Source: a bacterium
GTDB taxonomy: Bacteria; Vulcanimicrobiota; JABDET01
Length of the DNA: 64,000 bases
Assembly: GCA_021817145.1 (NCBI GenBank)
Contig: JAKAVV010000005.1
Coordinates: forward strand, 1 to 64,000
Direction: 5' to 3'
Shown piece by piece: positions 1 to 64,000 of this stretch. The notes below the pieces were generated by a model. It saw only the letters and a list, made by a program, of their open reading frames with translations. It did no database searches and had not been told where the DNA came from. The stretch's first letter is position 1. Each line of letters begins with the position of its first letter. Both the position numbers and the translations under genes were made by a program.

Positions 1-201
1 GGCGAAAACCCAAACGGAAGTTTAAAAGCGATTGCTGGAATTTGCAGTAAGAGTAGAAATGTTTTAGGATTAATGCCTCATCCTGAGAGATGCAGCGAAA
101 AGCTTTTGAAGGGTGAAGATGGATTAAAGTTGTTTCAATCCATTATGAATTTCTACGCGATTTCCAGCGATTCGCAAAACTTGCGCTGCGTGAAAAGGTA
201 A
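1..201 (+). CDS. purQ: Phosphoribosylformylglycinamidine synthase, glutaminase subunit PurQ (C-terminal part)
   Basis: The frame is open from base 1 and ends at TAA (199-201), giving the last 66 residues of a protein whose start lies outside the window. The segment GLMPHPER is the conserved C-terminal part of the class I glutamine amidotransferase domain of PurQ; its His belongs to the Cys-His-Glu triad that releases ammonia for FGAM synthesis. The preceding residues ([12 protein letters not shown]) also match PurQ. A free-standing PurQ implies a separate small PurL rather than the fused enzyme of enteric bacteria. The catalytic Cys is not visible here. Confidence 0.9.
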
Positions 202-231
202 TCTATCCTTTCTATCAAAAAATACTGATCA

Positions 232-639
232 GTGTATAAAAAAATCATTGTCGCTTTTCTTAAAGATAAAATAACAAATCTTGAAGCCGTTATCCTATTC
301 GGCAGTTATGCAAAAAATTTAGCGGATAAAAATAGCGATATTGATGTCGCTTTTTTAAGTAAAGATAAAATTTTCAATCTGGAAAGGTGGCAATTGCAGG
401 AAGATTTAGCCTCTAAATTAAATAAAAACATTGATTTAATCAATCTAGAAACCGCAACCGACGTTCTTAAATTTCAAATCGCTTCTCAGGGAAAAGTTAT
501 CTATGCTGCTGACAGACAAAATGTTGAAAATTATTTAGATAAAATCTATACTGCTTATTTGCAGTTAAATGAAGATAGAAAGGGTATCCTGGAAGATATA
601 AGTAAAGGCGTGTATTATGAAAGACGATCTAATCATTAA
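232..639 (+). CDS. mntA: MntA-type nucleotidyltransferase antitoxin
   Basis: This 135-residue protein has the minimal nucleotidyltransferase signature GS-x10-D-x-D, seen as GSYAKN followed by DID around residues 25-39. MntA proteins neutralise a HEPN-domain toxin by adding AMP to it near its active site. The start is GTG. The gene overlaps the following HepT gene by 23 bp, the usual arrangement of these pairs, so translation is probably coupled. The order antitoxin then toxin is also usual. The G+C looks lower than in the housekeeping genes, consistent with a mobile module. Function is inferred from motif and partner. Confidence 0.85.
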   Translation: MYKKIIVAFLKDKITNLEAVILFGSYAKNLADKNSDIDVAFLSKDKIFNLERWQLQEDLASKLNKNIDLINLETATDVLKFQIASQGKVIYAADRQNVENYLDKIYTAYLQLNEDRKGILEDISKGVYYERRSNH

Positions 640-1024
640 TAAAATTAACACGATCAACAAATGTATTGTCAGAATAAAAGAGGAATACCAAAGTTCAAAA
701 GAGAGATTCAGAATAAACTTTACCATACAGGATGCGGTTATGCTAAATCTGGAAAGAGCATCTCAAGCAGCAATAGATATTGCCGCCCACATTGTTAGAA
801 TCAAGAAATTAGGTGTTCCTCAAACAAACAGGGACGTTTTTGTATTTTTAGAAAAAAATGGATTTATTTCAAAAAAGATCGGCAGAAAGATGCAGGGTAT
901 GGTTGGTTTTAGGAACCTTGCTGTCCATGATTATCAAAACCTTAATTTAGACATAATTATAGAAATTATTGAAAAAGATCTTGATGATTTCATTAAATTT
1001 ACGGATCAGGTTCTCAAATCTTAA
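617..1024 (+). CDS. hepT: HepT-like HEPN ribonuclease toxin (DUF86)
   Basis: This 135-residue, mostly helical protein has the HEPN RNase motif R-x4-H-x-Y near its C-terminus (RNLAVHDY, about residues 99-106). HepT toxins cleave RNA as dimers and are held inactive by the neighbouring MntA. The catalytic Arg, His and Tyr are all present, so unlike the pair at 29.1-29.5 kb this one looks intact. The ATG at 617 lies inside mntA. Function is inferred from the family and the pairing. Confidence 0.85.
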   Translation: MKDDLIINKINTINKCIVRIKEEYQSSKERFRINFTIQDAVMLNLERASQAAIDIAAHIVRIKKLGVPQTNRDVFVFLEKNGFISKKIGRKMQGMVGFRNLAVHDYQNLNLDIIIEIIEKDLDDFIKFTDQVLKS

Positions 1025-1173
1025 AGTACAGCCCCAGAATCCACAAAAAAAATTGCAGGTTTCTGTTTTTTGAGGAGGTTCAGGGTTTACCACTTTGATT
1101 TTTAAATAAGTAATTCCCATCTTAAATGGATTCCACCTCGCAGGGAAGGAACCTCTGAAAACTCCGCATAAAA

Positions 1174-1199
1174 AAAGAGGGGCTGCAAAACCCCTCTTT
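1174..1199 (-). terminator. Rho-independent terminator after flagellin 1
   Basis: A 9-bp perfect stem (AAAGAGGGG at 1174-1182, CCCCTCTTT at 1191-1199) with an 8-base loop. Read on the minus strand it is followed by a run of seven T. It lies 23 bases downstream of the flagellin stop codon. The rest of the 1025-1221 gap holds no gene I can support. Confidence 0.85.
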
Positions 1200-1221
1200 A
1201 GAACTAAGTTTGCGATTTTTC

Positions 1222-2523
1222 TTATGGGAAAAGTTTCAAGATCCCCTGAGGAGCCAGGTTTGCCTGACCTAACATAGAAGTCGCGGTTTGAACCAGGATC
1301 TCTTCTTGTGTCATCTGGGTAGTTGCTTGGGCAACATTGACACTTGTAATTCGAGTCATGGCAGCGGTTTCATTTTCACTTAAAACCTGGTTGCTTTGGA
1401 CCAGATCATTAAAGCGGTTCTGCGCTGCTCCTAAAACCGATTCTTCTGAACTGACAATACTGATAGCATGTTGAATTTGATTGATCGCTCCTTCAGCCTG
1501 CATCACATCCGTAACATTGACATTCTGCTGCGTAAAAAGACTGCTTGCCTGCATAGAAGGGGAATAAACCCGAATCACATTCCCTGCATTTGGTCCGACT
1601 TGAACCATCAGGGAATTATCAACTGTCACTCCAGGCTGATAGGCTGTAGTTGACATAAATCCACTGCTGCCAACCATGCTGGCAATATCACTGTAAGTTA
1701 AACCCGTAAAATTTAGGGTGACAGAGAAAGTTCCTCCTCCAACAGTTACTAATTTTCCGTTTGAGAGCTCGGAAAGGGTCCCTGCTGTTACAGCAATAGC
1801 CACAGAGGTTCCAACGTTTAAAACTGTGGTTAAAATTGTGAGGTCAGCTAATGTCGCTTGATTCTGGACACTTGAATAAACATTAACAATAAAACTGGAT
1901 GCATTGACACTATCTGGAGCAATAGAGAATTTAAATACTTCATCCAGGAAACAGCCGTAATTAAGGGTTGGATTTAAGAGACTAGCGCTGGCTGTAAATC
2001 CTGCAATAAAAGAAACTCCAACATTCCCTAAATAGGCATTGCTGTTCAGGTTAATCGTGCTTTCGACCCCTGATTGAGGGGCTTGTATTGAACCATCTAA
2101 AAGTGGCTGGGTTCCAAATGTGGTGCTGGTTACAATTTGATTGATCTGTTTTTGAAGCTGATTGATCTCTTGTTGAATATCCTGTCTGTCAGTATTGCTT
2201 TTTGAGGCGCTGGCCGCTTCTGCTGCAAGAGAGTTCATCTGCTGTAAAATATTCATAATCTGTGTTAAGCCGCCCTGAGCTACTTGAACCACTGAAACAG
2301 CATCCTGGGCATTTAAGCTTCCCTGATTTAACACATTGATACTATTTTGCAAATTATTAGCGATGGCATTACCTGCCACATCATTAGCAGGGGTGTTGAT
2401 TCGCAGCCCTGTTGACAACTGCAAAATTGTATTGGATAAATTGGTTTGATTGATTCCGAGTTGATTCCCAACCTGTAATGCTGTCAGATTGGTGCTGAGA
2501 CTTCCAAAAGGTGAAATTGCCAT
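1222..2523 (-). CDS. Flagellin (first copy)
   Basis: This 433-residue protein is the structural subunit of the flagellar filament. The conserved D0/D1 core is at both ends: the N-terminal 70 residues contain LSTGLRINTPANDVAGNAIA, and the last 90 contain the matching helix ending QTATSMLGQANLAPQ. The middle (about 150-330) is a variable surface domain. It shares the CFLDE and SSFIV motifs with flagellin 2, so the copies are paralogs. A strong AAGGAGGG ribosome site precedes the ATG. A sigma70-like promoter lies about 200 bases upstream and a terminator follows, so it is probably a single-gene unit. A lone Cys in the variable domain is unusual for a flagellin. Confidence 0.95.
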   Translation of the reverse strand: MAISPFGSLSTNLTALQVGNQLGINQTNLSNTILQLSTGLRINTPANDVAGNAIANNLQNSINVLNQGSLNAQDAVSVVQVAQGGLTQIMNILQQMNSLAAEAASASKSNTDRQDIQQEINQLQKQINQIVTSTTFGTQPLLDGSIQAPQSGVESTINLNSNAYLGNVGVSFIAGFTASASLLNPTLNYGCFLDEVFKFSIAPDSVNASSFIVNVYSSVQNQATLADLTILTTVLNVGTSVAIAVTAGTLSELSNGKLVTVGGGTFSVTLNFTGLTYSDIASMVGSSGFMSTTAYQPGVTVDNSLMVQVGPNAGNVIRVYSPSMQASSLFTQQNVNVTDVMQAEGAINQIQHAISIVSSEESVLGAAQNRFNDLVQSNQVLSENETAAMTRITSVNVAQATTQMTQEEILVQTATSMLGQANLAPQGILKLFP

Positions 2524-2715
2524 TGAAAGGATCCCTCCTTAATTAAAATTTTCATCCATGATAAAACTTATGCTGCTGTTAATTGAGGACTTTTCTTTTC
2601 TCACCTCCGCTGCCTGAAGTAAAGTCCTGTGAACAGGCTTTTCTTAAGTTCTTTTCAGTTCCTGCCGATAAGGGATCCTGTGAGAGAAAAATTAACCTTA
2701 TCAGCTTACTGAATC
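2524..2715 (-). promoter_or_regulatory. Long structured 5' leader of flagellin 1
   Basis: About 190 nt separate the predicted promoter from the flagellin start. Plus-strand positions 2586-2593 (AGGACTTT) and 2621-2628 (AAAGTCCT) form one stem. 2626-2629 (CCTG) with 2634-2637 (CAGG) form an overlapping hairpin, so the two are mutually exclusive. On the transcript ATGGA (complement of 2555-2559) and AAGGAGGGA occur near the start; these fit the CsrA core ANGGA. TTATCGGCAG is shared with the two leaders at 5.0 and 6.1 kb. The function is inferred. Confidence 0.5.
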
Positions 2716-2722
2716 ACTTTTA

Positions 2723-2751
2723 ATTATACCAGGGAAAAGGTGGGAAAACAA
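2723..2751 (-). promoter_or_regulatory. Sigma70-like promoter of flagellin 1
   Basis: On the minus strand TTGTTT (complement of 2746-2751), a 17-bp spacer and TATAAT (complement of 2723-2728). The -10 is a perfect consensus. The -35 overlaps the ATG of the divergent transposase fragment. Use of a housekeeping-type promoter rather than a sigma28 type is unusual for flagellin. Confidence 0.6.
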
Positions 2752-3251
2752 TGAGCTTGTCCGTGCATGATTCCAGTTTTTCAGAGAAGAATGTCCGTGT
2801 TCCAATTCGAATTTCTCGATTTTCCTCAGGATGGAATTGGAGCTGTGTGAATCAGGAATGTCCTGAATATGGGTTAAAAGGCAGTATCAATGTTGTGGTC
2901 GCGAAAATTTATGGGAAAAGGAAAATTCGGCTGCTGCGCTGCCGCGCCTGCAATTCCACTTTTTCAGAAAGAAGATTTTCTCCTTTTTATGGTTCCCATG
3001 CTGATGAACAGCTTATTTTACAAGCTCTTGTCCTGATTGCTCAAGGGAAAAGCATAAGAAATGCGGCAAAAACTCTTGGGGTTGATAAAGACACAGTATG
3101 CCGCTGGCTGGACAAAGCAGCTCAATCCCCTTCCCATGTTAAAACGTTTCTGGAAGAGGAAAAAGTATCAGAACCCCTTGTTCAGGGTTTTGTTTTTTCT
3201 CTTGAGAAACGCTCTTCGAGAAAAACAGAGATTCTCTCCCCACCTCTCTAA
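2751..3251 (+). pseudogene. IS1-like transposase N-terminal fragment
   Basis: The first about 125 residues are a zinc ribbon (CVNQEC...CRAC) followed by a helix-turn-helix (GKSIRNAAKTLGVDKDTVCRW). This is the N-terminal DNA-binding part of IS1-family-like transposases, which normally continue into a catalytic DDE domain. Here the frame ends at 166 residues after an unrelated tail, and no DDE domain follows on either strand. I read it as a remnant left by an insertion sequence, lying between the two flagellin units. No terminal inverted repeats were found by eye. It could instead have been kept as a small DNA-binding protein. Confidence 0.6.
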
Positions 3252-3325
3252 CCTAACAGGGCAAAAATTAAATTATCGAGAAAGACTGCTCCGAAATTCG
3301 GGATATCGTATAGTTTATCTGTCGG

Positions 3326-3679
3326 CTAAGGGAGAATTTTTAAATTTCTCATATTGGAACCCCTTTCATCCTGTTTTTTTTCTTTAAAAGCTCCGAAGGA
3401 GCTTTTGCTCATTCGCTCGTCTGCAGCCTGCAAGCGGCTGCGATCTCGCTCATTTCGCATTAAAAATCCGGCCGCAAATTTCACCAGTCCTGAAGTCGGC
3501 AGTTGTGAAACACGATTCTCTTTTTGAATCAGCTCCCATACTTCTTCTCTATGAATTGAAATTTCATCAGGGGCTGTAATTCCGATTTTAACCCTTCCAT
3601 CATTGACCTCGAGAATCGTAATTTTAACGCAGTCTGCAATTCGAATCCCTTCATCCTGTTTTCGAGCTAAAACTAACAT
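3326..3679 (-). CDS. csrA: Carbon storage regulator CsrA with long C-terminal extension
   Basis: Residues 1-56 are a complete CsrA, starting MLVLARKQDEGIRI and containing the RNA-contact stretch EISIHREEV. CsrA is a homodimeric RNA-binding protein that represses translation by covering GGA motifs in leaders. Its ATG directly follows the flagellin 2 stop codon (TAA-ATG), so the two are co-transcribed. No FliW gene, the usual CsrA antagonist in flagellar systems, is in the window. The family is normally 60-75 residues; here about 60 extra basic residues follow, encoded by DNA full of inverted repeats. That part may be read-through into non-coding repeat DNA. Confidence 0.9.
   Translation of the reverse strand: MLVLARKQDEGIRIADCVKITILEVNDGRVKIGITAPDEISIHREEVWELIQKENRVSQLPTSGLVKFAAGFLMRNERDRSRLQAADERMSKSSFGAFKEKKQDERGSNMRNLKILP
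3387..3441 (-). repeat. Two hairpins inside the csrA 3' extension
   Basis: At 3387-3407 a perfect 9-bp inverted repeat surrounds a 3-base centre (arms AAAAGCTCC and GGAGCTTTT). At 3423-3428/3436-3441 the arms GCAGCC and GGCTGC pair. In csrA orientation the first hairpin ends in TTTT and looks like a weak terminator. Both lie in the non-conserved 3' part of csrA. Confidence 0.55.
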
Positions 3680-4975
3680 TTAAAACACCCCCTTTTGGTT
3701 TTGGGCTTGAATCAATTCAATAAAAATCTCAGGAACTAAATTTGCCTGAGCTAGAACAGAGGTAGTGGTTTGAACCAGAATCTCCTGTTTAACAAGAGCT
3801 GTGATCTCTTGAGGCACATTCAGATCCATAATATTGGAGCGAGCAGCTGTCAAGTTTTCTTCCATGACTTGATTGTTCGAAATCAGAAATTGGAGCCGAT
3901 TTTGCAGCCCCCCTAAAAGGGAACCTGCTTCATTCGCAGTATTCAAACCATGCTGAATTTGGACAATCGCCCCTTCTGCCCCAAGAAAACTGGTAACATT
4001 CACATCCTGCTTTGAAAAAAGGGAGGATGACAATACTTCAGGGGCAAAGATCCGAATCACATCCCCAACATTTGGACCGACTTGAACCATCACTGAATTA
4101 TCTACCGTAATTCGCGGCTGAAATGCGGTTGTTTCCGCAAAAGCGGTTTTCCCAATAATTCCGGGTATATCCGAAAAAGTTAATCCCGAAAAATTCAGGG
4201 TTGCCACAAAAGTGGCTCCGCCAGGGGCTGAAGAAGGGACAGTGATAGGGGTTAGAGTTCCGGCTGAAACCGTAAAATCCACCACTTCACTGGCAATGGT
4301 TGCTGGAACCCCACTCACAATACAGCCGCTGGCAAAAACATCCACAATAAAACTGGAGGTTGAAATCGTGCTGGCTGCAATGGTGAATTCAAAAGCTTCA
4401 TCCAGAAAACAGGTGGCATTGGTTGAAGGGGACAGGAGTTGGGGATTGGATACTCCAATTGTGGAAAGAAAAGTCACACCTTGCGCTCCTAAAAATGAAT
4501 TCGAGGTTATGGCAAGTGTTGAAGGTTCTGATGGCTCTGGAGACTGCAGGGTTCCATCCAGAAGAATTTCATTCCCAAAAGCAGTTGTTTCAACGATTTG
4601 ATCGATCTGTTTTAACAATTGATTTACCTGGGTTTGAATCTCCTGCCTGCCTGCAGAAGTTTGGGTGCTGGAAGCAGCTTCTGCTGCAAGGGTATTCATC
4701 TGCTGCAGAATTCCTGTGATCTGCTGAACCCCTCCTTCTGCGATCTGGATTAATGAAATGGCATCTTGAGCATTCAGTGTTCCTTGATTCAAAAGATTCA
4801 GGCTGCTCTGCAGATTGTTGGCAATGGCATTCCCTGCCACATCATCAGCAGGGGTGTTGATTCTCAGTCCTGTGCTTAATCTCTCAATACTTTGAGACAA
4901 GTTTAATTCATTGTTCTGTAATTGATTGGCTGCCAATAAAGCGGGCAGATTGGTATTTAAAGTAAAAACACTCAT
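3680..4975 (-). CDS. Flagellin (second copy)
   Basis: This 431-residue filament subunit starts at ATG 4975 (MSVFTLNTNLPALLAANQ), 7 bases after GGAGG. An in-frame ATG further upstream (5014) lies before that site, in the leader, and is not the likely start. The N-terminal core carries LSTGLRINTPADDVAGNAIA and the C-terminal core TTSVLAQANL. The central domain carries CFLDEAFEFTI, matching flagellin 1, plus a second Cys. csrA follows with no gap and a structured leader precedes. Expression is likely controlled after transcription, as the leader has three ANGGA motifs. Confidence 0.94.
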   Translation of the reverse strand: MSVFTLNTNLPALLAANQLQNNELNLSQSIERLSTGLRINTPADDVAGNAIANNLQSSLNLLNQGTLNAQDAISLIQIAEGGVQQITGILQQMNTLAAEAASSTQTSAGRQEIQTQVNQLLKQIDQIVETTAFGNEILLDGTLQSPEPSEPSTLAITSNSFLGAQGVTFLSTIGVSNPQLLSPSTNATCFLDEAFEFTIAASTISTSSFIVDVFASGCIVSGVPATIASEVVDFTVSAGTLTPITVPSSAPGGATFVATLNFSGLTFSDIPGIIGKTAFAETTAFQPRITVDNSVMVQVGPNVGDVIRIFAPEVLSSSLFSKQDVNVTSFLGAEGAIVQIQHGLNTANEAGSLLGGLQNRLQFLISNNQVMEENLTAARSNIMDLNVPQEITALVKQEILVQTTTSVLAQANLVPEIFIELIQAQNQKGVF

Positions 4976-5170
4976 CTTGCTTCCTCCTTCCGTGGAATAT
5001 AAAAAATTATCCATGAAAGGGGTTTAACTTAAGAAAGATTTCTGCCGATAAATGAAAATGACGGCAGCGGATACCTATTTTGCGCGATGATCAGCTTGGC
5101 GGCTACTCGCGTAGATTAAAGTTAAACCCCTGTCGTTTTTTTACTGCCTCAATAAAACCACCCCCTTTTT
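4976..5170 (-). promoter_or_regulatory. Structured leader of flagellin 2 (copy A of a duplicated leader)
   Basis: On the transcript a 13-bp perfect stem closes the element (plus-strand arms 5018-5030 and 5119-5131, core GGGGTTTAACTT). Inside it is a second stem CTGCCG/CGGCAG (5042-5047 with 5062-5067). Downstream come ATGGA (complement of 5010-5014), ACGGA (4989-4993) and the ribosome site GAAGGAGGAA. The whole stretch is closely related to 6100-6296, ahead of the sulfotransferase-like gene. It matches no riboswitch class I know. No convincing promoter hexamers were seen. Confidence 0.6.
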
Positions 5171-5223
5171 TATGACGATTCTTGTTCCATCCTGCCTTTC
5201 ACCTTTAAAGCAAAAGGTAATCT

Positions 5224-6099
5224 CTACGCAGCTTTTGTCCCCCCTTTCCGATAAAATTCATCAGGATAATATTGTTTCAGCATAGGAGAATTTTTGACTT
5301 TATCATAAAAGTTTAGAAGACTCGGATTAGATTGATACACAAAAGCTTTGTGTGGATTGATCATGGTTAAAGCCGCTTTGATCTCGACTGGGCCGACTTT
5401 TAACCCTGCAAAATCACAGAGAGCAGTTAAGAGTTTCCCTTTATCTGAAACTAGATCTTCATACCGAATCTCCATTTTGTTAGTTGGGTTTACTGTGTTT
5501 AGGGTTTCAACCCCTTTTGAAACGTATGTTTCCCAAAGTTTAAATCCGTTCTCTAAGTTCAGGCAGCTCACAGAGGTAACAAAACGGGGAAGATAATTTG
5601 AATTTGCATTTGCCGCCCACAATTTGGAGGCTTGCAGCTCTTCTTCTCCTCGGGTTTTCAGGCTGGCAGCTGCATCCACTCCATTTCGAACAATATATAG
5701 AACTTTTGCTTGTGGGAATAGAGTTAACCATATTGGGAGTATAAAAGTATTCCTAGGATCTTTCCACCCCCATGGGATTGTCATAGAAAACAGATTGAAG
5801 CTGCCTGTTTGATTCGAGTCAAGGAATTCTTGATTCTTGGGAGAGCGCAAATATTTCTGCAAATAAGAGGTAACCATCTCAAACAATTCTTTGTTTTTCA
5901 AGAGGCTGTCAACTACTTCAGGGTTGTCCCAGGCTCCCCCGCACAAATTTAAGATCCAATCATTGATTCTGAGAAAAAAAATGGCTTCATGATTCCTCTC
6001 TTTTTCTTTCCCTACAAACAACCCTAAATCTTCTAAAATCCTAGCCAGCATCCCTGTCCCTGATCTGTGCATTCCCATAATGACAACTGGCTGATACAT
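5224..6099 (-). CDS. Sulfotransferase-family protein
   Basis: A 291-residue soluble protein with the two PAPS-binding motifs of sulfotransferases. The 5'-phosphosulfate loop is MGMHRSGTGML (about residues 9-19) and the 3'-phosphate site is IVRNGVDAAASL (about 136-147). Such enzymes move sulfate from PAPS to a hydroxyl or amine. The ATG follows GGAGGAAGCAA. Its leader is a near copy of the flagellin 2 leader, so the two should be co-regulated. I infer that it modifies flagellin or a flagellar glycan; the acceptor cannot be seen. No glycosyltransferase is next to it. Confidence 0.8.
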   Translation of the reverse strand: MYQPVVIMGMHRSGTGMLARILEDLGLFVGKEKERNHEAIFFLRINDWILNLCGGAWDNPEVVDSLLKNKELFEMVTSYLQKYLRSPKNQEFLDSNQTGSFNLFSMTIPWGWKDPRNTFILPIWLTLFPQAKVLYIVRNGVDAAASLKTRGEEELQASKLWAANANSNYLPRFVTSVSCLNLENGFKLWETYVSKGVETLNTVNPTNKMEIRYEDLVSDKGKLLTALCDFAGLKVGPVEIKAALTMINPHKAFVYQSNPSLLNFYDKVKNSPMLKQYYPDEFYRKGGTKAA

Positions 6100-6296
6100 T
6101 TGCTTCCTCCTTCCGTGGAATATAGAAAATAATCCATGAAAGGGGTTTAACTCAAGAAAGATTTCTGCCGATAATAAAGATGACGGCAGGAGATCTTTCT
6201 TGGACGAAGATAAGCTTGCGACGGCTGATCGTGCAAAAAAGTTAAACCCCTGTCGTCTTTTTTACGGATTGAATGAGATTCACCCCCTTTTGTTTA
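6100..6296 (-). promoter_or_regulatory. Structured leader of the sulfotransferase gene (copy B)
   Basis: Closing stem AGGGGTTTAACT (6141-6152) with 6240-6251, 12 bp. Inner hairpin CTGCCG (6165-6170) with CGGCAG (6184-6189), lengthened by CAAGAAAGAT (6153-6162) with 6193-6202. ATGGA (complement of 6133-6137), ACGGA (6112-6116) and the GGAGGAAG ribosome site match copy A. Stem sequences and the 30 bases before the start are conserved, while the inner loops differ. Confidence 0.6.
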
Positions 6297-6566
6297 TACC
6301 CCAAAAGGGAGAACAAGAAATAAAGTATTGAATGTCAATGACATGGTTCTTGACTTTCCTTGTCATTCCGGACATTTTCTGTCCTCCCTTCCTTGGGATC
6401 TATTTATTCGTACTCTTTTATTATATAATAAATTTCCCTTTAAAGCAAGAAAATAAAGCAGTGAGTGTGTCCGTATTTCATGCTAAATTTTTACGGCTTA
6501 AAAGCTGCGGGATTCTCCTTATGCCCAGGAGAACAAAGAAGATAAGCCTGTCAGAGTCTCAGCCTA
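6297..6566. other. Intergenic stretch without a supported gene
   Basis: A short plus-strand frame starting at 6332 has no ribosome site and no recognisable domain, so I do not call it. The strand of any promoter for copy B is unclear. Confidence 0.5.
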
Positions 6567-6788
6567 TTAGGGTTTAAACAAAACGGCTGTTAAAAGAGCA
6601 AACATGATTCCCAGCATCCACCACAAATGTTTATCCAGCTTCTGCTCTATCCTATCTATTTTTAGAGCTATCTCGCTTATTTTTTCATCCAATCTGTCTG
6701 TTTTCTGGTTTAGTCTGCCAATCGTCTGATCCAGTCGAGCTTCCAATTTTCCCACCCTTTCCAGAAGGTTTTGATTTCTTAATGACAT
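6567..6788 (-). CDS. Small coiled-coil protein with C-terminal membrane anchor
   Basis: A 73-residue protein. Residues 5-52 form a regular heptad coiled coil (ERVGKLEARLDQTIGRL and so on) and residues 54-71 a hydrophobic helix (WWMLGIMFALLTAVLF). This layout resembles XhlA-type and similar small tail-anchored proteins. A strong GGAGGTGA ribosome site lies 9 bases ahead of the ATG, which supports a real gene. No partner is obvious; it stands alone between the flagellar block and the regulator. Function unknown. Confidence 0.7.
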   Translation of the reverse strand: MSLRNQNLLERVGKLEARLDQTIGRLNQKTDRLDEKISEIALKIDRIEQKLDKHLWWMLGIMFALLTAVLFKP

Positions 6789-6994
6789 GCACTGTCACCT
6801 CCAATATACCATATTTTTAAATCCGAATCAATCTTTCTGGTTTAGTCTAACAAACTCGGATCAAAAAACTGTCAAAAATGAAGCGAAAAAAAACATCAAT
6901 GCGCAGTATTTTCTAGGGAATTTAACGTTTTTATAGAACCTCAAAAAGGTGGAGTATCCAGCTTTTATGAAGTATATAGGGAGGAAATGAAGAG

Positions 6995-8812
6995 ATGAAA
7001 AATCTCAAACTTGAACTCCAAGAACTCGCAGCAGCTCTTTCTCATGATTCGCTGCACAGAAGCATTCAAAACCTTCTTTGTCTTTTGATCCGAGCTGCAG
7101 GGGCTGATGTTGGTGAGATTTTTCTTGCCCAGCCTAATGGGAAGGGAATGGTATTGACATGGCTTGAAGGACCTTTTAAAAGCGCTTTTTCTCAGAAATA
7201 TAAATTTGCAAAAGGGGAGGGATTTCCAGGAAGGGTTTTAGAAACGGGAAAATCTATTTTTTCGAAAAATTTAAAAGAAAATGAAACTTATTTAAGAGAA
7301 AAAGTAAAAAAGCTTGGGTTTAACTCATATTTGTGTGTTCCCGTTCTAGAGAAAACACAAACCATTGCTTCTATTCATCTGGCATTCCGCTCGCAGAACC
7401 ATGATCTTGAAAACGCAGAGAAACTTCTTTATACAGCTTCTCCATTTTTAAGTGTCCGAATCCAGGCGGCTTTTTTCCACCTCCAGGAAACAATCATGTC
7501 CTCTCACCAAAATCTGCGATCCCTTTTGCAAGAAGTTCTGCAAACAGCTGCAGCTCTTTGTTCAGCTCACGGTGGGAATCTTTATCTTGTGAGAACAGAT
7601 AATACAGGAGTGTTTGAAAAAGCTTTTTTTGGCTGCGGATCTGAGAATGGCTGTCATACGATTCAAACGGGATCAAACAAAAAGGAATCAAGCGGGATCT
7701 GCCCAGCGTTGAATAGCTGCGAAAGCGTTCTTCTTTCCCGCTCCGATAACCAGAAGCCTGTCCCATGCCATTTTGATCCCCACAAAACAGCGCTTTCCTA
7801 CTGCATCCCTTTTGGAATCAACAAGGATCTTAATGGCTTGCTGGAGATCATCTATAGAACAAACCCCCCTTTTCCATTTTCTCAAAATATTCCTTTACTG
7901 GAATGGATCTCGAGGAAAGTTTCCGCCAGGATACATGATTTTTTGGAAAAAAAGGATCTAACCGATATTTCAGAGATAAAGATCAAGCATCCGAAAGTTG
8001 AGGATAAACCTGATGATCGGAGTGGTTTTTTAAAGTTTTTCTGCTTTGGACCTTTTCGATTTTATGTGCGGAATACTCTCATCACCTCAAGTCTGATAAA
8101 ACGGAAAAAAAGCCTGATCCTCTTGAAAATTCTTCTTACCTTTCGTGATCGATTTCTCTCCAGCGATGAACTCATTGATCTCCTCTGGCCAGAAGAAAAT
8201 TCAAGTGATTTAGGGAAAAATAGACTCCACGTTCTTTTCCATTTTCTTAGAAGAATGATTGAACCTGCGGCTGAAAAAAAGAATAGAATAAACAAATGGG
8301 ATTTCCTTCAGAGAGAAGAAAATCGATATCGCCTTCATCTAACAAGCGAGTGTTACAGCGATGTCGAAGAATTCAACCATTTCCTGAAACAAGCCGAAGA
8401 AGCCAGGCTTAAAAACGATCTGAATGAAGCAAAAATAAAGTACGAGAAAGGAATAAGTTTGTACCAAGGGGATTACTTGATGGAAGAATCATTTGCAGAA
8501 TGGTGCTGGATAAAAAGAGAGGAGCTGAAGCAGAAATTTTTAGATGCTTCTCGGAAACTCATCATAATTTATGAAAAGAATAATGAATGGGATAAGGGTG
8601 TTTCCACATTGAATCGAGCCCTCCAGATTGATCCTTATAGAGAAGAATTTTATCGTTTTTCGATGCGTTTCCTCTGGAATGAAGGGAAAAGAGATGATGC
8701 TCTTCGGCAGTATGAGATCTGCAGGGAAAAGCTTGAAAAAGAGCTGAAAATTCCGCTTCTATCTGAAACAAAGGAACTAGCTGAAAAAATAAAAGCGGGG
8801 AAAATTTTATAA
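6995..8812 (+). CDS. GAF-domain transcriptional activator with SARP-type DNA-binding and BTAD domains
   Basis: A 605-residue regulator. Residues about 10-165 form a GAF sensor domain (KGEGFPGRVLETGKSIF) and about 165-310 a second, weaker GAF-like region. Residues about 345-440 form an OmpR/SARP-like winged helix (LLWPEENSSDLGKNRLHVLF). Residues about 445-600 are a bacterial transcriptional activator (BTAD) TPR domain (LYQGDYLMEESFAEWC, RALQIDPYREEFYR). SARP proteins bind tandem direct repeats next to the -10 box; a perfect 11-bp tandem repeat lies 15 bases after this gene, ahead of the oxidase operon. GGAGG lies 10 bases before the ATG. The GAF ligand is unknown. Confidence 0.85.
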   Translation: MKNLKLELQELAAALSHDSLHRSIQNLLCLLIRAAGADVGEIFLAQPNGKGMVLTWLEGPFKSAFSQKYKFAKGEGFPGRVLETGKSIFSKNLKENETYLREKVKKLGFNSYLCVPVLEKTQTIASIHLAFRSQNHDLENAEKLLYTASPFLSVRIQAAFFHLQETIMSSHQNLRSLLQEVLQTAAALCSAHGGNLYLVRTDNTGVFEKAFFGCGSENGCHTIQTGSNKKESSGICPALNSCESVLLSRSDNQKPVPCHFDPHKTALSYCIPFGINKDLNGLLEIIYRTNPPFPFSQNIPLLEWISRKVSARIHDFLEKKDLTDISEIKIKHPKVEDKPDDRSGFLKFFCFGPFRFYVRNTLITSSLIKRKKSLILLKILLTFRDRFLSSDELIDLLWPEENSSDLGKNRLHVLFHFLRRMIEPAAEKKNRINKWDFLQREENRYRLHLTSECYSDVEEFNHFLKQAEEARLKNDLNEAKIKYEKGISLYQGDYLMEESFAEWCWIKREELKQKFLDASRKLIIIYEKNNEWDKGVSTLNRALQIDPYREEFYRFSMRFLWNEGKRDDALRQYEICREKLEKELKIPLLSETKELAEKIKAGKIL

Positions 8813-8826
8813 CCTGAGTTTTTCTT

Positions 8827-8864
8827 TTTTTTGTAAGTTTTTTGTAAGTCCCATTTGATAAGAT
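8827..8864 (+). promoter_or_regulatory. Tandem 11-bp direct repeat and -10-like box upstream of the oxidase operon
   Basis: TTTTTTGTAAG occurs twice back to back (8827-8837, 8838-8848): heptamer TTGTAAG with an 11-bp period. A TAAGAT -10-like box is at 8859-8864, 10 bases after the second copy. Spacing and position fit a SARP-type activator site. The binding itself is inferred. Confidence 0.5.
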
Positions 8865-8915
8865 TCTCTTAGAAGTGTGGAATTTCATTAAATCCAAAGC
8901 TGGCTCTATTCCCCC

Positions 8916-9494
8916 ATGGAATGGCAGAAAAGAGCTTTCAGCATGAGTTATCAGGGAACCAGCCTTCAGGTTGATGCAGGGCTCCTTGTCCTTGGGGTTG
9001 ACATTTTGATTTTGCTGCTTGCGATTTATGTGGCTTTTGCGCCCAAATCAACCCTTCCCAAAGAGGAGATTGCCCACAAGGTTTATGGCGCGCGGAAGGT
9101 TTACTTCTTCTTTATTAGCGCTGTTTTGATCCTTGCGCTTTTTACGACACTTCCCTTTACTCCTTATCCTCAATTTAAAAAAATCAAACCTGCTCTGGTT
9201 GTGAGGGTGATAGGAAGGCAGTGGGCATGGAGCATGAATGGATTAAATACGATAACTGTTCCTGCTGACAAGCTGATTGAATTTCAGGTAACCTCTTCTG
9301 ATGTGAATCACGGATTTGGAATTTACAATCCCCAGGGAGAGCTTGTCGCCCAGACACAAGCCATGCCTGGTTTTGTGAACAAGCTAAAATACACTTTCCA
9401 CAAACCAGGAGAATACAAGGTTTTGTGCCTGGAATTATGCGGTGTTGCCCATTACATGATGGCCGCCAATATTGAGGTGATACAATCTAAATGA
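8916..9494 (+). CDS. Heme-copper oxidase subunit II with CuA site
   Basis: A 192-residue membrane-anchored electron-entry subunit. Two membrane helices (about 20-43 and 63-83) precede a cupredoxin domain. The CuA ligands are complete: a His in DVNHGFGIY (about 126) and CLELCGVAHYMM, giving Cys, Glu, Cys, His and Met. The site should accept electrons from cytochrome c or another soluble donor. The ribosome site is poor at both ATG 8916 and ATG 8943, so the start is uncertain. The gene overlaps subunit I by 4 bp (ATGA). Confidence 0.92.
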   Translation: MEWQKRAFSMSYQGTSLQVDAGLLVLGVDILILLLAIYVAFAPKSTLPKEEIAHKVYGARKVYFFFISAVLILALFTTLPFTPYPQFKKIKPALVVRVIGRQWAWSMNGLNTITVPADKLIEFQVTSSDVNHGFGIYNPQGELVAQTQAMPGFVNKLKYTFHKPGEYKVLCLELCGVAHYMMAANIEVIQSK

Positions 9495-10927
9495 GAAAAG
9501 TTACAATTGTATGGATGGCTACTGTCCTGATCTTGTTTTTAGTTTTCGCTGCTCTCGGGCTTTTAATGAAGATGAATCAAGCCGAGTTTGTGAACCTGCC
9601 TCCAGAGTATTTTTACGCTTTTCTAACCCTGCATGGTTTAGGAATGATAGGGATCATTTTTTGCGGAACGTTTGCAGGGGTAGGATATCTTTTGTCTCGT
9701 TACGTTAAATTAAATTTATCTCTGATGTGGTTTGTTTATTTTTTTACTGCAGCTGGTCTGATTGGGCTTCTCCTCGCAACTCTTGTGGGAAAATTTGGGG
9801 CGGGATGGTATGTGCTTTACCCACTCCCCTTTTATTCACAGCACACCTGGGCAAACTGGTCAGTCCTTCTCGCCATTGTTTCTATAATTGTTTTAGGGGT
9901 GGCATGGCTTATAGGGCTGCTTCATCTTATTTACGCGATGTCTTGTCAATATGGGTTCAAAAACCTGCTGGGGTGGCAGTATCTATCAAAAGAGGAAAAA
10001 ATTGTAGAAATTCCCCCTTCTGTCCTGATTGTGACTGTGAGCTCTATTACAGGATCCCTTGGCATTGAAGCTGGGGCAGTCATGATGATGATGTATCTGT
10101 TTAAGTTTTTTGTGCCGTCTCTTTCTTTCAATGTCTTGATTTTAAAGAATTTAGATTTCTTTTTTGGTCATATTCTGGCAAATATAACGCTTTATCTGGC
10201 CCTAGCCTGGGTTTATGAGCTTTTCCCGAAATATTCTGGGCGTCCCTTGAAAATCAATAAAATCATAGCTTTTGCCTGGAACTGTACCCTTGCTTTTATC
10301 CTGTTCGCTTATTTTCACCATCTTTATATGGATTTTGTCCAGCCTGTTGGCTTGCAGTTCGTTGGGCAGATTGCTTCTTACATGAGCGCTGTGCCTGCAA
10401 CTGCTGTTACGCTTTTCAGCGCTGTTGGGCAAATTTATAGATCGGGAATAAGATGGAGCTTTACTCCTTTTAGCTTTTATCTCGGGCTGATAGGATGGAC
10501 AATGGGAGGCTTTGCAGCTGTTGTGGATTCAACGATCCGGGTGAACCTGATTTTCCACAATACCCTCTGGGTTCCCGCTCATTTTCACACTTACCTTTTG
10601 TTTGGCGTTTTCCCGCTTTTTCTCGGCTTTGTTTATGATTTTCTAAATGGACAGAATGATGTCCCGCGAGATTGGATAAGTATCATAGGTTTGTGGATTA
10701 TGGTGATTGGGGGCTTAGGTTTTCTTCTTGCTTTTTACCTTGGTGGAATTGATAGTGTTCCAAGAAGATTTGCGGTTTATTCCTACTCAGGGATCAATCA
10801 GGTCTATCAGCATGGAACCCATCTGGCTGCTTTTGCGATTCCCTTTATTCTTATTCTGCTCTTTGGGATCGGGATGATTTATTTTTCCTTCCTTAGAAAA
10901 CTGAAACAGGCATGGGTGGAACCATAA
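9491..10927 (+). CDS. Heme-copper oxidase subunit I, B-family-like, lacking the active-site tyrosine
   Basis: A 478-residue, about 12-13-helix catalytic subunit. Metal ligands can be placed by alignment with ba3-type oxidase from memory: low-spin heme His48 and His366, CuB His227, His276 and His277, and high-spin heme His364 (HNTLWVPAHFHTY). The helix VI motif of oxygen reductases is H-P-x-V-Y, whose Tyr is cross-linked to the CuB His. Here it reads GHILAN, so the Tyr position is Asn231. Loss of this Tyr is seen in heme-copper NO reductases, so oxygen reduction cannot be assumed. The gene overlaps subunit II by 4 bp and the SCO gene by 16 bp. Confidence 0.9.
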   Translation: MRKVTIVWMATVLILFLVFAALGLLMKMNQAEFVNLPPEYFYAFLTLHGLGMIGIIFCGTFAGVGYLLSRYVKLNLSLMWFVYFFTAAGLIGLLLATLVGKFGAGWYVLYPLPFYSQHTWANWSVLLAIVSIIVLGVAWLIGLLHLIYAMSCQYGFKNLLGWQYLSKEEKIVEIPPSVLIVTVSSITGSLGIEAGAVMMMMYLFKFFVPSLSFNVLILKNLDFFFGHILANITLYLALAWVYELFPKYSGRPLKINKIIAFAWNCTLAFILFAYFHHLYMDFVQPVGLQFVGQIASYMSAVPATAVTLFSAVGQIYRSGIRWSFTPFSFYLGLIGWTMGGFAAVVDSTIRVNLIFHNTLWVPAHFHTYLLFGVFPLFLGFVYDFLNGQNDVPRDWISIIGLWIMVIGGLGFLLAFYLGGIDSVPRRFAVYSYSGINQVYQHGTHLAAFAIPFILILLFGIGMIYFSFLRKLKQAWVEP

Positions 10928-11547
10928 AAAAGATCCTTCTTCCCCTTGCTCTACTTCTTCTGTGGGCAGGAGTTATTTATGCCTGGACAGATGGATTAAA
11001 AGCATTTACGTTTTACAGTTTAACTCTTCTTAAGGCAGGTCCGCTTCCACGTCCTTTTCCAAATTTTCCGATAAAAACTTCTAAAGGAAAGATTTTCTAC
11101 ACAAAGGATTTCAAAGGGAATTATCTGCTTGTCAGTTTTTTTTATACAGAGTGCAGGACATCTGTTTGCCATCTTTTAACATCTGATATGGAGCAGATTT
11201 ATGAAAAGCTGAAACCTCTCCATCAAAAAAAATTGATTCTCCTCAACTTGAGTTTTAACGTGAAACAAGATACTCCAGAACTCCTTTCAGCCTATCAAGA
11301 GGAGATGGGAATAGTAAATCATAAAAGGTTAATTCTAGGGGTTTTGGATTTATCGAATTTTAAAGAAGTTCATGAGCTGCTGAAAAAGATCGGAATCTGG
11401 GTTTATCGTCTTCCTGATGGATCGTATAATCATTCTGCTATTTTGATTTTTGTGAATCCAGAAGGAAGAGTGATCGCGATCTTTAATCCAGGGCTCCAAT
11501 CAATTGACAGCATTGTTCAAACTCTGAAAACAGACCTTGTGTCATGA
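10912..11547 (+). CDS. SCO1/SenC-family copper chaperone or thiol protein
   Basis: A 211-residue protein with an N-terminal membrane anchor (about 7-25) and a thioredoxin-like domain. SCO proteins deliver copper to CuA using two Cys and one His. The Cys pair is TECRTSVCHLL (Cys81, Cys86), CX4C rather than the usual CX3C; the His is in NHSAILIFVNPEGR. The gene starts inside the end of subunit I, so the two are translated together. Delivery of copper to the subunit II upstream is the expected job. The extra residue between the Cys makes metal binding less certain. Confidence 0.85.
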   Translation: MGGTIKKILLPLALLLLWAGVIYAWTDGLKAFTFYSLTLLKAGPLPRPFPNFPIKTSKGKIFYTKDFKGNYLLVSFFYTECRTSVCHLLTSDMEQIYEKLKPLHQKKLILLNLSFNVKQDTPELLSAYQEEMGIVNHKRLILGVLDLSNFKEVHELLKKIGIWVYRLPDGSYNHSAILIFVNPEGRVIAIFNPGLQSIDSIVQTLKTDLVS

Positions 11548-12062
11548 AGTGGATCTTGTGGGGGATCGTTTTTGCGTTTTGTTTCTTTTTCCTGGACAGA
11601 TGGTTTGCTGCCACAATGCTTCATTATCTTTTTCTGCAGATTCCCGTTTTTATTTCTCTCGGATGGGTCAGTGGGTCCTGGTGTCCTTCTAAACCTGCGG
11701 ACTCAGGAGCTTCTCCCATCATCTTTTTAATAGGTTCCCTTATTTTTTGGATGATTCCCCGTTCTATGGATCTCTGTTTTTTTTCCCATGGGTTGAGAAT
11801 AATCATGCGCCTTGATCTTTTAACTAGTGGATTCTGGCTCGGCAGCTCCTTTAAATCAGTCAGATGGGAGATCAAAGCGGCATTCTGTTTTTTTCTCATC
11901 GCCATGTTTCTTTCCTCCGGGTTTGTTTTTTTTCAATTCAAAACCCTGTTCTGCAGTGTTTATACACTTGAGCAGCAGAAAACTGCAGGGGAGTTTCTTG
12001 TAGGTTTTTCTCTCTTCTGGCTTTTGAGTCTGACAGCAGTGGGATTGCTTACACTTCCTTAA
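11544..12062 (+). CDS. Membrane protein of the oxidase operon
   Basis: A 172-residue protein of about five predicted membrane helices. No named domain is recognised. It overlaps the SCO gene by ATGA and is the last gene of the oxidase operon. Position and size suggest an assembly factor or accessory subunit; the residue pattern resembles cytochrome c oxidase assembly proteins only vaguely. No metal-binding motif is seen. Confidence 0.65.
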   Translation: MKWILWGIVFAFCFFFLDRWFAATMLHYLFLQIPVFISLGWVSGSWCPSKPADSGASPIIFLIGSLIFWMIPRSMDLCFFSHGLRIIMRLDLLTSGFWLGSSFKSVRWEIKAAFCFFLIAMFLSSGFVFFQFKTLFCSVYTLEQQKTAGEFLVGFSLFWLLSLTAVGLLTLP

Positions 12063-12142
12063 AAAGCCAGATAAAACGAGCTGCGGGATAAAAGAACAGG
12101 AAAACCCAGAATAAACATGAAAAAGAATAACAGGGGATTTTC

Positions 12143-13900
12143 ATGGAAATTGAAGCAGGAATTTTAACCATTAGTGACCGATGTTCAGAAGGGAAAGCCC
12201 AAGACTTAAGCGGTCCTATTCTTCGTGCTATGCTGGATAAGCAGGGATGGAAATGCGCCATGTATCGGATTGTGCCCGATGATCCAGAAAAGATTCGAGA
12301 GCATTTAATCTCCTGGGCAGATAGGGAAAAGCTCCCTCTCATTTTGACAACAGGGGGAACAGGAGTGGGACCAAGAGATATAACTCCTGAAACAACGCGC
12401 TCTTTAATTGAAAAAGAGTTGTCAGGTGTCTCGGAATTGATGAGATTGGAAGGGCTGAAACACACCCCTTTTGCTTGTTTGTCTCGGGGAGTTTCTGGGG
12501 TTAGAGGGAAAACTTTGATCCTTAATCTGCCTGGCAGCCCAAAAGGGGCTGAAGAATCCTTTGAAGCAGTCCTTTCTGTTGTTCCTCATATTTTGTCAAC
12601 TCTGGCAGGGAATGATCATGAAGAATCAGCCCATGAAGAATCCGGCTGTCATGCTGTTCATCATGCCGTTCATAAGGAAAAACTCCTTCCTGTCGGAAAA
12701 GCGATGCAGATCATGCTGAGTTCTGTTCAATCTCTGCCTGCCGAGAAGATTAAACTAATAGAGGCTGAAGGGGGAATTTTAACTGAAGCGCTTTATGCAA
12801 AAGAGGATCTCCCTTTGTTCGATAATTCAGCAGTGGATGGTTATGCTATTGATTCAAAAGAGTCTGTAAAAGCCGCAGAAAATACCCCTGTTGAATTTTT
12901 AATTCAGGACAAGATTCCTGCAGGCTCATTTCCAACTGGTTCGCTGCAAAAAGGAGCAGCTGTTCGCATTATGACAGGGGCTCCTGTCCCACCAGGAGCA
13001 GATGCTGTGATCATGCAGGAATTTACTATTTCTGAGAACCATCAGAAGATTAAAGTTTTAAAAGATGCCAAGCCAGGAGAAAATATACGGAGAAAAGGGG
13101 AAGACGTAAAAAAGGGGGATCTGTTATTGTCTTTAGGTGATCTTCTGCGTCCTTATGAAATCGCTCTTTTAGCTTCTCAAGGTTTTACAGAAGTTTCTGT
13201 TGTAAAAAAAATAAAAGCAGCTGTTATTTCAACAGGGGATGAACTGGTTGAGTTTTCAGAACCCATCTCCTTCGGCAAGATTCGAAATTCGAATACTCCT
13301 GCTGTGTCTGCGGCATTAAAAAAACGAGGAATTGAGCTTTTAGATTATGGCTCTGTTTCAGATCAGCCTGAAAAGTTGAAAACTGTTTTTAAGGAAGCTT
13401 TAGAAAACTCTGATGCTGTCTTGATTTCAGGAGGGGTTTCTGTCGGGGAATTAGATTACACAAGAGGGATTCTATTTAAGCTTGGGGTGAAAGAAGTTTT
13501 TTGGAAAGTGGCGGTAAGACCAGGAAAACCTTTCTTTTTTGGAATGTATCAAGATTCAAAACCTGTTTTCGGACTGCCGGGAAATCCAATTTCAACCCTG
13601 GTCTGTCTTGAAGAGCTGGTTCTGCCTGTTCTAGAAAAAATGATGGGGAAAACAGAACAATATCCTCGCTATCCTTTTCAAGGGAAAGTGTTGAATCATT
13701 ATACCAAGCCTTCTCATTTGCTCCAATATCTATTTTGTAAAACCCTCCCTCAAAAAAATGAGTTCGGGTTAAAAATTTTTAATCCTCAAGGCTCTCACAG
13801 AATGGGGATGGCTTCTCAAGCCAATGCGCTTGCCGTTGCCCCTGAAGGAATGGATGAAATTGAACCTGGCAGTTTGCTTCCTTTCCGGTGGCTGACTTGA
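12143..13900 (+). CDS. MogA-MoeA fusion for molybdenum cofactor synthesis
   Basis: A 585-residue fusion. Residues 1-160 are MogA/MoaB-like molybdopterin adenylyltransferase (LTTGGTGVGPRDITPE, LPGSPKGAEE). A His-rich linker follows at about 160-180. Residues about 180-585 are MoeA, the molybdate insertase (NSAVDGYA, GAPVPPGADAVIMQE, ISTGDEL, SGGVSVGELD, GLPGNP). The two halves do consecutive steps: adenylation of molybdopterin, then insertion of molybdate. The order matches gephyrin; the separate bacterial genes are more usual. moaA follows 38 bases later. The His-rich linker could bind metal, but that is speculation. Confidence 0.92.
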   Translation: MEIEAGILTISDRCSEGKAQDLSGPILRAMLDKQGWKCAMYRIVPDDPEKIREHLISWADREKLPLILTTGGTGVGPRDITPETTRSLIEKELSGVSELMRLEGLKHTPFACLSRGVSGVRGKTLILNLPGSPKGAEESFEAVLSVVPHILSTLAGNDHEESAHEESGCHAVHHAVHKEKLLPVGKAMQIMLSSVQSLPAEKIKLIEAEGGILTEALYAKEDLPLFDNSAVDGYAIDSKESVKAAENTPVEFLIQDKIPAGSFPTGSLQKGAAVRIMTGAPVPPGADAVIMQEFTISENHQKIKVLKDAKPGENIRRKGEDVKKGDLLLSLGDLLRPYEIALLASQGFTEVSVVKKIKAAVISTGDELVEFSEPISFGKIRNSNTPAVSAALKKRGIELLDYGSVSDQPEKLKTVFKEALENSDAVLISGGVSVGELDYTRGILFKLGVKEVFWKVAVRPGKPFFFGMYQDSKPVFGLPGNPISTLVCLEELVLPVLEKMMGKTEQYPRYPFQGKVLNHYTKPSHLLQYLFCKTLPQKNEFGLKIFNPQGSHRMGMASQANALAVAPEGMDEIEPGSLLPFRWLT

Positions 13901-13938
13901 TTTTTATGCTGTGGGCGCGCTTCTAGGATGAGGGGTTC

Positions 13939-14934
13939 GTGATTTCCGATTCATTCCATCGCCAAATCACTTATCTGCGGGTTTCTGTTACGGACCGCTG
14001 CAATTTAAGATGTGTTTACTGTCTTCCTGAAGATTATGCTGTGTCAGGGGACAAAAAGGAAATCTTAACTTATGAAGAGCTGACAGAACTTATCCACTGC
14101 TTTGCCGAATTGGGATTTTCCAGAATCCGAATAACAGGAGGGGAACCCCTTGTCCGTCATGGAATCACACAGCTTGTTTCCGCTTTTGCCGAGACACCTG
14201 GAATCAAAGATTTAGCTATGAGCACCAATGGACTTTTGTTGGAAAAATACGCAGGAGATCTGGCAAAAGCGGGGTTGAAAAGGATCAATATTAGTTTGGA
14301 TTCTATAAACCCTGAAAAATTCTCTCGCATAACCCGTTATGGGAGAATTGAATCTGTTTTGAGGGGGATTTATGCTGCTGCGCAGCACGGCATAAATCCT
14401 GTTAAACTAAATGTGGTGGTTGTTCGAGGAGTGAACTCTGATGAAATTGGGGATTTCTGCGAACTAACAGCGAAGCTGCCGATCCATGTCAGATTTATTG
14501 AATTGATGCCTATGGGAGAAACCGGATTTTTTTCAGAAGAGAAAAGAGTTCCTTATCAAGAGATGCTAAATTTAGCTGCTCCTCTTATTCCTCTTGAAAA
14601 GAGAGATTGGCCTGAAGGAGGGGGACCTGCTCATTATTTTAAAAGACCTGGAGCTGTTGGAACCATTGGTTTTATCAGCGCTTTATCGTGCAATTTCTGC
14701 GACAACTGTAATAGGGTTAGGCTTTCCTCTAAAGGGGTTCTTGTTCCATGTTTAGATGGCTGGATGGGAGTTCCACTGGGTGAAATGCTGCGAAAAGGGG
14801 GGACCAAAGAGGAGATCAAGACGGAAATTTTAAAGACAATTGAAAATAAACCGCAGAAGCATTTTATGGTTGAACGAGCAAAAGAAGAGCTCCATCATCC
14901 AAGCCCAAGGTTCATGTGTTCTATTGGGGGGTAA
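13939..14934 (+). CDS. moaA: GTP 3',8-cyclase MoaA
   Basis: A 331-residue radical SAM enzyme that starts molybdenum cofactor synthesis by rearranging GTP. The N-terminal cluster motif is CNLRCVYC (about 19-26); the C-terminal 4Fe-4S ligands are CNFCDNCNRVR plus a Cys 14 residues later. GGEP (SAM binding) is present. The C-terminus ends in a double glycine (SIGG), as needed for function in this family. The start is GTG, preceded by AGGATGAGGGG. It forms one transcription unit with the mogA-moeA fusion and probably with the helicase downstream (6-bp gap). Confidence 0.95.
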   Translation: MISDSFHRQITYLRVSVTDRCNLRCVYCLPEDYAVSGDKKEILTYEELTELIHCFAELGFSRIRITGGEPLVRHGITQLVSAFAETPGIKDLAMSTNGLLLEKYAGDLAKAGLKRINISLDSINPEKFSRITRYGRIESVLRGIYAAAQHGINPVKLNVVVVRGVNSDEIGDFCELTAKLPIHVRFIELMPMGETGFFSEEKRVPYQEMLNLAAPLIPLEKRDWPEGGGPAHYFKRPGAVGTIGFISALSCNFCDNCNRVRLSSKGVLVPCLDGWMGVPLGEMLRKGGTKEEIKTEILKTIENKPQKHFMVERAKEELHHPSPRFMCSIGG

Positions 14935-14940
14935 GGCAGC

Positions 14941-16500
14941 ATGGAACTGGAACTGAACGAGCAGTTTAATAAAGCGATTGATCTTCTAGAAAATAGTCGT
15001 ATCAACCTTTTTATTACAGGAAAAGCGGGAACAGGGAAATCCACTCTGCTGCAGTATTACCGCGAGATTTCGAAAAAGAACCTGGTGGTTCTGGCTCCAA
15101 CAGGGGTCGCTGCATTGAATGTGGAAGGGGAGACCATTCACTCTTTTTTCAATTTTAAACCAGGGGTTACTGTTGGAGAATCTAAAAAAATCGGAAAATC
15201 TTTTCGCAAAAGTTTTTTATTCCAAGAACTGGAGATGATCGTGATTGATGAAATTTCCATGGTTCGAGCGGATCTTTTAGACTGCGTGGATTCATTTTTA
15301 AGAGCGTCTCGCGGGAAGAGAACTCCGTTCGGCGGGGTCCAGATGGTTTTTATCGGGGATCTTTATCAGCTGCCCCCTGTTGTCTCAAAAGAAGAAAAAC
15401 CTTTGTTTCAAGGACCCTACTCTTCACCTTATTTTTTCAGCGCAAAAGCAGTGAGAGACTTGATAGAAAAAAAGAGCAAAACCGAAATCGAATTTGTTGA
15501 ACTGGAAAAAATTTATCGTCAAAGAGATCTGGATTTTATTCAGCTCTTAAATGGAATTAGAAACAGGACAATTGAACCATCTTATCTGCAAAAATTGAAC
15601 CATCGTGTTTTGGAACCATCAGGAGAGTTTCTTGAAAATACGATTTTTCTGACTTCAACCAATGAACAGTCTGATCAAATAAACAAACAAAACTTAGAAA
15701 AGCTCTCTTCTCCTGTTTTCAAGTTTGCGGGAGAAATGGAGGGAGAAATGGATCGGAAACATCTCCCTACGGATTCAGAACTTTTTTTAAAAGAAAATGC
15801 CCGTGTTATGCTTTTAAACAATGATTCTTTTGGCAGATGGGTGAATGGAACCCTTGGGACAGTTGCGAAGATTGATTCGGATCGGATTCTGGTGAACCTG
15901 GATAATGGAGAAGAGGTAGAGGTTAATCCTTTCACCTGGACACTTTTCCATCATTATTATGACAAAGACTCTCTCTCCATTGGGAAAAAAGAGACAGGGC
16001 GGTTTACTCAGTTCCCTCTTCGGCTGTCATGGGCCATGACCATTCATAAAAGCCAGGGTAAAACGTTTGACAAAGTCGTGATTGATTTAGGAAAAGGAGC
16101 TTTTTCTCCTGGACAGGTTTACGTGGCTTTAAGCAGATGCCGTTCATTTGAAGGGATTGTATTGAAAACACCTGTCAAAATGAATCATCTGCTGATGGAT
16201 TATCAAGTTGTCCGTTTTTTGACTCGGTTTCAATATCGCCTTTCCGACAAAAAAGTTCCATTATCCGAAAAGATAACTCTCCTTAATAAAGCGATTGAGG
16301 AGAAGAAAAGATTGAAAATTGTTTATCTTAAGTCTCAGGATGAAAAATCCTCCCGAGTGATTCAACCAATAAAACTGGAGGATATGGAGTTTAAGGGGCA
16401 TGAATTTATAGGAGTTCAAGCCCACTGCTTCCTGCGAAACGATACCAGGGTCTTTAATGTGGAAAGGATTTTGGAAATTGCCGAAGCAAAAGAAGAATAA
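14941..16500 (+). CDS. Pif1/Dda-like helicase with C-terminal WYL domain
   Basis: A 519-residue superfamily 1B helicase. Walker A is GKAGTGKST (about 27-35), then APTGVAA, DEISM (Walker B) and GDLYQLPPV. Near residue 370 MTIHKSQGKTFDKV is helicase motif V/VI-like and VALSRC follows. The last about 80 residues (KRLKIVYL...VQAHCFLRNDTRVFNVERI) look like a WYL domain, a ligand or nucleic acid sensing module found in several defence regulators and nucleases. The gene ends at the bidirectional terminator at 16505. Confidence 0.85.
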   Translation: MELELNEQFNKAIDLLENSRINLFITGKAGTGKSTLLQYYREISKKNLVVLAPTGVAALNVEGETIHSFFNFKPGVTVGESKKIGKSFRKSFLFQELEMIVIDEISMVRADLLDCVDSFLRASRGKRTPFGGVQMVFIGDLYQLPPVVSKEEKPLFQGPYSSPYFFSAKAVRDLIEKKSKTEIEFVELEKIYRQRDLDFIQLLNGIRNRTIEPSYLQKLNHRVLEPSGEFLENTIFLTSTNEQSDQINKQNLEKLSSPVFKFAGEMEGEMDRKHLPTDSELFLKENARVMLLNNDSFGRWVNGTLGTVAKIDSDRILVNLDNGEEVEVNPFTWTLFHHYYDKDSLSIGKKETGRFTQFPLRLSWAMTIHKSQGKTFDKVVIDLGKGAFSPGQVYVALSRCRSFEGIVLKTPVKMNHLLMDYQVVRFLTRFQYRLSDKKVPLSEKITLLNKAIEEKKRLKIVYLKSQDEKSSRVIQPIKLEDMEFKGHEFIGVQAHCFLRNDTRVFNVERILEIAEAKEE

Positions 16501-16504
16501 AAAA

Positions 16505-16532
16505 GACGCGTTGTTTGAAACGCGCCTTTTTT
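16505..16532. terminator. Bidirectional intrinsic terminator
   Basis: A stem of at least 6 bp (CGCGTT at 16507-16512 with AACGCG at 16519-16524), extended to 16505-16526 with one mismatch. TTTTTT follows on the plus strand and AAAA precedes, so it can end both the helicase transcript and the converging peroxiredoxin transcript. Confidence 0.8.
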
Positions 16533-16546
16533 AAAAAAATGCCGCC

Positions 16547-17128
16547 TTACGCTAAATGCTTTTGGCCTGGTTTCCAGTTAACCCCACAGACTCCACCTGA
16601 CTGCAGCGCCTGAATCACACGCAGGACCTCATCTGTGCTTCTTCCAATATTTAAAGAATGCACAACCTGCCACTGCAGAACACCGTTGGGATCAATAATA
16701 AAAGCTCCTCTGAGAGAGAAACCCTTCTCTTCCATTAAAACTCCGTAATCTCTTCCCACTTCTCGGGTAATATCTGAAAGAAGGGTGTAAGGAAGTTTTC
16801 CGCCGTGTTTGGCTTCAATCCATGCTTTATGGGAATAAACACTGTCTGTGCTGACCCCAAATACTTCAGTATTCAGCTTTTTAAATTCGTCATACAGGTT
16901 CTTAAATCCATCCACTTCTGTCTGGCAGACAGGAGTGAAATCAAGGGGGTAAAAGAACATAACCACCCATTTCCCCTTCATATCTTTCAGGGAGAATTCC
17001 TGAAATTTTCCCTCAGGTGTAATCCCCTGCATATGCCATTTTGGGGCAGGCTGCCCTACCTGTAATCCGTTCCATTCTTCTTTAACTTTGACTGGAACTG
17101 CTGCTTCTTGAACTTGAACTGCCATCAT
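16547..17128 (-). CDS. Peroxiredoxin, AhpC/Prx1 type
   Basis: A typical 2-Cys peroxiredoxin of 193 residues that reduces peroxides. The peroxidatic Cys lies in FTPVCQTE (about 67-74; the family usually has FVCPTE) and the resolving Cys in GGVCGVNWKPG near the C-terminus. AhpC-like helices in between are intact. Two adjacent ATG codons are possible starts; the second (17125) sits at the better 7-base distance from GGAGG. No AhpF-like reductase is nearby, so the electron donor may be thioredoxin. A 15-bp palindrome upstream suggests regulation. Confidence 0.93.
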   Translation of the reverse strand: MMAVQVQEAAVPVKVKEEWNGLQVGQPAPKWHMQGITPEGKFQEFSLKDMKGKWVVMFFYPLDFTPVCQTEVDGFKNLYDEFKKLNTEVFGVSTDSVYSHKAWIEAKHGGKLPYTLLSDITREVGRDYGVLMEEKGFSLRGAFIIDPNGVLQWQVVHSLNIGRSTDEVLRVIQALQSGGVCGVNWKPGQKHLA

Positions 17129-17167
17129 AAGTCCTCCTTTTTTGGTTTTACCGCATTTTCTGCGGCA

Positions 17168-17182
17168 GAAGTATGATACTTC
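17168..17182. promoter_or_regulatory. 15-bp palindrome upstream of the peroxiredoxin gene
   Basis: GAAGTATGATACTTC is a perfect inverted repeat with one central base, 40 bases ahead of the peroxiredoxin start. A second small hairpin (CCGCA/TGCGG, 17151-17165) lies between it and the gene. Peroxide regulators such as PerR bind palindromes of about this size, but the sequence does not match their consensus closely. I see nothing else in 17183-17419. Confidence 0.35.
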
Positions 17183-17419
17183 TCATACTCTTCTATTTTT
17201 CCCTTTTTCGTTTCTTTTAAAACAACCTGTCTTTAATAAAGCAGCTGCTGGGTGACAGTAAAGTGAACTCTCTTGTTATTGTTACTCTGTGTTTTAGTTT
17301 TCGAATGTTAATATTTTTTTTACAGTAGATTTAGAAGTTGCTCTTCTCTTTTAAATAATTTAGTGGTAGGATTAGAGTATGACGCACATCATAGGCATAA
17401 AAATTGTTGGGAGAACGGG

Positions 17420-18841
17420 ATGGGATCTTTGACGATTAGAACAATAAAAAGTGTTGGTGAAAGCCTAATAGCTGTTAAAAACGCGGCTCTTGTAACAAAC
17501 CGTCTTATGCTGCAAAGGGTTCATGATAAAATGAAAGGGTTTCTGCCTCAAAATGAGGAGCAGGAGATCCAGATTAATAACACGGATAAACAGAATTTCT
17601 CTTCATCCTCACAAGAGATTCTCCCCCCAATCAAACATTTTGTTGTTTTAATGCTTGAGAATCAATCTTTTGATAGGATGCTCGGCTTTTTAAAGCAAGA
17701 TATGCCTGAACTTGAAGGTTTGACTGGAACAGAAAACAACCCTGTTAACCCTGCTGATCCATCAAGTCCAATAGTTAAGGTCTATCCACCAACAGGTAAA
17801 AACATTTATGTAACTGCAGATCCAGGGCACTTGGTTCCGGATGTGGTTGAGCAGGTTTATGGATCCAGATCCCCTGCTCCTGATGCAAAGCCCAAGATGA
17901 ACGGGTTTATCTCTAATTTTATGCGCCAGCCAGGAGTACAGGAAGAAAATGCCAAAAGAGTTATGGAGTGTTTGCTGCCATCACAGGTTCCTGTCCTCTC
18001 TACTCTGGCTAAGAATTTCTTGGTTTGCGATCACTGGTTTTCCTCGCTGTCAGGCCCGACTTGGCCGAATCGCTTCTTTTTTCACGCTGGCACTTCTGAT
18101 GGCCATATCGAAACACCAGGATATGATTTTAAAGGGGAACTCCAAACAGCAAAAGCTGCTGCGGACAAGTACGATATGAATACAATTTTTAATCGCTTTC
18201 AAGAAAAAGGGATCTCATGGAAGATTTATCAAGGAGATATCGGATTAACGGATCTGCTGTCAAAAGTAACCCCATTTAAAAAGAACTTTTATATATATCA
18301 TCGTTTTCTACGAGACGCTAGAAGAGGAGCTCTTCCTACCTATTCTTTTATAGAACCCCGCTATTTTGATCTCCCGAGCCCTTTCAACAAAAACAAGCAC
18401 ATCATTAAAGCGAACGACCAACACCCCCCTCACGACGTAAGGGATGGAGAAAAGCTGATCGCAGAAGTGTACAACACTCTGAGAAACAGCCCGTCATGGA
18501 AGAATACTCTTCTCATGATCGTTTACGACGAACATGGTGGATATTATGATCATGTACCTCCCCCTCCTGCCGTTAATCCAGATGGAAAAACACACCCAGA
18601 TTTTCCCCGCGCTTTCGACACTTTCGGACTCCGCGTCCCCGCCATTTTAATCTCCCCCTGGGTCAAACAAGGGGTGGACCATACAATTTATGACCACACT
18701 TCATTTATTAGAACTATGGAGAAAAAATTCAATTTGGAGCCTTTAACAAAAAGAGATGCCTCCGCCAACACTTTTGAACATAATTTCCTGCCAGAACCGA
18801 GGAACGATACCCCGAAACAGATTGGTTTTCCAAAAAATTAA
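17420..18841 (+). CDS. Phosphoesterase family protein (phospholipase C/acid phosphatase type)
   Basis: A phosphoesterase family (PF04185) enzyme of 473 residues from ATG 17420, which follows GGAGAACGGG. A GTG at 17363 would add 19 residues without a ribosome site. The conserved N-terminal motif is HFVVLMLENQSFDRMLG, with Glu and Asn as metal or nucleophile-region residues. DHWFSSLSGPTWPNRFF and VYDEHGGYYDHVPPP follow, and SPWVKQGVDHTIYDHTSFIR is the C-terminal motif. Relatives hydrolyse phospholipids or phosphate esters. No classical signal peptide is seen, unlike many relatives, so the location is uncertain. The substrate is unknown. Confidence 0.88.
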   Translation: MGSLTIRTIKSVGESLIAVKNAALVTNRLMLQRVHDKMKGFLPQNEEQEIQINNTDKQNFSSSSQEILPPIKHFVVLMLENQSFDRMLGFLKQDMPELEGLTGTENNPVNPADPSSPIVKVYPPTGKNIYVTADPGHLVPDVVEQVYGSRSPAPDAKPKMNGFISNFMRQPGVQEENAKRVMECLLPSQVPVLSTLAKNFLVCDHWFSSLSGPTWPNRFFFHAGTSDGHIETPGYDFKGELQTAKAAADKYDMNTIFNRFQEKGISWKIYQGDIGLTDLLSKVTPFKKNFYIYHRFLRDARRGALPTYSFIEPRYFDLPSPFNKNKHIIKANDQHPPHDVRDGEKLIAEVYNTLRNSPSWKNTLLMIVYDEHGGYYDHVPPPPAVNPDGKTHPDFPRAFDTFGLRVPAILISPWVKQGVDHTIYDHTSFIRTMEKKFNLEPLTKRDASANTFEHNFLPEPRNDTPKQIGFPKN

Positions 18842-18943
18842 AATTTGCCATCCAAGGATCGCAATTGTTCCATCCCCAAATGCTTCAAGACTGCCTTGGA
18901 GCATGAGAACAAATAAAGTTCAAACAAAAAATAAAAACTTCTC

Positions 18944-18973
18944 TTGATTTAAGTGGAAGGGAAACCCTATCCT
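18944..18973 (+). promoter_or_regulatory. Possible rpsO-pnp promoter and leader
   Basis: TTGATT (18944-18949) and TATCCT (18968-18973) are spaced by 18 bp. About 80 nt of leader follow before rpsO. S15 often controls its own leader, but I could not draw a convincing fold here. Confidence 0.35.
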
Positions 18974-19059
18974 GCTGCAGAAAAGTGTTAGTTCGAATAT
19001 AACCCATGCCTGGATTACCCCCGCCCGGAGGATCTGGACAAAGGGACTAAGGAGGATTT

Positions 19060-19326
19060 ATGCTTGTACAAGAGGAAAAGGCGAAACTAATTAAGACGTA
19101 TCAGAAGCACGAAAAAGACACGGGTTCAGCCGAAGTTCAAATCGCCATCTTAACAGCTCGGATCAATCAGTTGACTGAGCACCTAAAAATGCACAAAAAA
19201 GATCACCACTCACGAAGAGGGCTTTTGTTGATGGTTGGGAAAAGAGAGCGGCTTAAAAGTTACCTGAGGAAAAAAGATCCAGTAAAATATAAATCCGTTG
19301 TCGAAGAGCTGGGATTAAGAAAATAA
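19060..19326 (+). CDS. rpsO: 30S ribosomal protein S15
   Basis: An 88-residue protein, full length for S15. [21 protein letters not shown] and [21 protein letters not shown] are the hallmark helices that bind the 16S rRNA central domain. AAGGAGG lies 6 bases before the ATG. pnp follows 16 bases later, the classic rpsO-pnp pair. Confidence 0.98.
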
Positions 19327-19342
19327 AGGAGAAAATAAAACC

Positions 19343-21613
19343 ATGCACAGCATTCAAATGAATTTAGCAGGGAGATTACTGCGCCTTGAAACAGGAGACA
19401 TTGCTAAACAAGCAAGTGGAGCAGTCATGATTCGATATGGGGATACTCTTGTTTTAGCGACTTGTGTTGGAGCAGACAAGCCAAGAGAAGGAGTTGACTT
19501 CTTTCCATTAACCGTAGATTACGAAGAAAAACTGTATGCCGCTGGGAAAATACCAGGGAGTTGGTTTAGAAAAGAAGGAAGACCAACAGAAAAGTGCATT
19601 TTGACCAGTCGTTTAATTGATCGTCCGATTCGCCCTCTTTTCCCAAAAGACTGGAAAAATGATGTGCAGATTGTGGCAAGCGTCATGTCTGCGGATCAAG
19701 AGAATGATCCGGATATTCCAGCATTGATTGGGACATCAGCAGCTCTTCTCATTTCTGACATCCCATTTCTTGGACCTGTTGGAGCAGTTAGAATCGGAAT
19801 TATAGAGAATGAATTTGTCGTCAATCCAACCACTGCTCAAAGAGAGATCTCGAAGTTGGATCTTATCGTTGCTGGAACAAAAGAAGCCGTTACCATGATT
19901 GAAGCAGGGGCTGCCGAGGTCTCAGAAGAGGACATGATGCGGGCTATTCAATTTGCTCACGGAGTGATTAAAGATATTTGCGCTTTTCAAGAAGAGCTGC
20001 AAAAACTGTGCGGAAAAATGAAAAAAGCAGTTGTTGAAACAAAACCGAACTCAGAGCTTGAAGAAATGATGAGGAAAGAGTTTATTCCTGAAGTGGATCG
20101 GATTTTGACGATTGTCGAGAAAAAAGAAAGAGAAAAAGCGGAAGAAGAACTAAGCAGAGAAAAACTTCTTAAACTATTGGAAACGTCTCCCAATGAAATA
20201 AAAGAAAAAATCTCCGCTCTTCTGCAAGATGAGAAGAATGGGGATTTTGACGCGATTAAACATGACATTTTAAGCGAAAGGCTCAGACATTTGATCGTAA
20301 AAGAAAAAAGAAGACCGGATGGAAGGCAATTCCACGAGATCCGTCCGATTACATGTTCCACAGGGCTTCTTCCAAGAACTCATGGGTCAGCGATCTTTAC
20401 CAGAGGCCAAACCCAGCTTATTGCCAATATAACCCTTGGAGCTCCTAGTGAAGAACAGACTTTAGATGGACTTCTTCCCGAAGAAAAAAAGAGGTTTATT
20501 CTGCATTACTATATGCCTCCTTACAGTGTAGGAGAAGTAAAACCTTTAAGAGGACCTGGAAGAAGAGAGATCGGACACGGCGCATTAGCTGAAAGAGCTC
20601 TTTCTTATTTGCTTCCCTCTGAAGAAGATTTTCCATACGTGATCCGGGTGGTCTGTGAAGCCGTTGAATCCAATGGTTCTACTTCAATGGCTAGTGTATG
20701 TTCAGGCTCCCTTGCAATGTTCGATGCAGGAGTTCCTCTTAAAAAACCAGTGGCGGGAATTGCCATGGGGCTTGTTCATTTAGGTTCTGAGTACTCTGTT
20801 TTAACTGATATTCAGGGGCTTGAAGACCATCTTGGAGAAATGGATTTTAAAGTGGCGGGAACTGCGGATGGGATTACTGCTTTACAGTTAGACATCAAGT
20901 TAACCGGAGTAGAGATGGAAGTTCTGCAAAAAGCTTTGTATCAGGCAAAAGAAGCGAGAGAGTTTATTTTAGGGGTCATGAACCGCGCCCTTTCCGCGCC
21001 AAAACCCGAACTTTCTCCTTATGCTCCTCGGATCATTACTCTTGCTGTTCCTCCTGATAGAATTAAAGATGTGATCGGGTCAGGTGGAAAGACCATCAAC
21101 AAGATCATTGCAGAAACAAAGGTAAAAATTGACATTGAAGACGATGGAAGAATCTTTATTGTAACTCCTGATGCTGAAGGAGCTCAAAAAGCAAAGAATA
21201 TGATTGAAGCCATTACTCGAGAAGTGGAAGAAGGGGAAATTTATCATGGAACAGTTACTCGATTGATGAATTTTGGAGCCTTTGTGGAAATTTACCCTGG
21301 GAAAGAAGGGCTTGTTCATATTTCTCAGATAGGACCAGGACGAGTTGAAAGAGTTGAAGACGTCTTTCAAGTAGGAGACAAAGTGACAGTTAAGGTTTTG
21401 AAAATTGATGAGATGGGCAGGGTGAATCTGACCTGCAAAGGGATCGGGAGTAATGGAGAGCAGAGTGAAGAAAATCCCAATGAAACCCATGAGCATGGCG
21501 GTCATGATAACAGAAGCCATGGACATGAAAGGAAACCATTCAGAGACTCTGGGAGAGAACATCGCTCCCCTGCTTATGCCTCTTCTTCTAGAAAACCGTT
21601 TAAAAAACCTTAA
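19343..21613 (+). CDS. pnp: Polyribonucleotide nucleotidyltransferase (PNPase)
   Basis: A 756-residue trimeric 3'-5' phosphorolytic exoribonuclease. Two RNase PH domains (about 1-140 and 320-550) flank a helical linker; a KH domain (VIGSGGKTINKII, about 575) and an S1 domain (GTVTRLMNFGAFVEI, about 635) follow. The second RNase PH core has GRREIGHGALAERAL and the catalytic GEMDFKVAGT. A charged His/Asn/Arg-rich tail of about 55 residues extends beyond the usual end, of a kind seen in enzymes that bind other degradosome parts. RNA turnover and cold adaptation are its expected roles. Confidence 0.98.
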   Translation: MHSIQMNLAGRLLRLETGDIAKQASGAVMIRYGDTLVLATCVGADKPREGVDFFPLTVDYEEKLYAAGKIPGSWFRKEGRPTEKCILTSRLIDRPIRPLFPKDWKNDVQIVASVMSADQENDPDIPALIGTSAALLISDIPFLGPVGAVRIGIIENEFVVNPTTAQREISKLDLIVAGTKEAVTMIEAGAAEVSEEDMMRAIQFAHGVIKDICAFQEELQKLCGKMKKAVVETKPNSELEEMMRKEFIPEVDRILTIVEKKEREKAEEELSREKLLKLLETSPNEIKEKISALLQDEKNGDFDAIKHDILSERLRHLIVKEKRRPDGRQFHEIRPITCSTGLLPRTHGSAIFTRGQTQLIANITLGAPSEEQTLDGLLPEEKKRFILHYYMPPYSVGEVKPLRGPGRREIGHGALAERALSYLLPSEEDFPYVIRVVCEAVESNGSTSMASVCSGSLAMFDAGVPLKKPVAGIAMGLVHLGSEYSVLTDIQGLEDHLGEMDFKVAGTADGITALQLDIKLTGVEMEVLQKALYQAKEAREFILGVMNRALSAPKPELSPYAPRIITLAVPPDRIKDVIGSGGKTINKIIAETKVKIDIEDDGRIFIVTPDAEGAQKAKNMIEAITREVEEGEIYHGTVTRLMNFGAFVEIYPGKEGLVHISQIGPGRVERVEDVFQVGDKVTVKVLKIDEMGRVNLTCKGIGSNGEQSEENPNETHEHGGHDNRSHGHERKPFRDSGREHRSPAYASSSRKPFKKP

Positions 21614-21618
21614 AGATC

Positions 21619-22485
21619 ATGAAAGAAAGGAAGTTCTTCCTTAAATCGCTTCCTTTCTTTTTCTTTTTCTTTTTAATCCTTGTCCACTATGGCTATGCTT
21701 CTGCCAGGAGAATTATCTCTTTAACTCCAAGCGTGACAGAAATGCTTTTCACTATTGGAGCAGGGAATCAGGTCGCAGCTGTCACAACTGCTGATGATTA
21801 CCCTCCAGTAGTAAAAATGCTTCCTAAAATTGGGGGGGTCCAGGTTTCTTATGAAAAAATTCTAGCCTTAAAACCGGATCTAGTGGTTGGAGAAAAAAGC
21901 CTGGTTGGGAACCAGTTAGAGCGCCTTAAGCAGTTAGGAATTCACACCCTTGCTTTAAACACAAAAACTTTATGGGATATTCCTGCAAGCCTGGAGATTC
22001 TTGGGGAAAAAACAGGGCATTTTAAAAAAGCGGAAACAGCTGCATCCAATTTTTTAAAAGCGTTAAATCAAATTAAAAAAAAGTTTGATCATCCTCCTTT
22101 TCCTCGTGTTTTTGTGGAATTGGGGGATCATCCTTTATTAACAACAGGCAGGACCTCTTTTTTGTCTGAAGCCATTCAAATAGCAGGGGGGAAAAATATA
22201 GGAGATTTTCTTCCAAAAGGATTTGAAATGATTTCAGAAGAGGAAGTGGTGGCTAAAAATCCTCAAGTGATCATTCTAGCAGATGGAGAAACAGCTCATG
22301 AGATCGCAGAGAGACCAGGATGGAGCAAAGTTTCCGCTGTTTTAAACAAAAAGATTTATTCCATTAATCCTGATCTTGTTATGAGACCTGACACAAGAAT
22401 TTTGATAAGCATTTTGAAAATGTCTTCCTGGTTTCATCCAATTTCACAGGCTTCTATTTCACGGGCTCCTATAAGGAGCCGTTAA
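21619..22485 (+). CDS. btuF: ABC importer substrate-binding protein, BtuF-like (vitamin B12)
   Basis: A 288-residue protein with an N-terminal signal peptide (hydrophobic to about residue 27, SARR following). ISLTPSVTEMLFTIGAGNQV is typical of class III binding proteins for cobalamin and iron chelates. The helical-bilobe pattern (LKPDLVVGE, LGIHTLALN) continues to the end. With the permease and ATPase genes behind it, it forms a BtuFCD-like importer. Cobalamin is the likely cargo from sequence resemblance; no cobalamin riboswitch is seen. It starts 6 bases after pnp. Confidence 0.85.
   Translation: MKERKFFLKSLPFFFFFFLILVHYGYASARRIISLTPSVTEMLFTIGAGNQVAAVTTADDYPPVVKMLPKIGGVQVSYEKILALKPDLVVGEKSLVGNQLERLKQLGIHTLALNTKTLWDIPASLEILGEKTGHFKKAETAASNFLKALNQIKKKFDHPPFPRVFVELGDHPLLTTGRTSFLSEAIQIAGGKNIGDFLPKGFEMISEEEVVAKNPQVIILADGETAHEIAERPGWSKVSAVLNKKIYSINPDLVMRPDTRILISILKMSSWFHPISQASISRAPIRSR
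22464..22480 (+). repeat. Perfect hairpin at the btuF end
   Basis: GGCTCCT (22464-22470) and AGGAGCC (22474-22480) pair across three bases, just before the stop of btuF and 20 bases before the TTG start of btuC. It could affect translation coupling to btuC. Confidence 0.4.
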
Positions 22486-22500
22486 TAAGGAGCTGCTTAA

Positions 22501-23514
22501 TTGGAAATCTCTGCTCATTCTGGTCAATTTAAATTCCGATTCGTTTTTTTTTTGCTGCTGGTTATATTAAGTTTTTTGACTATCTTTTTTTCAGTTGCTC
22601 TTGGCCCAGTGTCCATTCCTTTTAAACAGATTGTTTTCGATCTCATTCATCCGCAAAATGCAAAAGGAGTTTTTGGAGAAATTCTTCTTAAGATAAGACT
22701 TCCAAGAGTTTTACTCGGATTTTTAGTGGGAGGAACTCTGGCTGTTGCAGGGGCAGGGCTTCAAGGATCCCTTCGAAATCCTCTTGCTGATCCTTATATC
22801 ATTGGAACCTCTTCAGGAGCTGCCCTTGGAGCAGCAGTCTGCTTTTTGCTTGGATTTGAGCAGTTCCATCTGGTTCCAGTTTTTGCTTTTGTTGGGGCTG
22901 CGCTCTCTATTTTTGCGGTTCTCGCATTATCCCGCAGAAAAGGGGAGCTGCCTGTGACAAGGGTTCTATTAGCAGGAGTTGTGGTTGGTTCTCTTGTCTG
23001 GGCTTTAGTGACTTTTCTGCTGACCATGTCAGGCAAAAACATTGCTAAACTTGTTTTCTGGCTTATGGGGTCTTTAAATGGAAGAACCTGGTCAGATTTT
23101 TTTGTTCTGCTGCCGTATGCAGTGGGTGGAACTATTTTCATGATGCTGCTGGCTTACCCTTTAAATTTGTTAACTCTTGGTGAAGAAAGAGCGGAAAGTC
23201 TTGGGATTCATCCCGAAAAAATAAAGCTTCTGATCCTTTTGATCTCCAGTCTTTTAACTGCTGCAGCTGTCGCTGTTTCAGGGTTAATTGGATTCATTGG
23301 TTTAATTGTGCCTCATGCTGTCCGCATCCTGTCAGGACCTGATCACAGAACTTTGATCCCTTTCAGTTTTTTAACAGGCGGAATTATTCTTGTCTGGTCA
23401 GATACTTTTGCTCGTCTGGTGTTCCAGCCTGCTGAGCTCCCAGTAGGAGTGGTTACTGCTCTTCTGGGATCCCCCTTTTTCCTTTACCTTCTAAAACGTT
23501 CTCAATTCGCATGA
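22501..23514 (+). CDS. btuC: ABC importer permease, BtuC-like
   Basis: A 337-residue FecCD-family permease with about nine to ten membrane helices. LRLPRVLLGFLVGGTLAVAG-like and LRNPLADPYIIGTSSGAALG motifs are those of BtuC/FhuB. The C-terminal GLIGFIGLIVPHAVRIL is the coupling helix that contacts the ATPase. The start is TTG after AAGGAG. It forms the membrane channel with the ATPase downstream. Confidence 0.93.
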   Translation: MEISAHSGQFKFRFVFFLLLVILSFLTIFFSVALGPVSIPFKQIVFDLIHPQNAKGVFGEILLKIRLPRVLLGFLVGGTLAVAGAGLQGSLRNPLADPYIIGTSSGAALGAAVCFLLGFEQFHLVPVFAFVGAALSIFAVLALSRRKGELPVTRVLLAGVVVGSLVWALVTFLLTMSGKNIAKLVFWLMGSLNGRTWSDFFVLLPYAVGGTIFMMLLAYPLNLLTLGEERAESLGIHPEKIKLLILLISSLLTAAAVAVSGLIGFIGLIVPHAVRILSGPDHRTLIPFSFLTGGIILVWSDTFARLVFQPAELPVGVVTALLGSPFFLYLLKRSQFA

Positions 23515-24326
23515 GCAATTCTGTTATTCAAGCAAAGAATCTTAATCATCATTACGATGAAATTCAGGCGCTGTCTCAAATCTCTTGTGAGATTAAAGAA
23601 AATGAAATGGTTGGTGTTATAGGACCCAATGGGTCTGGAAAATCCACTTTTTTAAAAATCCTGGCGGGAATTTTAAACCCCTCTTCAGGAGAAGTGTTTC
23701 TTAAAGGGGAAAATTTGAAGAATTATGATAAAAGAGGAAAAGCCAAATTGATCTCTTTTATTCCACAGTCGTTCTCTTATGATTTTTCTTTTTCAGTTCT
23801 TGAATTCATAAAAATGGGGAGGGCTCCTTATCTTCCTTTTTTGGGAAATCTATCCGCTGAAGATTGGCAGGCTGTTAACAGCGCTTTACATAAAAGCGAC
23901 TGCTTGGAATTGAATTCCAGAAAAATGACTCAGTTGTCAGGGGGGGAAAAACAGAGAGTTCTTTTAGCCCAGGGTTTTGCGCAAGAACCGGATCTTTTTA
24001 TTCTTGATGAACCTGTTTCACATCTGGATATCGGACACCAGATTCAGATATTGACTGTTCTTAAAAAACAAATTTTTGAAAACAAAACTGTTGTCTGTTC
24101 TTTTCACGACTTAAATTTAGCCTCTCTTTTTTCGGACAGAATTTTACTTTTTTCCTGCGGAAAATTGACAGCTTCAGGAGCCCCTGAAAAAGTTTTGACT
24201 TCGGAAATTCTGCAAGAGATCTATCGAATCCCGCTTAAGGTTTTACACGATTTCCATTCTAAATCCCCTATTGTGCTGCCAGATCTGGTTCAGAGTCAAT
24301 TTGAGGGATCAAAGAAACGCCCATGA
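23511..24326 (+). CDS. btuD: ABC importer ATPase, BtuD-like
   Basis: A 271-residue ATPase. Walker A is GPNGSGKST (about 37-45), the signature is LSGGEKQRVLLAQ and Walker B LFILDEPVSHLD, followed by a switch His in SFHDLN. It powers the importer. It overlaps btuC by 4 bp (ATGA) and nadD by 4 bp. A C-terminal stretch of about 50 residues past the core is normal for this group. Confidence 0.95.
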   Translation: MSNSVIQAKNLNHHYDEIQALSQISCEIKENEMVGVIGPNGSGKSTFLKILAGILNPSSGEVFLKGENLKNYDKRGKAKLISFIPQSFSYDFSFSVLEFIKMGRAPYLPFLGNLSAEDWQAVNSALHKSDCLELNSRKMTQLSGGEKQRVLLAQGFAQEPDLFILDEPVSHLDIGHQIQILTVLKKQIFENKTVVCSFHDLNLASLFSDRILLFSCGKLTASGAPEKVLTSEILQEIYRIPLKVLHDFHSKSPIVLPDLVQSQFEGSKKRP

Positions 24327-25009
24327 AGAAGAACCAGATTGGCGGCAGCGAAGACTTAAACAGAAGGATGGAACATAAGGTGGGGGGACAGATGAAGGGG
24401 AAATGGATTGGTATTTTAGGGGGAACCTTTAACCCTGTTCATTTGGGGCATTTAATTCTAGCTGAAACAGCTAGAATACAATTTAAATTAGACCAGATTT
24501 TGTTTATGCCAAACTACATTCCTCCTCATCGCAGCACAGGAGATGAAATTCTTGCTCCTTCTGAAGACAGGTACAACATGCTTCTTTTAGCAGCTATCTC
24601 TAACCTGAATTTTGAAGTTTCCTCTCTTGAGCTGGATAAAGAAGAGCTCTCTTATACCTTTTATACAGTTGAAGAATTGACAAAATTGAACCCTAAAAAT
24701 CGTTATTTTTTTATCTGTGGAGCAGATGCTCTTTTACTTCATGACTGGTACCGTTTCTCTGAGTTGGCAGAAAAGCTGGAAGGATTTCTTTTAGCCCCTA
24801 GACAAGGAGAAGGGATTGAAAAAGTCAAAGAGAAAATGATAAATAGGGGTTTTTTAGCAGTGCGAAAAATAAAGAAGATAGATATGATTCCTATCGGGAT
24901 TTCTTCAACTCTGATCAGAACTCGAATTCGTGAGCGCCAGCCGATTCGATATTTGGTCCCTGAACTTGTGGAAACTTACATTTACCGTAAGAAGTTGTAT
25001 CTCAGATGA
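24323..25009 (+). CDS. nadD: Nicotinate-nucleotide adenylyltransferase
   Basis: NadD makes deamido-NAD from nicotinate mononucleotide and ATP. The family motif GGTFNPVHLGHL is near residues 31-42 and the C-terminal ISSTLIRTRI is the second ATP-binding motif. The ATG at 24323 overlaps btuD, but an ATG at 24392 (MKGKWIGILGG), after GGTGGGGGGA, gives a protein of the usual size and may be the true start. The neighbouring btuFCD genes are unrelated in function. Confidence 0.93.
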   Translation: MKKNQIGGSEDLNRRMEHKVGGQMKGKWIGILGGTFNPVHLGHLILAETARIQFKLDQILFMPNYIPPHRSTGDEILAPSEDRYNMLLLAAISNLNFEVSSLELDKEELSYTFYTVEELTKLNPKNRYFFICGADALLLHDWYRFSELAEKLEGFLLAPRQGEGIEKVKEKMINRGFLAVRKIKKIDMIPIGISSTLIRTRIRERQPIRYLVPELVETYIYRKKLYLR

Positions 25010-26271
25010 GAATTCTAAAAAAGGTTTTTTTAATCTGTTTTGTCCTGGCTGTCATAGGGGGAGCTCTTGGAATTTATCTAGCCATTAAACTGGACCAGCC
25101 TTACACTGCTGCAGAACCTTCCTGGGAAACCGCTTTACGGGTTGCCTTTAAACCTCAAACCTTTTTTCCAGGAAAAAACAATCTATACGTTTTAATTTTG
25201 GGAACAGACAACAACTGGACACAGCAGGATATTCTTTATACCAAAGGCACCCGCTCTGATACGACCATGCTCGCCCATATTGATTTAAAGCATAAAACCG
25301 TTAAAATTCTGAGCATCCCGCGAGATCTTTATGTTTACATTCCAGGGGACTGCTACCAGGGGGACTGTTATGACAAGATCAATGCTGCAACCTCTGTTGG
25401 CGGAGTTCCTTTAAGCGAAAAAGTGGTGGCTTCTCTAACAGGGATTCCAATTGACTATTATGTTCGGATTAAGACAACAGGACTCATCAATTTTGTGAAT
25501 GCCATTGGCGGAATTTATGTTTATGTGGATGAAAACATGAATTATGTGGATCACTGGGGGCATCTTAAAATACATTTAAAAAAAGGGTGGCAGCATTTAA
25601 ATGGAGTTCAAACAGAAGAGCTGGCAAGATTTAGACATGATCCTTTAGGGGATTACGGCAGAATTCAGAGACAGCATCGGATCATTAAAGCCATTATGAA
25701 AAAGCTGGAAAGACCGAGTGTTCTTATTCACCTGTATCATATTGTTCAAGTGGCAAAACAAAGTGTTGAAACCAATTTAAGTTTCCCCCAGATCCTTGCC
25801 CTTGCCAATCTTTTTAAAGGAGCAACAACAGACAGCATGAAGATTTACACCCTTCCCACTCGTCCTAAAAATGTGAAAGTGTTTGGAACCTGGGTCAGTT
25901 ATGTTTTCCCTGATCCAAATCGAGATAAAAAAATGCTGGCAGAATTCCAATCCGATGCTTTTCTTCCCTCTCATCCCATTGGTGTCAGTGTTGAAGTCCT
26001 GAATGGAAACGGGGCGCAAGGGGAGGCAAAACAAATTGCCGATAAACTCCAAAACCATGGATTTGTTATCAGTCACGTTGGGAATGCCCCTAATTTCAAT
26101 TATAATCAAACTCTTATTATTGATCATGAAGTCCATCCCCACAAAAAAGTAAAAAAGAAAATTTTACCTATGCTGGTTTCTAAATATTTTCCTGGCGCGC
26201 AAACTGAAAACGACCCAAGACCAAGACCAAGACCTGCGGATTTGACTATTGTTCTAGGGAAAACCCTCTGA
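25006..26271 (+). CDS. LytR-CpsA-Psr (LCP) family protein with LytR C-terminal domain
   Basis: A 421-residue protein with an N-terminal membrane helix (about 7-25). The LCP domain carries SDTTMLAHID, ILSIPRDLYVYIPG, DKINAA and an Arg-rich GDYGRIQRQHR motif that binds a polyprenyl phosphate headgroup. A LytR_C-type domain follows at about 325-400. LCP enzymes transfer glycopolymers from lipid carriers to the cell wall. The order nadD then LCP is common. It overlaps nadD by 4 bp. The polymer is not known here. Confidence 0.9.
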   Translation: MRILKKVFLICFVLAVIGGALGIYLAIKLDQPYTAAEPSWETALRVAFKPQTFFPGKNNLYVLILGTDNNWTQQDILYTKGTRSDTTMLAHIDLKHKTVKILSIPRDLYVYIPGDCYQGDCYDKINAATSVGGVPLSEKVVASLTGIPIDYYVRIKTTGLINFVNAIGGIYVYVDENMNYVDHWGHLKIHLKKGWQHLNGVQTEELARFRHDPLGDYGRIQRQHRIIKAIMKKLERPSVLIHLYHIVQVAKQSVETNLSFPQILALANLFKGATTDSMKIYTLPTRPKNVKVFGTWVSYVFPDPNRDKKMLAEFQSDAFLPSHPIGVSVEVLNGNGAQGEAKQIADKLQNHGFVISHVGNAPNFNYNQTLIIDHEVHPHKKVKKKILPMLVSKYFPGAQTENDPRPRPRPADLTIVLGKTL

Positions 26272-26343
26272 AATCTCCACTCAAATGATCTTGTCAAAAA
26301 GGGTTTAACGTTTTTTTCGGGAATAATTTCCTTGGAATAAAAG

Positions 26344-26817
26344 ATGCCAGAAGAGCCAGAAAAAACGCAAGAAGAATCATCAAAAAAGGTCCCTATAAGG
26401 GATCTGGTTAATATTCGACAAGCCATGAATGACTTGTTTTCCGACTTGTTTTCTGGGAGACCCCTTCGCGCCCTTTTTCCCCAAGAGCAGTGGGCGCCCC
26501 CTGTTGACATTTATGAAAACAAGGACGCTATTTATATTTTAATGGATATTCCAGGAATGACGGCAAAAGATATTGATATTACAGCAACTCAGGACACGAT
26601 TGTGATTAAAGGTGAGAGAAAACCTGTTAAAGATATTGGCAGCGAAAATTATATCTTGAAAGAACATTCTTATGGAGAATTCAGCAGAACGATTCCACTG
26701 CCTTATGCGATTAAACCTCGTGAGATAAAAGCCATGTATAAAGATGGGACTCTTGAATTGAAACTTCCTAAAGCTAAATCCGGTAAAGGGAAAACAATCA
26801 GAATTGATATCGAGTAA
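26344..26817 (+). CDS. Small heat shock protein, Hsp20 family
   Basis: A 157-residue ATP-independent chaperone. The alpha-crystallin domain runs from about residue 50 (PPVDIYENKDAIYILMDIPG) to 150, with GTLELKLPKA as the C-terminal strand motif. A 40-residue N-terminal arm is charged. The ribosome site is weak. htrA starts 7 bases later, making a protein quality-control pair. Confidence 0.93.
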   Translation: MPEEPEKTQEESSKKVPIRDLVNIRQAMNDLFSDLFSGRPLRALFPQEQWAPPVDIYENKDAIYILMDIPGMTAKDIDITATQDTIVIKGERKPVKDIGSENYILKEHSYGEFSRTIPLPYAIKPREIKAMYKDGTLELKLPKAKSGKGKTIRIDIE

Positions 26818-26823
26818 GATAAA

Positions 26824-28005
26824 ATGAACTGGAAGCACCATGTTTCACATTTTTTAATCGCTTTTTTAGCAGCTCTTGGAGGAGCATCACTGACTTTGCT
26901 CCTGGTTACTCATGATTTAAAAAATCACTCCCGAGCGATTATCCCTCTTTTCTCAAGCAGTGCCCCAACCCTGGTTTATAAAGGCGGACCCAATGCTGTT
27001 ACAGCGGTAAAAAAATTAGGTCCAGCAGTTGTCAGTATTAATACGGTTTCCATTGTAAAACCCTCTATCCCTAATATGGGGCAGATTCCCGGCATGGGAC
27101 ATTTTTTTTCTCGATTTTTTGGAGATAATAATTTACTAGCCCCTTTTTCACAGTCGTATGAAGAAGCTGAAGCAGCTGGTTCAGGAGTTATCATCAGCAA
27201 AAATGGTCTTGTTGTTACGAATCAACATGTTATTAACAAGGCTACCTCTATCACGGTTACATTAATAAACCATCAGGAGTTTCAGGGAAAAGTCATTGGA
27301 GCAGATTGGCTTTCTGATATTGCTGTCATAAAAATCATTCATCCTCCAAAAGATTTGCCTGTCGCTGTTCTTGGAAATTCGAATGATTTGCAGATAGGGG
27401 AACCTGTGATTGCCATTGGGAATCCGTATGAATTTGAGAATACGGTTACAGCCGGGGTTTTAAGCGCATTGGGGAGAAAAATTACGGCTGATGGAAGAGA
27501 TTACGAAGATCTCCTTCAAACCGATGCTGCCATTAATCCGGGAAACTCTGGTGGACCTCTTGCTGATCTTACAGGAACAGTGATTGGAATCAATACTGCC
27601 ATTGTCCAGTATGCTCAAGGGATCGGTTTTGCCATTCCCATTAATACCGTAAAACGGGTTGCCACAGAACTGATTGAAACAGGACATATGAGATGGCCCT
27701 TTTTAGGAATTCAAATGGGATATTTAACCTCTAAAATCGCCCAATACTTAAAGTGTCCAGTACATCAAGGCGCTGTTGTTTATAAAGTCATCCCTCATTC
27801 CCCGGCAAAAAAAAGCGGCTTGAAAAGCGGAGATGTGATTGTTTCAGTCAATGGAGAAAAGGTGAAAAACCCAACCGATCTGGCGGATTTAATTCGACAG
27901 TTGAGAGTTGGAGAAAAAGTTCAGGTTCAATTTTATCGAGAGGGGAAGCTTTTATCAAAAGAAATAACGCTTGGCGTTAGACCAAAATCTATTGTTACGA
28001 AGTAA
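26824..28005 (+). CDS. HtrA/DegP-type serine protease
   Basis: A 393-residue periplasmic protease with an N-terminal membrane helix (about 8-28). The catalytic triad is His in NQHVIN, Asp in SDIAVIKI and Ser in INPGNSGGPL. One PDZ domain follows (GAVVYKVIPHSPAKKSGLKSGDVIV). With hsp20 it likely handles unfolded proteins. Its 3' end overlaps the converging GGDEF gene by 11 bp, so read-through of the two would clash. Confidence 0.95.
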   Translation: MNWKHHVSHFLIAFLAALGGASLTLLLVTHDLKNHSRAIIPLFSSSAPTLVYKGGPNAVTAVKKLGPAVVSINTVSIVKPSIPNMGQIPGMGHFFSRFFGDNNLLAPFSQSYEEAEAAGSGVIISKNGLVVTNQHVINKATSITVTLINHQEFQGKVIGADWLSDIAVIKIIHPPKDLPVAVLGNSNDLQIGEPVIAIGNPYEFENTVTAGVLSALGRKITADGRDYEDLLQTDAAINPGNSGGPLADLTGTVIGINTAIVQYAQGIGFAIPINTVKRVATELIETGHMRWPFLGIQMGYLTSKIAQYLKCPVHQGAVVYKVIPHSPAKKSGLKSGDVIVSVNGEKVKNPTDLADLIRQLRVGEKVQVQFYREGKLLSKEITLGVRPKSIVTK

Positions 28006-29092
28006 TTCTGGATTCAGAAGCCATGCAAACTCTGTTCTTCCCGCCCCCTTTTGCTGAATACAATGCTTTATCCGCCAGCCCGATTAAAGACTCCTCATCT
28101 TTTGCATGAAAAGGATAAACAGCGATCCCAAGGCTGATCGTTACTTTCCGATGATCGGGAAAACCTGGGAAAGGATGCTGGCTGATGGCTTCTCTTATTC
28201 GCTCCCCTGCTTTTGCAGCTTGCTCCAGATTTGTGGCGGGAAGAATGACATAAAACTCTTCTCCCCCTGTTCTTGCCGCGATGTCAATCCCTTCTCTTAA
28301 ACATCCTAGAACACATAAGGCCAGCTCTTTTAAAACCCGATCTCCTTGAGGATGACCATAAGTGTCATTGATCTTTTTAAAATCATCAATATCAAAAGTA
28401 AGAAGACCAAGGGGCTGTTGATAACGATTGGAGCGAAGAAGTTCTGCCTGCAGAGCCTGACGAAAAAAACGTTTATTATACAGCCCTGTTGTTTCATCTG
28501 TAACAGAGGTTTCGTATAAATAAAAAGATTCAAGAGCTTTTCCTGCCATATTGGATAAAGGCTCTAACAAATCCAAAGAGAGATTGACAGCTTCTTTATC
28601 CAGAGCGACAAATCCCAATAAATAATTCTTTTCCATCAGTGCAGCAAGATAAAAAAGCTTTTCTTTTTTCAATCTCCCGCTGAAACTGGGAAATGTTTTT
28701 TCAAACAATGGAGTATTTAATTCGTGCAGCGGGACAAGGGCTTTTGAAACTTGAAGAGCCCAGTTCCCCGCGTTTTCAGTAAAAAGCGGAGGAAATGAGT
28801 TTGTATTTTCTATCCCTTGAGAGGATGCCAGACGAAGCTCATTTCTCTGGCGGTAATAAAGGAAAATTCCCCCTCTTGGGCTGCCTGTTACCTTCAAAAG
28901 AAAAGTTAAAATGTAAGAAGTCAGTTTCTCTAGATCAAAAATTTCTTCTTGTCCTTGATCAAAAGCGCTTAAAATTTTTAGAACCTCTTTATTTTTTTTT
29001 GCGGAATGGGTGTGATAATAATAAGCAAGAAAGAAAATAAATAGATTAACGATAAGAGCTAAAATTCCAGCAGTGAAAAGAACAGTTCCCAC
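27995..29092 (-). CDS. Membrane-anchored GAF-GGDEF protein
   Basis: A 365-residue protein: membrane helix at about 5-25, a GAF-like domain at about 50-195, and a GGDEF domain at about 200-360. The active-site loop is TGGEEFYV (GGEEF is functional in the family) and FDIDDFKKINDTYGHPQGD is the metal and substrate motif, so it should make cyclic di-GMP. The inhibitory RxxD site normally five residues upstream of the loop is changed (REGID), so product inhibition may be absent. The start is GTG, without a clear ribosome site. Confidence 0.92.
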   Translation of the reverse strand: MGTVLFTAGILALIVNLFIFFLAYYYHTHSAKKNKEVLKILSAFDQGQEEIFDLEKLTSYILTFLLKVTGSPRGGIFLYYRQRNELRLASSQGIENTNSFPPLFTENAGNWALQVSKALVPLHELNTPLFEKTFPSFSGRLKKEKLFYLAALMEKNYLLGFVALDKEAVNLSLDLLEPLSNMAGKALESFYLYETSVTDETTGLYNKRFFRQALQAELLRSNRYQQPLGLLTFDIDDFKKINDTYGHPQGDRVLKELALCVLGCLREGIDIAARTGGEEFYVILPATNLEQAAKAGERIREAISQHPFPGFPDHRKVTISLGIAVYPFHAKDEESLIGLADKALYSAKGGGKNRVCMASESRITS

Positions 29093-29129
29093 AAAAAAAC
29101 GATTTCAAACTTTTATGCGCAAACCCTTC

Positions 29130-29243
29130 TCAGAACCGTTGAATGACTCCGTCTATTTCCAGATCGGTTTTTGCGGTTTTGACAGCTTCTTCAAGCCGTA
29201 TTAAAGCTTTTTTTAACTCCTGACAAATTTGCTCTTTTTTCAT
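29130..29243 (-). pseudogene. Truncated HI0074-type partner of the MNT gene
   Basis: A 37-residue frame starting MKKEQICQELKKALIRLEEA and ending DLEIDGVIQRF then TGA. This is the N-terminal part of nucleotidyltransferase substrate-binding (HI0074-like) proteins, which are normally 130-140 residues. It overlaps the end of the MNT gene by 53 bp, as intact pairs do. The rest is missing; sequence after the stop does not resume the family in any frame that I can see. Confidence 0.65.
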
Positions 29244-29541
29244 AAAGCAAAATTTCTTTTCTTTCGATCTCTTCCTTTAAAGACCCTTTTGCCTTATTTA
29301 AGTTAATTAGGTCAATTTTTAAGAGAGTAGGCGCTTCTTCATTTAATTGATCTTGAACTCCATGCATATCTTCAGAAGAAACAGCCAGATCAATATCTGA
29401 GGTGAGGTTGTAATCCCCTCTGGAGCGAGATCCATAAAGAACAACTCGGTTTGGGTCTGTGGTTCGAATAATGATTGTCAGGATTTTTTGAAGTAAATCT
29501 TCAGACAGACCGGTCCTTTCAATATTATTGACCTTGTTCAC
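29191..29541 (-). CDS. MNT-type nucleotidyltransferase (of a broken pair)
   Basis: A 116-residue minimal nucleotidyltransferase with GSRSRG then DIDLAV (GS-x9/10-D-x-D) at about residues 38-54. Such proteins pair with HEPN or HI0074-like partners. Its partner here is cut short, so the pair is probably inactive as a toxin-antitoxin system. The start is GTG. It differs enough from the pair at 232-1024 to be an independent acquisition. Confidence 0.8.
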   Translation of the reverse strand: MNKVNNIERTGLSEDLLQKILTIIIRTTDPNRVVLYGSRSRGDYNLTSDIDLAVSSEDMHGVQDQLNEEAPTLLKIDLINLNKAKGSLKEEIERKEILLYEKRANLSGVKKSFNTA

Positions 29542-29656
29542 GAATACTGGTTTCCTTATTTACGTTTATTCTTCATTCAGAAACTTTTATATCCTTCAGC
29601 TTAGTCATGAAGTTCACCCGCTGCTTCTTCACTGCCAAACATTTGTGGTCAAATCC

Positions 29657-30058
29657 TTATTTTTGAAAATTTTCTTGAATTTGACTTATCCCTTTAACTC
29701 TTGCCCAGATGGGAAGGAGAAAAAAGAGCAAGCCCAGGATAACAAAACTTTTTCCTAATAAGGACAGGAAACTGAACAGAGAAAGAATGACTCCTATGTT
29801 AAAAAAGAAGAAGCTCAACCATGCTAAAGGTTCATATTTCCTTTTTTTGTCTGTCCGTGGAAAGATCCAGAAACTAATTCCAAACACAAATTGGAATACC
29901 CAGCCTATCAGCAGCAGATCAATATGATCTTGAAGCAGCATCCCTTGAAAAGGGGTATATCCAATCCCTTTTCCTATTAACATAAAAGCCCCAATGCTTG
30001 TTCCCATAAAAAAATAAATGAGGGATGATTTTAAAAACCAGCAGCTTAATTTCGGCAT
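29657..30058 (-). CDS. Small four-helix membrane protein, paralog of the next gene
   Basis: A 133-residue protein with four membrane helices. The pattern HIDLLLIGWVFQFVFGISFWIFPR resembles the His-bearing helix of heme-copper oxidase subunit I and of NnrS-like proteins. A similar stretch is in the neighbour at 30060-30476, so the two arose by duplication. It is the last gene of the FNR-box operon. Heme binding by the conserved His is an inference. Confidence 0.7.
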   Translation of the reverse strand: MPKLSCWFLKSSLIYFFMGTSIGAFMLIGKGIGYTPFQGMLLQDHIDLLLIGWVFQFVFGISFWIFPRTDKKRKYEPLAWLSFFFFNIGVILSLFSFLSLLGKSFVILGLLFFLLPIWARVKGISQIQENFQK

Positions 30059-30059
30059 T

Positions 30060-30476
30060 TTATCTTTCCTTAATTCTTCCCCAGATCAAGAACACAAACA
30101 AAACGGATCCTAACCAGAGAAATAAAGCGGAAAAAACCAGTAGAATATTCCAGACAGCAGCTGGATTCAAGGCTTGTTCTGGTTCTGAAACAGCTCTTAA
30201 TAATAATCCTGAATTTAAAAAAACGAGAATAAGCCAGCCCAATATTTCTGTTCGATTCTCTGTGGCAATTTTTGGAGAAGGGCGTGGAAACAGCCACCAG
30301 GACACTCCGATAATGGTTTGAGTCAGCCATCCAATCGTGAGAAAATGGATGATGACAAGAGTAAATGCAGAAGCTAAATAAGAGAAGCGCGGAAGTGAGA
30401 AAAAAAGATCCATAAACAGCCCAAGGAGTAGATAAATCACTCCGCTTTTAATAAACCATCGGGTTAAAGTCGGCAT
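30060..30476 (-). CDS. Small four-helix membrane protein, paralog of the downstream gene
   Basis: A 138-residue protein starting MPTLTRWFIKSGVIYLLLG, like the following protein (MPKLSCWFLKSSLIYFFMG). The His-bearing motif is IHFLTIGWLTQTIIGVSWWLFPR. Such small oxidase-subunit-I-like proteins occur with NnrS and denitrification genes. Only one base separates the two paralogs. Role inferred from the operon. Confidence 0.7.
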   Translation of the reverse strand: MPTLTRWFIKSGVIYLLLGLFMDLFFSLPRFSYLASAFTLVIIHFLTIGWLTQTIIGVSWWLFPRPSPKIATENRTEILGWLILVFLNSGLLLRAVSEPEQALNPAAVWNILLVFSALFLWLGSVLFVFLIWGRIKER

Positions 30477-30524
30477 AGCTATTTTATTATAAGTTCAACT
30501 TATTCCTCTTCAGATCCATCGAAG

Positions 30525-31604
30525 TTAACTTTGCTGAAATCCATGTTTAATCCCTGTTAAAATCGAAAAGATCATCTGAGCTAAAAACAAAAGAATGGCA
30601 GCAGCATTTCCGATTCCACCCCACTGCTGGATTGTTACCTGTCCTGTTAAGTCCCCCAGCATTCTGACTGCGAGAGAAAGAGCTAGTAGGATAAGATAAA
30701 AGTAATACTGATTTTGAAATTGGATAGGAAGCCCTAAAATCGCGGGGAAAATAATGCAGGCATGCCCAAAAATCATCGAAAAAACAAAGCCTAAAAAAAG
30801 AGTATGTAAAGCGATATCATAATGGAATCCTGATAAATGGGAGGAAAAAGCTAGAAAACTCAACCCTGAAAATCCAAGCCAAACATATCCGCTTAAAAGA
30901 GAGACTGCGGCAAAACGAGGAAGCCCTGGTTTTCGAATCGTTTTACGCGCAATATCAAATTGAATCAGCCAGATAGAAAAGAGGATCATCCCGATTCCTG
31001 CCAGAGCATTTCCTAGAGGATAAACGTATTCGCTGACACTAGCCCCACCCAGAAACAGTATGGATGCTGTAATAAAAATAAAAATTGCCATTTTAGGCAG
31101 CTTCTGCATCTGACTCAGTTCAAGCCTTTCTCCTGCAATAATAAAAATTAAAAATCCTGCCCAGAAAAGAAGAATATGCGGAATCGACTTCCCCAAAAAC
31201 CACAAGATGTTTCCCGCAGCCCAGGATAAAGCGCCTGCGCCCATGACAAAAGCGGAGAATGAAGGTTGAATTCGTATCAAAAAAAAGTTAATTATAACGA
31301 AGAAAAGACTGCCAATCAAAATGGAAATAATCCCTGCTGGATAGTTTAAGCCTGACAGCAGAATGATCCCCCCAATTCCTGTCAAAAAAGGGGACAAAAA
31401 AGCCCACGGCTTCCTGAGGGCAACTGCTCTTTCCAGTCCAAGGACTGTTCCTAGAAATCCTGATACCATCAAAGGACCGTGAACCAGTGACAGATTCGGA
31501 TTCCAGGGGGGGAATGGGATAGGAATAGAGAGTCTTAAAAAACCTGCCCAAACCCCCCCCAACAGAGAAATAATCCCTAATCCCAAAAGGGGGAATTTTT
31601 TCAT
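30525..31604 (-). CDS. NnrS-like multi-pass membrane protein
   Basis: A 359-residue protein with about ten to eleven membrane helices. LSLVHGPLMVSGFLGTVLGLERAVAL and HTLFLGFVFSMIFGHACIIFPAIL contain the conserved His that suggest heme binding in the NnrS family, whose members ease nitrosative stress. It overlaps the hemerythrin gene by 4 bp, so the two are translated together. I am fairly sure of the family and less sure of NO as ligand. Confidence 0.7.
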   Translation of the reverse strand: MKKFPLLGLGIISLLGGVWAGFLRLSIPIPFPPWNPNLSLVHGPLMVSGFLGTVLGLERAVALRKPWAFLSPFLTGIGGIILLSGLNYPAGIISILIGSLFFVIINFFLIRIQPSFSAFVMGAGALSWAAGNILWFLGKSIPHILLFWAGFLIFIIAGERLELSQMQKLPKMAIFIFITASILFLGGASVSEYVYPLGNALAGIGMILFSIWLIQFDIARKTIRKPGLPRFAAVSLLSGYVWLGFSGLSFLAFSSHLSGFHYDIALHTLFLGFVFSMIFGHACIIFPAILGLPIQFQNQYYFYLILLALSLAVRMLGDLTGQVTIQQWGGIGNAAAILLFLAQMIFSILTGIKHGFQQS

Positions 31605-32290
31605 TTTTTGCTGATCTTAACTCTCCAATCTTCAGGACCCTTTTCAAGGTATTCCCAGTCAAACATCCCTTCTCTCTCATGGAGAAAAGAGTAGTAAAGA
31701 GGTTTTGGATCATGATCGTTCAGCAGAATAAAAGCTTTCCCTCCGCGCATTTCATCAAAAGTCTGGAAAATAAGGGGATGTCTTTTCGGTGGAGGAAGAT
31801 TCCGAACATCCAGAATCTGTTCCTGACATTCATGTTCAGAAGATCCTTTAGAAGCTTTAAAGTTTTCATGAATCCGATGTAAAAGAGCTTCCTGTTCTTT
31901 TTCCTGCAGATAGTCCCGAAGCAGCGGAAAATAAACGGTTTCTTCTTTTTGGGTATGAAGATTCAAGATTAAAAGAAGTTCCTGAGCTTTCTTAAGAACT
32001 GCCTCAGAATCTGATGCTTTCCCTTCCATTTCAGAAACGATCCGTTTAACCAATTGATGATCCAGTGTCATGGTGGCAGTCGGCTTTCCATATTTTGGGA
32101 GAATCCTGTCTATTTCAGGGTAAACAGAGTTCTCCTCGGATTCGATGTGGGGCAGCAGCTCTTTTTTCAAGAATCCGACCAAGTTTTCAGCAGCGTTCTT
32201 GCTCCCTGCCCCTAACTCTTTTGTTAAATCTTCAGCCTGAGCAAGAAGCTTTTTATGATGATCTTGAAGGGTATTCATTAAATTTCCCAT
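31601..32290 (-). CDS. Hemerythrin HHE-domain and DUF2249 protein
   Basis: A 229-residue protein from ATG 32290, preceded by AAGGAGGAATAAC. Residues about 10-145 form a hemerythrin-like four-helix bundle with HHKK, HIESEE, LDHQ and LHTQKEE as di-iron ligand candidates. Residues about 155-225 form a DUF2249 domain (LDVRNLPPPKRHPLIF). Hemerythrin proteins of this kind (RIC/DNR-linked) bind oxygen or NO and repair iron-sulfur centres. It heads the operon with a class II FNR box. An upstream in-frame start would lack a ribosome site. Confidence 0.85.
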   Translation of the reverse strand: MGNLMNTLQDHHKKLLAQAEDLTKELGAGSKNAAENLVGFLKKELLPHIESEENSVYPEIDRILPKYGKPTATMTLDHQLVKRIVSEMEGKASDSEAVLKKAQELLLILNLHTQKEETVYFPLLRDYLQEKEQEALLHRIHENFKASKGSSEHECQEQILDVRNLPPPKRHPLIFQTFDEMRGGKAFILLNDHDPKPLYYSFLHEREGMFDWEYLEKGPEDWRVKISKK

Positions 32291-32324
32291 TGTTATTCCT
32301 CCTTTTTTATTGAGATACAGTAAC

Positions 32325-32366
32325 AGCATACATCAATTAAAAGGAGTTGTCTTTGTTCTAGATCAA
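32325..32366 (-). promoter_or_regulatory. FNR/DNR-type box and -10 of the hemerythrin operon
   Basis: TTGTTCTAGATCAA (32353-32366) is close to the FNR consensus TTGAT-N4-ATCAA. A -10-like TATGCT lies at 32325-32330 (minus strand). The box centre (32359.5) is about 41.5 bases from the predicted transcription start, the class II activator spacing. The box overlaps the stop of the flavin reductase gene. Confidence 0.6.
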
Positions 32367-33089
32367 GGAAACTTTTACTCCATACCCTTCAAATTCTTCC
32401 ACAAAAATCTGGCTTGAATCAACAGGGACATCTTTTAAAAGATCGCGCAGCGCATTCACCATAGCTGGAGGACCAACAACGTAATAAATGGGGGAAGAAT
32501 AATTCGTTAATCCTTTTGCATTTAAATACTTTTTAAATTTCTCTCCATCCAAATGCCCTTCAGCAGAAGTCATAACAGGAAAAAAGTTAAATTTAAAATC
32601 GCTTTTTTGAAGATTTTTAAGCTCTTCTAGAAAGGCGGCATCCTCAGGTTTCCGATTAAAGTAAAAAAGAAAAAAATCATGAGTGAGTTTTTCTTCTTTA
32701 GCCTGGACAAGAATGCTTCGAAAAGGGGTAATTCCGATTCCTCCCGCTAGAAAAACAGCAGGACGAGAGGTGTCTTTATGAAGAAGAAAATCTCCAAACG
32801 GTCCTCTGATATTAACCTGTGAACCAATGGGTAGAGAACTTAAATGATGCTTAAAAGCTGTTTTGCCTGTTCGGCTGGCAATCAGGAGCGTTTTTTCAAT
32901 AGGAGCGCTGGCAATACTAAAAAGTCTTGTGTTCCCTTCTGTATCTGTTTCAGGAAGATTCAAGAGGGTTAGTCTCAGGGTTTGTCCTGGGTTAAAATGA
33001 AACCCCTCAGGTTTCTCAAAATAACACCCAAAGGTTTCTGAAGCCAGTTCTTTTCTGTCGATCAATTTTATTTGATAAGATGCAGCCAT
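32358..33089 (-). CDS. FAD/NAD(P)-dependent ferredoxin-reductase-like oxidoreductase
   Basis: A 243-residue protein with an FAD-binding barrel (RLFSIASAP, about 57-65) and an NAD-binding half (GGIGITPFRSIL, about 115). There is no 2Fe-2S domain, so it needs a partner to carry electrons on. AAGGAGAGAAA precedes the ATG. It lies between the DUF488 gene and the hemerythrin operon, and its last bases hold the FNR box. It may reduce a nearby iron or heme protein; that is inferred. Confidence 0.85.
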   Translation of the reverse strand: MAASYQIKLIDRKELASETFGCYFEKPEGFHFNPGQTLRLTLLNLPETDTEGNTRLFSIASAPIEKTLLIASRTGKTAFKHHLSSLPIGSQVNIRGPFGDFLLHKDTSRPAVFLAGGIGITPFRSILVQAKEEKLTHDFFLFYFNRKPEDAAFLEELKNLQKSDFKFNFFPVMTSAEGHLDGEKFKKYLNAKGLTNYSSPIYYVVGPPAMVNALRDLLKDVPVDSSQIFVEEFEGYGVKVSLI

Positions 33090-33103
33090 TTTCTCTCCTT
33101 CTT

Positions 33104-33445
33104 TTAATTTAGAAAATCTTTTAGAACCACAGCATTATTATGTTCTTCATCTTTTGCTCCATACAGAAGAGTTACGATTTTCTGCTTTTGAAGCGCTTCT
33201 TTCACTGTTTCAATCTCTTTTTTCCTGTCTGTCAGCTCTTCAAGATACTTTTTCCTGAACTCGATCCATTTTTTGGGATCATGAGAAAACCATTTTCGAA
33301 GCCTGTCACTGGGAGCTATCTCTTTCAGCCAGAGATCAAAATGAGCGTTTTCTTTCTTGAGCCCTCTTGGCCATAATCTATCAATGAAGATTCTATATCC
33401 ATCTGATGGAGATTTTGCTTCATATATTCGTTTGATTTTAATCAT
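33104..33445 (-). CDS. DUF488 (YeaO-like) protein
   Basis: A 113-residue protein with the DUF488 hallmark YRIFIDRLWPRGLKKE (about 17-32) and FSHDPKKW. Some relatives occur with nitrosative stress and denitrification genes. The activity is not known. It is the first gene of a pair with the flavin reductase. No ribosome site is seen. Confidence 0.85.
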   Translation of the reverse strand: MIKIKRIYEAKSPSDGYRIFIDRLWPRGLKKENAHFDLWLKEIAPSDRLRKWFSHDPKKWIEFRKKYLEELTDRKKEIETVKEALQKQKIVTLLYGAKDEEHNNAVVLKDFLN

Positions 33446-33529
33446 GGTGGCTGCGCTTTTGTTTGTTCCTTCAAGAAAAGATTGTGTTTCCCCTTCAACC
33501 TCTGCATTGGGGTTTTTATGGTGAATATC

Positions 33530-34180
33530 CTATTTACAGCCTAAAAGAAGGGCTTCAGGTTTTTCGATGAGGATTCGTCCTCTTTTAGATGAGACCAATC
33601 CGCTTTCCTGCCATCTGCTCAACGTTCGGCTGACAGTATGAAGGGTTGTGCCTGTTAATTCAGCCAGATCCTGGCGGGATAACAGAAGTTCTCTGCTTCT
33701 CATTTTTTGAGATAATCTCAGCAAAGCGCGAGCCAGCCTTTTTTCAACTCTTTCTGTAGCCAGTTCTAAATATCTTTGTCTGAGCTCAGATAGCTCTTCT
33801 CCAAGAAGCTTTAATGCATTAAGGGTTATTTTTGGAGAAAATTCCATCAATTTCCAGATTATTTCTCTGCCCCAAGTGATAACCTTACAGGGAGATGCAG
33901 TAACCCCTGTCGCAGGATAATCTACTCCGCCGAAAAGAGGAACACACCCGAAAAGTTCTCCAGCGCCAGCATAGCGAACAACGATTTGGCTCCCTTCAGG
34001 AGTAAGCTGAGTGACTTTTACCCTTCCTTCTACTAGGAGGAACAGTCGTTCTGCTTTTTCTCCCTGGCGGAAAAAGACCTCTCCTTTCTCTTTCCGCGCT
34101 GTCCTGGCTTCTCCAATAATTCGGGTCAGGGCAAAAGAGTCGAGATTGTAAAAAAGCTTGCAACTTTTTAAAAGGGAAAT
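33530..34180 (-). CDS. Crp/Fnr-family transcription regulator; start codon unresolved
   Basis: The frame runs without stops from the TGA at 34250-34252 to the stop at 33530. Residues match Crp/Fnr: KLFYNLDSF, a cyclic-nucleotide-binding fold (FFRQGEKAERLFLLVEGRVKV, GELFGC) and a winged helix (SRQDLAELTGTTLHTVSRTL). But no ATG, GTG or TTG occurs in frame between 34249 and 33851; the first is TTG 33850, which would drop the sensor domain. ATT 34180 or CTG 34129 could be rare starts, or there is a base error; an out-of-frame ATG is at 34185. I use 34180. It follows minE and may control the FNR-box operon. Confidence 0.7.
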   Translation of the reverse strand: MSLLKSCKLFYNLDSFALTRIIGEARTARKEKGEVFFRQGEKAERLFLLVEGRVKVTQLTPEGSQIVVRYAGAGELFGCVPLFGGVDYPATGVTASPCKVITWGREIIWKLMEFSPKITLNALKLLGEELSELRQRYLELATERVEKRLARALLRLSQKMRSRELLLSRQDLAELTGTTLHTVSRTLSRWQESGLVSSKRGRILIEKPEALLLGCK

Positions 34181-34226
34181 CTCATTCCCGTTATCCTGCT
34201 GTTCGACTTTTCTGCGCTTTGTATTT

Positions 34227-34616
34227 TTAACTGCCGTATTTTTTTCGCCTCACCCTGTGGAACTTTCGAGGAGTTAGTTGGGATTGAGAAGGGGAGTGAG
34301 TCTGTTCTGGGACTGTATCTGCAGAAACCTCAGGGACAAACTTCCCTTCTGGTTTGATCCTGAGAATGGGGATGCTGGCTGCAAGGGCAACTGTGCCATC
34401 CTGCCTCTCCAGACCAAATTCCAGTCTTGTAGAATCAATTTCGAGATAATGGCTTATCACTCCGATCATTTCTCTGCGGAGGGTTCCTAAAAGCCCTTCT
34501 GAAATACTGGATTGATCCTGGATCAAAACTAAACGGAGTCGATCTTTCGCTTTTTTTGCTGAATCATCAGAAGAAAAAGGGTTCCAGAAATTTATTCTTT
34601 TCAAAATTTCGAGCAT
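34227..34616 (-). CDS. minE: Cell division topological factor MinE
   Basis: A 129-residue MinE from ATG 34616 (MLEILKRINFWNPFS), 10 bases after GGAGG. The N-terminal helix that binds MinD (about 10-45) is followed by the topological domain (YLEIDSTRLEFGLERQDGTVALAASIPI). The C-terminal about 40 residues are Pro/Ser-rich and basic, beyond the usual 85-90. It starts just after the minD stop. Confidence 0.9.
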   Translation of the reverse strand: MLEILKRINFWNPFSSDDSAKKAKDRLRLVLIQDQSSISEGLLGTLRREMIGVISHYLEIDSTRLEFGLERQDGTVALAASIPILRIKPEGKFVPEVSADTVPEQTHSPSQSQLTPRKFHRVRRKKYGS

Positions 34617-34620
34617 GGTC

Positions 34621-35427
34621 TTATGCCTCCACTTTCGCAAAAAACTTCCATAATCTTCCAAATAGATTCTCGCTGTTATCAGAACTCACGGTATAGACGA
34701 GATCTGGATCTTTCATTCTTTCCACAATCTGACGATACGCTTCTCCCGCTTTTGATGAGGAGTTTAAAACAGCAGGTTCCCCTTTATTGGAAGAAACGAC
34801 AATGGCTTCATCTTCTGGAACCATTCCCAGAAGCTTAATGTTCAAGATTTCCTGGACATCTTCCATGCTCATCATCTGTCCTTTTTTCATCATGTCTTTT
34901 CTTACTCGATTTAAAATCAAGCGGGGGCTGTACTTTTCTTCGGATTCCAGAAGCCCTATAATTCGATCTGCATCCCGAACAGCGGAAACTTCAGGAGTTG
35001 TTACAATGACTGCTTCATCAGCCCCTGCAATCGCATTTTTGAATCCATGTTCAATTCCTGCGGGGCAGTCAATTAAGATATAATCAAATTCTTGTTTTAA
35101 GTTTTCACAGAGATCTTTCATTTGTTGTGGAGTCACATCTTCTTTATCTTTGCTTTGGGAAGCAGGAATCAAATAAAGATTTTCAAATCTTTTGTCTTTG
35201 ATCATTGCCTGGCGAGGAGATCGACATTTTCCATGAACCACATCCACTAAATCAAACACAATTCGATTCTCAAGCCCTAACACCAGATCCAAATTTCTGA
35301 GTCCGATGTCAGTGTCAATAAGAACCACTCTTTCGCCTGATGCTGCAAGTCCTGCTCCTAAATTTGCGGTTGCTGTTGTTTTCCCAACACCGCCTTTCCC
35401 TGATGTGATGACAAAAACTTTCCCCAT
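34621..35427 (-). CDS. minD: Septum site-determining ATPase MinD
   Basis: A 268-residue ATPase, full length. The deviant Walker A is GKGGVGKTT (about 10-18). The last residues (LWKFFAKVEA) form the amphipathic membrane-binding helix. It oscillates with MinC and MinE to place the division septum. minE overlaps the ribosome-site region at its end. Confidence 0.97.
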   Translation of the reverse strand: MGKVFVITSGKGGVGKTTATANLGAGLAASGERVVLIDTDIGLRNLDLVLGLENRIVFDLVDVVHGKCRSPRQAMIKDKRFENLYLIPASQSKDKEDVTPQQMKDLCENLKQEFDYILIDCPAGIEHGFKNAIAGADEAVIVTTPEVSAVRDADRIIGLLESEEKYSPRLILNRVRKDMMKKGQMMSMEDVQEILNIKLLGMVPEDEAIVVSSNKGEPAVLNSSSKAGEAYRQIVERMKDPDLVYTVSSDNSENLFGRLWKFFAKVEA

Positions 35428-35445
35428 GTTTTTCTCCTCCCTTTG

Positions 35446-36201
35446 TTAAATTTTGTTCTCCCTTAAATTAAATTTTGCCAGATAAGGTTCTATCACAATA
35501 GAATCGTTTTCAATTCTTGCCACTTCAGGAATTTGTTCCCCATTCCAAGCTCCAGAAGAACGCGCCATGCAGCCCGCAATTCGAAGTTGGGTTGGTTTAA
35601 GTTCTAATGCTGTTACAACAGCGCTTTGATTTCCATTAGTTCCCGCATGGGCAATTCCTCTTAAAGCTCCAAAAACAGCAATATTCCCCGCTGCTGCAAC
35701 TTCTGCTCCTGGATTTACATCCCCTAAAATCGTCAGGTCTCCGTTAAAATTTATCTGCTGACCCGATCTCAGTGTTTTGCGGAGAAATAAAGCAGGAGAA
35801 TGAATCTCTTCAGGTTTTTGCCGCGCGAATTTCCCCCCGTTTTTTACAGGATGGTCAATTCTGGCGCGGCTGCTCATAATGGAGCCATTCCCAACAAGGT
35901 CAATTCCCGATTCTTGAGCCATCAGCTTTGTAATCGGGTTGTCGCTTAAAATCCCTTTTATTCGAATTCCTGCAGAATGAAGAATATCTAGAAGTGTGTT
36001 AAATTCTTTTTCTTGAAAAGGACGTGAGCCAAAATCTAAAACAAGTTCTGCATTTTGGAAAAAACTGGATTCTTTTGAAAATTTTTCTTGGAGGGAAGAG
36101 AAAAGATGGTCAAGTGGAATTTGTGGAGGAAATACAAGAATTAAACCTTCTTTTCCACCTTTGACAATAACCCCATCATCCATAACACGATTTTCTATCA
36201 A
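35446..36201 (-). CDS. minC: Septum formation inhibitor MinC
   Basis: A 251-residue FtsZ inhibitor. The N-terminal domain (about 1-100) is weakly conserved, and the C-terminal beta-helix (FNGDLTILGDVNPGAEVAAAGNI, about 150-230) is clear. The start is TTG; an ATG at 36183 has no ribosome site. It heads the minCDE transcript. Confidence 0.9.
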   Translation of the reverse strand: MIENRVMDDGVIVKGGKEGLILVFPPQIPLDHLFSSLQEKFSKESSFFQNAELVLDFGSRPFQEKEFNTLLDILHSAGIRIKGILSDNPITKLMAQESGIDLVGNGSIMSSRARIDHPVKNGGKFARQKPEEIHSPALFLRKTLRSGQQINFNGDLTILGDVNPGAEVAAAGNIAVFGALRGIAHAGTNGNQSAVVTALELKPTQLRIAGCMARSSGAWNGEQIPEVARIENDSIVIEPYLAKFNLRENKI

Positions 36202-36217
36202 ATCCCCAATCTCCCTT

Positions 36218-36268
36218 GTGAATAAGATGTGGAAATCCCCTTTCCAGACCTTATGAAAATTTATTCAC
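36218..36268 (-). promoter_or_regulatory. Inverted repeat upstream of minC
   Basis: GTGAATAA (36218-36225) and TTATTCAC (36261-36268) are perfect 8-bp arms 35 bases apart in the min leader. They could be an operator or a stem. I see no clear promoter hexamers. Confidence 0.3.
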
Positions 36269-36296
36269 GACAAAAAGAGAAAATCCTCCCTCTTAA

Positions 36297-37475
36297 TCAA
36301 AGTTTTTTTAGTTTTTCACCAGCTTCTTTCAGAAGTTCCATTTTTCTTCCGAAAGAAAATCTAATTTGAGTTTTCCCCTGTTCAGGAAGATGATAAAAAC
36401 TGCTCCCTGGTACAGCTGCCACTCCAATTTCTTTCACCAGCCAGAATGCGAATTCAGAATCGTTTTGAATAGATACGGCTCTTTTAACATTAGAAAAATC
36501 GGTAATGATGTAATAAGCGCCCAAAGGTTTCCAGCAGTTAAACCCAGATTGTGTTAAGATTTGAAAAAGAAAATCCCGACGTTTTAAATAATCCAGAGTC
36601 ATGTTTTTATAATACGAATCAGGGAGATCTAGAGCCACTGCTGCTGCTTCCTGAAAAGGATGAGGAGCTCCAACAGTTAGAAAGTCATGCACTTTTCGAA
36701 TCGCTTTTGTGATTTCAGGAGGGGCAGCTGCCCAACCTACTCTCCACCCTGTTGCCGAGTAGGTTTTACTGATCGCTGAAATCGTAATGGTTCGGTCTTT
36801 CATCCCAGGAAGAGAAGCCATGCAAATATGTTTGATTCCATCATAAGTTATATGTTCATAAATTTCATCTGTGATGGCGATAACATCCCATTTTTGACAG
36901 AGAGCAGAGATAAACAGCATCTCTTCTTTTGTAAAAACTTTCCCTGTCGGGTTATTGGGGGTATTGATAATAATCGCTTTTGTTTTCGAATTGAAGGCTT
37001 GTTCTAATTTGCTGAAATCAAACCTCCAGAATTCATCGGGACTTTTTGGAGGGATCAAACTCACATAATGGGGAATCGCATTCGATAAAATGGCATCCGG
37101 TCCATAATTTTCGTAAAAGGGTTCGAAAACAATCACTTCATCCCCTGGATTCACGATCGCAAGAAGAGAGGAGATCATTGCCTCTGTGGAGCCGCAGGTA
37201 ACCGTTATTTCAGTTTCTTGATCCAGAGTTATTCCATAAAATTTCTTGAATTTTCGAACAAGCGCTTCTCTCAAGTTTTTCGTTCCCCAGGTGATCGCAT
37301 ATTGATTTTTCCCTTCCCTAATGAACTGAATCGCCGCCTGAATCATAGCTTCAGGTGGGTCATAATCAGGAAATCCTTGCGACAAATTAACGGCTTGATA
37401 GGTATTTGCCAATCGAGTCATTTCTCGAATAACAGATTCGGTAAACCGGTGAGTTCTCAGCGAAGTTTGCTTCAA
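36297..37475 (-). CDS. PLP-dependent class I aminotransferase
   Basis: An aspartate/kynurenine-aminotransferase-like enzyme. NLSQGFPDYDPPEAM is the N-terminal motif, IINTPNNPTGKVF and DEIYEH are conserved cofactor contacts, and SAISKTYSATGWRVGW carries the PLP lysine. The substrate is uncertain (methionine- or kynurenine-type are both possible). I prefer TTG 37475, 10 bases after GGAGG, over TTG 37511. It lies next to the amidohydrolase upstream. Confidence 0.9.
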   Translation of the reverse strand: MKQTSLRTHRFTESVIREMTRLANTYQAVNLSQGFPDYDPPEAMIQAAIQFIREGKNQYAITWGTKNLREALVRKFKKFYGITLDQETEITVTCGSTEAMISSLLAIVNPGDEVIVFEPFYENYGPDAILSNAIPHYVSLIPPKSPDEFWRFDFSKLEQAFNSKTKAIIINTPNNPTGKVFTKEEMLFISALCQKWDVIAITDEIYEHITYDGIKHICMASLPGMKDRTITISAISKTYSATGWRVGWAAAPPEITKAIRKVHDFLTVGAPHPFQEAAAVALDLPDSYYKNMTLDYLKRRDFLFQILTQSGFNCWKPLGAYYIITDFSNVKRAVSIQNDSEFAFWLVKEIGVAAVPGSSFYHLPEQGKTQIRFSFGRKMELLKEAGEKLKKL

Positions 37476-37542
37476 GACAAGCTGTTCCTCCAGCGGTTTT
37501 CGAATGGACAACAGCTTTTGGGGAATTTTTTAAAGAAATTTC

Positions 37543-38907
37543 TCATGACACGCGTTTTTGCAAAGATTCCACAATCCGACTCGCTTCTCCCATAATTTTG
37601 CTCTCTGATGCTCGAGTCAGTTTCCCGTTTTGAACCACAATTTCTCCATTTACAATGCTAGTATCCACAATAAAACTGTCTCCACATAAAACAAGGGCTG
37701 CAACAGGATCATAAGAAGCCCCTGCATAAGCTATTTTCCGAATATCAATAAGAATCAGATCCGCTGCTTTTCCTGGAACAAGAGAACCTATTTCTGGCCA
37801 TCGCAGCAGTTCTGATCCGTTTCGAGTCGCGCATTTTAAAGCTTCATAAGGAGTGATAATCTCAGACCCCCATGCTGCTCGATGAACCAGCAAAAATTGC
37901 CTCACCTCCCCCCACATATTGGAACTGTCATTGCTGGCGCTCCCATCCACACCTAAACCAAAGATCACTTTTTTCTCTTTCCATTTCGGATAAGGGGCAG
38001 TCCCTGATCCTAATCTGCAGTTGCTGGACGGACAGTGAGCAATCTTTGTTTTTGTTCGAGCAAGTTTCTCTAATTCTTCATCATTAAAATGAATCCCATG
38101 CGCAAACCAGATATCTTCCCCAATCCACTCCAGATCTTCCAGATACCGCAGAGGTCTGCGATTAAATTTCAGCAGGCAGTATTCTTCCTCATCTTTTGTT
38201 TCAGCTAAATGAGTATGACACATCACTTTTGTCTCTCGAGCCAATTTAACCGTACTTCTCATGAGATCTGCTGTTGCTGAAAACGGGGCATTCGGAGAAA
38301 GCCCGATTCTGCATAGAGAAAATGGAGATGGATCATGATAGGTTTCAATAATTCTCCTGGAATCTTTTAAAATCTCTTCTTCTGTTTGAGTTAATTCATC
38401 AGGAGGAAGCCCTCCTTGAGATTGTCCCAGGGAAATGCTTCCCCTGGTAGGATAAAATCGGATTCCCAGATCACGAGCCGCTTGAATGGTTTCATCCAAG
38501 AGATCCCCGCGGACTCCTTTGGGATAAACATAAAAATGATCCGTTGTTGTGGTGCAGCCAGTCAGTAAAAGTTCTCCAATACCGACTAAAGCCCCAACCC
38601 GCACTGCTTCAGGGGTTAGATGCCTCCACCAATGATACAAATGGGTCAGCCAGGGGAATAAGGGCTTGTTCTGAATTGCGGGGAGACAGCGAAAAAGGGT
38701 TTGAAAAAGATGATGGTGGGTATTGATGAAACCTGGAAGAACGATCTTCCCTGCTGCATCCAGAACCTGATCCGCTCGCTCTCCAAGATTAAATCCTGTT
38801 TTAGAAATTTTATTCTCTTCGATCAATAAATCCGCATTTTCCAGGATCAAATCCTGATCATTCATGGTTGCAATTCGATCCGCGTTTTTAATTAAAATGC
38901 TTTTCAT
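37543..38907 (-). CDS. Amidohydrolase, 8-oxoguanine/guanine deaminase-like (TrzA/AtzB type)
   Basis: A 454-residue metal-dependent deaminase. Metal ligands are the His of NTHHHLFQ (about 63), CHTHLAET (about 225), HGIHF (about 260) and the Asp of GLGVDGSASND. The TTTTDHFYVYP region resembles 8-oxoguanine deaminase and hydroxyatrazine hydrolase. It could be a nucleobase deaminase; the substrate is not settled. Gene order with the aminotransferase suggests one transcript. Confidence 0.88.
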   Translation of the reverse strand: MKSILIKNADRIATMNDQDLILENADLLIEENKISKTGFNLGERADQVLDAAGKIVLPGFINTHHHLFQTLFRCLPAIQNKPLFPWLTHLYHWWRHLTPEAVRVGALVGIGELLLTGCTTTTDHFYVYPKGVRGDLLDETIQAARDLGIRFYPTRGSISLGQSQGGLPPDELTQTEEEILKDSRRIIETYHDPSPFSLCRIGLSPNAPFSATADLMRSTVKLARETKVMCHTHLAETKDEEEYCLLKFNRRPLRYLEDLEWIGEDIWFAHGIHFNDEELEKLARTKTKIAHCPSSNCRLGSGTAPYPKWKEKKVIFGLGVDGSASNDSSNMWGEVRQFLLVHRAAWGSEIITPYEALKCATRNGSELLRWPEIGSLVPGKAADLILIDIRKIAYAGASYDPVAALVLCGDSFIVDTSIVNGEIVVQNGKLTRASESKIMGEASRIVESLQKRVS

Positions 38908-38983
38908 GCTAAAAGAGTTTTTATGCGCAAAATTCTAAACGATTCGAAAACTGTGTATTCGATTTCTGATAAAATTTATCCTG

Positions 38984-39376
38984 TCAGAGAATGTCCGCTG
39001 TTATTTGAGGAATCTTGCCATAATGCATATCAGAGGTTAAAACCCGCAGTCCATACTGCATGGCGCTTGCCGCAATCCAGATGTCATTCGTGGGAACAGG
39101 GGTTCCAGCTTTCCAGAGCGCATTCAGAATAACGGCATATTTTTCTCCAGTTTCTTCGTTTATTTCAAGAATCTTTACTCGTGGAGAAGAAAGGAAAACA
39201 TCAAGCTCTTTTTTGTTTTCTTCTCTACGCTTCCCTTTCAAAAAGCCCGTCAGGAGTTCACCAATGACGATGGGATTAAAATAAATCGCATCTATTTTTT
39301 GAACGGCCTGTTTAAAAGTCGGATTTCCTCTCATGAAACTCGAATAAGCTGAGGTATCAATCAATGTTCGAATCAT
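38984..39376 (-). CDS. vapC: VapC toxin, PIN-domain ribonuclease
   Basis: A 130-residue PIN protein. Acidic residues of the active site are Asp7 (LIDTSAY), Glu in GELLTGF (about 40) and Asp in TNDIWIAASA and TSDMHYG. VapC cleaves RNA and is blocked by VapB. It overlaps vapB by 4 bp. Confidence 0.9.
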   Translation of the reverse strand: MIRTLIDTSAYSSFMRGNPTFKQAVQKIDAIYFNPIVIGELLTGFLKGKRREENKKELDVFLSSPRVKILEINEETGEKYAVILNALWKAGTPVPTNDIWIAASAMQYGLRVLTSDMHYGKIPQITADIL

Positions 39377-39630
39377 TTCCAGAGTTCTGACTCAATAACG
39401 CGCTGACGTTTTAAAACCTTTGTGAAGGCTTCAAATTCATGCCTGTCCCAGGAGCCGGAAAGGCTGTCTAAATCGTGGTAAAGTTTCCCCCCCCTTTTTT
39501 CGCCATATCCAATGCACTTTTTAAGTAGGTGAATAACTGTTTTGTTCAAGCTGAGGCCTTTTTCAGCGGCTTCAGTCTCGATAAAATCAGCCAGATCGTC
39601 TGGAATGCCTCGAAGTGTTATGAGCTTCAC
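39373..39630 (-). CDS. vapB: VapB-like ribbon-helix-helix antitoxin
   Basis: About 85 residues with an N-terminal ribbon-helix-helix (ITLRGIPDDLADFIETEA, LSLNKTVIHLLKKCI) and a C-terminal tail that would hold VapC. GTG 39630 is the most likely start, because the earlier TTG 39651 overlaps the -10 box. The transcript is then nearly leaderless. The palindrome over the promoter suggests self-repression. Confidence 0.8.
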   Translation of the reverse strand: MKLITLRGIPDDLADFIETEAAEKGLSLNKTVIHLLKKCIGYGEKRGGKLYHDLDSLSGSWDRHEFEAFTKVLKRQRVIESELWK

Positions 39631-39632
39631 TA

Positions 39633-39679
39633 TTGCATCACTCTGATGCAATTATAGCATCATTTCTTTTTTCTGTCAA
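39633..39679 (-). promoter_or_regulatory. Consensus promoter and 19-bp operator of vapBC
   Basis: TTGACA (complement of 39674-39679), a 17-bp spacer and TATAAT (complement of 39651-39656): perfect sigma70 consensus. TTGCATCACTCTGATGCAA (39633-39651) is a perfect 8-3-8 palindrome starting at the last base of the -10. Binding there by VapB or VapBC would block transcription. Confidence 0.8.
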
Positions 39680-39715
39680 CAGGAGATCCTGGGTCAAACG
39701 AGAACCCAAAAATTT

Positions 39716-40501
39716 ATGAGCATTAAATTCAGCCGCAAAATCTTTTCTTTATTTAGCTGCATCCTCTTTGGATTCATGGCGGGGTGTGGAGTCAAAAAGG
39801 CTCTAAACTTCTCGGGGAAGCTCGAAACAGTTTCGCGTTCCGTAAAAAACTTCCATGCTGTTTCTTTTGGCGGAATTGGAAATCTTAAGCTGATCCAGGG
39901 AGATAAAGAAGGTCTTGTCATAGTGGCGGACAGCGCTGTTCTCCCTTTAATTAAAACTGACGTGCAGAACGGTGTTCTTCAAATAAGTTTTAAACATAAA
40001 ATGAGCATGATGTTGAATGGCAGTCAAAAAATTCATTTTCATTTAAATTTTAAAAATTTGAGTAAACTGACAATTTCAGGAGCTGCTAGAGTAGCAGCCG
40101 CATCTCTAACAGCCAAAAATTTTGATATCAATTCATCAGGGGCAAGTGTAATTACAATTGGAAATCTTTCATGCGATCATCTAAAGGTAGCCCTGCCGGG
40201 GGCAGGGACTGTTGATCTTTCAGGCAAATCTAATCAGGCAAATTTTAACCTGTCAGGACTGGGAACCATCCATGCAGGACAATTGAAAACACTTGCCGCA
40301 AATATTGAAATTGCAGGAGCTGGAAAAGCCACTGTATGGGCAGTGCATTCATTGAATGCGCAAGTCCTGGGGGCAGGATCTGTGGATTATTATGGTGATC
40401 CCAAAATAAGGAAAACGATTTTAGGAGTCGGACTTGTCAAGCGGCTTGGTCCATCTCCTCCAAGCATTTCTGACGGTTTTACGAAACATCAGAAGCATTG
40501 A
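39716..40501 (+). CDS. DUF2807-type lipoprotein
   Basis: A 261-residue lipoprotein: signal peptide with a lipobox FMAGC (Cys at about 24) and a repetitive beta-rich DUF2807 body (ISGAARVAAAS, LPGAGTVDLSGKS, LSGLGTIHAG). Such domains form a right-handed beta-helix-like fold at the cell surface. It overlaps the next gene region, so the two may act together. Function unknown. Confidence 0.85.
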   Translation: MSIKFSRKIFSLFSCILFGFMAGCGVKKALNFSGKLETVSRSVKNFHAVSFGGIGNLKLIQGDKEGLVIVADSAVLPLIKTDVQNGVLQISFKHKMSMMLNGSQKIHFHLNFKNLSKLTISGAARVAAASLTAKNFDINSSGASVITIGNLSCDHLKVALPGAGTVDLSGKSNQANFNLSGLGTIHAGQLKTLAANIEIAGAGKATVWAVHSLNAQVLGAGSVDYYGDPKIRKTILGVGLVKRLGPSPPSISDGFTKHQKH

Positions 40502-40518
40502 TAAAGGAGAGTGAAACC

Positions 40519-42030
40519 ATGCGGCTTTCAAGAAAAAACAAACTCGTTATTTCATCGCTGTTTTCTTTTTTTATTTTTTTTCCAGCCCTATGTTTTGCCA
40601 ATGCGATTCAAATTCCAAAAGACTGGGTGATAAAAAATTATGCCCCCCAACAGGAATACATCTTTAAAAATCCTAAGCTTCCCGAGTCGATTATCTTAAA
40701 GAAAATGTACGGATTTCACCACTCGGCATTAGCCGTTCTTCGTGGAACAACCAGTCAGCTCGCAAGAATCTATCCTGATTTTCGATACCTTGCCATTTAT
40801 GCCAACCCATCTCATACACTGGCAGAGTGCGAAATGATGTGGTATGATCCAAAATTCAAATATCAAGAACACGAAACCTGGTTTGTGGAGTTGAATCATG
40901 GGAAAGGCTTTTTGCTCACTCTTGATGTAAAAAATGCGCTTTTCCCTTATGTAGAAGGATGGTATAATGAAATTGCCGATAATCTTTTCCATGCTAGAAT
41001 TCCTCAGGCTCAAGTTCCTCGCCCTGAAGCAGCTTCTCTTTATTTAAACAAACAAACCTGGGAACAGCCGATTGATTTGAGCAGAGTTAAATTGACAACC
41101 GTCAATGCTGGAGAATTTTGGATGCAGATTCCAGCCTTCTGGAGGGTTGTGTCAGCCTCGCCCCGCAGTTTTCACCTTGAAGTCCAGGGGAATGCAGGGG
41201 AGAGTTTTACAGTCAATTCTTTTTCTGTTGCTGCGAATGAGCAAACTCTGCAGAACGAGCTGACTGGATTAAGAGCCATGGGAGCGCCCCCACAGGTTCT
41301 GGAATTGAGATCTCGATTGTTAGCTCCTTATTTGTCGCCTGTTCAAGTGGTTCAGTATCTTTTTCCAAAAGTCGCTTCAGGATTGGCGCAAAACTTGAAG
41401 GTTTTAGGGAGTTCGAATGCGCGCGAATTTCAGCAAGATGGGGATCTTATTGAATCATCTGTGGTGACGTATGAATATCAAAAGATCATGGGAGGTAAAG
41501 CTGTCCCTGAAGAAGGAGCAGCCGAAATTATTACTGTTCGCCTTCCTTTTATCACCGCTCTGGATTATACCTGGAAACTGATTTATATTGGCGCAGAAGC
41601 TCCTCCATGGGTTTTTCAGAAAGAGATCCCTCTTTTTATGGCTATGGCTCATTCGATAAGGATAAATAATCAAGCGATTCTGCAAAATTCACAAAATAAT
41701 CGAGCTCTTGGGAATGAGATTGCCAATTTTGGAGAACAGAGTATTCAAGGGTTTCAAAATTCGGAGAATTTGATTGCCAGCACAGGACAAAGAGTGATGT
41801 CAATGCAGTATAATTCTTGGGAAAATGGGTACAGCGGCATGATGCACAATACTTATGGATGGATGGAAGCTTATACAGGAGAACAGCCTTATGTTGACAC
41901 AAACACAGGGCAAAAAGTGATGCTTCAAGGATATGGGCTGCCAGGTGAAAAGGTAAGGGCTTATGAAAATACCCCTTATGGAATCGGACAAGGGGATGTT
42001 CTGCGCCCTGTTCCATTGGGCACATTTTAA
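40519..42030 (+). CDS. Exported protein of unknown function
   Basis: A 503-residue protein from ATG 40519, 9 bases after GGAG; an upstream start at 40498 would overlap the lipoprotein gene. A signal peptide (about 8-25, ends CFANA) is clear. No known domain is recognised. The C-terminal third is Gln/Asn/Tyr-rich. It probably acts in the envelope with the lipoprotein before it. Confidence 0.75.
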   Translation: MRLSRKNKLVISSLFSFFIFFPALCFANAIQIPKDWVIKNYAPQQEYIFKNPKLPESIILKKMYGFHHSALAVLRGTTSQLARIYPDFRYLAIYANPSHTLAECEMMWYDPKFKYQEHETWFVELNHGKGFLLTLDVKNALFPYVEGWYNEIADNLFHARIPQAQVPRPEAASLYLNKQTWEQPIDLSRVKLTTVNAGEFWMQIPAFWRVVSASPRSFHLEVQGNAGESFTVNSFSVAANEQTLQNELTGLRAMGAPPQVLELRSRLLAPYLSPVQVVQYLFPKVASGLAQNLKVLGSSNAREFQQDGDLIESSVVTYEYQKIMGGKAVPEEGAAEIITVRLPFITALDYTWKLIYIGAEAPPWVFQKEIPLFMAMAHSIRINNQAILQNSQNNRALGNEIANFGEQSIQGFQNSENLIASTGQRVMSMQYNSWENGYSGMMHNTYGWMEAYTGEQPYVDTNTGQKVMLQGYGLPGEKVRAYENTPYGIGQGDVLRPVPLGTF

Positions 42031-42103
42031 TGTTCGATGGGCAGCGCTTTTTATAGATGAGAGCAAACAATTTTTAATGAGCAGTTTTTATTGTGGCTAA
42101 ATT

Positions 42104-43444
42104 ATGATTATCATGAAATTTGGCGGAACCTCTGTTGGAACTGCAGAGCGATTTTTGAATGTGGCAAATCTGATTCAGGGGAAAATCGCCGAGAAACCCG
42201 TTGTTGTGGTTTCTGCTGTTGGAGGGATTACCAATCTTCTTCTGCAGGCAGGTGAAGAATCTCTGCAGTTGGAACCATCCATCTCCAAACAAGAGGAGTT
42301 CCCTGCCAGCTTGAAAAGAATATATGAAATTCACGATGAAATTTTAAAATTTCTTCAACTGGATCCTGAATTTTTTCAGAAGTTTTATGTCGAACTCTCG
42401 GAAATTTATAAAGGGATTTCACTTTTAAAGGAGTTCTCTCCTCGCGCCCGAGATTTAGTTTCTTCTTATGGAGAGAGAATTTCAGCTCGAATTTTAGCTG
42501 CTTGCCTGCAGAAATTGAAAATTAATGCGCAAGCAGTAGATGCCTGGGATGCAGGGTTCATCACCACCAACGATTTTACCAATGCGCGTCTTCTTCCTGA
42601 TTCTCCACACAAATTAAATGAAGCCATTGGCAAAATGAATTTTCTGCCTGTCATCACTGGATTCATTGGGAAAAGCAGAGAGGGTCACATCACAACGATT
42701 GGAAGAGGTGGATCCGATTTTTCAGCCAGCCTCATTGGAGCAGCTGTTCAAGCAGGGATAATTGAAATATGGACAGATGTTTCAGGGATTATGACTTCTG
42801 ATCCTCGTTTGGCGCCTCAGGCAAAACCTCTGGACAGTTTAAGCTTTCAGGAAGCCGCTGAGCTCAGTTATTTTGGAGCGAAAATTTTGCATCCTAAAAC
42901 TATTGAACCCGCTATGAGAAAAAAGATTCCTGTTCTGGTAAAAAACAGTTTCAAGCCAGAAGAACCAGGAACCTTAATTCTGCCTGAAAGTGAAAAAGAA
43001 CCAGGGCTGAAAGCGGTTACTTTAAAAAGAGGAATTGTCAGAGTAAACCTTTACTCTTCTGGAATGTTGGAGGCTCCTGGTTTTTTATCTAGAGTTTTTA
43101 AAATTTTCGAAAAACACGAGATCAGCGTTGATGTGATTGCCACCTCAGAAGTCAATGTGTCTTTAACCCTGGACCATGCGGATGGGTTTGAAAAAGCAGT
43201 GTCTGAACTTTCTGAGTTTGCGGACGTAGAGGTGGAAAGAGATCGAGCGATTATTTGTCTGGTTGGGGAGGGATTAAAACAAACCCCTGGAATTGCGGGG
43301 AGGGTTTTTAAAATATTGGGGGATGCCTGTATTAATATCGAGATGATCTCTCAAGGAGCCTCTCAAATCAACTTAACCTTTGTGGTGCGTTCTTCTGACA
43401 GCGATAAAGCAATAAAGCTTTTGCATCGCGAGTTTTTCGAATAA
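42104..43444 (+). CDS. lysC: Aspartate kinase
   Basis: A 446-residue kinase that starts the lysine, methionine and threonine pathway. KFGGTSVG is the N-terminal motif, GRGGSDFSA marks the active site, and two ACT domains (about 300-445) bind the feedback effector (lysine or threonine). It is close to the monofunctional class. tilS starts 6 bases later. Confidence 0.96.
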   Translation: MIIMKFGGTSVGTAERFLNVANLIQGKIAEKPVVVVSAVGGITNLLLQAGEESLQLEPSISKQEEFPASLKRIYEIHDEILKFLQLDPEFFQKFYVELSEIYKGISLLKEFSPRARDLVSSYGERISARILAACLQKLKINAQAVDAWDAGFITTNDFTNARLLPDSPHKLNEAIGKMNFLPVITGFIGKSREGHITTIGRGGSDFSASLIGAAVQAGIIEIWTDVSGIMTSDPRLAPQAKPLDSLSFQEAAELSYFGAKILHPKTIEPAMRKKIPVLVKNSFKPEEPGTLILPESEKEPGLKAVTLKRGIVRVNLYSSGMLEAPGFLSRVFKIFEKHEISVDVIATSEVNVSLTLDHADGFEKAVSELSEFADVEVERDRAIICLVGEGLKQTPGIAGRVFKILGDACINIEMISQGASQINLTFVVRSSDSDKAIKLLHREFFE

Positions 43445-43449
43445 AAATC

Positions 43450-44871
43450 ATGAATGCGCACTTTTTAAAAGAACGGTTTTTGGAAAATCTTTCCCTTATC
43501 GGAGTTCAAGCAGGATCAGGGATTCTGCTGGCTGTTTCTGGTGGTCCTGATTCCATGGCTATGCTTCATCTCTTTTTTGAGCTTAAGGAATCTCTTGATT
43601 TGCGCCTTGAAGTCATTCATATCAATCATCATCTTCGCAATGGTGAAGCAGAAGAGGATGCCAGATTTGCGCAGAACCACTCAAAAATGCTAAATTTGCC
43701 TTTTAAACTTCTTCACTTCAAGATTTTCGAGTTTGCATTAAAAAAAAGGATTTCTATCGAAATGGCAGGACACAGGATTCGGCATCATTTTTTAAGACGT
43801 TACGCGAAAATTAAAAGATTGGATTACATTGCTCTTGCTCACACGGCATCCGATCAGGCTGAAACGGTTTTTTTGAATGCGCTGAGAGGCGCCGGCCCAA
43901 GAGGCTTGGGTGGAATCCCTCTCAAAAAAGATTCTTTTATCAGACCCTTACTCTGCTTTTCAAGAGAAGAGATTTTAAAATATGTAACAGAATTTGGGAT
44001 TCCTTACCGCACCGACTCTTCTAATGCGAACACAGAATATCAACGAAATTTAGTCAGGAATGAACTCTTTCCGCTCTTGGAAAAAAAAATTTCAAGAAAA
44101 ATTCAGTTTAATTTAGCCCGAACTGCCGCTATTTTTCAAGAAGAAGAGAAATGGTTAGAAGACCAGATACTTCCTCATCTTGAAAAAAGAGTTCGTTTCC
44201 TTGGGTATGGGGTTTATGAATTGACAGCTGCTCCAGGAGAATTTCCTCCTGCTCTGGAAAGAAGGATTCTTAGAAAATTTATTCAGATGGTCATCAAGAA
44301 CCTTGAAGGAGTGAGTTTCGATCATATTGAAAGTATAAGAAAACTGCTGGACAAGAGAACAGGGAAAAGATTTACACTTTCCGATTTCGTAATAGAAAGA
44401 ACGACTCAAGGATTAGCATTATCCAGAGCCTTTCAAAAGATGTCAACTGTTATCCCTGTGAATATTCCGGGGGAAATTATCATAGAAAAGTTAAAGGTTG
44501 TTTTTAAAACAGAATTGGTAGGTGTTCCCATCGTGGAAGAAAGAGTTAAAATGAAAGAGATGTTTGACGAGAAGGATCGGCATCAAACAAAAGAACAGTA
44601 TGGTTTTCTGGACTTCAATCTCCTTTCTCCCCCTTTTTTCATTCGCTTCCGAAGAGAAGGGGATTGGTTTTTTCAACCAGGAATTGCGGGTAGAAAAAAA
44701 CTTCAGGATTATTTTGTCAATAAAAAAATTCCGAGGCTTCTCCGAGATAAAATCCCTCTTTTTGAGGCAAATCAAGAGATTGTCTGGATTGGAGGATATG
44801 CTTTTTCTGAAAAGGCAATGGTTACTTCAAGAACGACCAAAATCATGAAACTCTCTTTGTCCCATGTTTGA
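43450..44871 (+). CDS. tilS: tRNA(Ile)-lysidine synthetase
   Basis: A 473-residue enzyme that adds lysine to C34 of tRNA-Ile(CAU). The ATP loop is SGGPDSMAML (about 31-40) and the HLRNGEAEEDARF segment follows. A C-terminal substrate domain is present. The order tilS-hpt-ftsH is widely conserved; tilS overlaps hpt by 8 bp. Confidence 0.96.
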   Translation: MNAHFLKERFLENLSLIGVQAGSGILLAVSGGPDSMAMLHLFFELKESLDLRLEVIHINHHLRNGEAEEDARFAQNHSKMLNLPFKLLHFKIFEFALKKRISIEMAGHRIRHHFLRRYAKIKRLDYIALAHTASDQAETVFLNALRGAGPRGLGGIPLKKDSFIRPLLCFSREEILKYVTEFGIPYRTDSSNANTEYQRNLVRNELFPLLEKKISRKIQFNLARTAAIFQEEEKWLEDQILPHLEKRVRFLGYGVYELTAAPGEFPPALERRILRKFIQMVIKNLEGVSFDHIESIRKLLDKRTGKRFTLSDFVIERTTQGLALSRAFQKMSTVIPVNIPGEIIIEKLKVVFKTELVGVPIVEERVKMKEMFDEKDRHQTKEQYGFLDFNLLSPPFFIRFRREGDWFFQPGIAGRKKLQDYFVNKKIPRLLRDKIPLFEANQEIVWIGGYAFSEKAMVTSRTTKIMKLSLSHV

Positions 44872-45433
44872 ATATCCTTTGCCTCATCCAGAACCTCCTG
44901 TTGAATTTGAAGAGATTTTGCTAACTGAGGCTGTGATTCAAAAAAGAGTAAAAGAACTGGGAGAACAGGTTTCAAAGGATTACCAGGAAAAAGATCTGCA
45001 TCTGGTGGCTCTCTTGAAAGGAGCTCTGGTGTTTCTCGCTGATTTTTCACGCGCTCTGCAAATACAAGTTACCCTTGATTTCATGGTTGTATCCAGCTAC
45101 ATATCCGCAAAAAGTTCAGGAGAGGCAAGAATTTTAAAAGATTTAGAGCTTCCAATTAAAGGACGACACGTCCTTGTTGTGGAAGATATCATTGACAATG
45201 GAGTTACTCTTCAAGCCATTATGGAAACCTTGAAATTAAGAAAACCCGCTTCTATAAAAATCTGCACTCTTCTGGACAAGTCAGAAGCGCGAAAGATCCC
45301 CGTAAAACCAGATTATAACGGATTTACGGTCCCAAATAAATTTCTGATTGGATACGGACTGGATTTTGAAGAAAAATATAGAAACTTTCCATACGTTGCT
45401 GTATTAAAAAAGGAGGCTTACGAAAGCCATTGA
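44864..45433 (+). CDS. hpt: Hypoxanthine phosphoribosyltransferase (first copy)
   Basis: A 189-residue enzyme of purine salvage. The PRPP-binding loop is VVEDIIDNGVTL (about 104-115). Residues GYGLDFEEKYRN give the substrate end. The second copy at 47701 is about as long but clearly diverged. It overlaps tilS by 8 bp and ftsH by 4 bp. Confidence 0.94.
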   Translation: MFEYPLPHPEPPVEFEEILLTEAVIQKRVKELGEQVSKDYQEKDLHLVALLKGALVFLADFSRALQIQVTLDFMVVSSYISAKSSGEARILKDLELPIKGRHVLVVEDIIDNGVTLQAIMETLKLRKPASIKICTLLDKSEARKIPVKPDYNGFTVPNKFLIGYGLDFEEKYRNFPYVAVLKKEAYESH

Positions 45434-47364
45434 GTAAGGGAACTCGCGGTTTTATTCTTGTTATTTTGTTTTTTTTGGCTATTCTGTTCATGGCACATTA
45501 TTTTCAAGGGTTTAGTCAGCAGCCAAAGCGTCTTTCATTCAGCCAATTTTTAATGGATGTAAAAGCGGGCAAGATTAAACAGGTAAAAATTGCCCGCCAT
45601 CGCAGCAGCGGTGTTTCCAGCATCAATGGCGTTTTCAGCGCTCCAGGCAAAAAAGAGTTTAAAACCAGGGCTCCAAACTATCCTAATCTTGTCCCTTTTC
45701 TTATTAAGCACCATGTTGCTGTTAGAGCGGAGAAAGTCAATGGCATGCAGTGGATTTATTTTCTTATTAATGTCGCTCCTTTTATTCTGATTCTTGTTTT
45801 TATTGTCTGGATGATGAGGCAGGCTCATGTGGGGGGAAGCGCTGCTTTTTCTTTTGGGAAAAGCAAACATAAAATGTTAAATGAAAACCGCACAAAGGTT
45901 TCGTTTGATGATGTGGCAGGGGTTGAAGAAGCAAAAGAAGAGCTGCAGGAAATCGTGGAATTTTTAAAAAACCCCAAGCGTTTCCAGGCATTAGGAGCCA
46001 GGATTCCAAAAGGAGTTCTTCTGATTGGCCCTCCTGGATCAGGGAAAACCCTTTTAGCTAAAGCGGTATCAGGGGAAGCAGGAGTCCCTTTCTTTTCTTT
46101 GAGCGGATCTGAATTTGTGGAAATGTTTGTCGGGGTAGGGGCTGCTCGTGTCAGGGATCTGTTTGAACAAGCTAAAAGAAATGCCCCCTGCATTGTGTTT
46201 GTGGATGAGATTGATGCAGTTGGAAGGCAGAGAGGGGCAGGACTTGGAGGTGGCCATGATGAACGAGAACAAACTCTAAATCAGCTCCTTGTAGAAATGG
46301 ATGGATTTGAGCCTAACAGCGGGGTTATTATTCTGGCAGCCACAAACCGCCCTGATGTTCTGGATCCGGCACTTTTAAGGGCAGGCCGTTTTGATAGACA
46401 GGTTATTCTGGATAGACCGGATATTGTGGGCAGAAACGCTATTTTAAAAATTCATGCGCGGAAAAAAGTGCTGCATCCTGATGTAAATCTAGATCACTTA
46501 GCTAAAAGGACTCCTGGATTTTCAGGGGCTGATCTGGAAAATCTTTTAAATGAAGCGGCTCTTTTAGCAGCAAGAGCGGGAAAGAAATTCATTGAAATGG
46601 TTGACTGTGAAGAGGCGATTGATAGAGTTTTAATGGGACCTGCTAAAAAAAGCAAAGTGATGAGCGAGAAAGAAAAAACAAGAACAGCCTATCATGAAGC
46701 AGGACATGCTCTTGTTGGAAAGCTGCTTCCTCATGCGGATCCTGTTCGAAAAGTCACTGTCCTGCCAAGAGGAATGGCTCTTGGGGTAACCTGGTCTCAT
46801 CCTGAAGAAGATAAATATAATCGCACAAAAGAGGAGTTAATCGCTCAAATCACAGTTGCCATGGGTGGCAGAGCAGCTGAAGAATTGGCTTTTGGTGAAA
46901 TCTCCACAGGAGCGTCCAATGATATTGAAAAAGCCACTGAACTGGCGCGCGCCATGATCACAGAGTTTGGAATGAGCGAGCGGTTAGGTCCCCGATCTTT
47001 TGGCAGGAAAAATCGAGCTGTTTTTTTGGGAAGAGATCTCATGGAGGACAGAAATTACTCTGAAACCGTTGCTTCTAAAATAGACGAGGAGGTCAATGGA
47101 ATTATTGATCAATGTCATCAGGATGCGGTAAAGCTGCTGACCGAGAATCGAAATACACTGGATCGAATAGCAAAAGAGCTTCAGGATCATGAGGTTCTAG
47201 AAGGACCTGATCTGGATAAAATCATGCAAGGGGAGCCTCTTGATAAGCCCAAAAAATCTGAACAGCCTGCTGTTACTCCTGCTCAAGCAGAACCAAATCC
47301 TCCAGAGAACATTGCCGCTCAGGTGAAAATCCCGCAAGGAAAGGTGGTGCCTCAAGAAGGTTGA
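45430..47364 (+). CDS. ftsH: ATP-dependent zinc metalloprotease FtsH
   Basis: A 644-residue membrane protease. Two membrane helices (about 8-25 and 110-128) flank a periplasmic part. The AAA domain has [12 protein letters not shown] (Walker A) and [16 protein letters not shown] (about 420) is the zinc site. The start is TTG at 45430, overlapping hpt. Confidence 0.97.
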
Positions 47365-47681
47365 AAAAAAATTTCGCTCACAAAAGCGAAGAAGAGTTTG
47401 CCAAAATTCTTGATTATTATCAAATCCGATGGGAATATGAACCCCATGCTTTTCCAATTGCGTGGGATAGAGAAGGGAATGTTGTCCAGAGATTCACCCC
47501 GGATTTTTACCTTCCCGACTTAAATCTTTATATTGAATTAACCACTCTGAAGCAGAGACTGGTGACAAAAAAGAATCGAAAGATCCGCCTTCTAAAAGAA
47601 TTTTATCCTGACGTCAACTTAAAAGTTTTTTATGGAAAGGATTATCGCTCACTTCTTGTGAAATATGGATTTGGGGAATAA
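47361..47681 (+). CDS. Small PD-(D/E)XK-like protein
   Basis: A 106-residue protein. FTPDFYLPDLNLYIELTTLKQ (about 43-63) fits a PD-x(n)-(D/E)-x-x nuclease core, and a later Lys could complete it. Close relatives often sit next to ftsH or hpt, but I know no function. The start is TTG. Confidence 0.7.
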   Translation: MKKNFAHKSEEEFAKILDYYQIRWEYEPHAFPIAWDREGNVVQRFTPDFYLPDLNLYIELTTLKQRLVTKKNRKIRLLKEFYPDVNLKVFYGKDYRSLLVKYGFGE

Positions 47682-47700
47682 AAGGGAGGGGAAAAAGGGG

Positions 47701-48240
47701 ATGTTAAAGGATGTTGAAGAGGTTGTTTTCAGCGAGGCTCAAATTCAAGAACGAATTAAAAAACTCTGTGAGGAGATTGCAGATGCTTATGAAAAAAAGC
47801 CTGTTTTACTGGTGGGAATCTTAAAAGGCTGCCTGTTTTTTATGGCTGATTTAATGAGAAAATTGGATATCCCAGTGGCAATTGATTTTATTTCTGTTTC
47901 ATCTTACGGTCCTTCAACCGAAAAAACGGGGGCTGTGAAAATTTTGAAAGATTTGGACACTCCGATTCAGGATAAACATGTTCTTATTATAGAAGATGTT
48001 GTGGATACAGGTTTAACGCTCGGGTATCTTTTGCGGAATTTGAAAGAGAGGTCCCCTGCTTCTCTGCAAGTATGCTCGCTTTTAGACAAACCGGATTATC
48101 GAATTGTCGGGATCCCTTTGCAATTCAAGGGATTTGAGTTGGGGAAAAAGTTTGTTGTTGGATACGGGCTGGATTATCAAGGAAAATACCGCCATCTCCC
48201 TTTTATCGCTTCTTTAAAAAAGGAGATCTGTCCTCTTTAA
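47701..48240 (+). CDS. Hypoxanthine phosphoribosyltransferase (second copy)
   Basis: A 179-residue enzyme from ATG 47701, after GGAGGGGAAAAAGGGG. IIEDVVDTGLTLGYLL is the PRPP loop and GYGLDYQGKYRHLPF the C-terminal motif. It differs from the first copy in many surface positions, so they may have different base preference (hypoxanthine or xanthine/guanine). ftsH and the small nuclease-like gene lie between the copies. Confidence 0.92.
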   Translation: MLKDVEEVVFSEAQIQERIKKLCEEIADAYEKKPVLLVGILKGCLFFMADLMRKLDIPVAIDFISVSSYGPSTEKTGAVKILKDLDTPIQDKHVLIIEDVVDTGLTLGYLLRNLKERSPASLQVCSLLDKPDYRIVGIPLQFKGFELGKKFVVGYGLDYQGKYRHLPFIASLKKEICPL

Positions 48241-48933
48241 ATGAGCACTCTGCCGCTCTATCATCTGCAGCAAATTGATTCCCGAATGGAAAGCATTGAA
48301 AACGAGCTGAGTCTGCTACTGGAACCCTTAGCTGAAGAAAAAGGATTTCAAGAGGTTTCTTATTCTTACGAACGGGTTGAAAAAAAACGGAAAGAAGCTG
48401 AACGTCTGCAGAAAGCGGCTGAGATGGAACTGTCCAGCATTGAATCCGAAAAAAAAGCGGTTGAGAAGAAACTGTACAGCGGGAAAGTAACGAATTCAAA
48501 AGAGCTTTTGCAATTAGAAAAAGAGATTCAGCAAATTCAGAAAAAGCGGGATGTCATGGATGAGAGAATTTTAAAAGGGATGGAAACCCTTGAGCAGCTC
48601 GAAAAGGAAAGTTCCTTTAAAAAAAAAGAGATGGAAGCAGCAAAAGCCAGTTTAGAAATCGCTCAAAAAAACAGGGAGGGGGAAAAAACAAACCTGGTTC
48701 AAGCATTAGATGAATTGAAAAGGAAAAGAGAAAACCAGCTTCAAGCCATCAATTTGGAATGGATTGATTTATATCTCTCTCTTAAAGATAAAAAAGATGG
48801 TGTTGCTGTCGCAAAAGTGGAAAATCAGGCGTGCGGCGGCTGTTTTATGGAGGTTCCTGGCACCCTGATTCAAAAAGCCCGATCTTTAGAAATGGTTACC
48901 TGCAGCTCTTGCGGCAGGATCCTTGTGATGTAA
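48241..48933 (+). CDS. Coiled-coil protein with C4 zinc ribbon
   Basis: A 230-residue CT398-like protein: a long antiparallel coiled coil (about 5-180) and a C-terminal zinc ribbon (CGGCFMEVP...CSSCGRILVM). It may bind nucleic acid or RNase-related proteins; the role is not settled. It starts directly after hpt2. Confidence 0.85.
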   Translation: MSTLPLYHLQQIDSRMESIENELSLLLEPLAEEKGFQEVSYSYERVEKKRKEAERLQKAAEMELSSIESEKKAVEKKLYSGKVTNSKELLQLEKEIQQIQKKRDVMDERILKGMETLEQLEKESSFKKKEMEAAKASLEIAQKNREGEKTNLVQALDELKRKRENQLQAINLEWIDLYLSLKDKKDGVAVAKVENQACGGCFMEVPGTLIQKARSLEMVTCSSCGRILVM

Positions 48934-48966
48934 AAAGAACTGTTTAAATTTGGAGGAGATTAATGA

Positions 48967-49257
48967 ATGCCGTATAGACCTTGTGTTTTCCGATCCTCCC
49001 AGTTGGGAATTTTCCAATGCGAAAAACATTTTTTTCAGCACAGCGATCCAGAACAGTATGAACAATTATATCAGTTCTGTCTGGAGCATGTGCCTGACCG
49101 CTTTTGCCCCCATATTGACTTTGGATTTAACATGCAGGAAAAGCCGCCAAAAGTATATATCAACTGCACCCATACTTATTATGCTCGACCCTTAAAAAGT
49201 TTCGCGGAATGCGCTCAGTGCGATTTCCCTGACAAAGAAGGATTTTCTTTAGGATAA
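48967..49257 (+). CDS. Cys/His-rich protein of unknown function
   Basis: A 96-residue protein from ATG 48967, 10 bases after GGAGG. It carries seven Cys and several His (CEKHFFQH, CLEHVPDRFCPH, CAQC), which could bind metal. Not recognised. It starts 3 bases before purA. Confidence 0.55.
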   Translation: MPYRPCVFRSSQLGIFQCEKHFFQHSDPEQYEQLYQFCLEHVPDRFCPHIDFGFNMQEKPPKVYINCTHTYYARPLKSFAECAQCDFPDKEGFSLG

Positions 49258-51521
<2,264 letters not shown>

Positions 51522-51528
51522 TATAAAA

Positions 51529-52146
51529 GTGCTGATAAAAATCGATCCTGAATCTCCAAATTCAAATCATATTGACCGAGTCGTTGGGTTTTTGAAATCA
51601 GAAAAAGTGATTGCTTACCCAACAGATACGGTCTATGGGATTGGCTGCGAATTGTCTAACAGAAAAGGGATAGAGCGGATCTATCAAATGAAGCATCTTT
51701 CCCGTCATAAACCTTTAAGTTTAATCTGCAAGGACTTAAAAGAGATCAGCCAATACGCTGTCCTTTCCAATCAAGCGCATAAACTGATGAAAAGGCTGCT
51801 CCCTGGCCCTTACACTTTTATTTTAAAAGCGACTCGCGAGGTTCCAAAATTGGTTCTGACCAATCAAAGAACAGTCGGAATTCGAATTCCCGACAACAAG
51901 ATCTGCCTCTCTGTCGCGCAAAATTTGGATTACCCTTTAATTAATACCAGCGCCCTTACTTCTGACAACGAATTTTTAAGCGACCCTGTTGAAATTGACA
52001 AAAAATTTGGATTTTCTTTAGATCTGGTTGTAGATGGCGGACTGCTTATCTCTGACCCCTCCACAATTCTGGATTTAACCCAGGACACAGTGCAGGTGGT
52101 TCGTGAAGGGAAGGGGTCCCTTGATTTTTTAATGACGAAAACGTGA
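51529..52146 (+). CDS. tsaC: L-threonylcarbamoyladenylate synthase
   Basis: A 205-residue YrdC/Sua5 protein; it makes the intermediate for the t6A tRNA modification. KSEKVIAYPTDTVYGIGCE and KHLSRHKPLSLIC are the motifs. The start is GTG. Confidence 0.93.
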   Translation: MLIKIDPESPNSNHIDRVVGFLKSEKVIAYPTDTVYGIGCELSNRKGIERIYQMKHLSRHKPLSLICKDLKEISQYAVLSNQAHKLMKRLLPGPYTFILKATREVPKLVLTNQRTVGIRIPDNKICLSVAQNLDYPLINTSALTSDNEFLSDPVEIDKKFGFSLDLVVDGGLLISDPSTILDLTQDTVQVVREGKGSLDFLMTKT

Positions 52147-52165
52147 AAACGTAAAGAGGTGAAAA

Positions 52166-52987
52166 ATGGAAAAAAATCCGTGGAATGACGTGGCGGCCGG
52201 ATGGAAAAATTGGTGGCCTGTTATTGACAAAGCGGGAAAACCAGTCAGTTTGAAATTAACTGAACTTTCTAGAATCAAGCCAGGAGATCGAGTGCTTGAT
52301 CTTGCGACAGGTGCTGGAGAACCTGCCCTGACTGCTGCAGAGGCTGTAGGGGAAATAGGGCAGGTCCTTGGGATTGATGCCTCCCCCCAAATGCTGGCTT
52401 TTGCTCAGACCAGAGCCAGAAATCTTGGTTTAAAAAATGTGGAATTTAGAGAAGGGGACATGCACGTTTTCTCCTGTGAAGAAAATCAGTTTGACGCTGC
52501 TCTCTGCAGATGGGGATTGATGTTTGTCCAGGATTTGAATCTTTTCCTCGAAAAGATTCGCAAGCTTTTAAAAAGGGGGGGAAGATTTGCTTTTGCGGTT
52601 TGGAGCACACCGGATAAAGTTCCTATGATGTCAATTGGGATGGAAGAAATTCAAAAACAATACGGCGTCATTGAACGCCCTCCTGGATTTCCGGATCCAA
52701 GCAAACTAGCTGACCCAGCTAGTTTAATGAAACAGCTTGAAAAAGCAGGGTTCAAGGAGATTAAATTTGAAAGGATACAGGTGGAATATGAATGGGAATC
52801 TGCTGAGGATTTCACCTTGTATCGCAAGGAAGTTGCCCCTCCTTTTCGAGCTCTGCTTTCAGGGAAATCAGAGGAAACTCGAAAAGAGATCCTGGATAAA
52901 CTGACCCACAGTGCTAAAAAGCATATCAACAAAGAGGGAAAACTTCTGCTTCAAAATGAGAGTTTGTGTTTTTCCGCAGGACATTAG
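52166..52987 (+). CDS. SAM-dependent methyltransferase
   Basis: A 273-residue class I methyltransferase with motif VLDLATGAGEPAL (about 44-56) and GIDASPQML. AGAGGTGAAAA precedes the ATG. Similar to ubiquinone/menaquinone C-methyltransferases; the substrate is unknown. Confidence 0.9.
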   Translation: MEKNPWNDVAAGWKNWWPVIDKAGKPVSLKLTELSRIKPGDRVLDLATGAGEPALTAAEAVGEIGQVLGIDASPQMLAFAQTRARNLGLKNVEFREGDMHVFSCEENQFDAALCRWGLMFVQDLNLFLEKIRKLLKRGGRFAFAVWSTPDKVPMMSIGMEEIQKQYGVIERPPGFPDPSKLADPASLMKQLEKAGFKEIKFERIQVEYEWESAEDFTLYRKEVAPPFRALLSGKSEETRKEILDKLTHSAKKHINKEGKLLLQNESLCFSAGH

Positions 52988-53110
52988 TTTGTCAAATTAG
53001 AGTTTATCAAGCTAGACAGACTGCTTTTTATAGATAAATGAAATACCCAAGGATTTAGCGATTCAGCTGCAGAAATACAAGTGAGAAGTTCATTGTTTGG
53101 AGGAAGAAAA

Positions 53111-54532
53111 ATGCAAATTGTTTTAACGACTTTTGAACACCTGCCTATTCGAGTAGGCGGACTGAGCGAAGCTGCCACATCCATTGGAGAATCTCTTGTG
53201 AAATTAGGGCATGAGCCTCTTGTTTTTATGCCTTCTCATGGCATTCATCTGGATACCAATGAATTGAAACCGGTATTAACAGATGAATTTTCGATTCAGG
53301 TTGGTTCGGATTGGTTTCCGACAAAAGTTTATCAAGCTGAAAGAAAAAAAGTAAAGATGTATCTTTTTTCAAATCCGGTTTTGGATAGAAAAGAGGTTTA
53401 TGGAGATTTTGGAAACCAATTTGAAAAGATTTTCCATTTTTCAAAGGCTGTTCCCGCGTTTTTAAATACCCTTATTTCTAGAAACAAGAAAAAGCCTGAT
53501 GTTTTTCACTGTAATGACTGGCATGGACTTCTGGCAGCCACTTATGCCAAAAAGTATTTCAGAACTCCTTTTGTTTATACGATCCATCGTTTGTGCAATC
53601 CTCAGATTACGATTCAGCTTTTGCGGGAAAAAGGGTTTTCTGATATTTTACGATCCGAGTTTATGCAGAATGATCTTTATCAATTAGAACCTCATGGTGG
53701 ATTTGAGTGTCAGATTCTTAACACAGTGAGCTTAACTTATCTGGAAGAAGAATGGGAGCGGTTTTTCAAGCGCTTTGAAGGAAAGGCAACGTATGTCTGG
53801 AATGGAATTGACGCTTCATTCTGGGATCCTCAAAAACTTGAAAACTCAAAACTTTCACGAGTAGAAAGAAGGAAAAACCTCCTTTCCAAAAATGGGTTTA
53901 AAGATGGCCCTCTTTTCTTTTATGTTGGAAGGCTGGATCCCGAACAAAAAGGGGTTGACCATTTTATTCATGCGATTGAGCATGTGATGTCCAATGGGAC
54001 AGAGAAGAAGGAGAATTTACGGTTCATTATTTTAGGATCAGGAGAAAAGTATTTAGAAGATCAGATCCATCATCTTGAAGAAAAATACCCTGAAAATGTG
54101 AAAGGAATTATCGGATATTTAGGAAGAGAAGTAACAAGAGAATATTATGCATCCGCCGATTTTTGTGTTATCCCTTCAAATTTTGAGCCATTTGGGCTTG
54201 TTCAACTGGAAGCCATGTGTCTTGGGAGCATTCCGATTGGAACAAAGGTGGGCGGGATCAATGATACAGTCATTGATGTCGAGTTAAATTCTGAAAAAGG
54301 AACAGGGAAACTCGTTCCCCCTAAAAATCCTGAGGCTCTGGCTAAAGCCATTGAAGAAGGAGCCAAATGGGTTTTTGATAAACAAGATTTAGTAAAAAAA
54401 TGGAGAGAAAATGGGAGAATTCATGCGACAACCGAGTTTACATGGGAAAAAGCAGCTGCCCGATATGCGCAGCTGTATCAAGATGCGGTCAGCATGAAAA
54501 TTTCATTTGTGCAGTACAAAAAACCTTATTAA
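53111..54532 (+). CDS. Glycogen/starch synthase-like glycosyltransferase
   Basis: A 473-residue GT5-type enzyme from ATG 53111, after TGGAGGAAGAAAA. VGGLSEAATSIGESL near the N-terminus matches the ADP-glucose loop, HCNDWHG the acceptor region, and EPFGLVQLEAMCLG the catalytic Glu motif. galT is next, suggesting sugar nucleotide metabolism. Confidence 0.88.
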   Translation: MQIVLTTFEHLPIRVGGLSEAATSIGESLVKLGHEPLVFMPSHGIHLDTNELKPVLTDEFSIQVGSDWFPTKVYQAERKKVKMYLFSNPVLDRKEVYGDFGNQFEKIFHFSKAVPAFLNTLISRNKKKPDVFHCNDWHGLLAATYAKKYFRTPFVYTIHRLCNPQITIQLLREKGFSDILRSEFMQNDLYQLEPHGGFECQILNTVSLTYLEEEWERFFKRFEGKATYVWNGIDASFWDPQKLENSKLSRVERRKNLLSKNGFKDGPLFFYVGRLDPEQKGVDHFIHAIEHVMSNGTEKKENLRFIILGSGEKYLEDQIHHLEEKYPENVKGIIGYLGREVTREYYASADFCVIPSNFEPFGLVQLEAMCLGSIPIGTKVGGINDTVIDVELNSEKGTGKLVPPKNPEALAKAIEEGAKWVFDKQDLVKKWRENGRIHATTEFTWEKAAARYAQLYQDAVSMKISFVQYKKPY

Positions 54533-54541
54533 GGAGAAAAT

Positions 54542-55576
54542 ATGCCTGAACTACGAAAAAATCCGGTTACGAATCGGTGGGTGATCATTGCCACTGAAAG
54601 AGCGAAAAGACCATCTGATTTTCTGCAATCTGATGACAAGACAAACAACAATTCCTCAAACTGCCCTTTATGCCCCGGGCATGAAAAAATGACTCCTCCT
54701 GAAATCGCCGCTTATCGCGAACCAGGAACTCTTCCTAATGAACAAGGATGGTGGGTCAGGGTTATTCCTAACAAATTTCCAGCTCTTGAATCCAGCGGGG
54801 ATCTGCAGAAAGCTGGACTTGGAATTTATGATATGATGAGTGGAACAGGTTCCCATGAAGTTATTGTGGAAACTCCTGACCATCATGAACCTATTGCTCT
54901 TGCCCCTTTAAAACAGGTTGAAGAGGTTTTGTGGGCTTATCGAGATCGACTGCTTGCCCTTTCAACCCAATCTCATTTGCGGTATGTTTTGATCTTTAAG
55001 AATCATGGTAAAGCAGCAGGAGCTTCTCTTGGACATCCTCACGCCCAATTGATTGCTACCCCCATTGTTCCGAAACTGGTCATGGAAGAGGTTGAAGGAT
55101 CAAGAGTTTATTACAGCTTTAAAGAACGATGCGTTTCATGCGATGTATTAAAACAGGAACTGGCAATGGGGGATCGGATTATTGAAGAAAACAACACTTT
55201 TCTTGCTTATGAACCTTATGCCAGCCGCTTTCCTTTTGAAACAATTATTGCCCCTAAAAAACATGATGCTTCTTATGCTTTTATTGACAAAAATCAGATT
55301 ATGGATCTGGCTAAAATTTTAAAAAATACCCTGTGGAAAATGCATCAACTCTTGAATGATCCCCCTTTCAATTATATTTTGCATACAGCTCCATTTGGAG
55401 AAAGCGTAAAAAACTTTTTTCACTGGTATCTTGAAATTATGCCGAGATTAACTCAGGTGGCGGGATTTGAATGGGGAAGTGGAATGTACATTAATCCAAC
55501 CCCTCCTGAAGTGGCGGCAAAAGAACTGCGAGCAATAGGAGTGCCTGATGCCCTCCAAGTCCAGAAAACAAACTAA
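54542..55576 (+). CDS. galT: Galactose-1-phosphate uridylyltransferase
   Basis: A 344-residue HIT-superfamily enzyme. GASLGHPHAQLIATP carries the nucleophilic His and CPLCPGHE the N-terminal Zn ligands. It exchanges UMP between UDP-glucose and galactose-1-phosphate. The SPOR gene starts inside its end. Confidence 0.95.
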   Translation: MPELRKNPVTNRWVIIATERAKRPSDFLQSDDKTNNNSSNCPLCPGHEKMTPPEIAAYREPGTLPNEQGWWVRVIPNKFPALESSGDLQKAGLGIYDMMSGTGSHEVIVETPDHHEPIALAPLKQVEEVLWAYRDRLLALSTQSHLRYVLIFKNHGKAAGASLGHPHAQLIATPIVPKLVMEEVEGSRVYYSFKERCVSCDVLKQELAMGDRIIEENNTFLAYEPYASRFPFETIIAPKKHDASYAFIDKNQIMDLAKILKNTLWKMHQLLNDPPFNYILHTAPFGESVKNFFHWYLEIMPRLTQVAGFEWGSGMYINPTPPEVAAKELRAIGVPDALQVQKTN

Positions 55577-56276
55577 TTCAGAGTTTAACTGGTGGATCGC
55601 CTTTTTCCTAGGGCTCATTGTGTTTATGATCTCTATTTTTTTGGGGAAGTGGATTGGGATAAAAGTGATGAACTCCCCTCCTTTTATTTCTCATACTCCT
55701 AAAGCAATGGTTCATATTCCCCACATCCATGTTCAGCCGATACAGCCGGTTGTTCCAAGCCCATCCTTACAGGGGAAGGAAACGATTTCTTCCCCCCCTC
55801 TTGTTGTGCCTCCTCCTGCTCCAAATAACACTTCTGGCGCGCCAGTTGTGTCCTCCAATCCTCAGCAGACGGCTGTTGGGACTCAGGCTGCTGGAACTCA
55901 AGCTGCTGGGACACAGGCTGCTGGAACTCAGCCTACGGGAACTCAAGCTGCTGGGACACAAGCTGCTTTACCTGTGTCTGCAGCCGCAGCCCCTGCCCCA
56001 AAATCTGCACAGACCTCTTCAAAACCGAATGTGCCCCAAGGTGCATTTTACAAGATTCAAATCGGTCTGTTTTTAGCAAAAGGGGATGCCCAGGCTTTTG
56101 AGCAGAAACTGCAGAAGCAGGGTTATAATGCTTTAATCACTCCTCTGTCTCAGAAAGGGGATCGGTTTTATCAAGTATGGATTGGACCTTTTCCAACCAG
56201 ATCAATGGCTGAAATCATGACCAAACAATTAATTGGTTCGGGTTATAGAGCCTTTGTCATAAAAAATGTGCAGTAA
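55548..56276 (+). CDS. SPOR-domain protein with a pentapeptide repeat
   Basis: A 242-residue protein. Membrane helix at about 15-35, Pro-rich linker, six A-x-G-T-Q repeats (about 109-138) and a C-terminal SPOR domain (FYKIQIGLFLAKGDAQAFEQ). SPOR binds denuded peptidoglycan at the division site. AGGAG is inside galT. Confidence 0.88.
   Translation: MPSKSRKQTNSEFNWWIAFFLGLIVFMISIFLGKWIGIKVMNSPPFISHTPKAMVHIPHIHVQPIQPVVPSPSLQGKETISSPPLVVPPPAPNNTSGAPVVSSNPQQTAVGTQAAGTQAAGTQAAGTQPTGTQAAGTQAALPVSAAAAPAPKSAQTSSKPNVPQGAFYKIQIGLFLAKGDAQAFEQKLQKQGYNALITPLSQKGDRFYQVWIGPFPTRSMAEIMTKQLIGSGYRAFVIKNVQ
55872..55967 (+). repeat. 15-bp tandem repeat (6.4 copies)
   Basis: Units of GCTGCTGGAACTCAA-type, six full copies plus 6 bases, coding for AAGTQ-like pentapeptides. 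Third and fifth units vary at one or a few bases. Slippage could change length between strains. Confidence 0.9.
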
Positions 56277-56350
56277 ATGCTGATGCGCAGTAATACATCG
56301 GATTGATTGTTTGTTTAATTGATCTCTGAATACGATGAGATTTACAACGG

Positions 56351-59300
56351 ATGGCTGAATTAGAAGATCTTGAAAGGGGAGCAGCGGTAAAAGGGGTTAT
56401 TCCTGACAGCCTTGTTACGATTGTGGATCTCAAATGGCATGGAGGAGCTGCTGTTGAATTAACGTATAAAGATCAGAATGGGAAATTGGGAAGCCAGCTT
56501 CTTTACAGAGACAATGAACCTGATCTGCAAATTGTTTCCAAAGGAAAACCATGGAGTTTTGATGCTGATGGGTATCTCTTCCGCCTGGTTTTAGAAGCTT
56601 ATCGAATCCGCCTTGCTTATCTTTTCGATCCAGTCCTTGCGGTTCACACATCCCTGGTTGCCCCTCTTCCCCATCAGATAACTGCTGTGTATGGCCAAAT
56701 GCTCCACCGTCAGCCTCTGCGATATCTGCTGGCAGATGATCCAGGGGCAGGGAAAACGATTATGGCAGGGCTTCTGATTAAAGAACTTTTGATCCGAGGG
56801 GATCTCCGAAATTGTCTGGTGGTCTGCCCTGGAAATTTAGTGGAGCAGTGGCAGGATGAATTGTACAGTAAATTTCATCTACCTTTCGAAATTTTGACCA
56901 ATGACAAACTGGAATCAGCCCGAACTGGAAACTGGTTTTATGAGAATCCTCTTGCTGTATGCCGTCTGGATAAATTAAGTCGAAATGAAGATGTTCAGAT
57001 AAAATTGGATCAAGTGGATTGGGATCTGGTGGTTGTGGATGAAGCCCACAAAATGTCAGCCTCTTTTTATGGAGGAGAAATTAAAGAAACAAAACGATAC
57101 AAACTGGGAAAGCTCCTTTCTCGAAATGCTCGCCACTTTCTGCTTTTAACAGCCACTCCACACAATGGGAAAGAAGAAGATTTTCAGCTTTTTCTCGCCC
57201 TTCTGGATGGGGACCGATTTGAAGGGAAATTCAGAGATGGAGTTCATGCAAGCGATGTTTCTGATTTAATGCGGAGATTGGTAAAAGAGCGCCTCTTAAA
57301 ATTTGATGGGAGACCTCTTTTCCCTGAACGGATTGCTTATACGGTTGATTACAAACTTTCGGATCTGGAAGCAGTTCTCTACAAAGAGGTTACAGAGTAT
57401 GTGAAAGAAGAGTTTAACAGAGCCGATTCCCTTGAAAACGATGGAAGAAAAGGAACCGTTGGTTTTGCCCTTACCATTCTTCAGCGCAGGCTGGCTTCTT
57501 CCCCTGAAGCGATTTACCGCTCTCTTGTGAGAAGGAGAGAACGTTTAGAAAAAAGAGTTCGAGAAGAAGAACTGTTGAGAAGAGGAGCAAAAGCGGAATT
57601 TGATCTCATGGAAGATCTCCCTTCTTTAACAGAAGAGGAAGTGGAGGAATTTGAAGATGAATCTCCTGAAGCAGAACTTGCCGATGCTGAAGAGAAGATC
57701 GTGGATCAGGCAACAGCGGCACACACCATTGCTGAACTGAAAACTGAAATCGAGATCTTGAAAAATTTGGAAAATCTAGCATTAAAAGTTCGAAACAGCA
57801 GAACCGATCGAAAATGGGAAGAGCTGTCCAAACTTCTGCAAAATAATCCTGAGATGTATGATGCCCAGGGTCATCGAAGAAAACTGGTCATTTTTACGGA
57901 ACATCGGGATACCCTCTATTATCTTGCAGACCGAATTCGCGGGCTTTTAGGAAGACAAGAAGCCGTTGTTACCATTCACGGCGGAATGGGACGAGAAGAG
58001 AGAAGTAAAGCAAAAGAGCTGTTCCTTCAAGATAAAGATGTGGAAATTCTTGTCGCCACAGATGCTGCTGGGGAAGGGATCAATCTCCAGAGAGCCCATC
58101 TGATGGTCAATTATGATCTTCCCTGGAATCCGAACCGTCTGGAACAGCGGTTTGGTCGGATTCACCGGATTGGACAAACAGAGGTCTGTCACCTCTGGAA
58201 TCTGACAGCCTCAGAAACACGCGAAGGGGAAGTGTATCATCAGCTTTTAAGAAAGTTAGAAGAACAGAAAACTGTTTTTGGAGGGCAGGTTTTTGATATT
58301 CTTGGAAAAATTCGATTTGATAATAAAAGCCTTCGGGATCTTCTGATTGAAGCGGTTCGGTATGGAGAGATGCCTGAAGTAAAAGAGAGATTGAACAAAA
58401 TTGTGAATCAGACGATGGACCGCCAGCATCTTCAAGATCTCATTGAAGAACACGCCCTTACACATGATTCTATGGATGTGTCAGAAGTGAGAAAAATACG
58501 GGAAGAAATGGAAAGAGCTGAAGCCCGCCGCTTACAGCCGCATTTTATCGGATCTTTTTTTATTGAAGCATTCAAACATTTAGGAGGAACGATTCGGGAA
58601 AGGGAAAGCAGCCGTTTCGAAATCACCCATACACCAGGATCCATTCGAAATCGAGACCGAATGATCGGGAACCGTGAACCAATCCTTTCAAAATACGAAA
58701 GGATTACTTTCGAGAAAAATCTTATCTCTGTCTCAGGAAAATCAATCGCAGAATTTATATGTCCAGGTCATCCCCTTCTGGATGCGGCGCTGGATTTAAT
58801 TCTGGAACAGCACAGAAAACTCTTGAAACAGGGGGCTGTTCTTGTGGATCCAGAGGAAGAAACCAAGGAAGTTCGTATGCTGTTCTGTCTGGAACATGGG
58901 ATTCAAGATGCCCGCGCCGATACTCATGGGAACCGCCGCCTGGTTTCTCGCCGCCTCCAATTTGTCGAAATTACGAAAGGGGGAGAAGTTCGAATGGCGG
59001 GATATGCCCCTCATCTGGATTACAGACCCTTACTACAGGAAGAGAAACCTTTGGCAGAACCCCTTCTGGAAGAGGAGTGGATCCAGAAGGAGTTGGAGGA
59101 AAGGGCTTTGTCTTATGCGATTTCAAACCTTGTTCCTGAACATTATCAAGAAGTCAGCAAATGGAAAGAAGCTCTTTTGGTGAAAACCATGCAAGCAGTA
59201 AAAGAAAGACTCACAAAAGAGATTAACTATTGGGATCACCGATCTCAAGAATTAAAACTTCAGGAGCAGGCGGGCAAAATAAATGCTAGACTCAACTCTG

Positions 59301-59878
59301 AAAACGCCCAGAGGAGAGCAGATGAGCTGGCTGCCCGACTCCAGAAACGAATGGCAGAACTGGAACAAGAACGCAAACTCTCCCCTCTCCCTCCCCTGGT
59401 TGTTGGAGGAGCCCTTGTAGTAACAGAAGGGATGCTGAAACAGCTTCGCGTTTCTGGTCAATCTGGGGAGTTTCCCACTCTTTTCGCCAGGGAGAAAAAA
59501 CAGATTGAAAGGGCTGCAGTAGAGGCTGTGATAGAGAGAGAGCGGTCTCTTGGGTTTGAGCCCCTAGACGTCAGCAGAGAAAAACGGGGTTATGATATCG
59601 AATCACGGATTCCAGGAACAGGCAAACTTCGCTTTATTGAAGTAAAAGGTCGGATTTCTGGAGCAGAAACAGTAACGGTTTCTAAAAATGAGATTTTGAC
59701 CTGCCTGAATAAACCGGATGAATTTATTCTTGCTGTTGTGGAAGTGGAAGGGGAAAATCGGCAGGTTCACTACCTGGAACATCCGTTCCACAAGGAGCTG
59801 GATTTTGCTGTTACCAGCGTGAATTATAATATTGAGAAACTTCTGGATTATGCCGAAAGAGTAGAGGACGGAAATTGA
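56351..59878 (+). CDS. SNF2/DEAD-like helicase with C-terminal DUF3883 nuclease-like domain
   Basis: A 1175-residue protein. Walker A is DDPGAGKTIMAG (about 130-141), DEAH-type box DEAHKM (about 233), motif III LTATPHN, and motif VI RFGRIHRIGQ (about 600). C-terminal GYDIESRIPGTG then RFIEVKGR (about 1078-1100) is a PD-(D/E)XK-like core of DUF3883. Similar helicases (DrmD-like) occur in defence systems. It heads the block to 64 kb, where a DUF1156 methylase begins. Confidence 0.88.
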   Translation: MAELEDLERGAAVKGVIPDSLVTIVDLKWHGGAAVELTYKDQNGKLGSQLLYRDNEPDLQIVSKGKPWSFDADGYLFRLVLEAYRIRLAYLFDPVLAVHTSLVAPLPHQITAVYGQMLHRQPLRYLLADDPGAGKTIMAGLLIKELLIRGDLRNCLVVCPGNLVEQWQDELYSKFHLPFEILTNDKLESARTGNWFYENPLAVCRLDKLSRNEDVQIKLDQVDWDLVVVDEAHKMSASFYGGEIKETKRYKLGKLLSRNARHFLLLTATPHNGKEEDFQLFLALLDGDRFEGKFRDGVHASDVSDLMRRLVKERLLKFDGRPLFPERIAYTVDYKLSDLEAVLYKEVTEYVKEEFNRADSLENDGRKGTVGFALTILQRRLASSPEAIYRSLVRRRERLEKRVREEELLRRGAKAEFDLMEDLPSLTEEEVEEFEDESPEAELADAEEKIVDQATAAHTIAELKTEIEILKNLENLALKVRNSRTDRKWEELSKLLQNNPEMYDAQGHRRKLVIFTEHRDTLYYLADRIRGLLGRQEAVVTIHGGMGREERSKAKELFLQDKDVEILVATDAAGEGINLQRAHLMVNYDLPWNPNRLEQRFGRIHRIGQTEVCHLWNLTASETREGEVYHQLLRKLEEQKTVFGGQVFDILGKIRFDNKSLRDLLIEAVRYGEMPEVKERLNKIVNQTMDRQHLQDLIEEHALTHDSMDVSEVRKIREEMERAEARRLQPHFIGSFFIEAFKHLGGTIRERESSRFEITHTPGSIRNRDRMIGNREPILSKYERITFEKNLISVSGKSIAEFICPGHPLLDAALDLILEQHRKLLKQGAVLVDPEEETKEVRMLFCLEHGIQDARADTHGNRRLVSRRLQFVEITKGGEVRMAGYAPHLDYRPLLQEEKPLAEPLLEEEWIQKELEERALSYAISNLVPEHYQEVSKWKEALLVKTMQAVKERLTKEINYWDHRSQELKLQEQAGKINARLNSENAQRRADELAARLQKRMAELEQERKLSPLPPLVVGGALVVTEGMLKQLRVSGQSGEFPTLFAREKKQIERAAVEAVIERERSLGFEPLDVSREKRGYDIESRIPGTGKLRFIEVKGRISGAETVTVSKNEILTCLNKPDEFILAVVEVEGENRQVHYLEHPFHKELDFAVTSVNYNIEKLLDYAERVEDGN

Positions 59879-60153
59879 CTTTGTCCTGCGATTCTCGCAA
59901 ACAGATGATACGTTATCTGGATGGATATTCCGCCGAACGTATGGAAGAAATTGATGCAAGAAAAACTAAACGCCCTCTTGTGAAAAGTTATATGCTTGAG
60001 AGAGTCGGCTCTCAAAACGGAAAGGGGATAACCTCTGTTTTGGGAAGCCTGAATATACATATGCCTTCCCCTCTTTATGCGATAAGCCAGCTTCGATTTC
60101 CTTCTCCTGTTGGACGGGGAGGTCACGATTTTTATTGCCCTGCTTCACAGTGA
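59875..60153 (+). CDS. Possible small protein between helicase and next gene
   Basis: A 92-residue frame starting at TTG 59875 over the helicase stop (TTGA). No known domain, and the last third (SPVGRGG) looks like chance. I call it only to explain the 300-base gap. Confidence 0.2.
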   Translation: MTLSCDSRKQMIRYLDGYSAERMEEIDARKTKRPLVKSYMLERVGSQNGKGITSVLGSLNIHMPSPLYAISQLRFPSPVGRGGHDFYCPASQ

Positions 60154-60182
60154 AGGGGAAAAATCATTGAGTGTAGAAAAAA

Positions 60183-60608
60183 ATGGACTGTATGGGAAAT
60201 GAGATAACTGCGGGGGAGTTTATCAAAATGCTTGTTACTCAAATGTCCAGGGCCAAAATCCAAATGCCATTTCATGAAGAAGAGAAATGGCACCTTTTAT
60301 TTTATAAACTCAAATTGACAGATTCCCCGAATAAACCGCATTTCCTTGGAAAAATTAAATTCGATTGGGATGGCGCTTATCCAAAATCGCGGCAAATCTC
60401 AGAGTTTCTTCAAGCCCTTCACTGGAATGCAAGCCTATCTGCCAGCAACCCCTATTACGAAAAAATTTCCCTGCCGGAAGGCGTGGAAAAACTATGGATA
60501 GAGCATGGTGAAAAGCTAGACCTGCCAACCAAGAAATTCCTAGAAGAGGCGGTGTCCCTTGCAAAAGAGGAGTTCTCACCCGCCGCTCGGAGAGAACGTC
60601 CTGAGTAG
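60183..60608 (+). CDS. Hypothetical protein of the defence block
   Basis: A 141-residue soluble protein with no domain I recognise. It lies tightly between the helicase and the HD protein (8-bp gap), so it is likely part of the same transcript. A short Met alternate start exists at 60192. Confidence 0.6.
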   Translation: MDCMGNEITAGEFIKMLVTQMSRAKIQMPFHEEEKWHLLFYKLKLTDSPNKPHFLGKIKFDWDGAYPKSRQISEFLQALHWNASLSASNPYYEKISLPEGVEKLWIEHGEKLDLPTKKFLEEAVSLAKEEFSPAARRERPE

Positions 60609-60616
60609 AATCGGGA

Positions 60617-62347
60617 ATGGAACTTAAGAATTTCCAGAATCTTTCTGCTCTAATCAAGCAGTTGGACATCTATCTTGCTGAACGACACCGTGAGTTCTTT
60701 GGTAAAAGCGCTTCTCATCCTGTTCTTCCGCTAAAACAGTCCAAAGTTATTCATGACAACCTGTGGGGCACCAATCGCTTTTCTTGGCGCGAGCTAGCGC
60801 TTATCGACACGTCAATTTTCCAAAGGCTGCGGTACATCCATCAGGTGGGATTGGCTTACCTCGTTTATCCGTCCGCCCATCACACACGGTTTGAGCACTG
60901 CCTCGGAGTCTCCATAGTCGCGTCCAGAATCTTTGATTCCCTGCTTCAAAGACAGTCAGGCGAATTTGAAAACATTATTCGCGCCATGGATGGAAACGCC
61001 GAATTTAATCTTAGAATTAAACAACTTAGGCAAGAACTGCGATTAGCGGCGCTTCTTCACGACATTGGACACAGCCTGTTCAGTCACACCTCGGAACAGG
61101 TTTATGAGGAATTACATCTTCTCCGGGCTGCATCAGAAGAACTGTCGGCTTTAATCGGCAAAACAAAAGGAGCAGGGGAAGTCCTTTCGTTTTGCCTCTC
61201 TAGCACGGAGTCAATTCGTTCTGTCTTGACCAGGAGGCAGAAGAATCTAATAGGCGTTACTTCATCAGAGGATTTTAGCGAAGCCATAGACTTCGATAAC
61301 GTCTCATTAATGATTGTCGGACGCTCCAAGCATCCATTCTTGCAATTTCTGGGGGACATAATTTCCTCTGGTTTTGATGCGGACAAGCTTGACTACCTGC
61401 TACGAGACGCCACGTTTGCCGGGCTGCCGCTCCGTTACGATCTGGACAGGTATCTTTACGAGGTGCGGCTGCAGAAGGATATAATCAGTGACGGGGACGG
61501 CTGTTTAAAGAAACTTTACGACGCAACAGGAAGCGGACACATCGACGCATCTCCCGCGGATGGTAACCATCGATTTCCTTACTACGAAACATACAGGCTT
61601 CGCCTTCCGAGAGAAGCAATGAATATAATAGAGCAGGTTGTCATTTGCAAATTCATGCTATTCAGCTACATCTATCATCACCCAAAAGTAAGGGCAGCTG
61701 AGGGGCTTCTGATGAGAACCCTCAGGCAAAAGGTGGATGTATGGAAAAAAGAGGGAAAATCGGAACAAGAAATCCTTCAGGAATTTCTCGAAATGACCGA
61801 CGGATCGTTGCAGAATCTTTCTGGGACACCCCTCATAAAAGATTGTTCGTATCGACTCGTTAACAGGCTCCTCCCGCGAGAAATTTATCGACTTAGCGCG
61901 GCAATCACATCCCATGCCGAAAAACCCCTCCTGGCAGACTTTCTCACGGACCTGCAAGACCATGAGAAGCGGAACGAGCTTGTAAAGAATCTTGAACAGG
62001 AAATCGGTCAAGAGCTGATCAAACTTGACGAAACGCTGCCGAAAGATTGGGAAGAGGCTCTAAGACAGGCTGGCGTGTGGGTTGACATTCCCAAAGCCCC
62101 GGAATTCGAAGATGTGGACAAATTGGTGTTGGGATTACGTAGCGGCGCCCCTGATGTGCAGTTGTTAAGCGTATTTCCAATTGACAGGTGGGTGCAAGCT
62201 TACACGCATTTTCGATATTATGTCCGCATCTTTTCCTTTTCGGAGTACAGGGACGCCGCCATGAACGCCGCAAAAAAAGCGATGCAAAAAATAATTGGCA
62301 TCAAGGGCGATGAGTTCTATGAAACCATCAAAAGAGTAAGAAGTTGA
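60617..62347 (+). CDS. HD-superfamily phosphohydrolase (dGTPase-like)
   Basis: A 576-residue protein. HHTRFEHCLGV (about 94-104) and LLHDIGHSLFSH (about 146-157) are the HD motifs of dGTPase/YdhJ-type enzymes. It may cut nucleotides or nucleic acids. Membership in the defence block suggests a role there. The C-terminal half is unrecognised. Confidence 0.88.
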   Translation: MELKNFQNLSALIKQLDIYLAERHREFFGKSASHPVLPLKQSKVIHDNLWGTNRFSWRELALIDTSIFQRLRYIHQVGLAYLVYPSAHHTRFEHCLGVSIVASRIFDSLLQRQSGEFENIIRAMDGNAEFNLRIKQLRQELRLAALLHDIGHSLFSHTSEQVYEELHLLRAASEELSALIGKTKGAGEVLSFCLSSTESIRSVLTRRQKNLIGVTSSEDFSEAIDFDNVSLMIVGRSKHPFLQFLGDIISSGFDADKLDYLLRDATFAGLPLRYDLDRYLYEVRLQKDIISDGDGCLKKLYDATGSGHIDASPADGNHRFPYYETYRLRLPREAMNIIEQVVICKFMLFSYIYHHPKVRAAEGLLMRTLRQKVDVWKKEGKSEQEILQEFLEMTDGSLQNLSGTPLIKDCSYRLVNRLLPREIYRLSAAITSHAEKPLLADFLTDLQDHEKRNELVKNLEQEIGQELIKLDETLPKDWEEALRQAGVWVDIPKAPEFEDVDKLVLGLRSGAPDVQLLSVFPIDRWVQAYTHFRYYVRIFSFSEYRDAAMNAAKKAMQKIIGIKGDEFYETIKRVRS

Positions 62348-62405
62348 ACAACCGACGTCTGATACCAGATAAAAAGGTCCGGCAGGGAGTACAAGGAAGT
62401 AAGCT

Positions 62406-62573
62406 ATGGTGAAACTTTATAAATGGCCCGACGGCTCCTATCGCTTGACTGATGACCAAGGAAACGATTTAGGGCACCTGGATAGTCTCCCAAAGGGGAA
62501 ACGCAATTTGGAAACTTGGAATTTCATTATAGAGAATGGGCTTTGGAATATTGAGGAAGGCAATGAGGGGTAG
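62406..62573 (+). CDS. Very short protein (55 residues) in the defence block
   Basis: From ATG 62406, after AAGGAAGTAAGCT, to TAG 62571-62573. MVKLYKWPDGSYRLTDDQGN and so on. Unknown. Ribosome site and position favour a real gene. Confidence 0.5.
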   Translation: MVKLYKWPDGSYRLTDDQGNDLGHLDSLPKGKRNLETWNFIIENGLWNIEEGNEG

Positions 62574-62603
62574 CAAACACTTCCCGATGCGCCTGAACAG
62601 GCG

Positions 62604-63818
62604 ATGATTCAAAGCAATGCCATGGAGAAGGATGTGCTGAGATTTTTGCATCTCGATGAGGCCAATCACTCAGAAATAGTTGTAGTGTTACAAGACTATT
62701 TTGGTGCCGTTTCTGCCGATCCAATGACCTGCCAGTTCTACAAATCTGATCTGGCGCAAGCTCTTACAATAAAATTCAATAAGGAAGGAATGATCGCGGC
62801 GGCATTTGCAAATAATTCAATCACAGATGGCGAAATCGCTGCGTTTAGCTCAAGAATCGAAGAGGATTTACTGCGAAACCAAACATCCAAAATCGGACAA
62901 TTTGTAGGTTTCTGCTGGTATAATAAAGTTGATGGCCTTTTTGCTTTTAAGGATCTCTTTCGGATTGTCCCTGTTCCAGAAAACGCGCCGTCACCGAATC
63001 AATTGGTTGCACCTTTTCCCTTTCTGCTCCAAGCAAAATACACCTCAAGTCCAAATGCCTCCGTGGATTACAAAAGAAGAAGGAACATAGCGACTCTTTA
63101 CATTCATTTGCTCAATGTCCTTCTGGAGCCACAGTTTGCCTTACAGGGATCCGGATATACTCGATTTGCCTGGGTGCTGGCAAAAGACTTCAAGGATAAT
63201 TCGGAATTCAGACAAGAAGGATATTATTTTCCGGAACTGTCAGCCACCATTGACTCGTATTCCCTCCCTGGAAATCCGATGAAAGAGGTTCCAGTGAAGG
63301 AATATTATGGCTCTCCTTCGCTAGAACACAAACTCGTGGTGCCAGATAACTTGGAGTCCTCCCTTGAGCTCGCGTTGAACCTGCCCCAAGAGGATAAAAG
63401 AAGGTTTTGCAGGTCATGCAATTGGATCTTTCAAGCACAGAATTCATGGCACTATTCCAGGTCATTATCCTTCATTGCCCACGTAAACGCTGTTGAATCC
63501 CTGATCGTAAATCCGGATAACGCAGTTTGTCCTTGCTGTAATAAACCCAAAACGAGCAGTGTAAAATTATTTAAAAATTTCCTGGATGAAAACGTTCCAG
63601 AGCGTGGACTGGATAAAAAAACAAGAGATAAGATCTACTGGTATCGTTCCCAAATAAACCACGGATTTCATCTGCTGGAAAGTGATATAAGCCTCATTCC
63701 AAGACTAGCGAATGAGGAAGAAGATCTGTGCAGTGAACTCCACATGATCGTTAAGAGAGCGGTAAGGAATTGGCTGTGGAAGCATGATGTTGATCGGGCA
63801 AACGGGGTAAGAGGCTAA
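62604..63818 (+). CDS. HEPN-like protein with a Cys4 motif
   Basis: A 404-residue protein. CRSC and CPCC (about 271, 313) could form a zinc site. The C-terminal RSQINHGFHLL fits the R-x4-6-H motif of Apea-like HEPN RNases. The N-terminal half is unrecognised. A DUF1156 methylase gene follows 3 bases later. Confidence 0.65.
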   Translation: MIQSNAMEKDVLRFLHLDEANHSEIVVVLQDYFGAVSADPMTCQFYKSDLAQALTIKFNKEGMIAAAFANNSITDGEIAAFSSRIEEDLLRNQTSKIGQFVGFCWYNKVDGLFAFKDLFRIVPVPENAPSPNQLVAPFPFLLQAKYTSSPNASVDYKRRRNIATLYIHLLNVLLEPQFALQGSGYTRFAWVLAKDFKDNSEFRQEGYYFPELSATIDSYSLPGNPMKEVPVKEYYGSPSLEHKLVVPDNLESSLELALNLPQEDKRRFCRSCNWIFQAQNSWHYSRSLSFIAHVNAVESLIVNPDNAVCPCCNKPKTSSVKLFKNFLDENVPERGLDKKTRDKIYWYRSQINHGFHLLESDISLIPRLANEEEDLCSELHMIVKRAVRNWLWKHDVDRANGVRG

Positions 63819-63821
63819 TCG

Positions 63822-64000
63822 ATGGATAAAACCGAGAGTCCTCGCAAGAAGCTGATAGAGGTGGCGCTGCCTCTGGAGGTGATTAACCGCGAAGCGGCGC
63901 GGGAGAAGTCGATTCGGCACGGGCATCCGAGCACGCTGCACTTGTGGTGGGCGCGGCGACCCCTGGCGGCGTGTCGGGCGGTGCTGTTTGCGTCACTGGT
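63822..64000 (+). CDS. DUF1156-type DNA methylase (5' end only)
   Basis: The first 59 residues, cut by the window edge: [20 protein letters not shown] and [12 protein letters not shown] are the DUF1156 hallmark of large adenine methylases in DISARM-like and DUF499-linked defence loci. AGAGG precedes the ATG. G+C of these 179 bases is 64% (hand count), far above the genes before. Confidence 0.85.

Follow-up and report, generated by a model that had tools for sequence, protein, structure and literature searches.

A CuA-type heme-copper enzyme with asparagine at the cross-link tyrosine position, a putative nitric oxide reductase of the sNOR kind

The locus described here raises the question of whether a heme-copper enzyme with asparagine in the place of its active-site tyrosine reduces oxygen or nitric oxide (NO), and whether it represents a new kind of enzyme or one already described. 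The window, i.e. the whole stretch of 64,000 nucleotides that was analysed, encodes this protein within a tight set of four genes that is directly preceded by a regulator gene:

6995-8812, forward strand: GAF + BTAD (SARP-like) regulator (PF03704, 82 bits; GAF, 49.5 bits)
8916-9494, forward strand: subunit II, CuA cupredoxin, 192 aa (PF00116, 45.6 bits)
9491-10927, forward strand: subunit I, catalytic heme-copper subunit, 478 aa (PF00115, AF2 model, Foldseek, tree)
10912-11547, forward strand: SCO1/SenC-type copper-insertion protein, 211 aa (PF02630, 46.9 bits)
11544-12062, forward strand: small DUF1404-like membrane protein, 172 aa, equivalent of cbaC2/orf1 (hydropathy)

The subunit I gene begins with an ATG codon, and its product scores 168 bits against the Pfam COX1 profile (PF00115; cut-off 34.8). 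The AF2 model of this protein (mean pLDDT 91, pTM 0.91) contains 12 membrane helices and, when used as a query in Foldseek, retrieves cytochrome c oxidase subunit I with a TM score of 0.85. No model in Pfam or NCBIfam names its family, and identity with CtaD, SoxB or CyoB was rejected, as the scores against these models fall far below their cut-offs. The first-pass annotation had described a heme-copper subunit with all six ligand histidines and asparagine at the position of the tyrosine that forms the His-Tyr cross-link, and alignment confirms this description. The ligands are H48, H227, H276, H277, H364 and H366, and residue 231 of the GHILAN motif, which contains the helix VI CuB ligand H227, is Asn. 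In a profile alignment that includes solved structures, the family's HtlaN lies opposite the HPIVY of the Thermus ba3 oxidase, such that N231 occupies the position of Tyr237.

Searches of public genomes recovered at least 440 confirmed relatives, from which 80 loci were taken to build an alignment of 81 rows together with the window. Asparagine is found at position 231 in 79 of these 81 rows, the exceptions being L061, with Thr, and L051, a frameshifted sequence with a gap; hence, Asn231 is due neither to chance nor to a sequencing error. Within the same phylum there are ten hits in nine other genomes, all ten with Asn. The hosts of the relatives include Bacteroidota, Verrucomicrobiota, Acidobacteriota, Spirochaetota, Aquificota, Myxococcota, Planctomycetota, Pseudomonadota and others.

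A tree of 75 rows, which included ba3 oxidases, eNOR copies and A-family oxidases and left out the sequences of ammonia oxidisers (AOB), places the window protein in a 65-row clade of Asn-type sequences (100/100) along with Ruegeria and one Thermomicrobium copy. This clade sits on a long branch apart from the ba3 oxidases (Tyr), the eNOR sequences (Gln) and the A-family oxidases, and persists when the long Thermomicrobium row is removed. The window protein is sister to a group from Bacteroidota and Verrucomicrobiota (99/96). The phylogenetic check places it outside the clade of ba3 oxygen reductases. Identity as a ba3-type (B-family) oxygen reductase was also rejected on the active-site motif, in which the Tyr position of HPxVY is Asn. 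Of the residues of the ba3 proton path, some are retained in subunit I: the equivalents of Tyr248 and Thr312 are kept (Y242 and T307), Tyr244 is replaced, and the equivalent of Ser309 is mostly Ala in the family.

The genes of the set follow the order CuA subunit II, subunit I, SCO/SenC and small membrane protein, and the subunit I gene overlaps its neighbours on both sides. The CuA assignment made in the first-pass annotation is borne out by subunit II, which carries the CuA motif CLELCGVAHYMM at residues 171-182 in addition to His132, and has two N-terminal membrane helices (hydrophobic stretches 15-48 and 56-84). The product of the last gene shows about 4-5 hydrophobic segments and weakly resembles DUF1404 (23.3 bits, under the cut-off of 29.4). 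Of 82 related loci, 81 have a CuA homologue directly 5' of subunit I. A gene similar to the window SCO is found downstream in 41 of the 82, and a syntenic homologue of the small membrane protein in 35, both mostly in the window's own clade; in about 25 further loci the protein encoded directly 3' contains the SCO-type motif FTRCxGxCxP, by motif match only. As for regulation, the GAF-BTAD protein directly 5' of the set is an architecture encountered here in a genome that looks non-actinobacterial, and it is a possible candidate for the regulator of the four genes. A homologue of this protein is present near subunit I relatives in just 1 of 80 loci, and a scan for promoters of the four-gene operon returned fewer hits than did shuffled sequences.

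The closest available congener (G001) yields no hit for subunit I in its genome, and purine genes lie beside its MoeA gene, in the place that the four-gene set takes in the window. Therefore, the set is variable within the genus, through gain or loss. The copper motif of the window SCO (residues 81-86, CRTSVC) has the form CxxxxC, as opposed to CxxxC in the other aligned SCO proteins of such sets, including those of relatives of the same group; this may reflect a change peculiar to the lineage or an error in the sequence. Both the missing gene in the congener and the altered SCO motif are what might be expected of a defunct or relaxed copy that has lost its respiratory role. However, no ligand is missing, the CuA motif and the set of four genes are intact, and residues found invariant across 49 sequences are kept in the window protein, which makes such decay very improbable.

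The same combination of features has been described in enzymes linked to NO reduction. The type II qCuANOR of Bacillus azotoformans and Geobacillus has Asn in place of Tyr, a short subunit I with 12 helices, a two-helix subunit II, a linked SenC gene and a protein of 4-5 helices (Heylen and Keltjens, PMC3475470). In gene order, Asn, helix number of both subunits, SenC and membrane protein, this system (BAZO_04695-04710; Geobacillus) equals the window, a likeness drawn from its description and not from sequence identity. The genes norSY-senC-orf1 are the sNOR genes of ammonia oxidisers (PMC4940428), and the AOB system shares with the window a four-gene set with SenC and a B-type heme-copper subunit (PMC4940428, PMC6967387). 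Most AOB additionally carry NirK, whereas neither NirK nor NirS was detected in the window's genome. A published compilation lists N as the active-site residue of sNOR, which is reported there from Betaproteobacteria, Silicibacter, Deinococcus and Geobacillus and is described as lacking a proton channel (PMC8756737 Table A4).

Other CuA-type or tyrosine-less NO reductases match the window less closely. The bNOR of B. azotoformans (CuANOR type I) resembles it in its CuA subunit and in the Asn at the Tyr position, but this identity was rejected because bNOR has 13 helices in subunit I and one in subunit II, against 12 and two in the window (PMC3475470). The eNOR enzymes (Thermus and Thermomicrobium plasmid copies, L109-L111) are likewise CuA-type and derived from the B family, but they have Gln at the Tyr position, in agreement with the published active-site Q, and fall outside the Asn clade. 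gNOR was rejected on its active-site Asp (D), as the window has Asn and three CuB histidines (PMC8756737 Table A4). Two observations concern the Gln-type copies themselves: those on Thermus plasmids (L109, L110) and in Thermomicrobium (L111) are annotated as cbb3-type or ba3-type oxidases, and in Thermus the oxidase gene is followed by genes for an Rrf2 regulator and a DUF542 protein.

Among sequenced members of the Asn clade, the protein SPO_RS20755, encoded on the megaplasmid of Ruegeria pomeroyi DSS-3, formerly Silicibacter and as such a listed carrier of sNOR, shares with the window the Asn, the CuA-COX1-SCO-membrane protein order and the placement in the clade; the identity is 36%, with 77% of the protein covered. 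The Ruegeria cluster continues with a formate/nitrite transporter gene and a cytochrome c gene and has an Rrf2 regulator just 5', in contrast to the GAF-BTAD regulator of the window. The deep Asn clade contains several groups, and the 26-row group to which the window belongs (100/100) does not include Ruegeria. This raises a question of naming, namely whether the window protein might be a member of nNOR, which Murali et al. are said to have proposed in 2024 as another NO reductase family, rather than a strict sNOR. We consider this somewhat unlikely, since both the Asn and the gene order of type II agree with how sNOR has been described, and it would in any case be compatible with an NO reductase function.

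Because the protein belongs to the Asn (sNOR) clade and is encoded in the published sNOR gene order, the best reading of the pair is that of a putative two-subunit CuA NO reductase of the sNOR (qCuANOR type II) kind, and we regard this as probable. The first-pass annotation had proposed a CuA-type NO reductase or some other non-canonical enzyme. The former part holds as the preferred reading, while the enzyme is no oddity: it belongs to an already described and widespread group, and the family itself is not new. In the proposed mechanism a periplasmic cytochrome c or a cupredoxin, presumably, would donate electrons to the CuA of subunit II, from where they would pass to the low-spin heme (His48/His366) and on to the high-spin heme (His364) and CuB (His227, His276, His277). 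At this heme/CuB site two molecules of NO, the likely substrate, would yield N2O and water. With Asn231, the enzyme lacks the Tyr of the His-Tyr cross-link, the source of the fourth electron for O-O splitting, and O2 chemistry would thus be disfavoured. SCO/SenC would load the copper.

A tyrosine supplied from elsewhere in the protein could alter this picture. In cbb3 oxidases the substitute Tyr lies in helix VII, where it precedes the pair of His by six positions, counted from the first. In the present family that position is Ile or Val (I270 in the window), so the check by sequence for a replacement Tyr from helix VII, which the first-pass annotation had named as a possible objection, turned up none. 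A different tyrosine, Tyr235, located eight residues past the CuB ligand His227, is present in all the aligned rows (window and L016-L095) except for one gap, whereas the ba3 and eNOR sequences compared have Met, Leu, Ile or Ala at this position. By helix geometry alone, Tyr235 lies two turns, or about 12 Å of helix, from His227 and approximately one turn below Asn231; the distance would be too great for a Tyr235-His227 cross-link in a regular helix. A more far-reaching idea is that Tyr235 is a relocated catalytic Tyr serving in proton or electron delivery, in an enzyme that reduces both NO and O2 and links both kinds of reductases; we hold this to be decidedly doubtful.

The conservation of Tyr235 also bears on the reading of these proteins as high-affinity oxygen reductases that dispense with the His-Tyr cross-link, perhaps with Tyr235 as an extra electron or proton donor. 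Such a role was put forward for the sNOR of Nitrosomonas europaea in a transcriptome study, in which the genes were induced under O2 limitation and the evidence for NO reductase activity of sNOR was rated as indirect (PMC6967387). It also counts against the NO reductase reading that the accessible literature yielded no purified enzyme of this exact clade whose NO reductase activity is proven. Set against an oxygen reductase are the position of Tyr235 out of cross-linking reach, the presence in the window's genome of two more COX1 genes, both Tyr-type A-family oxidases with HPEVY, and the B. azotoformans enzyme of type I, which likewise has Asn and which Heylen and Keltjens equate with the purified CuA NO reductase (PMC3475470). 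On this balance an oxygen reductase appears unlikely. NO reduction is instead probable: it is favoured by the Asn, by the B. azotoformans enzyme just named and by the DUF2249/ScdA/hemerythrin genes of the NO-stress type that occur within 5 kb of 7 of 80 related loci.

The genomic context of the window itself contributes less than had been anticipated. The first-pass annotation had pointed to an FNR-box hemerythrin/NnrS-like operon as a sign of NO handling. The operon at 30-33 kb does encode a hemerythrin/DUF2249 protein, along with an NAD-binding reductase. There was no NnrS family match in this operon or in the genome, although the search control also matched in no genome; the FNR box near the operon has one mismatch and was discarded, as 11 such one-mismatch boxes were found against 6.7 +/- 2.7 expected, i.e. 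at chance level. Adjoining the hemerythrin/DUF2249 gene are two genes for small membrane proteins, at 29657-30058 (reverse strand, 133 aa) and 30060-30476 (reverse strand, 138 aa), of which the former has a product similar to positions 1-100 of COX1 (28 bits, below the cut-off).

Searches of the window's genome for NirK, NirS and NosZ gave nothing above chance-like matches; the lack of a detected NO-producing nitrite reductase was counted against the NO reductase reading. Therefore, the most likely role of the enzyme in its host would be the removal of NO, either entering from outside or formed in side reactions. Among relatives, NosZ occurs in 3 of 9 genomes that have the gene and in 3 of 48 that do not (Fisher p 0.044, uncorrected for kinship), a co-occurrence that weakly supports NO reduction. 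NirK shows no such association (1 of 9 versus 3 of 48), which counts against that reading. Elsewhere in the window's own genome (contig C35, locus L100, 3714-13680), genes were found for an NrfD-like membrane protein, an FeS protein, a Mo-enzyme and multiheme cytochromes, together with an 802-aa protein whose translation has, by eye, the look of an outer-membrane barrel of the MtrB/PioB type. This region is possibly a module for extracellular electron transfer or iron oxidation.

Genes of this kind are annotated as cytochrome c oxidase by automated pipelines, as seen in the Ruegeria and Thermomicrobium records. Where Asn, a CuA subunit pair and an SCO partner are recognised together, the genome can be flagged as that of a likely N2O producer, even though it lacks a classical NO reductase. 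If Tyr235 proves to be functional, the Asn clade would also be a good place to study the change from oxygen reductase to NO reductase.

Follow-up and report, generated by a model that had tools for sequence, protein, structure and literature searches.

The analysed window comprises 64,000 bp, i.e. bases 1-64,000 of a contig of 173,968 bp (C40) from genome G000. At its right end it carries genes for a helicase, an HD protein, a Cys4 protein and a DUF1156 methylase. These genes, which the first-pass annotation had described as a co-directional set with short gaps, proved to be genuine open reading frames (ORFs), all of them on the plus strand and close to the positions at which they had been placed. 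Successive genes are separated by 304 bp behind the helicase gene, and then by 8, about 58, 30, and 3 bp. A defence locus that is cut by the window edge had also been proposed, together with the suggestion to read past position 64,000. The contig runs on beyond this position, and the genes turned out to be the left part of a 16.8-kb Hma island that continues there and includes a DUF499 gene (Table 1). The 55-aa ORF had no relatives in the fetched loci and no PADLOC match. The top PADLOC match of the AAA_15/DUF3696 ATPase encoded between hmaB and hmaC was NsnB (177 bits). In another Hma locus (L067) an AAA_15 ATPase gene likewise follows hmaB, and no similarity was found between the PIN partner of that ATPase and the 76-aa ORF of the island.

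Table 1. Features of the island in coordinates of contig C40; window and contig share their first base.
Feature	Position	Strand	Basis or remark
16.8-kb island	56278-about 73060 (left 7.7 kb in window, 56278..64000)		absent from same-genus G001
hmaA, SNF2 helicase, 1175 aa	56351-59878	+	PADLOC HmaA; Pfam
92-aa TTG ORF	59875-60153		probably spurious
small partner protein of HD, 141 aa	60183-60608	+	upstream relatives; family profile
HD phosphohydrolase, predicted SAMHD1-like	60617-62347	+	PF01966 E 6e-8; profile matches
55-aa ORF, may be real	62406-62573	+	read from sequence
Cys4 protein, 404 aa, orphan	62604-63818	+	motifs
hmaB, DUF1156 N6-adenine-type DNA methyltransferase, 945 aa	63822-66659 (63822..64000 inside window)	+	PADLOC HmaB, PF06634
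PIN gene	66984-67349		beyond window
RHH (RelB/RHH-type, ribbon-helix-helix) gene	67477-67692		beyond window
76-aa ORF	67950-68180	-	beyond window
AAA_15/DUF3696 ATPase	68177-69556	-	beyond window
hmaC, DUF499 ATPase with N-terminal HEPN, 1106 aa	69703-73023		beyond window

Three proteins of the island matched PADLOC models nearly over the full model lengths, namely HmaA (PDLC00659, 1721 bits, positions 1-1172 of 1176), HmaB (PDLC00660, 1170 bits, positions 8-955 of 967), and HmaC (PDLC00662, 1045 bits, positions 3-941 of 941). Because of these matches, the core of the island is assigned by sequence to Hma, an already known type that is also called Type-1 BREX-related. Hma goes back to 2021, when it was described as a candidate system of three genes that occurs in 26 phyla (Payne et al. 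2021, PMC8565338), and it was treated as Type-1 BREX-related in a 2026 survey (PMC12839542). The island has in common with Hma the three core proteins, the gene order hmaA-hmaB-hmaC, a helicase with a C-terminal nuclease-type domain, and the DUF1156 and DUF499 domains. In HmaA, Pfam searches revealed SNF2-rel_dom, Helicase_C, and a C-terminal NOV_C/DUF3883 domain (NOV_C 3e-20), the nuclease-like domain bearing a D...EVK motif at the C-terminus. HmaB contains PF06634 (DUF1156, 9e-32) and the methyl transfer motifs DPFSGGGS and DPPY. HmaC combines HEPN_Swt1 with DUF499, and both a HEPN motif (R96-x4-H101) and an ATP-binding motif (GGGKT) are present; such a fusion of HEPN and DUF499 occurs in 1370 of 2446 Type-1 taxa (PMC12839542). 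Unlike in Hma, however, the core of the island is broken twice. The small-HD pair, the 55-aa ORF, and the Cys4 gene separate hmaA from hmaB, and the PIN gene, the RHH gene, and the ATPase gene on the opposite strand lie between hmaB and hmaC. The suspicion that the HD gene and the HEPN-like gene are non-standard members was thus confirmed, as the small-HD pair and the Cys4 gene stand outside the Hma core.

The first-pass annotation had offered two assignments, a class 1 DISARM-like locus or a DUF1156/DUF499 locus, and only the latter held. If the locus were class 1 DISARM or a variant of it, the helicase would be DrmD and the methylase DrmMI, and the helicase did match the DrmD models of PADLOC (419 bits) and NCBIfam (366 bits), as distant SNF2 relatives do. 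However, the NCBIfam score is below the cut-off of 610, far less than the same helicase scored against HmaA, and none of the genes drmA, drmB, and drmC was found on the island as far as pcrA. Because drmABC are missing and HmaC is present, DISARM was rejected, and we give it next to no chance. BREX membership was also discarded, as there is no PglZ among the scanned island proteins. The same applied to the PLD-helicase type of DUF1156/DUF499 systems (NCBIfam NF042962-NF042964), for which 166, 129, and 172 bits were obtained versus cut-offs of 1200, 1000, and 1100.

The borders of the island became apparent from a second genome of the same genus (G001). On its contig C8, the gene for a SPOR protein ends at 242011 and pcrA ends at 242040, about 30 bp apart, whereas about 16.8 kb separates the ends of the same two flanking genes on C40 (about 56277 and 73064). 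As the two genes are nearly adjacent in G001, the 16.8-kb block is an insertion. Over most of its length the block has a higher G+C content than the remaining window. Neither an integrase nor a transposase was noticed among the genes of the island. The island is present here and absent in G001, and it presumably arrived in one step. With an empty site known from the sister species, the whole island lends itself to being tested as a single transferable unit in a laboratory host.

The HD protein was matched by the profiles of PDB entry 2hek (E 2e-48) and of SAMHD1 (E 2e-43). In alignments with both, the metal- and substrate-binding motifs were intact (H94, H148-D149, D256-K257, Y260, and D264). 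The protein is therefore predicted to be a SAMHD1-like dNTPase, although its substrate could be other than dNTPs. In contrast to SAMHD1, it is bacterial, does not contain a SAM domain, and is encoded in a two-gene pair, and some of its relatives bear a C-terminal nuclease-like extension. This extension was observed in paired HD proteins of about 800-830 aa (L029, L031, L032, and L125); it contains GGxxD...ENK, resembles PD-(D/E)XK nucleases, and has no Pfam match. A scan with one genome per species yielded 80 loci with HD relatives, the best of which are 50-58% identical and stem from Acidobacteria.

The 141-aa protein is encoded directly upstream of the HD gene, and relatives with 39-46% identity are found at the same place in the four closest loci (L079, L080, L081, and L082). 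When 1966 ORFs were searched with a family profile, 62 members were detected, of which 57 immediately precede an HD gene; as the ORFs came from loci chosen by their HD genes and the profile was seeded with upstream proteins, the informative result is that one family occupies one position. Seen from the other side, 57 of the 92 HD proteins in the fetched loci have the small partner directly upstream. Among the 83 HD proteins placed in a tree, the 56 paired ones were all on one side (64 rows, branch support 99), and this clustering of the paired label was equalled in none of 500 shuffles. The other side contains unpaired HDs and HDs whose small neighbour is of another kind and bears a GPYS motif. 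An ordinary housekeeping gene of COG1078 was considered for the HD protein, and this reading was dropped because the paired HDs form a separate cluster. By sequence and gene order, the small protein and the HD protein are a conserved two-gene pair of many bacterial phyla and some archaea. Four of the HD relatives on plasmids also have a small gene just upstream, and small-HD pairs on plasmids occur beside defence-type genes, i.e. genes for a CBASS-type nucleotidyltransferase/ThiF or for restriction or HNH endonucleases. A lack of relationship between the small protein and its plasmid counterparts was considered as well (hmmsearch -0.3 bits, four plasmid sequences); however, that profile was too narrow, and a broader one recovered the family.

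The small partner has no family in Pfam, NCBIfam, or PADLOC. Its AlphaFold2 model (pLDDT 87) is mostly helical with short strands, and fold searches returned nothing significant, the best match being a chain of the DarTG complex (foldseek E 0.36). In the comparison with Panacea/DUF4065-like antitoxins, no Pfam match of the small partner was obtained, foldseek gave nothing better than the E value of 0.36 just mentioned, and hhalign pointed only to the unnamed GPYS-motif family (P 0.0012, probability 19%). The latter value provides a lead that the two families of small partners are perhaps distantly related. The HDs of this sister set (L138, L146, L150, L151, L153, and L154) have their small neighbour usually downstream; its motif is of the [YF]GPYS type, and it belongs to no Pfam family.

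For the pair as a whole, no model was found in PADLOC 2.0.0, including the HEC and PDC models, besides a weak match of the HD protein to the dGTPase model (2e-6). As far as Pfam, NCBIfam, and PADLOC 2.0.0 go, the pair is uncatalogued. The possibility of a variant or new system, raised by the first-pass annotation, failed for the core, which had been named in 2021; the small-HD pair and the orphan Cys4 gene are the parts that the libraries searched do not catalogue. Overall, the earlier reading of the locus was partly supported.

The pair was also found beside other DUF1156/DUF499 loci. Contig C33 of the same genome contains a second, divergent small-HD pair, whose HD protein is 28% identical to that of the window; no more than about 0.7 kb separates it from a remnant of an hmaB 3' end. 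In this region (C33 59147-61550, L064:9148-11551), the hmaB 3' end is decayed and has one in-frame TAA, and the pair follows it near the contig end. In L098, a Hydrogenedentota MAG and thus from an unrelated phylum, the pair lies between the DUF499 and DUF1156 genes. The HDs of C33 and L098 share one clade of eight rows in the tree, apart from the window HD; therefore, at least two separate associations with DUF1156/DUF499 loci have occurred. The other Hma or Hma-like loci that were read in the phylum, several of which are cut by contig ends, are without the HD pair, and most pairs elsewhere are solitary among ordinary genes, e.g. gyrB or dnaN. From this distribution, the pair appears to be a passenger cassette, one that comes to be embedded in such loci, and not a component of Hma. 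Such an arrangement has a precedent in the Hma-embedded candidates (HEC), which PMC12111858 and PMC12988326 describe, after a 2024 preprint of Payne et al., as foreign modules within Hma loci. On that description, the position of the pair between Hma genes resembles that of the HEC modules, which are small defence modules as well; in contrast to them, neither the pair nor the Cys4 protein matches any HEC or PDC model of PADLOC 2.0.0.

Two alternatives to a passenger with a role in defence have to be weighed. The HD protein, the small protein, and the Cys4 protein might be working parts of a new Hma subtype, in which the Hma complex triggers nucleotide depletion and RNA cutting. Their genes are located within the operon in the same orientation and are separated by short gaps, the Cys4 gene ends 3 bp before hmaB, and in three cases the pair adjoins DUF1156/DUF499 genes, with HDs from two separate branches of the tree. 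However, all three genes are missing from other Hma loci of the phylum, the pair occurs without Hma in most loci, and the Cys4 gene had no relatives in any collection searched, so that we regard a new subtype as improbable. The second alternative, to which we assign a low but appreciably higher probability, is that the pair is a selfish toxin-antitoxin or metabolic dNTPase pair that came into the island by chance and plays no part in defence. The many solitary copies near housekeeping genes such as gyrB and dnaN would fit this, as would a loose resemblance of the small partner to antitoxin-type regulators, but not the three occurrences in or beside Hma/DUF499 loci and the defence-type neighbours on plasmids. 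The embedded pair is a plausible candidate for a new defence cassette.

The Cys4 protein contains the cysteine pairs C269/C272 and C309/C312 as well as R348-x4-H353. Searches of the genomes of the phylum, plasmids, phages, viral contigs, and genome contigs yielded no relatives, and no Pfam family (HEPN included), PADLOC family, or PDB family was matched. A model built without relatives reached a pLDDT of 35. On the basis of its motifs, the protein is possibly a HEPN-like RNase.

Taken together, we consider it highly probable that the locus is a restriction-like Hma (Type-1 BREX-related) island with embedded extra defence cassettes, which would work as follows; all activities, regulation by the small protein, and protection against phages as such are what we infer. 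The methylase HmaB would mark self DNA, the DUF499 ATPase HmaC would assemble on unmarked foreign DNA, and the SNF2 helicase-nuclease HmaA would degrade it. If DNA degradation fails, the HEPN domain of HmaC would cut RNA. A core with methylation-guided restriction and a helicase-nuclease effector is suggested by the domains found here and by the restriction-like mechanism that was proposed for Type-1 BREX-related systems (PMC12839542). The HD enzyme, predicted to be a SAMHD1-like dNTPase, would deplete the dNTPs that are needed for phage replication, and the 141-aa partner would keep it inactive, or act as a sensor, until infection. The Cys4 protein would perhaps be an additional RNase.

In Clover (CloA dGTPase and CloB nucleotidyltransferase; PMC12265719), an HD-domain dNTPase is also encoded together with a restraining partner, and by this analogy the pair might act as an additional layer that depletes nucleotides and brings its own brake. 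In contrast to Clover, the partner is a protein of 141 aa and no nucleotidyltransferase, and the HD protein is matched by SAMHD1-type structures and only weakly by the dGTPase model. A more far-reaching view, which we put forward tentatively and hold to be somewhat less than an even bet, is that the pair is a widespread uncatalogued anti-phage module, i.e. a SAMHD1-like dNTPase checked or triggered by its partner, that travels by itself, on plasmids, and within systems of the Hma type. If this is true, a restriction-like system and nucleotide starvation would be two layers within one operon. With its core, the island adds an Hma locus to those already known. Its value lies in the embedded pair with its unnamed conserved partner family, which makes it testable how bacterial dNTPases stay silent until infection.

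Two further loci of the same genome were observed. Contig C10 (44000-63000, L007) contains a second, divergent DUF499/DUF1156/helicase locus (HmaA 554, HmaB 431, and HmaC 408 bits), in which the known pair HEC-01A/HEC-01B is embedded; the genes of another OLD-type ATPase and of a PDC-S28 protein also lie within it. On C40 81219-85499 (L006:6219-10499), about 6-8 kb beyond pcrA, three consecutive genes encode a DNA methyltransferase, a protein of 241 aa without assignment, and a type II-associated helicase, and are likely a further restriction-modification cluster.
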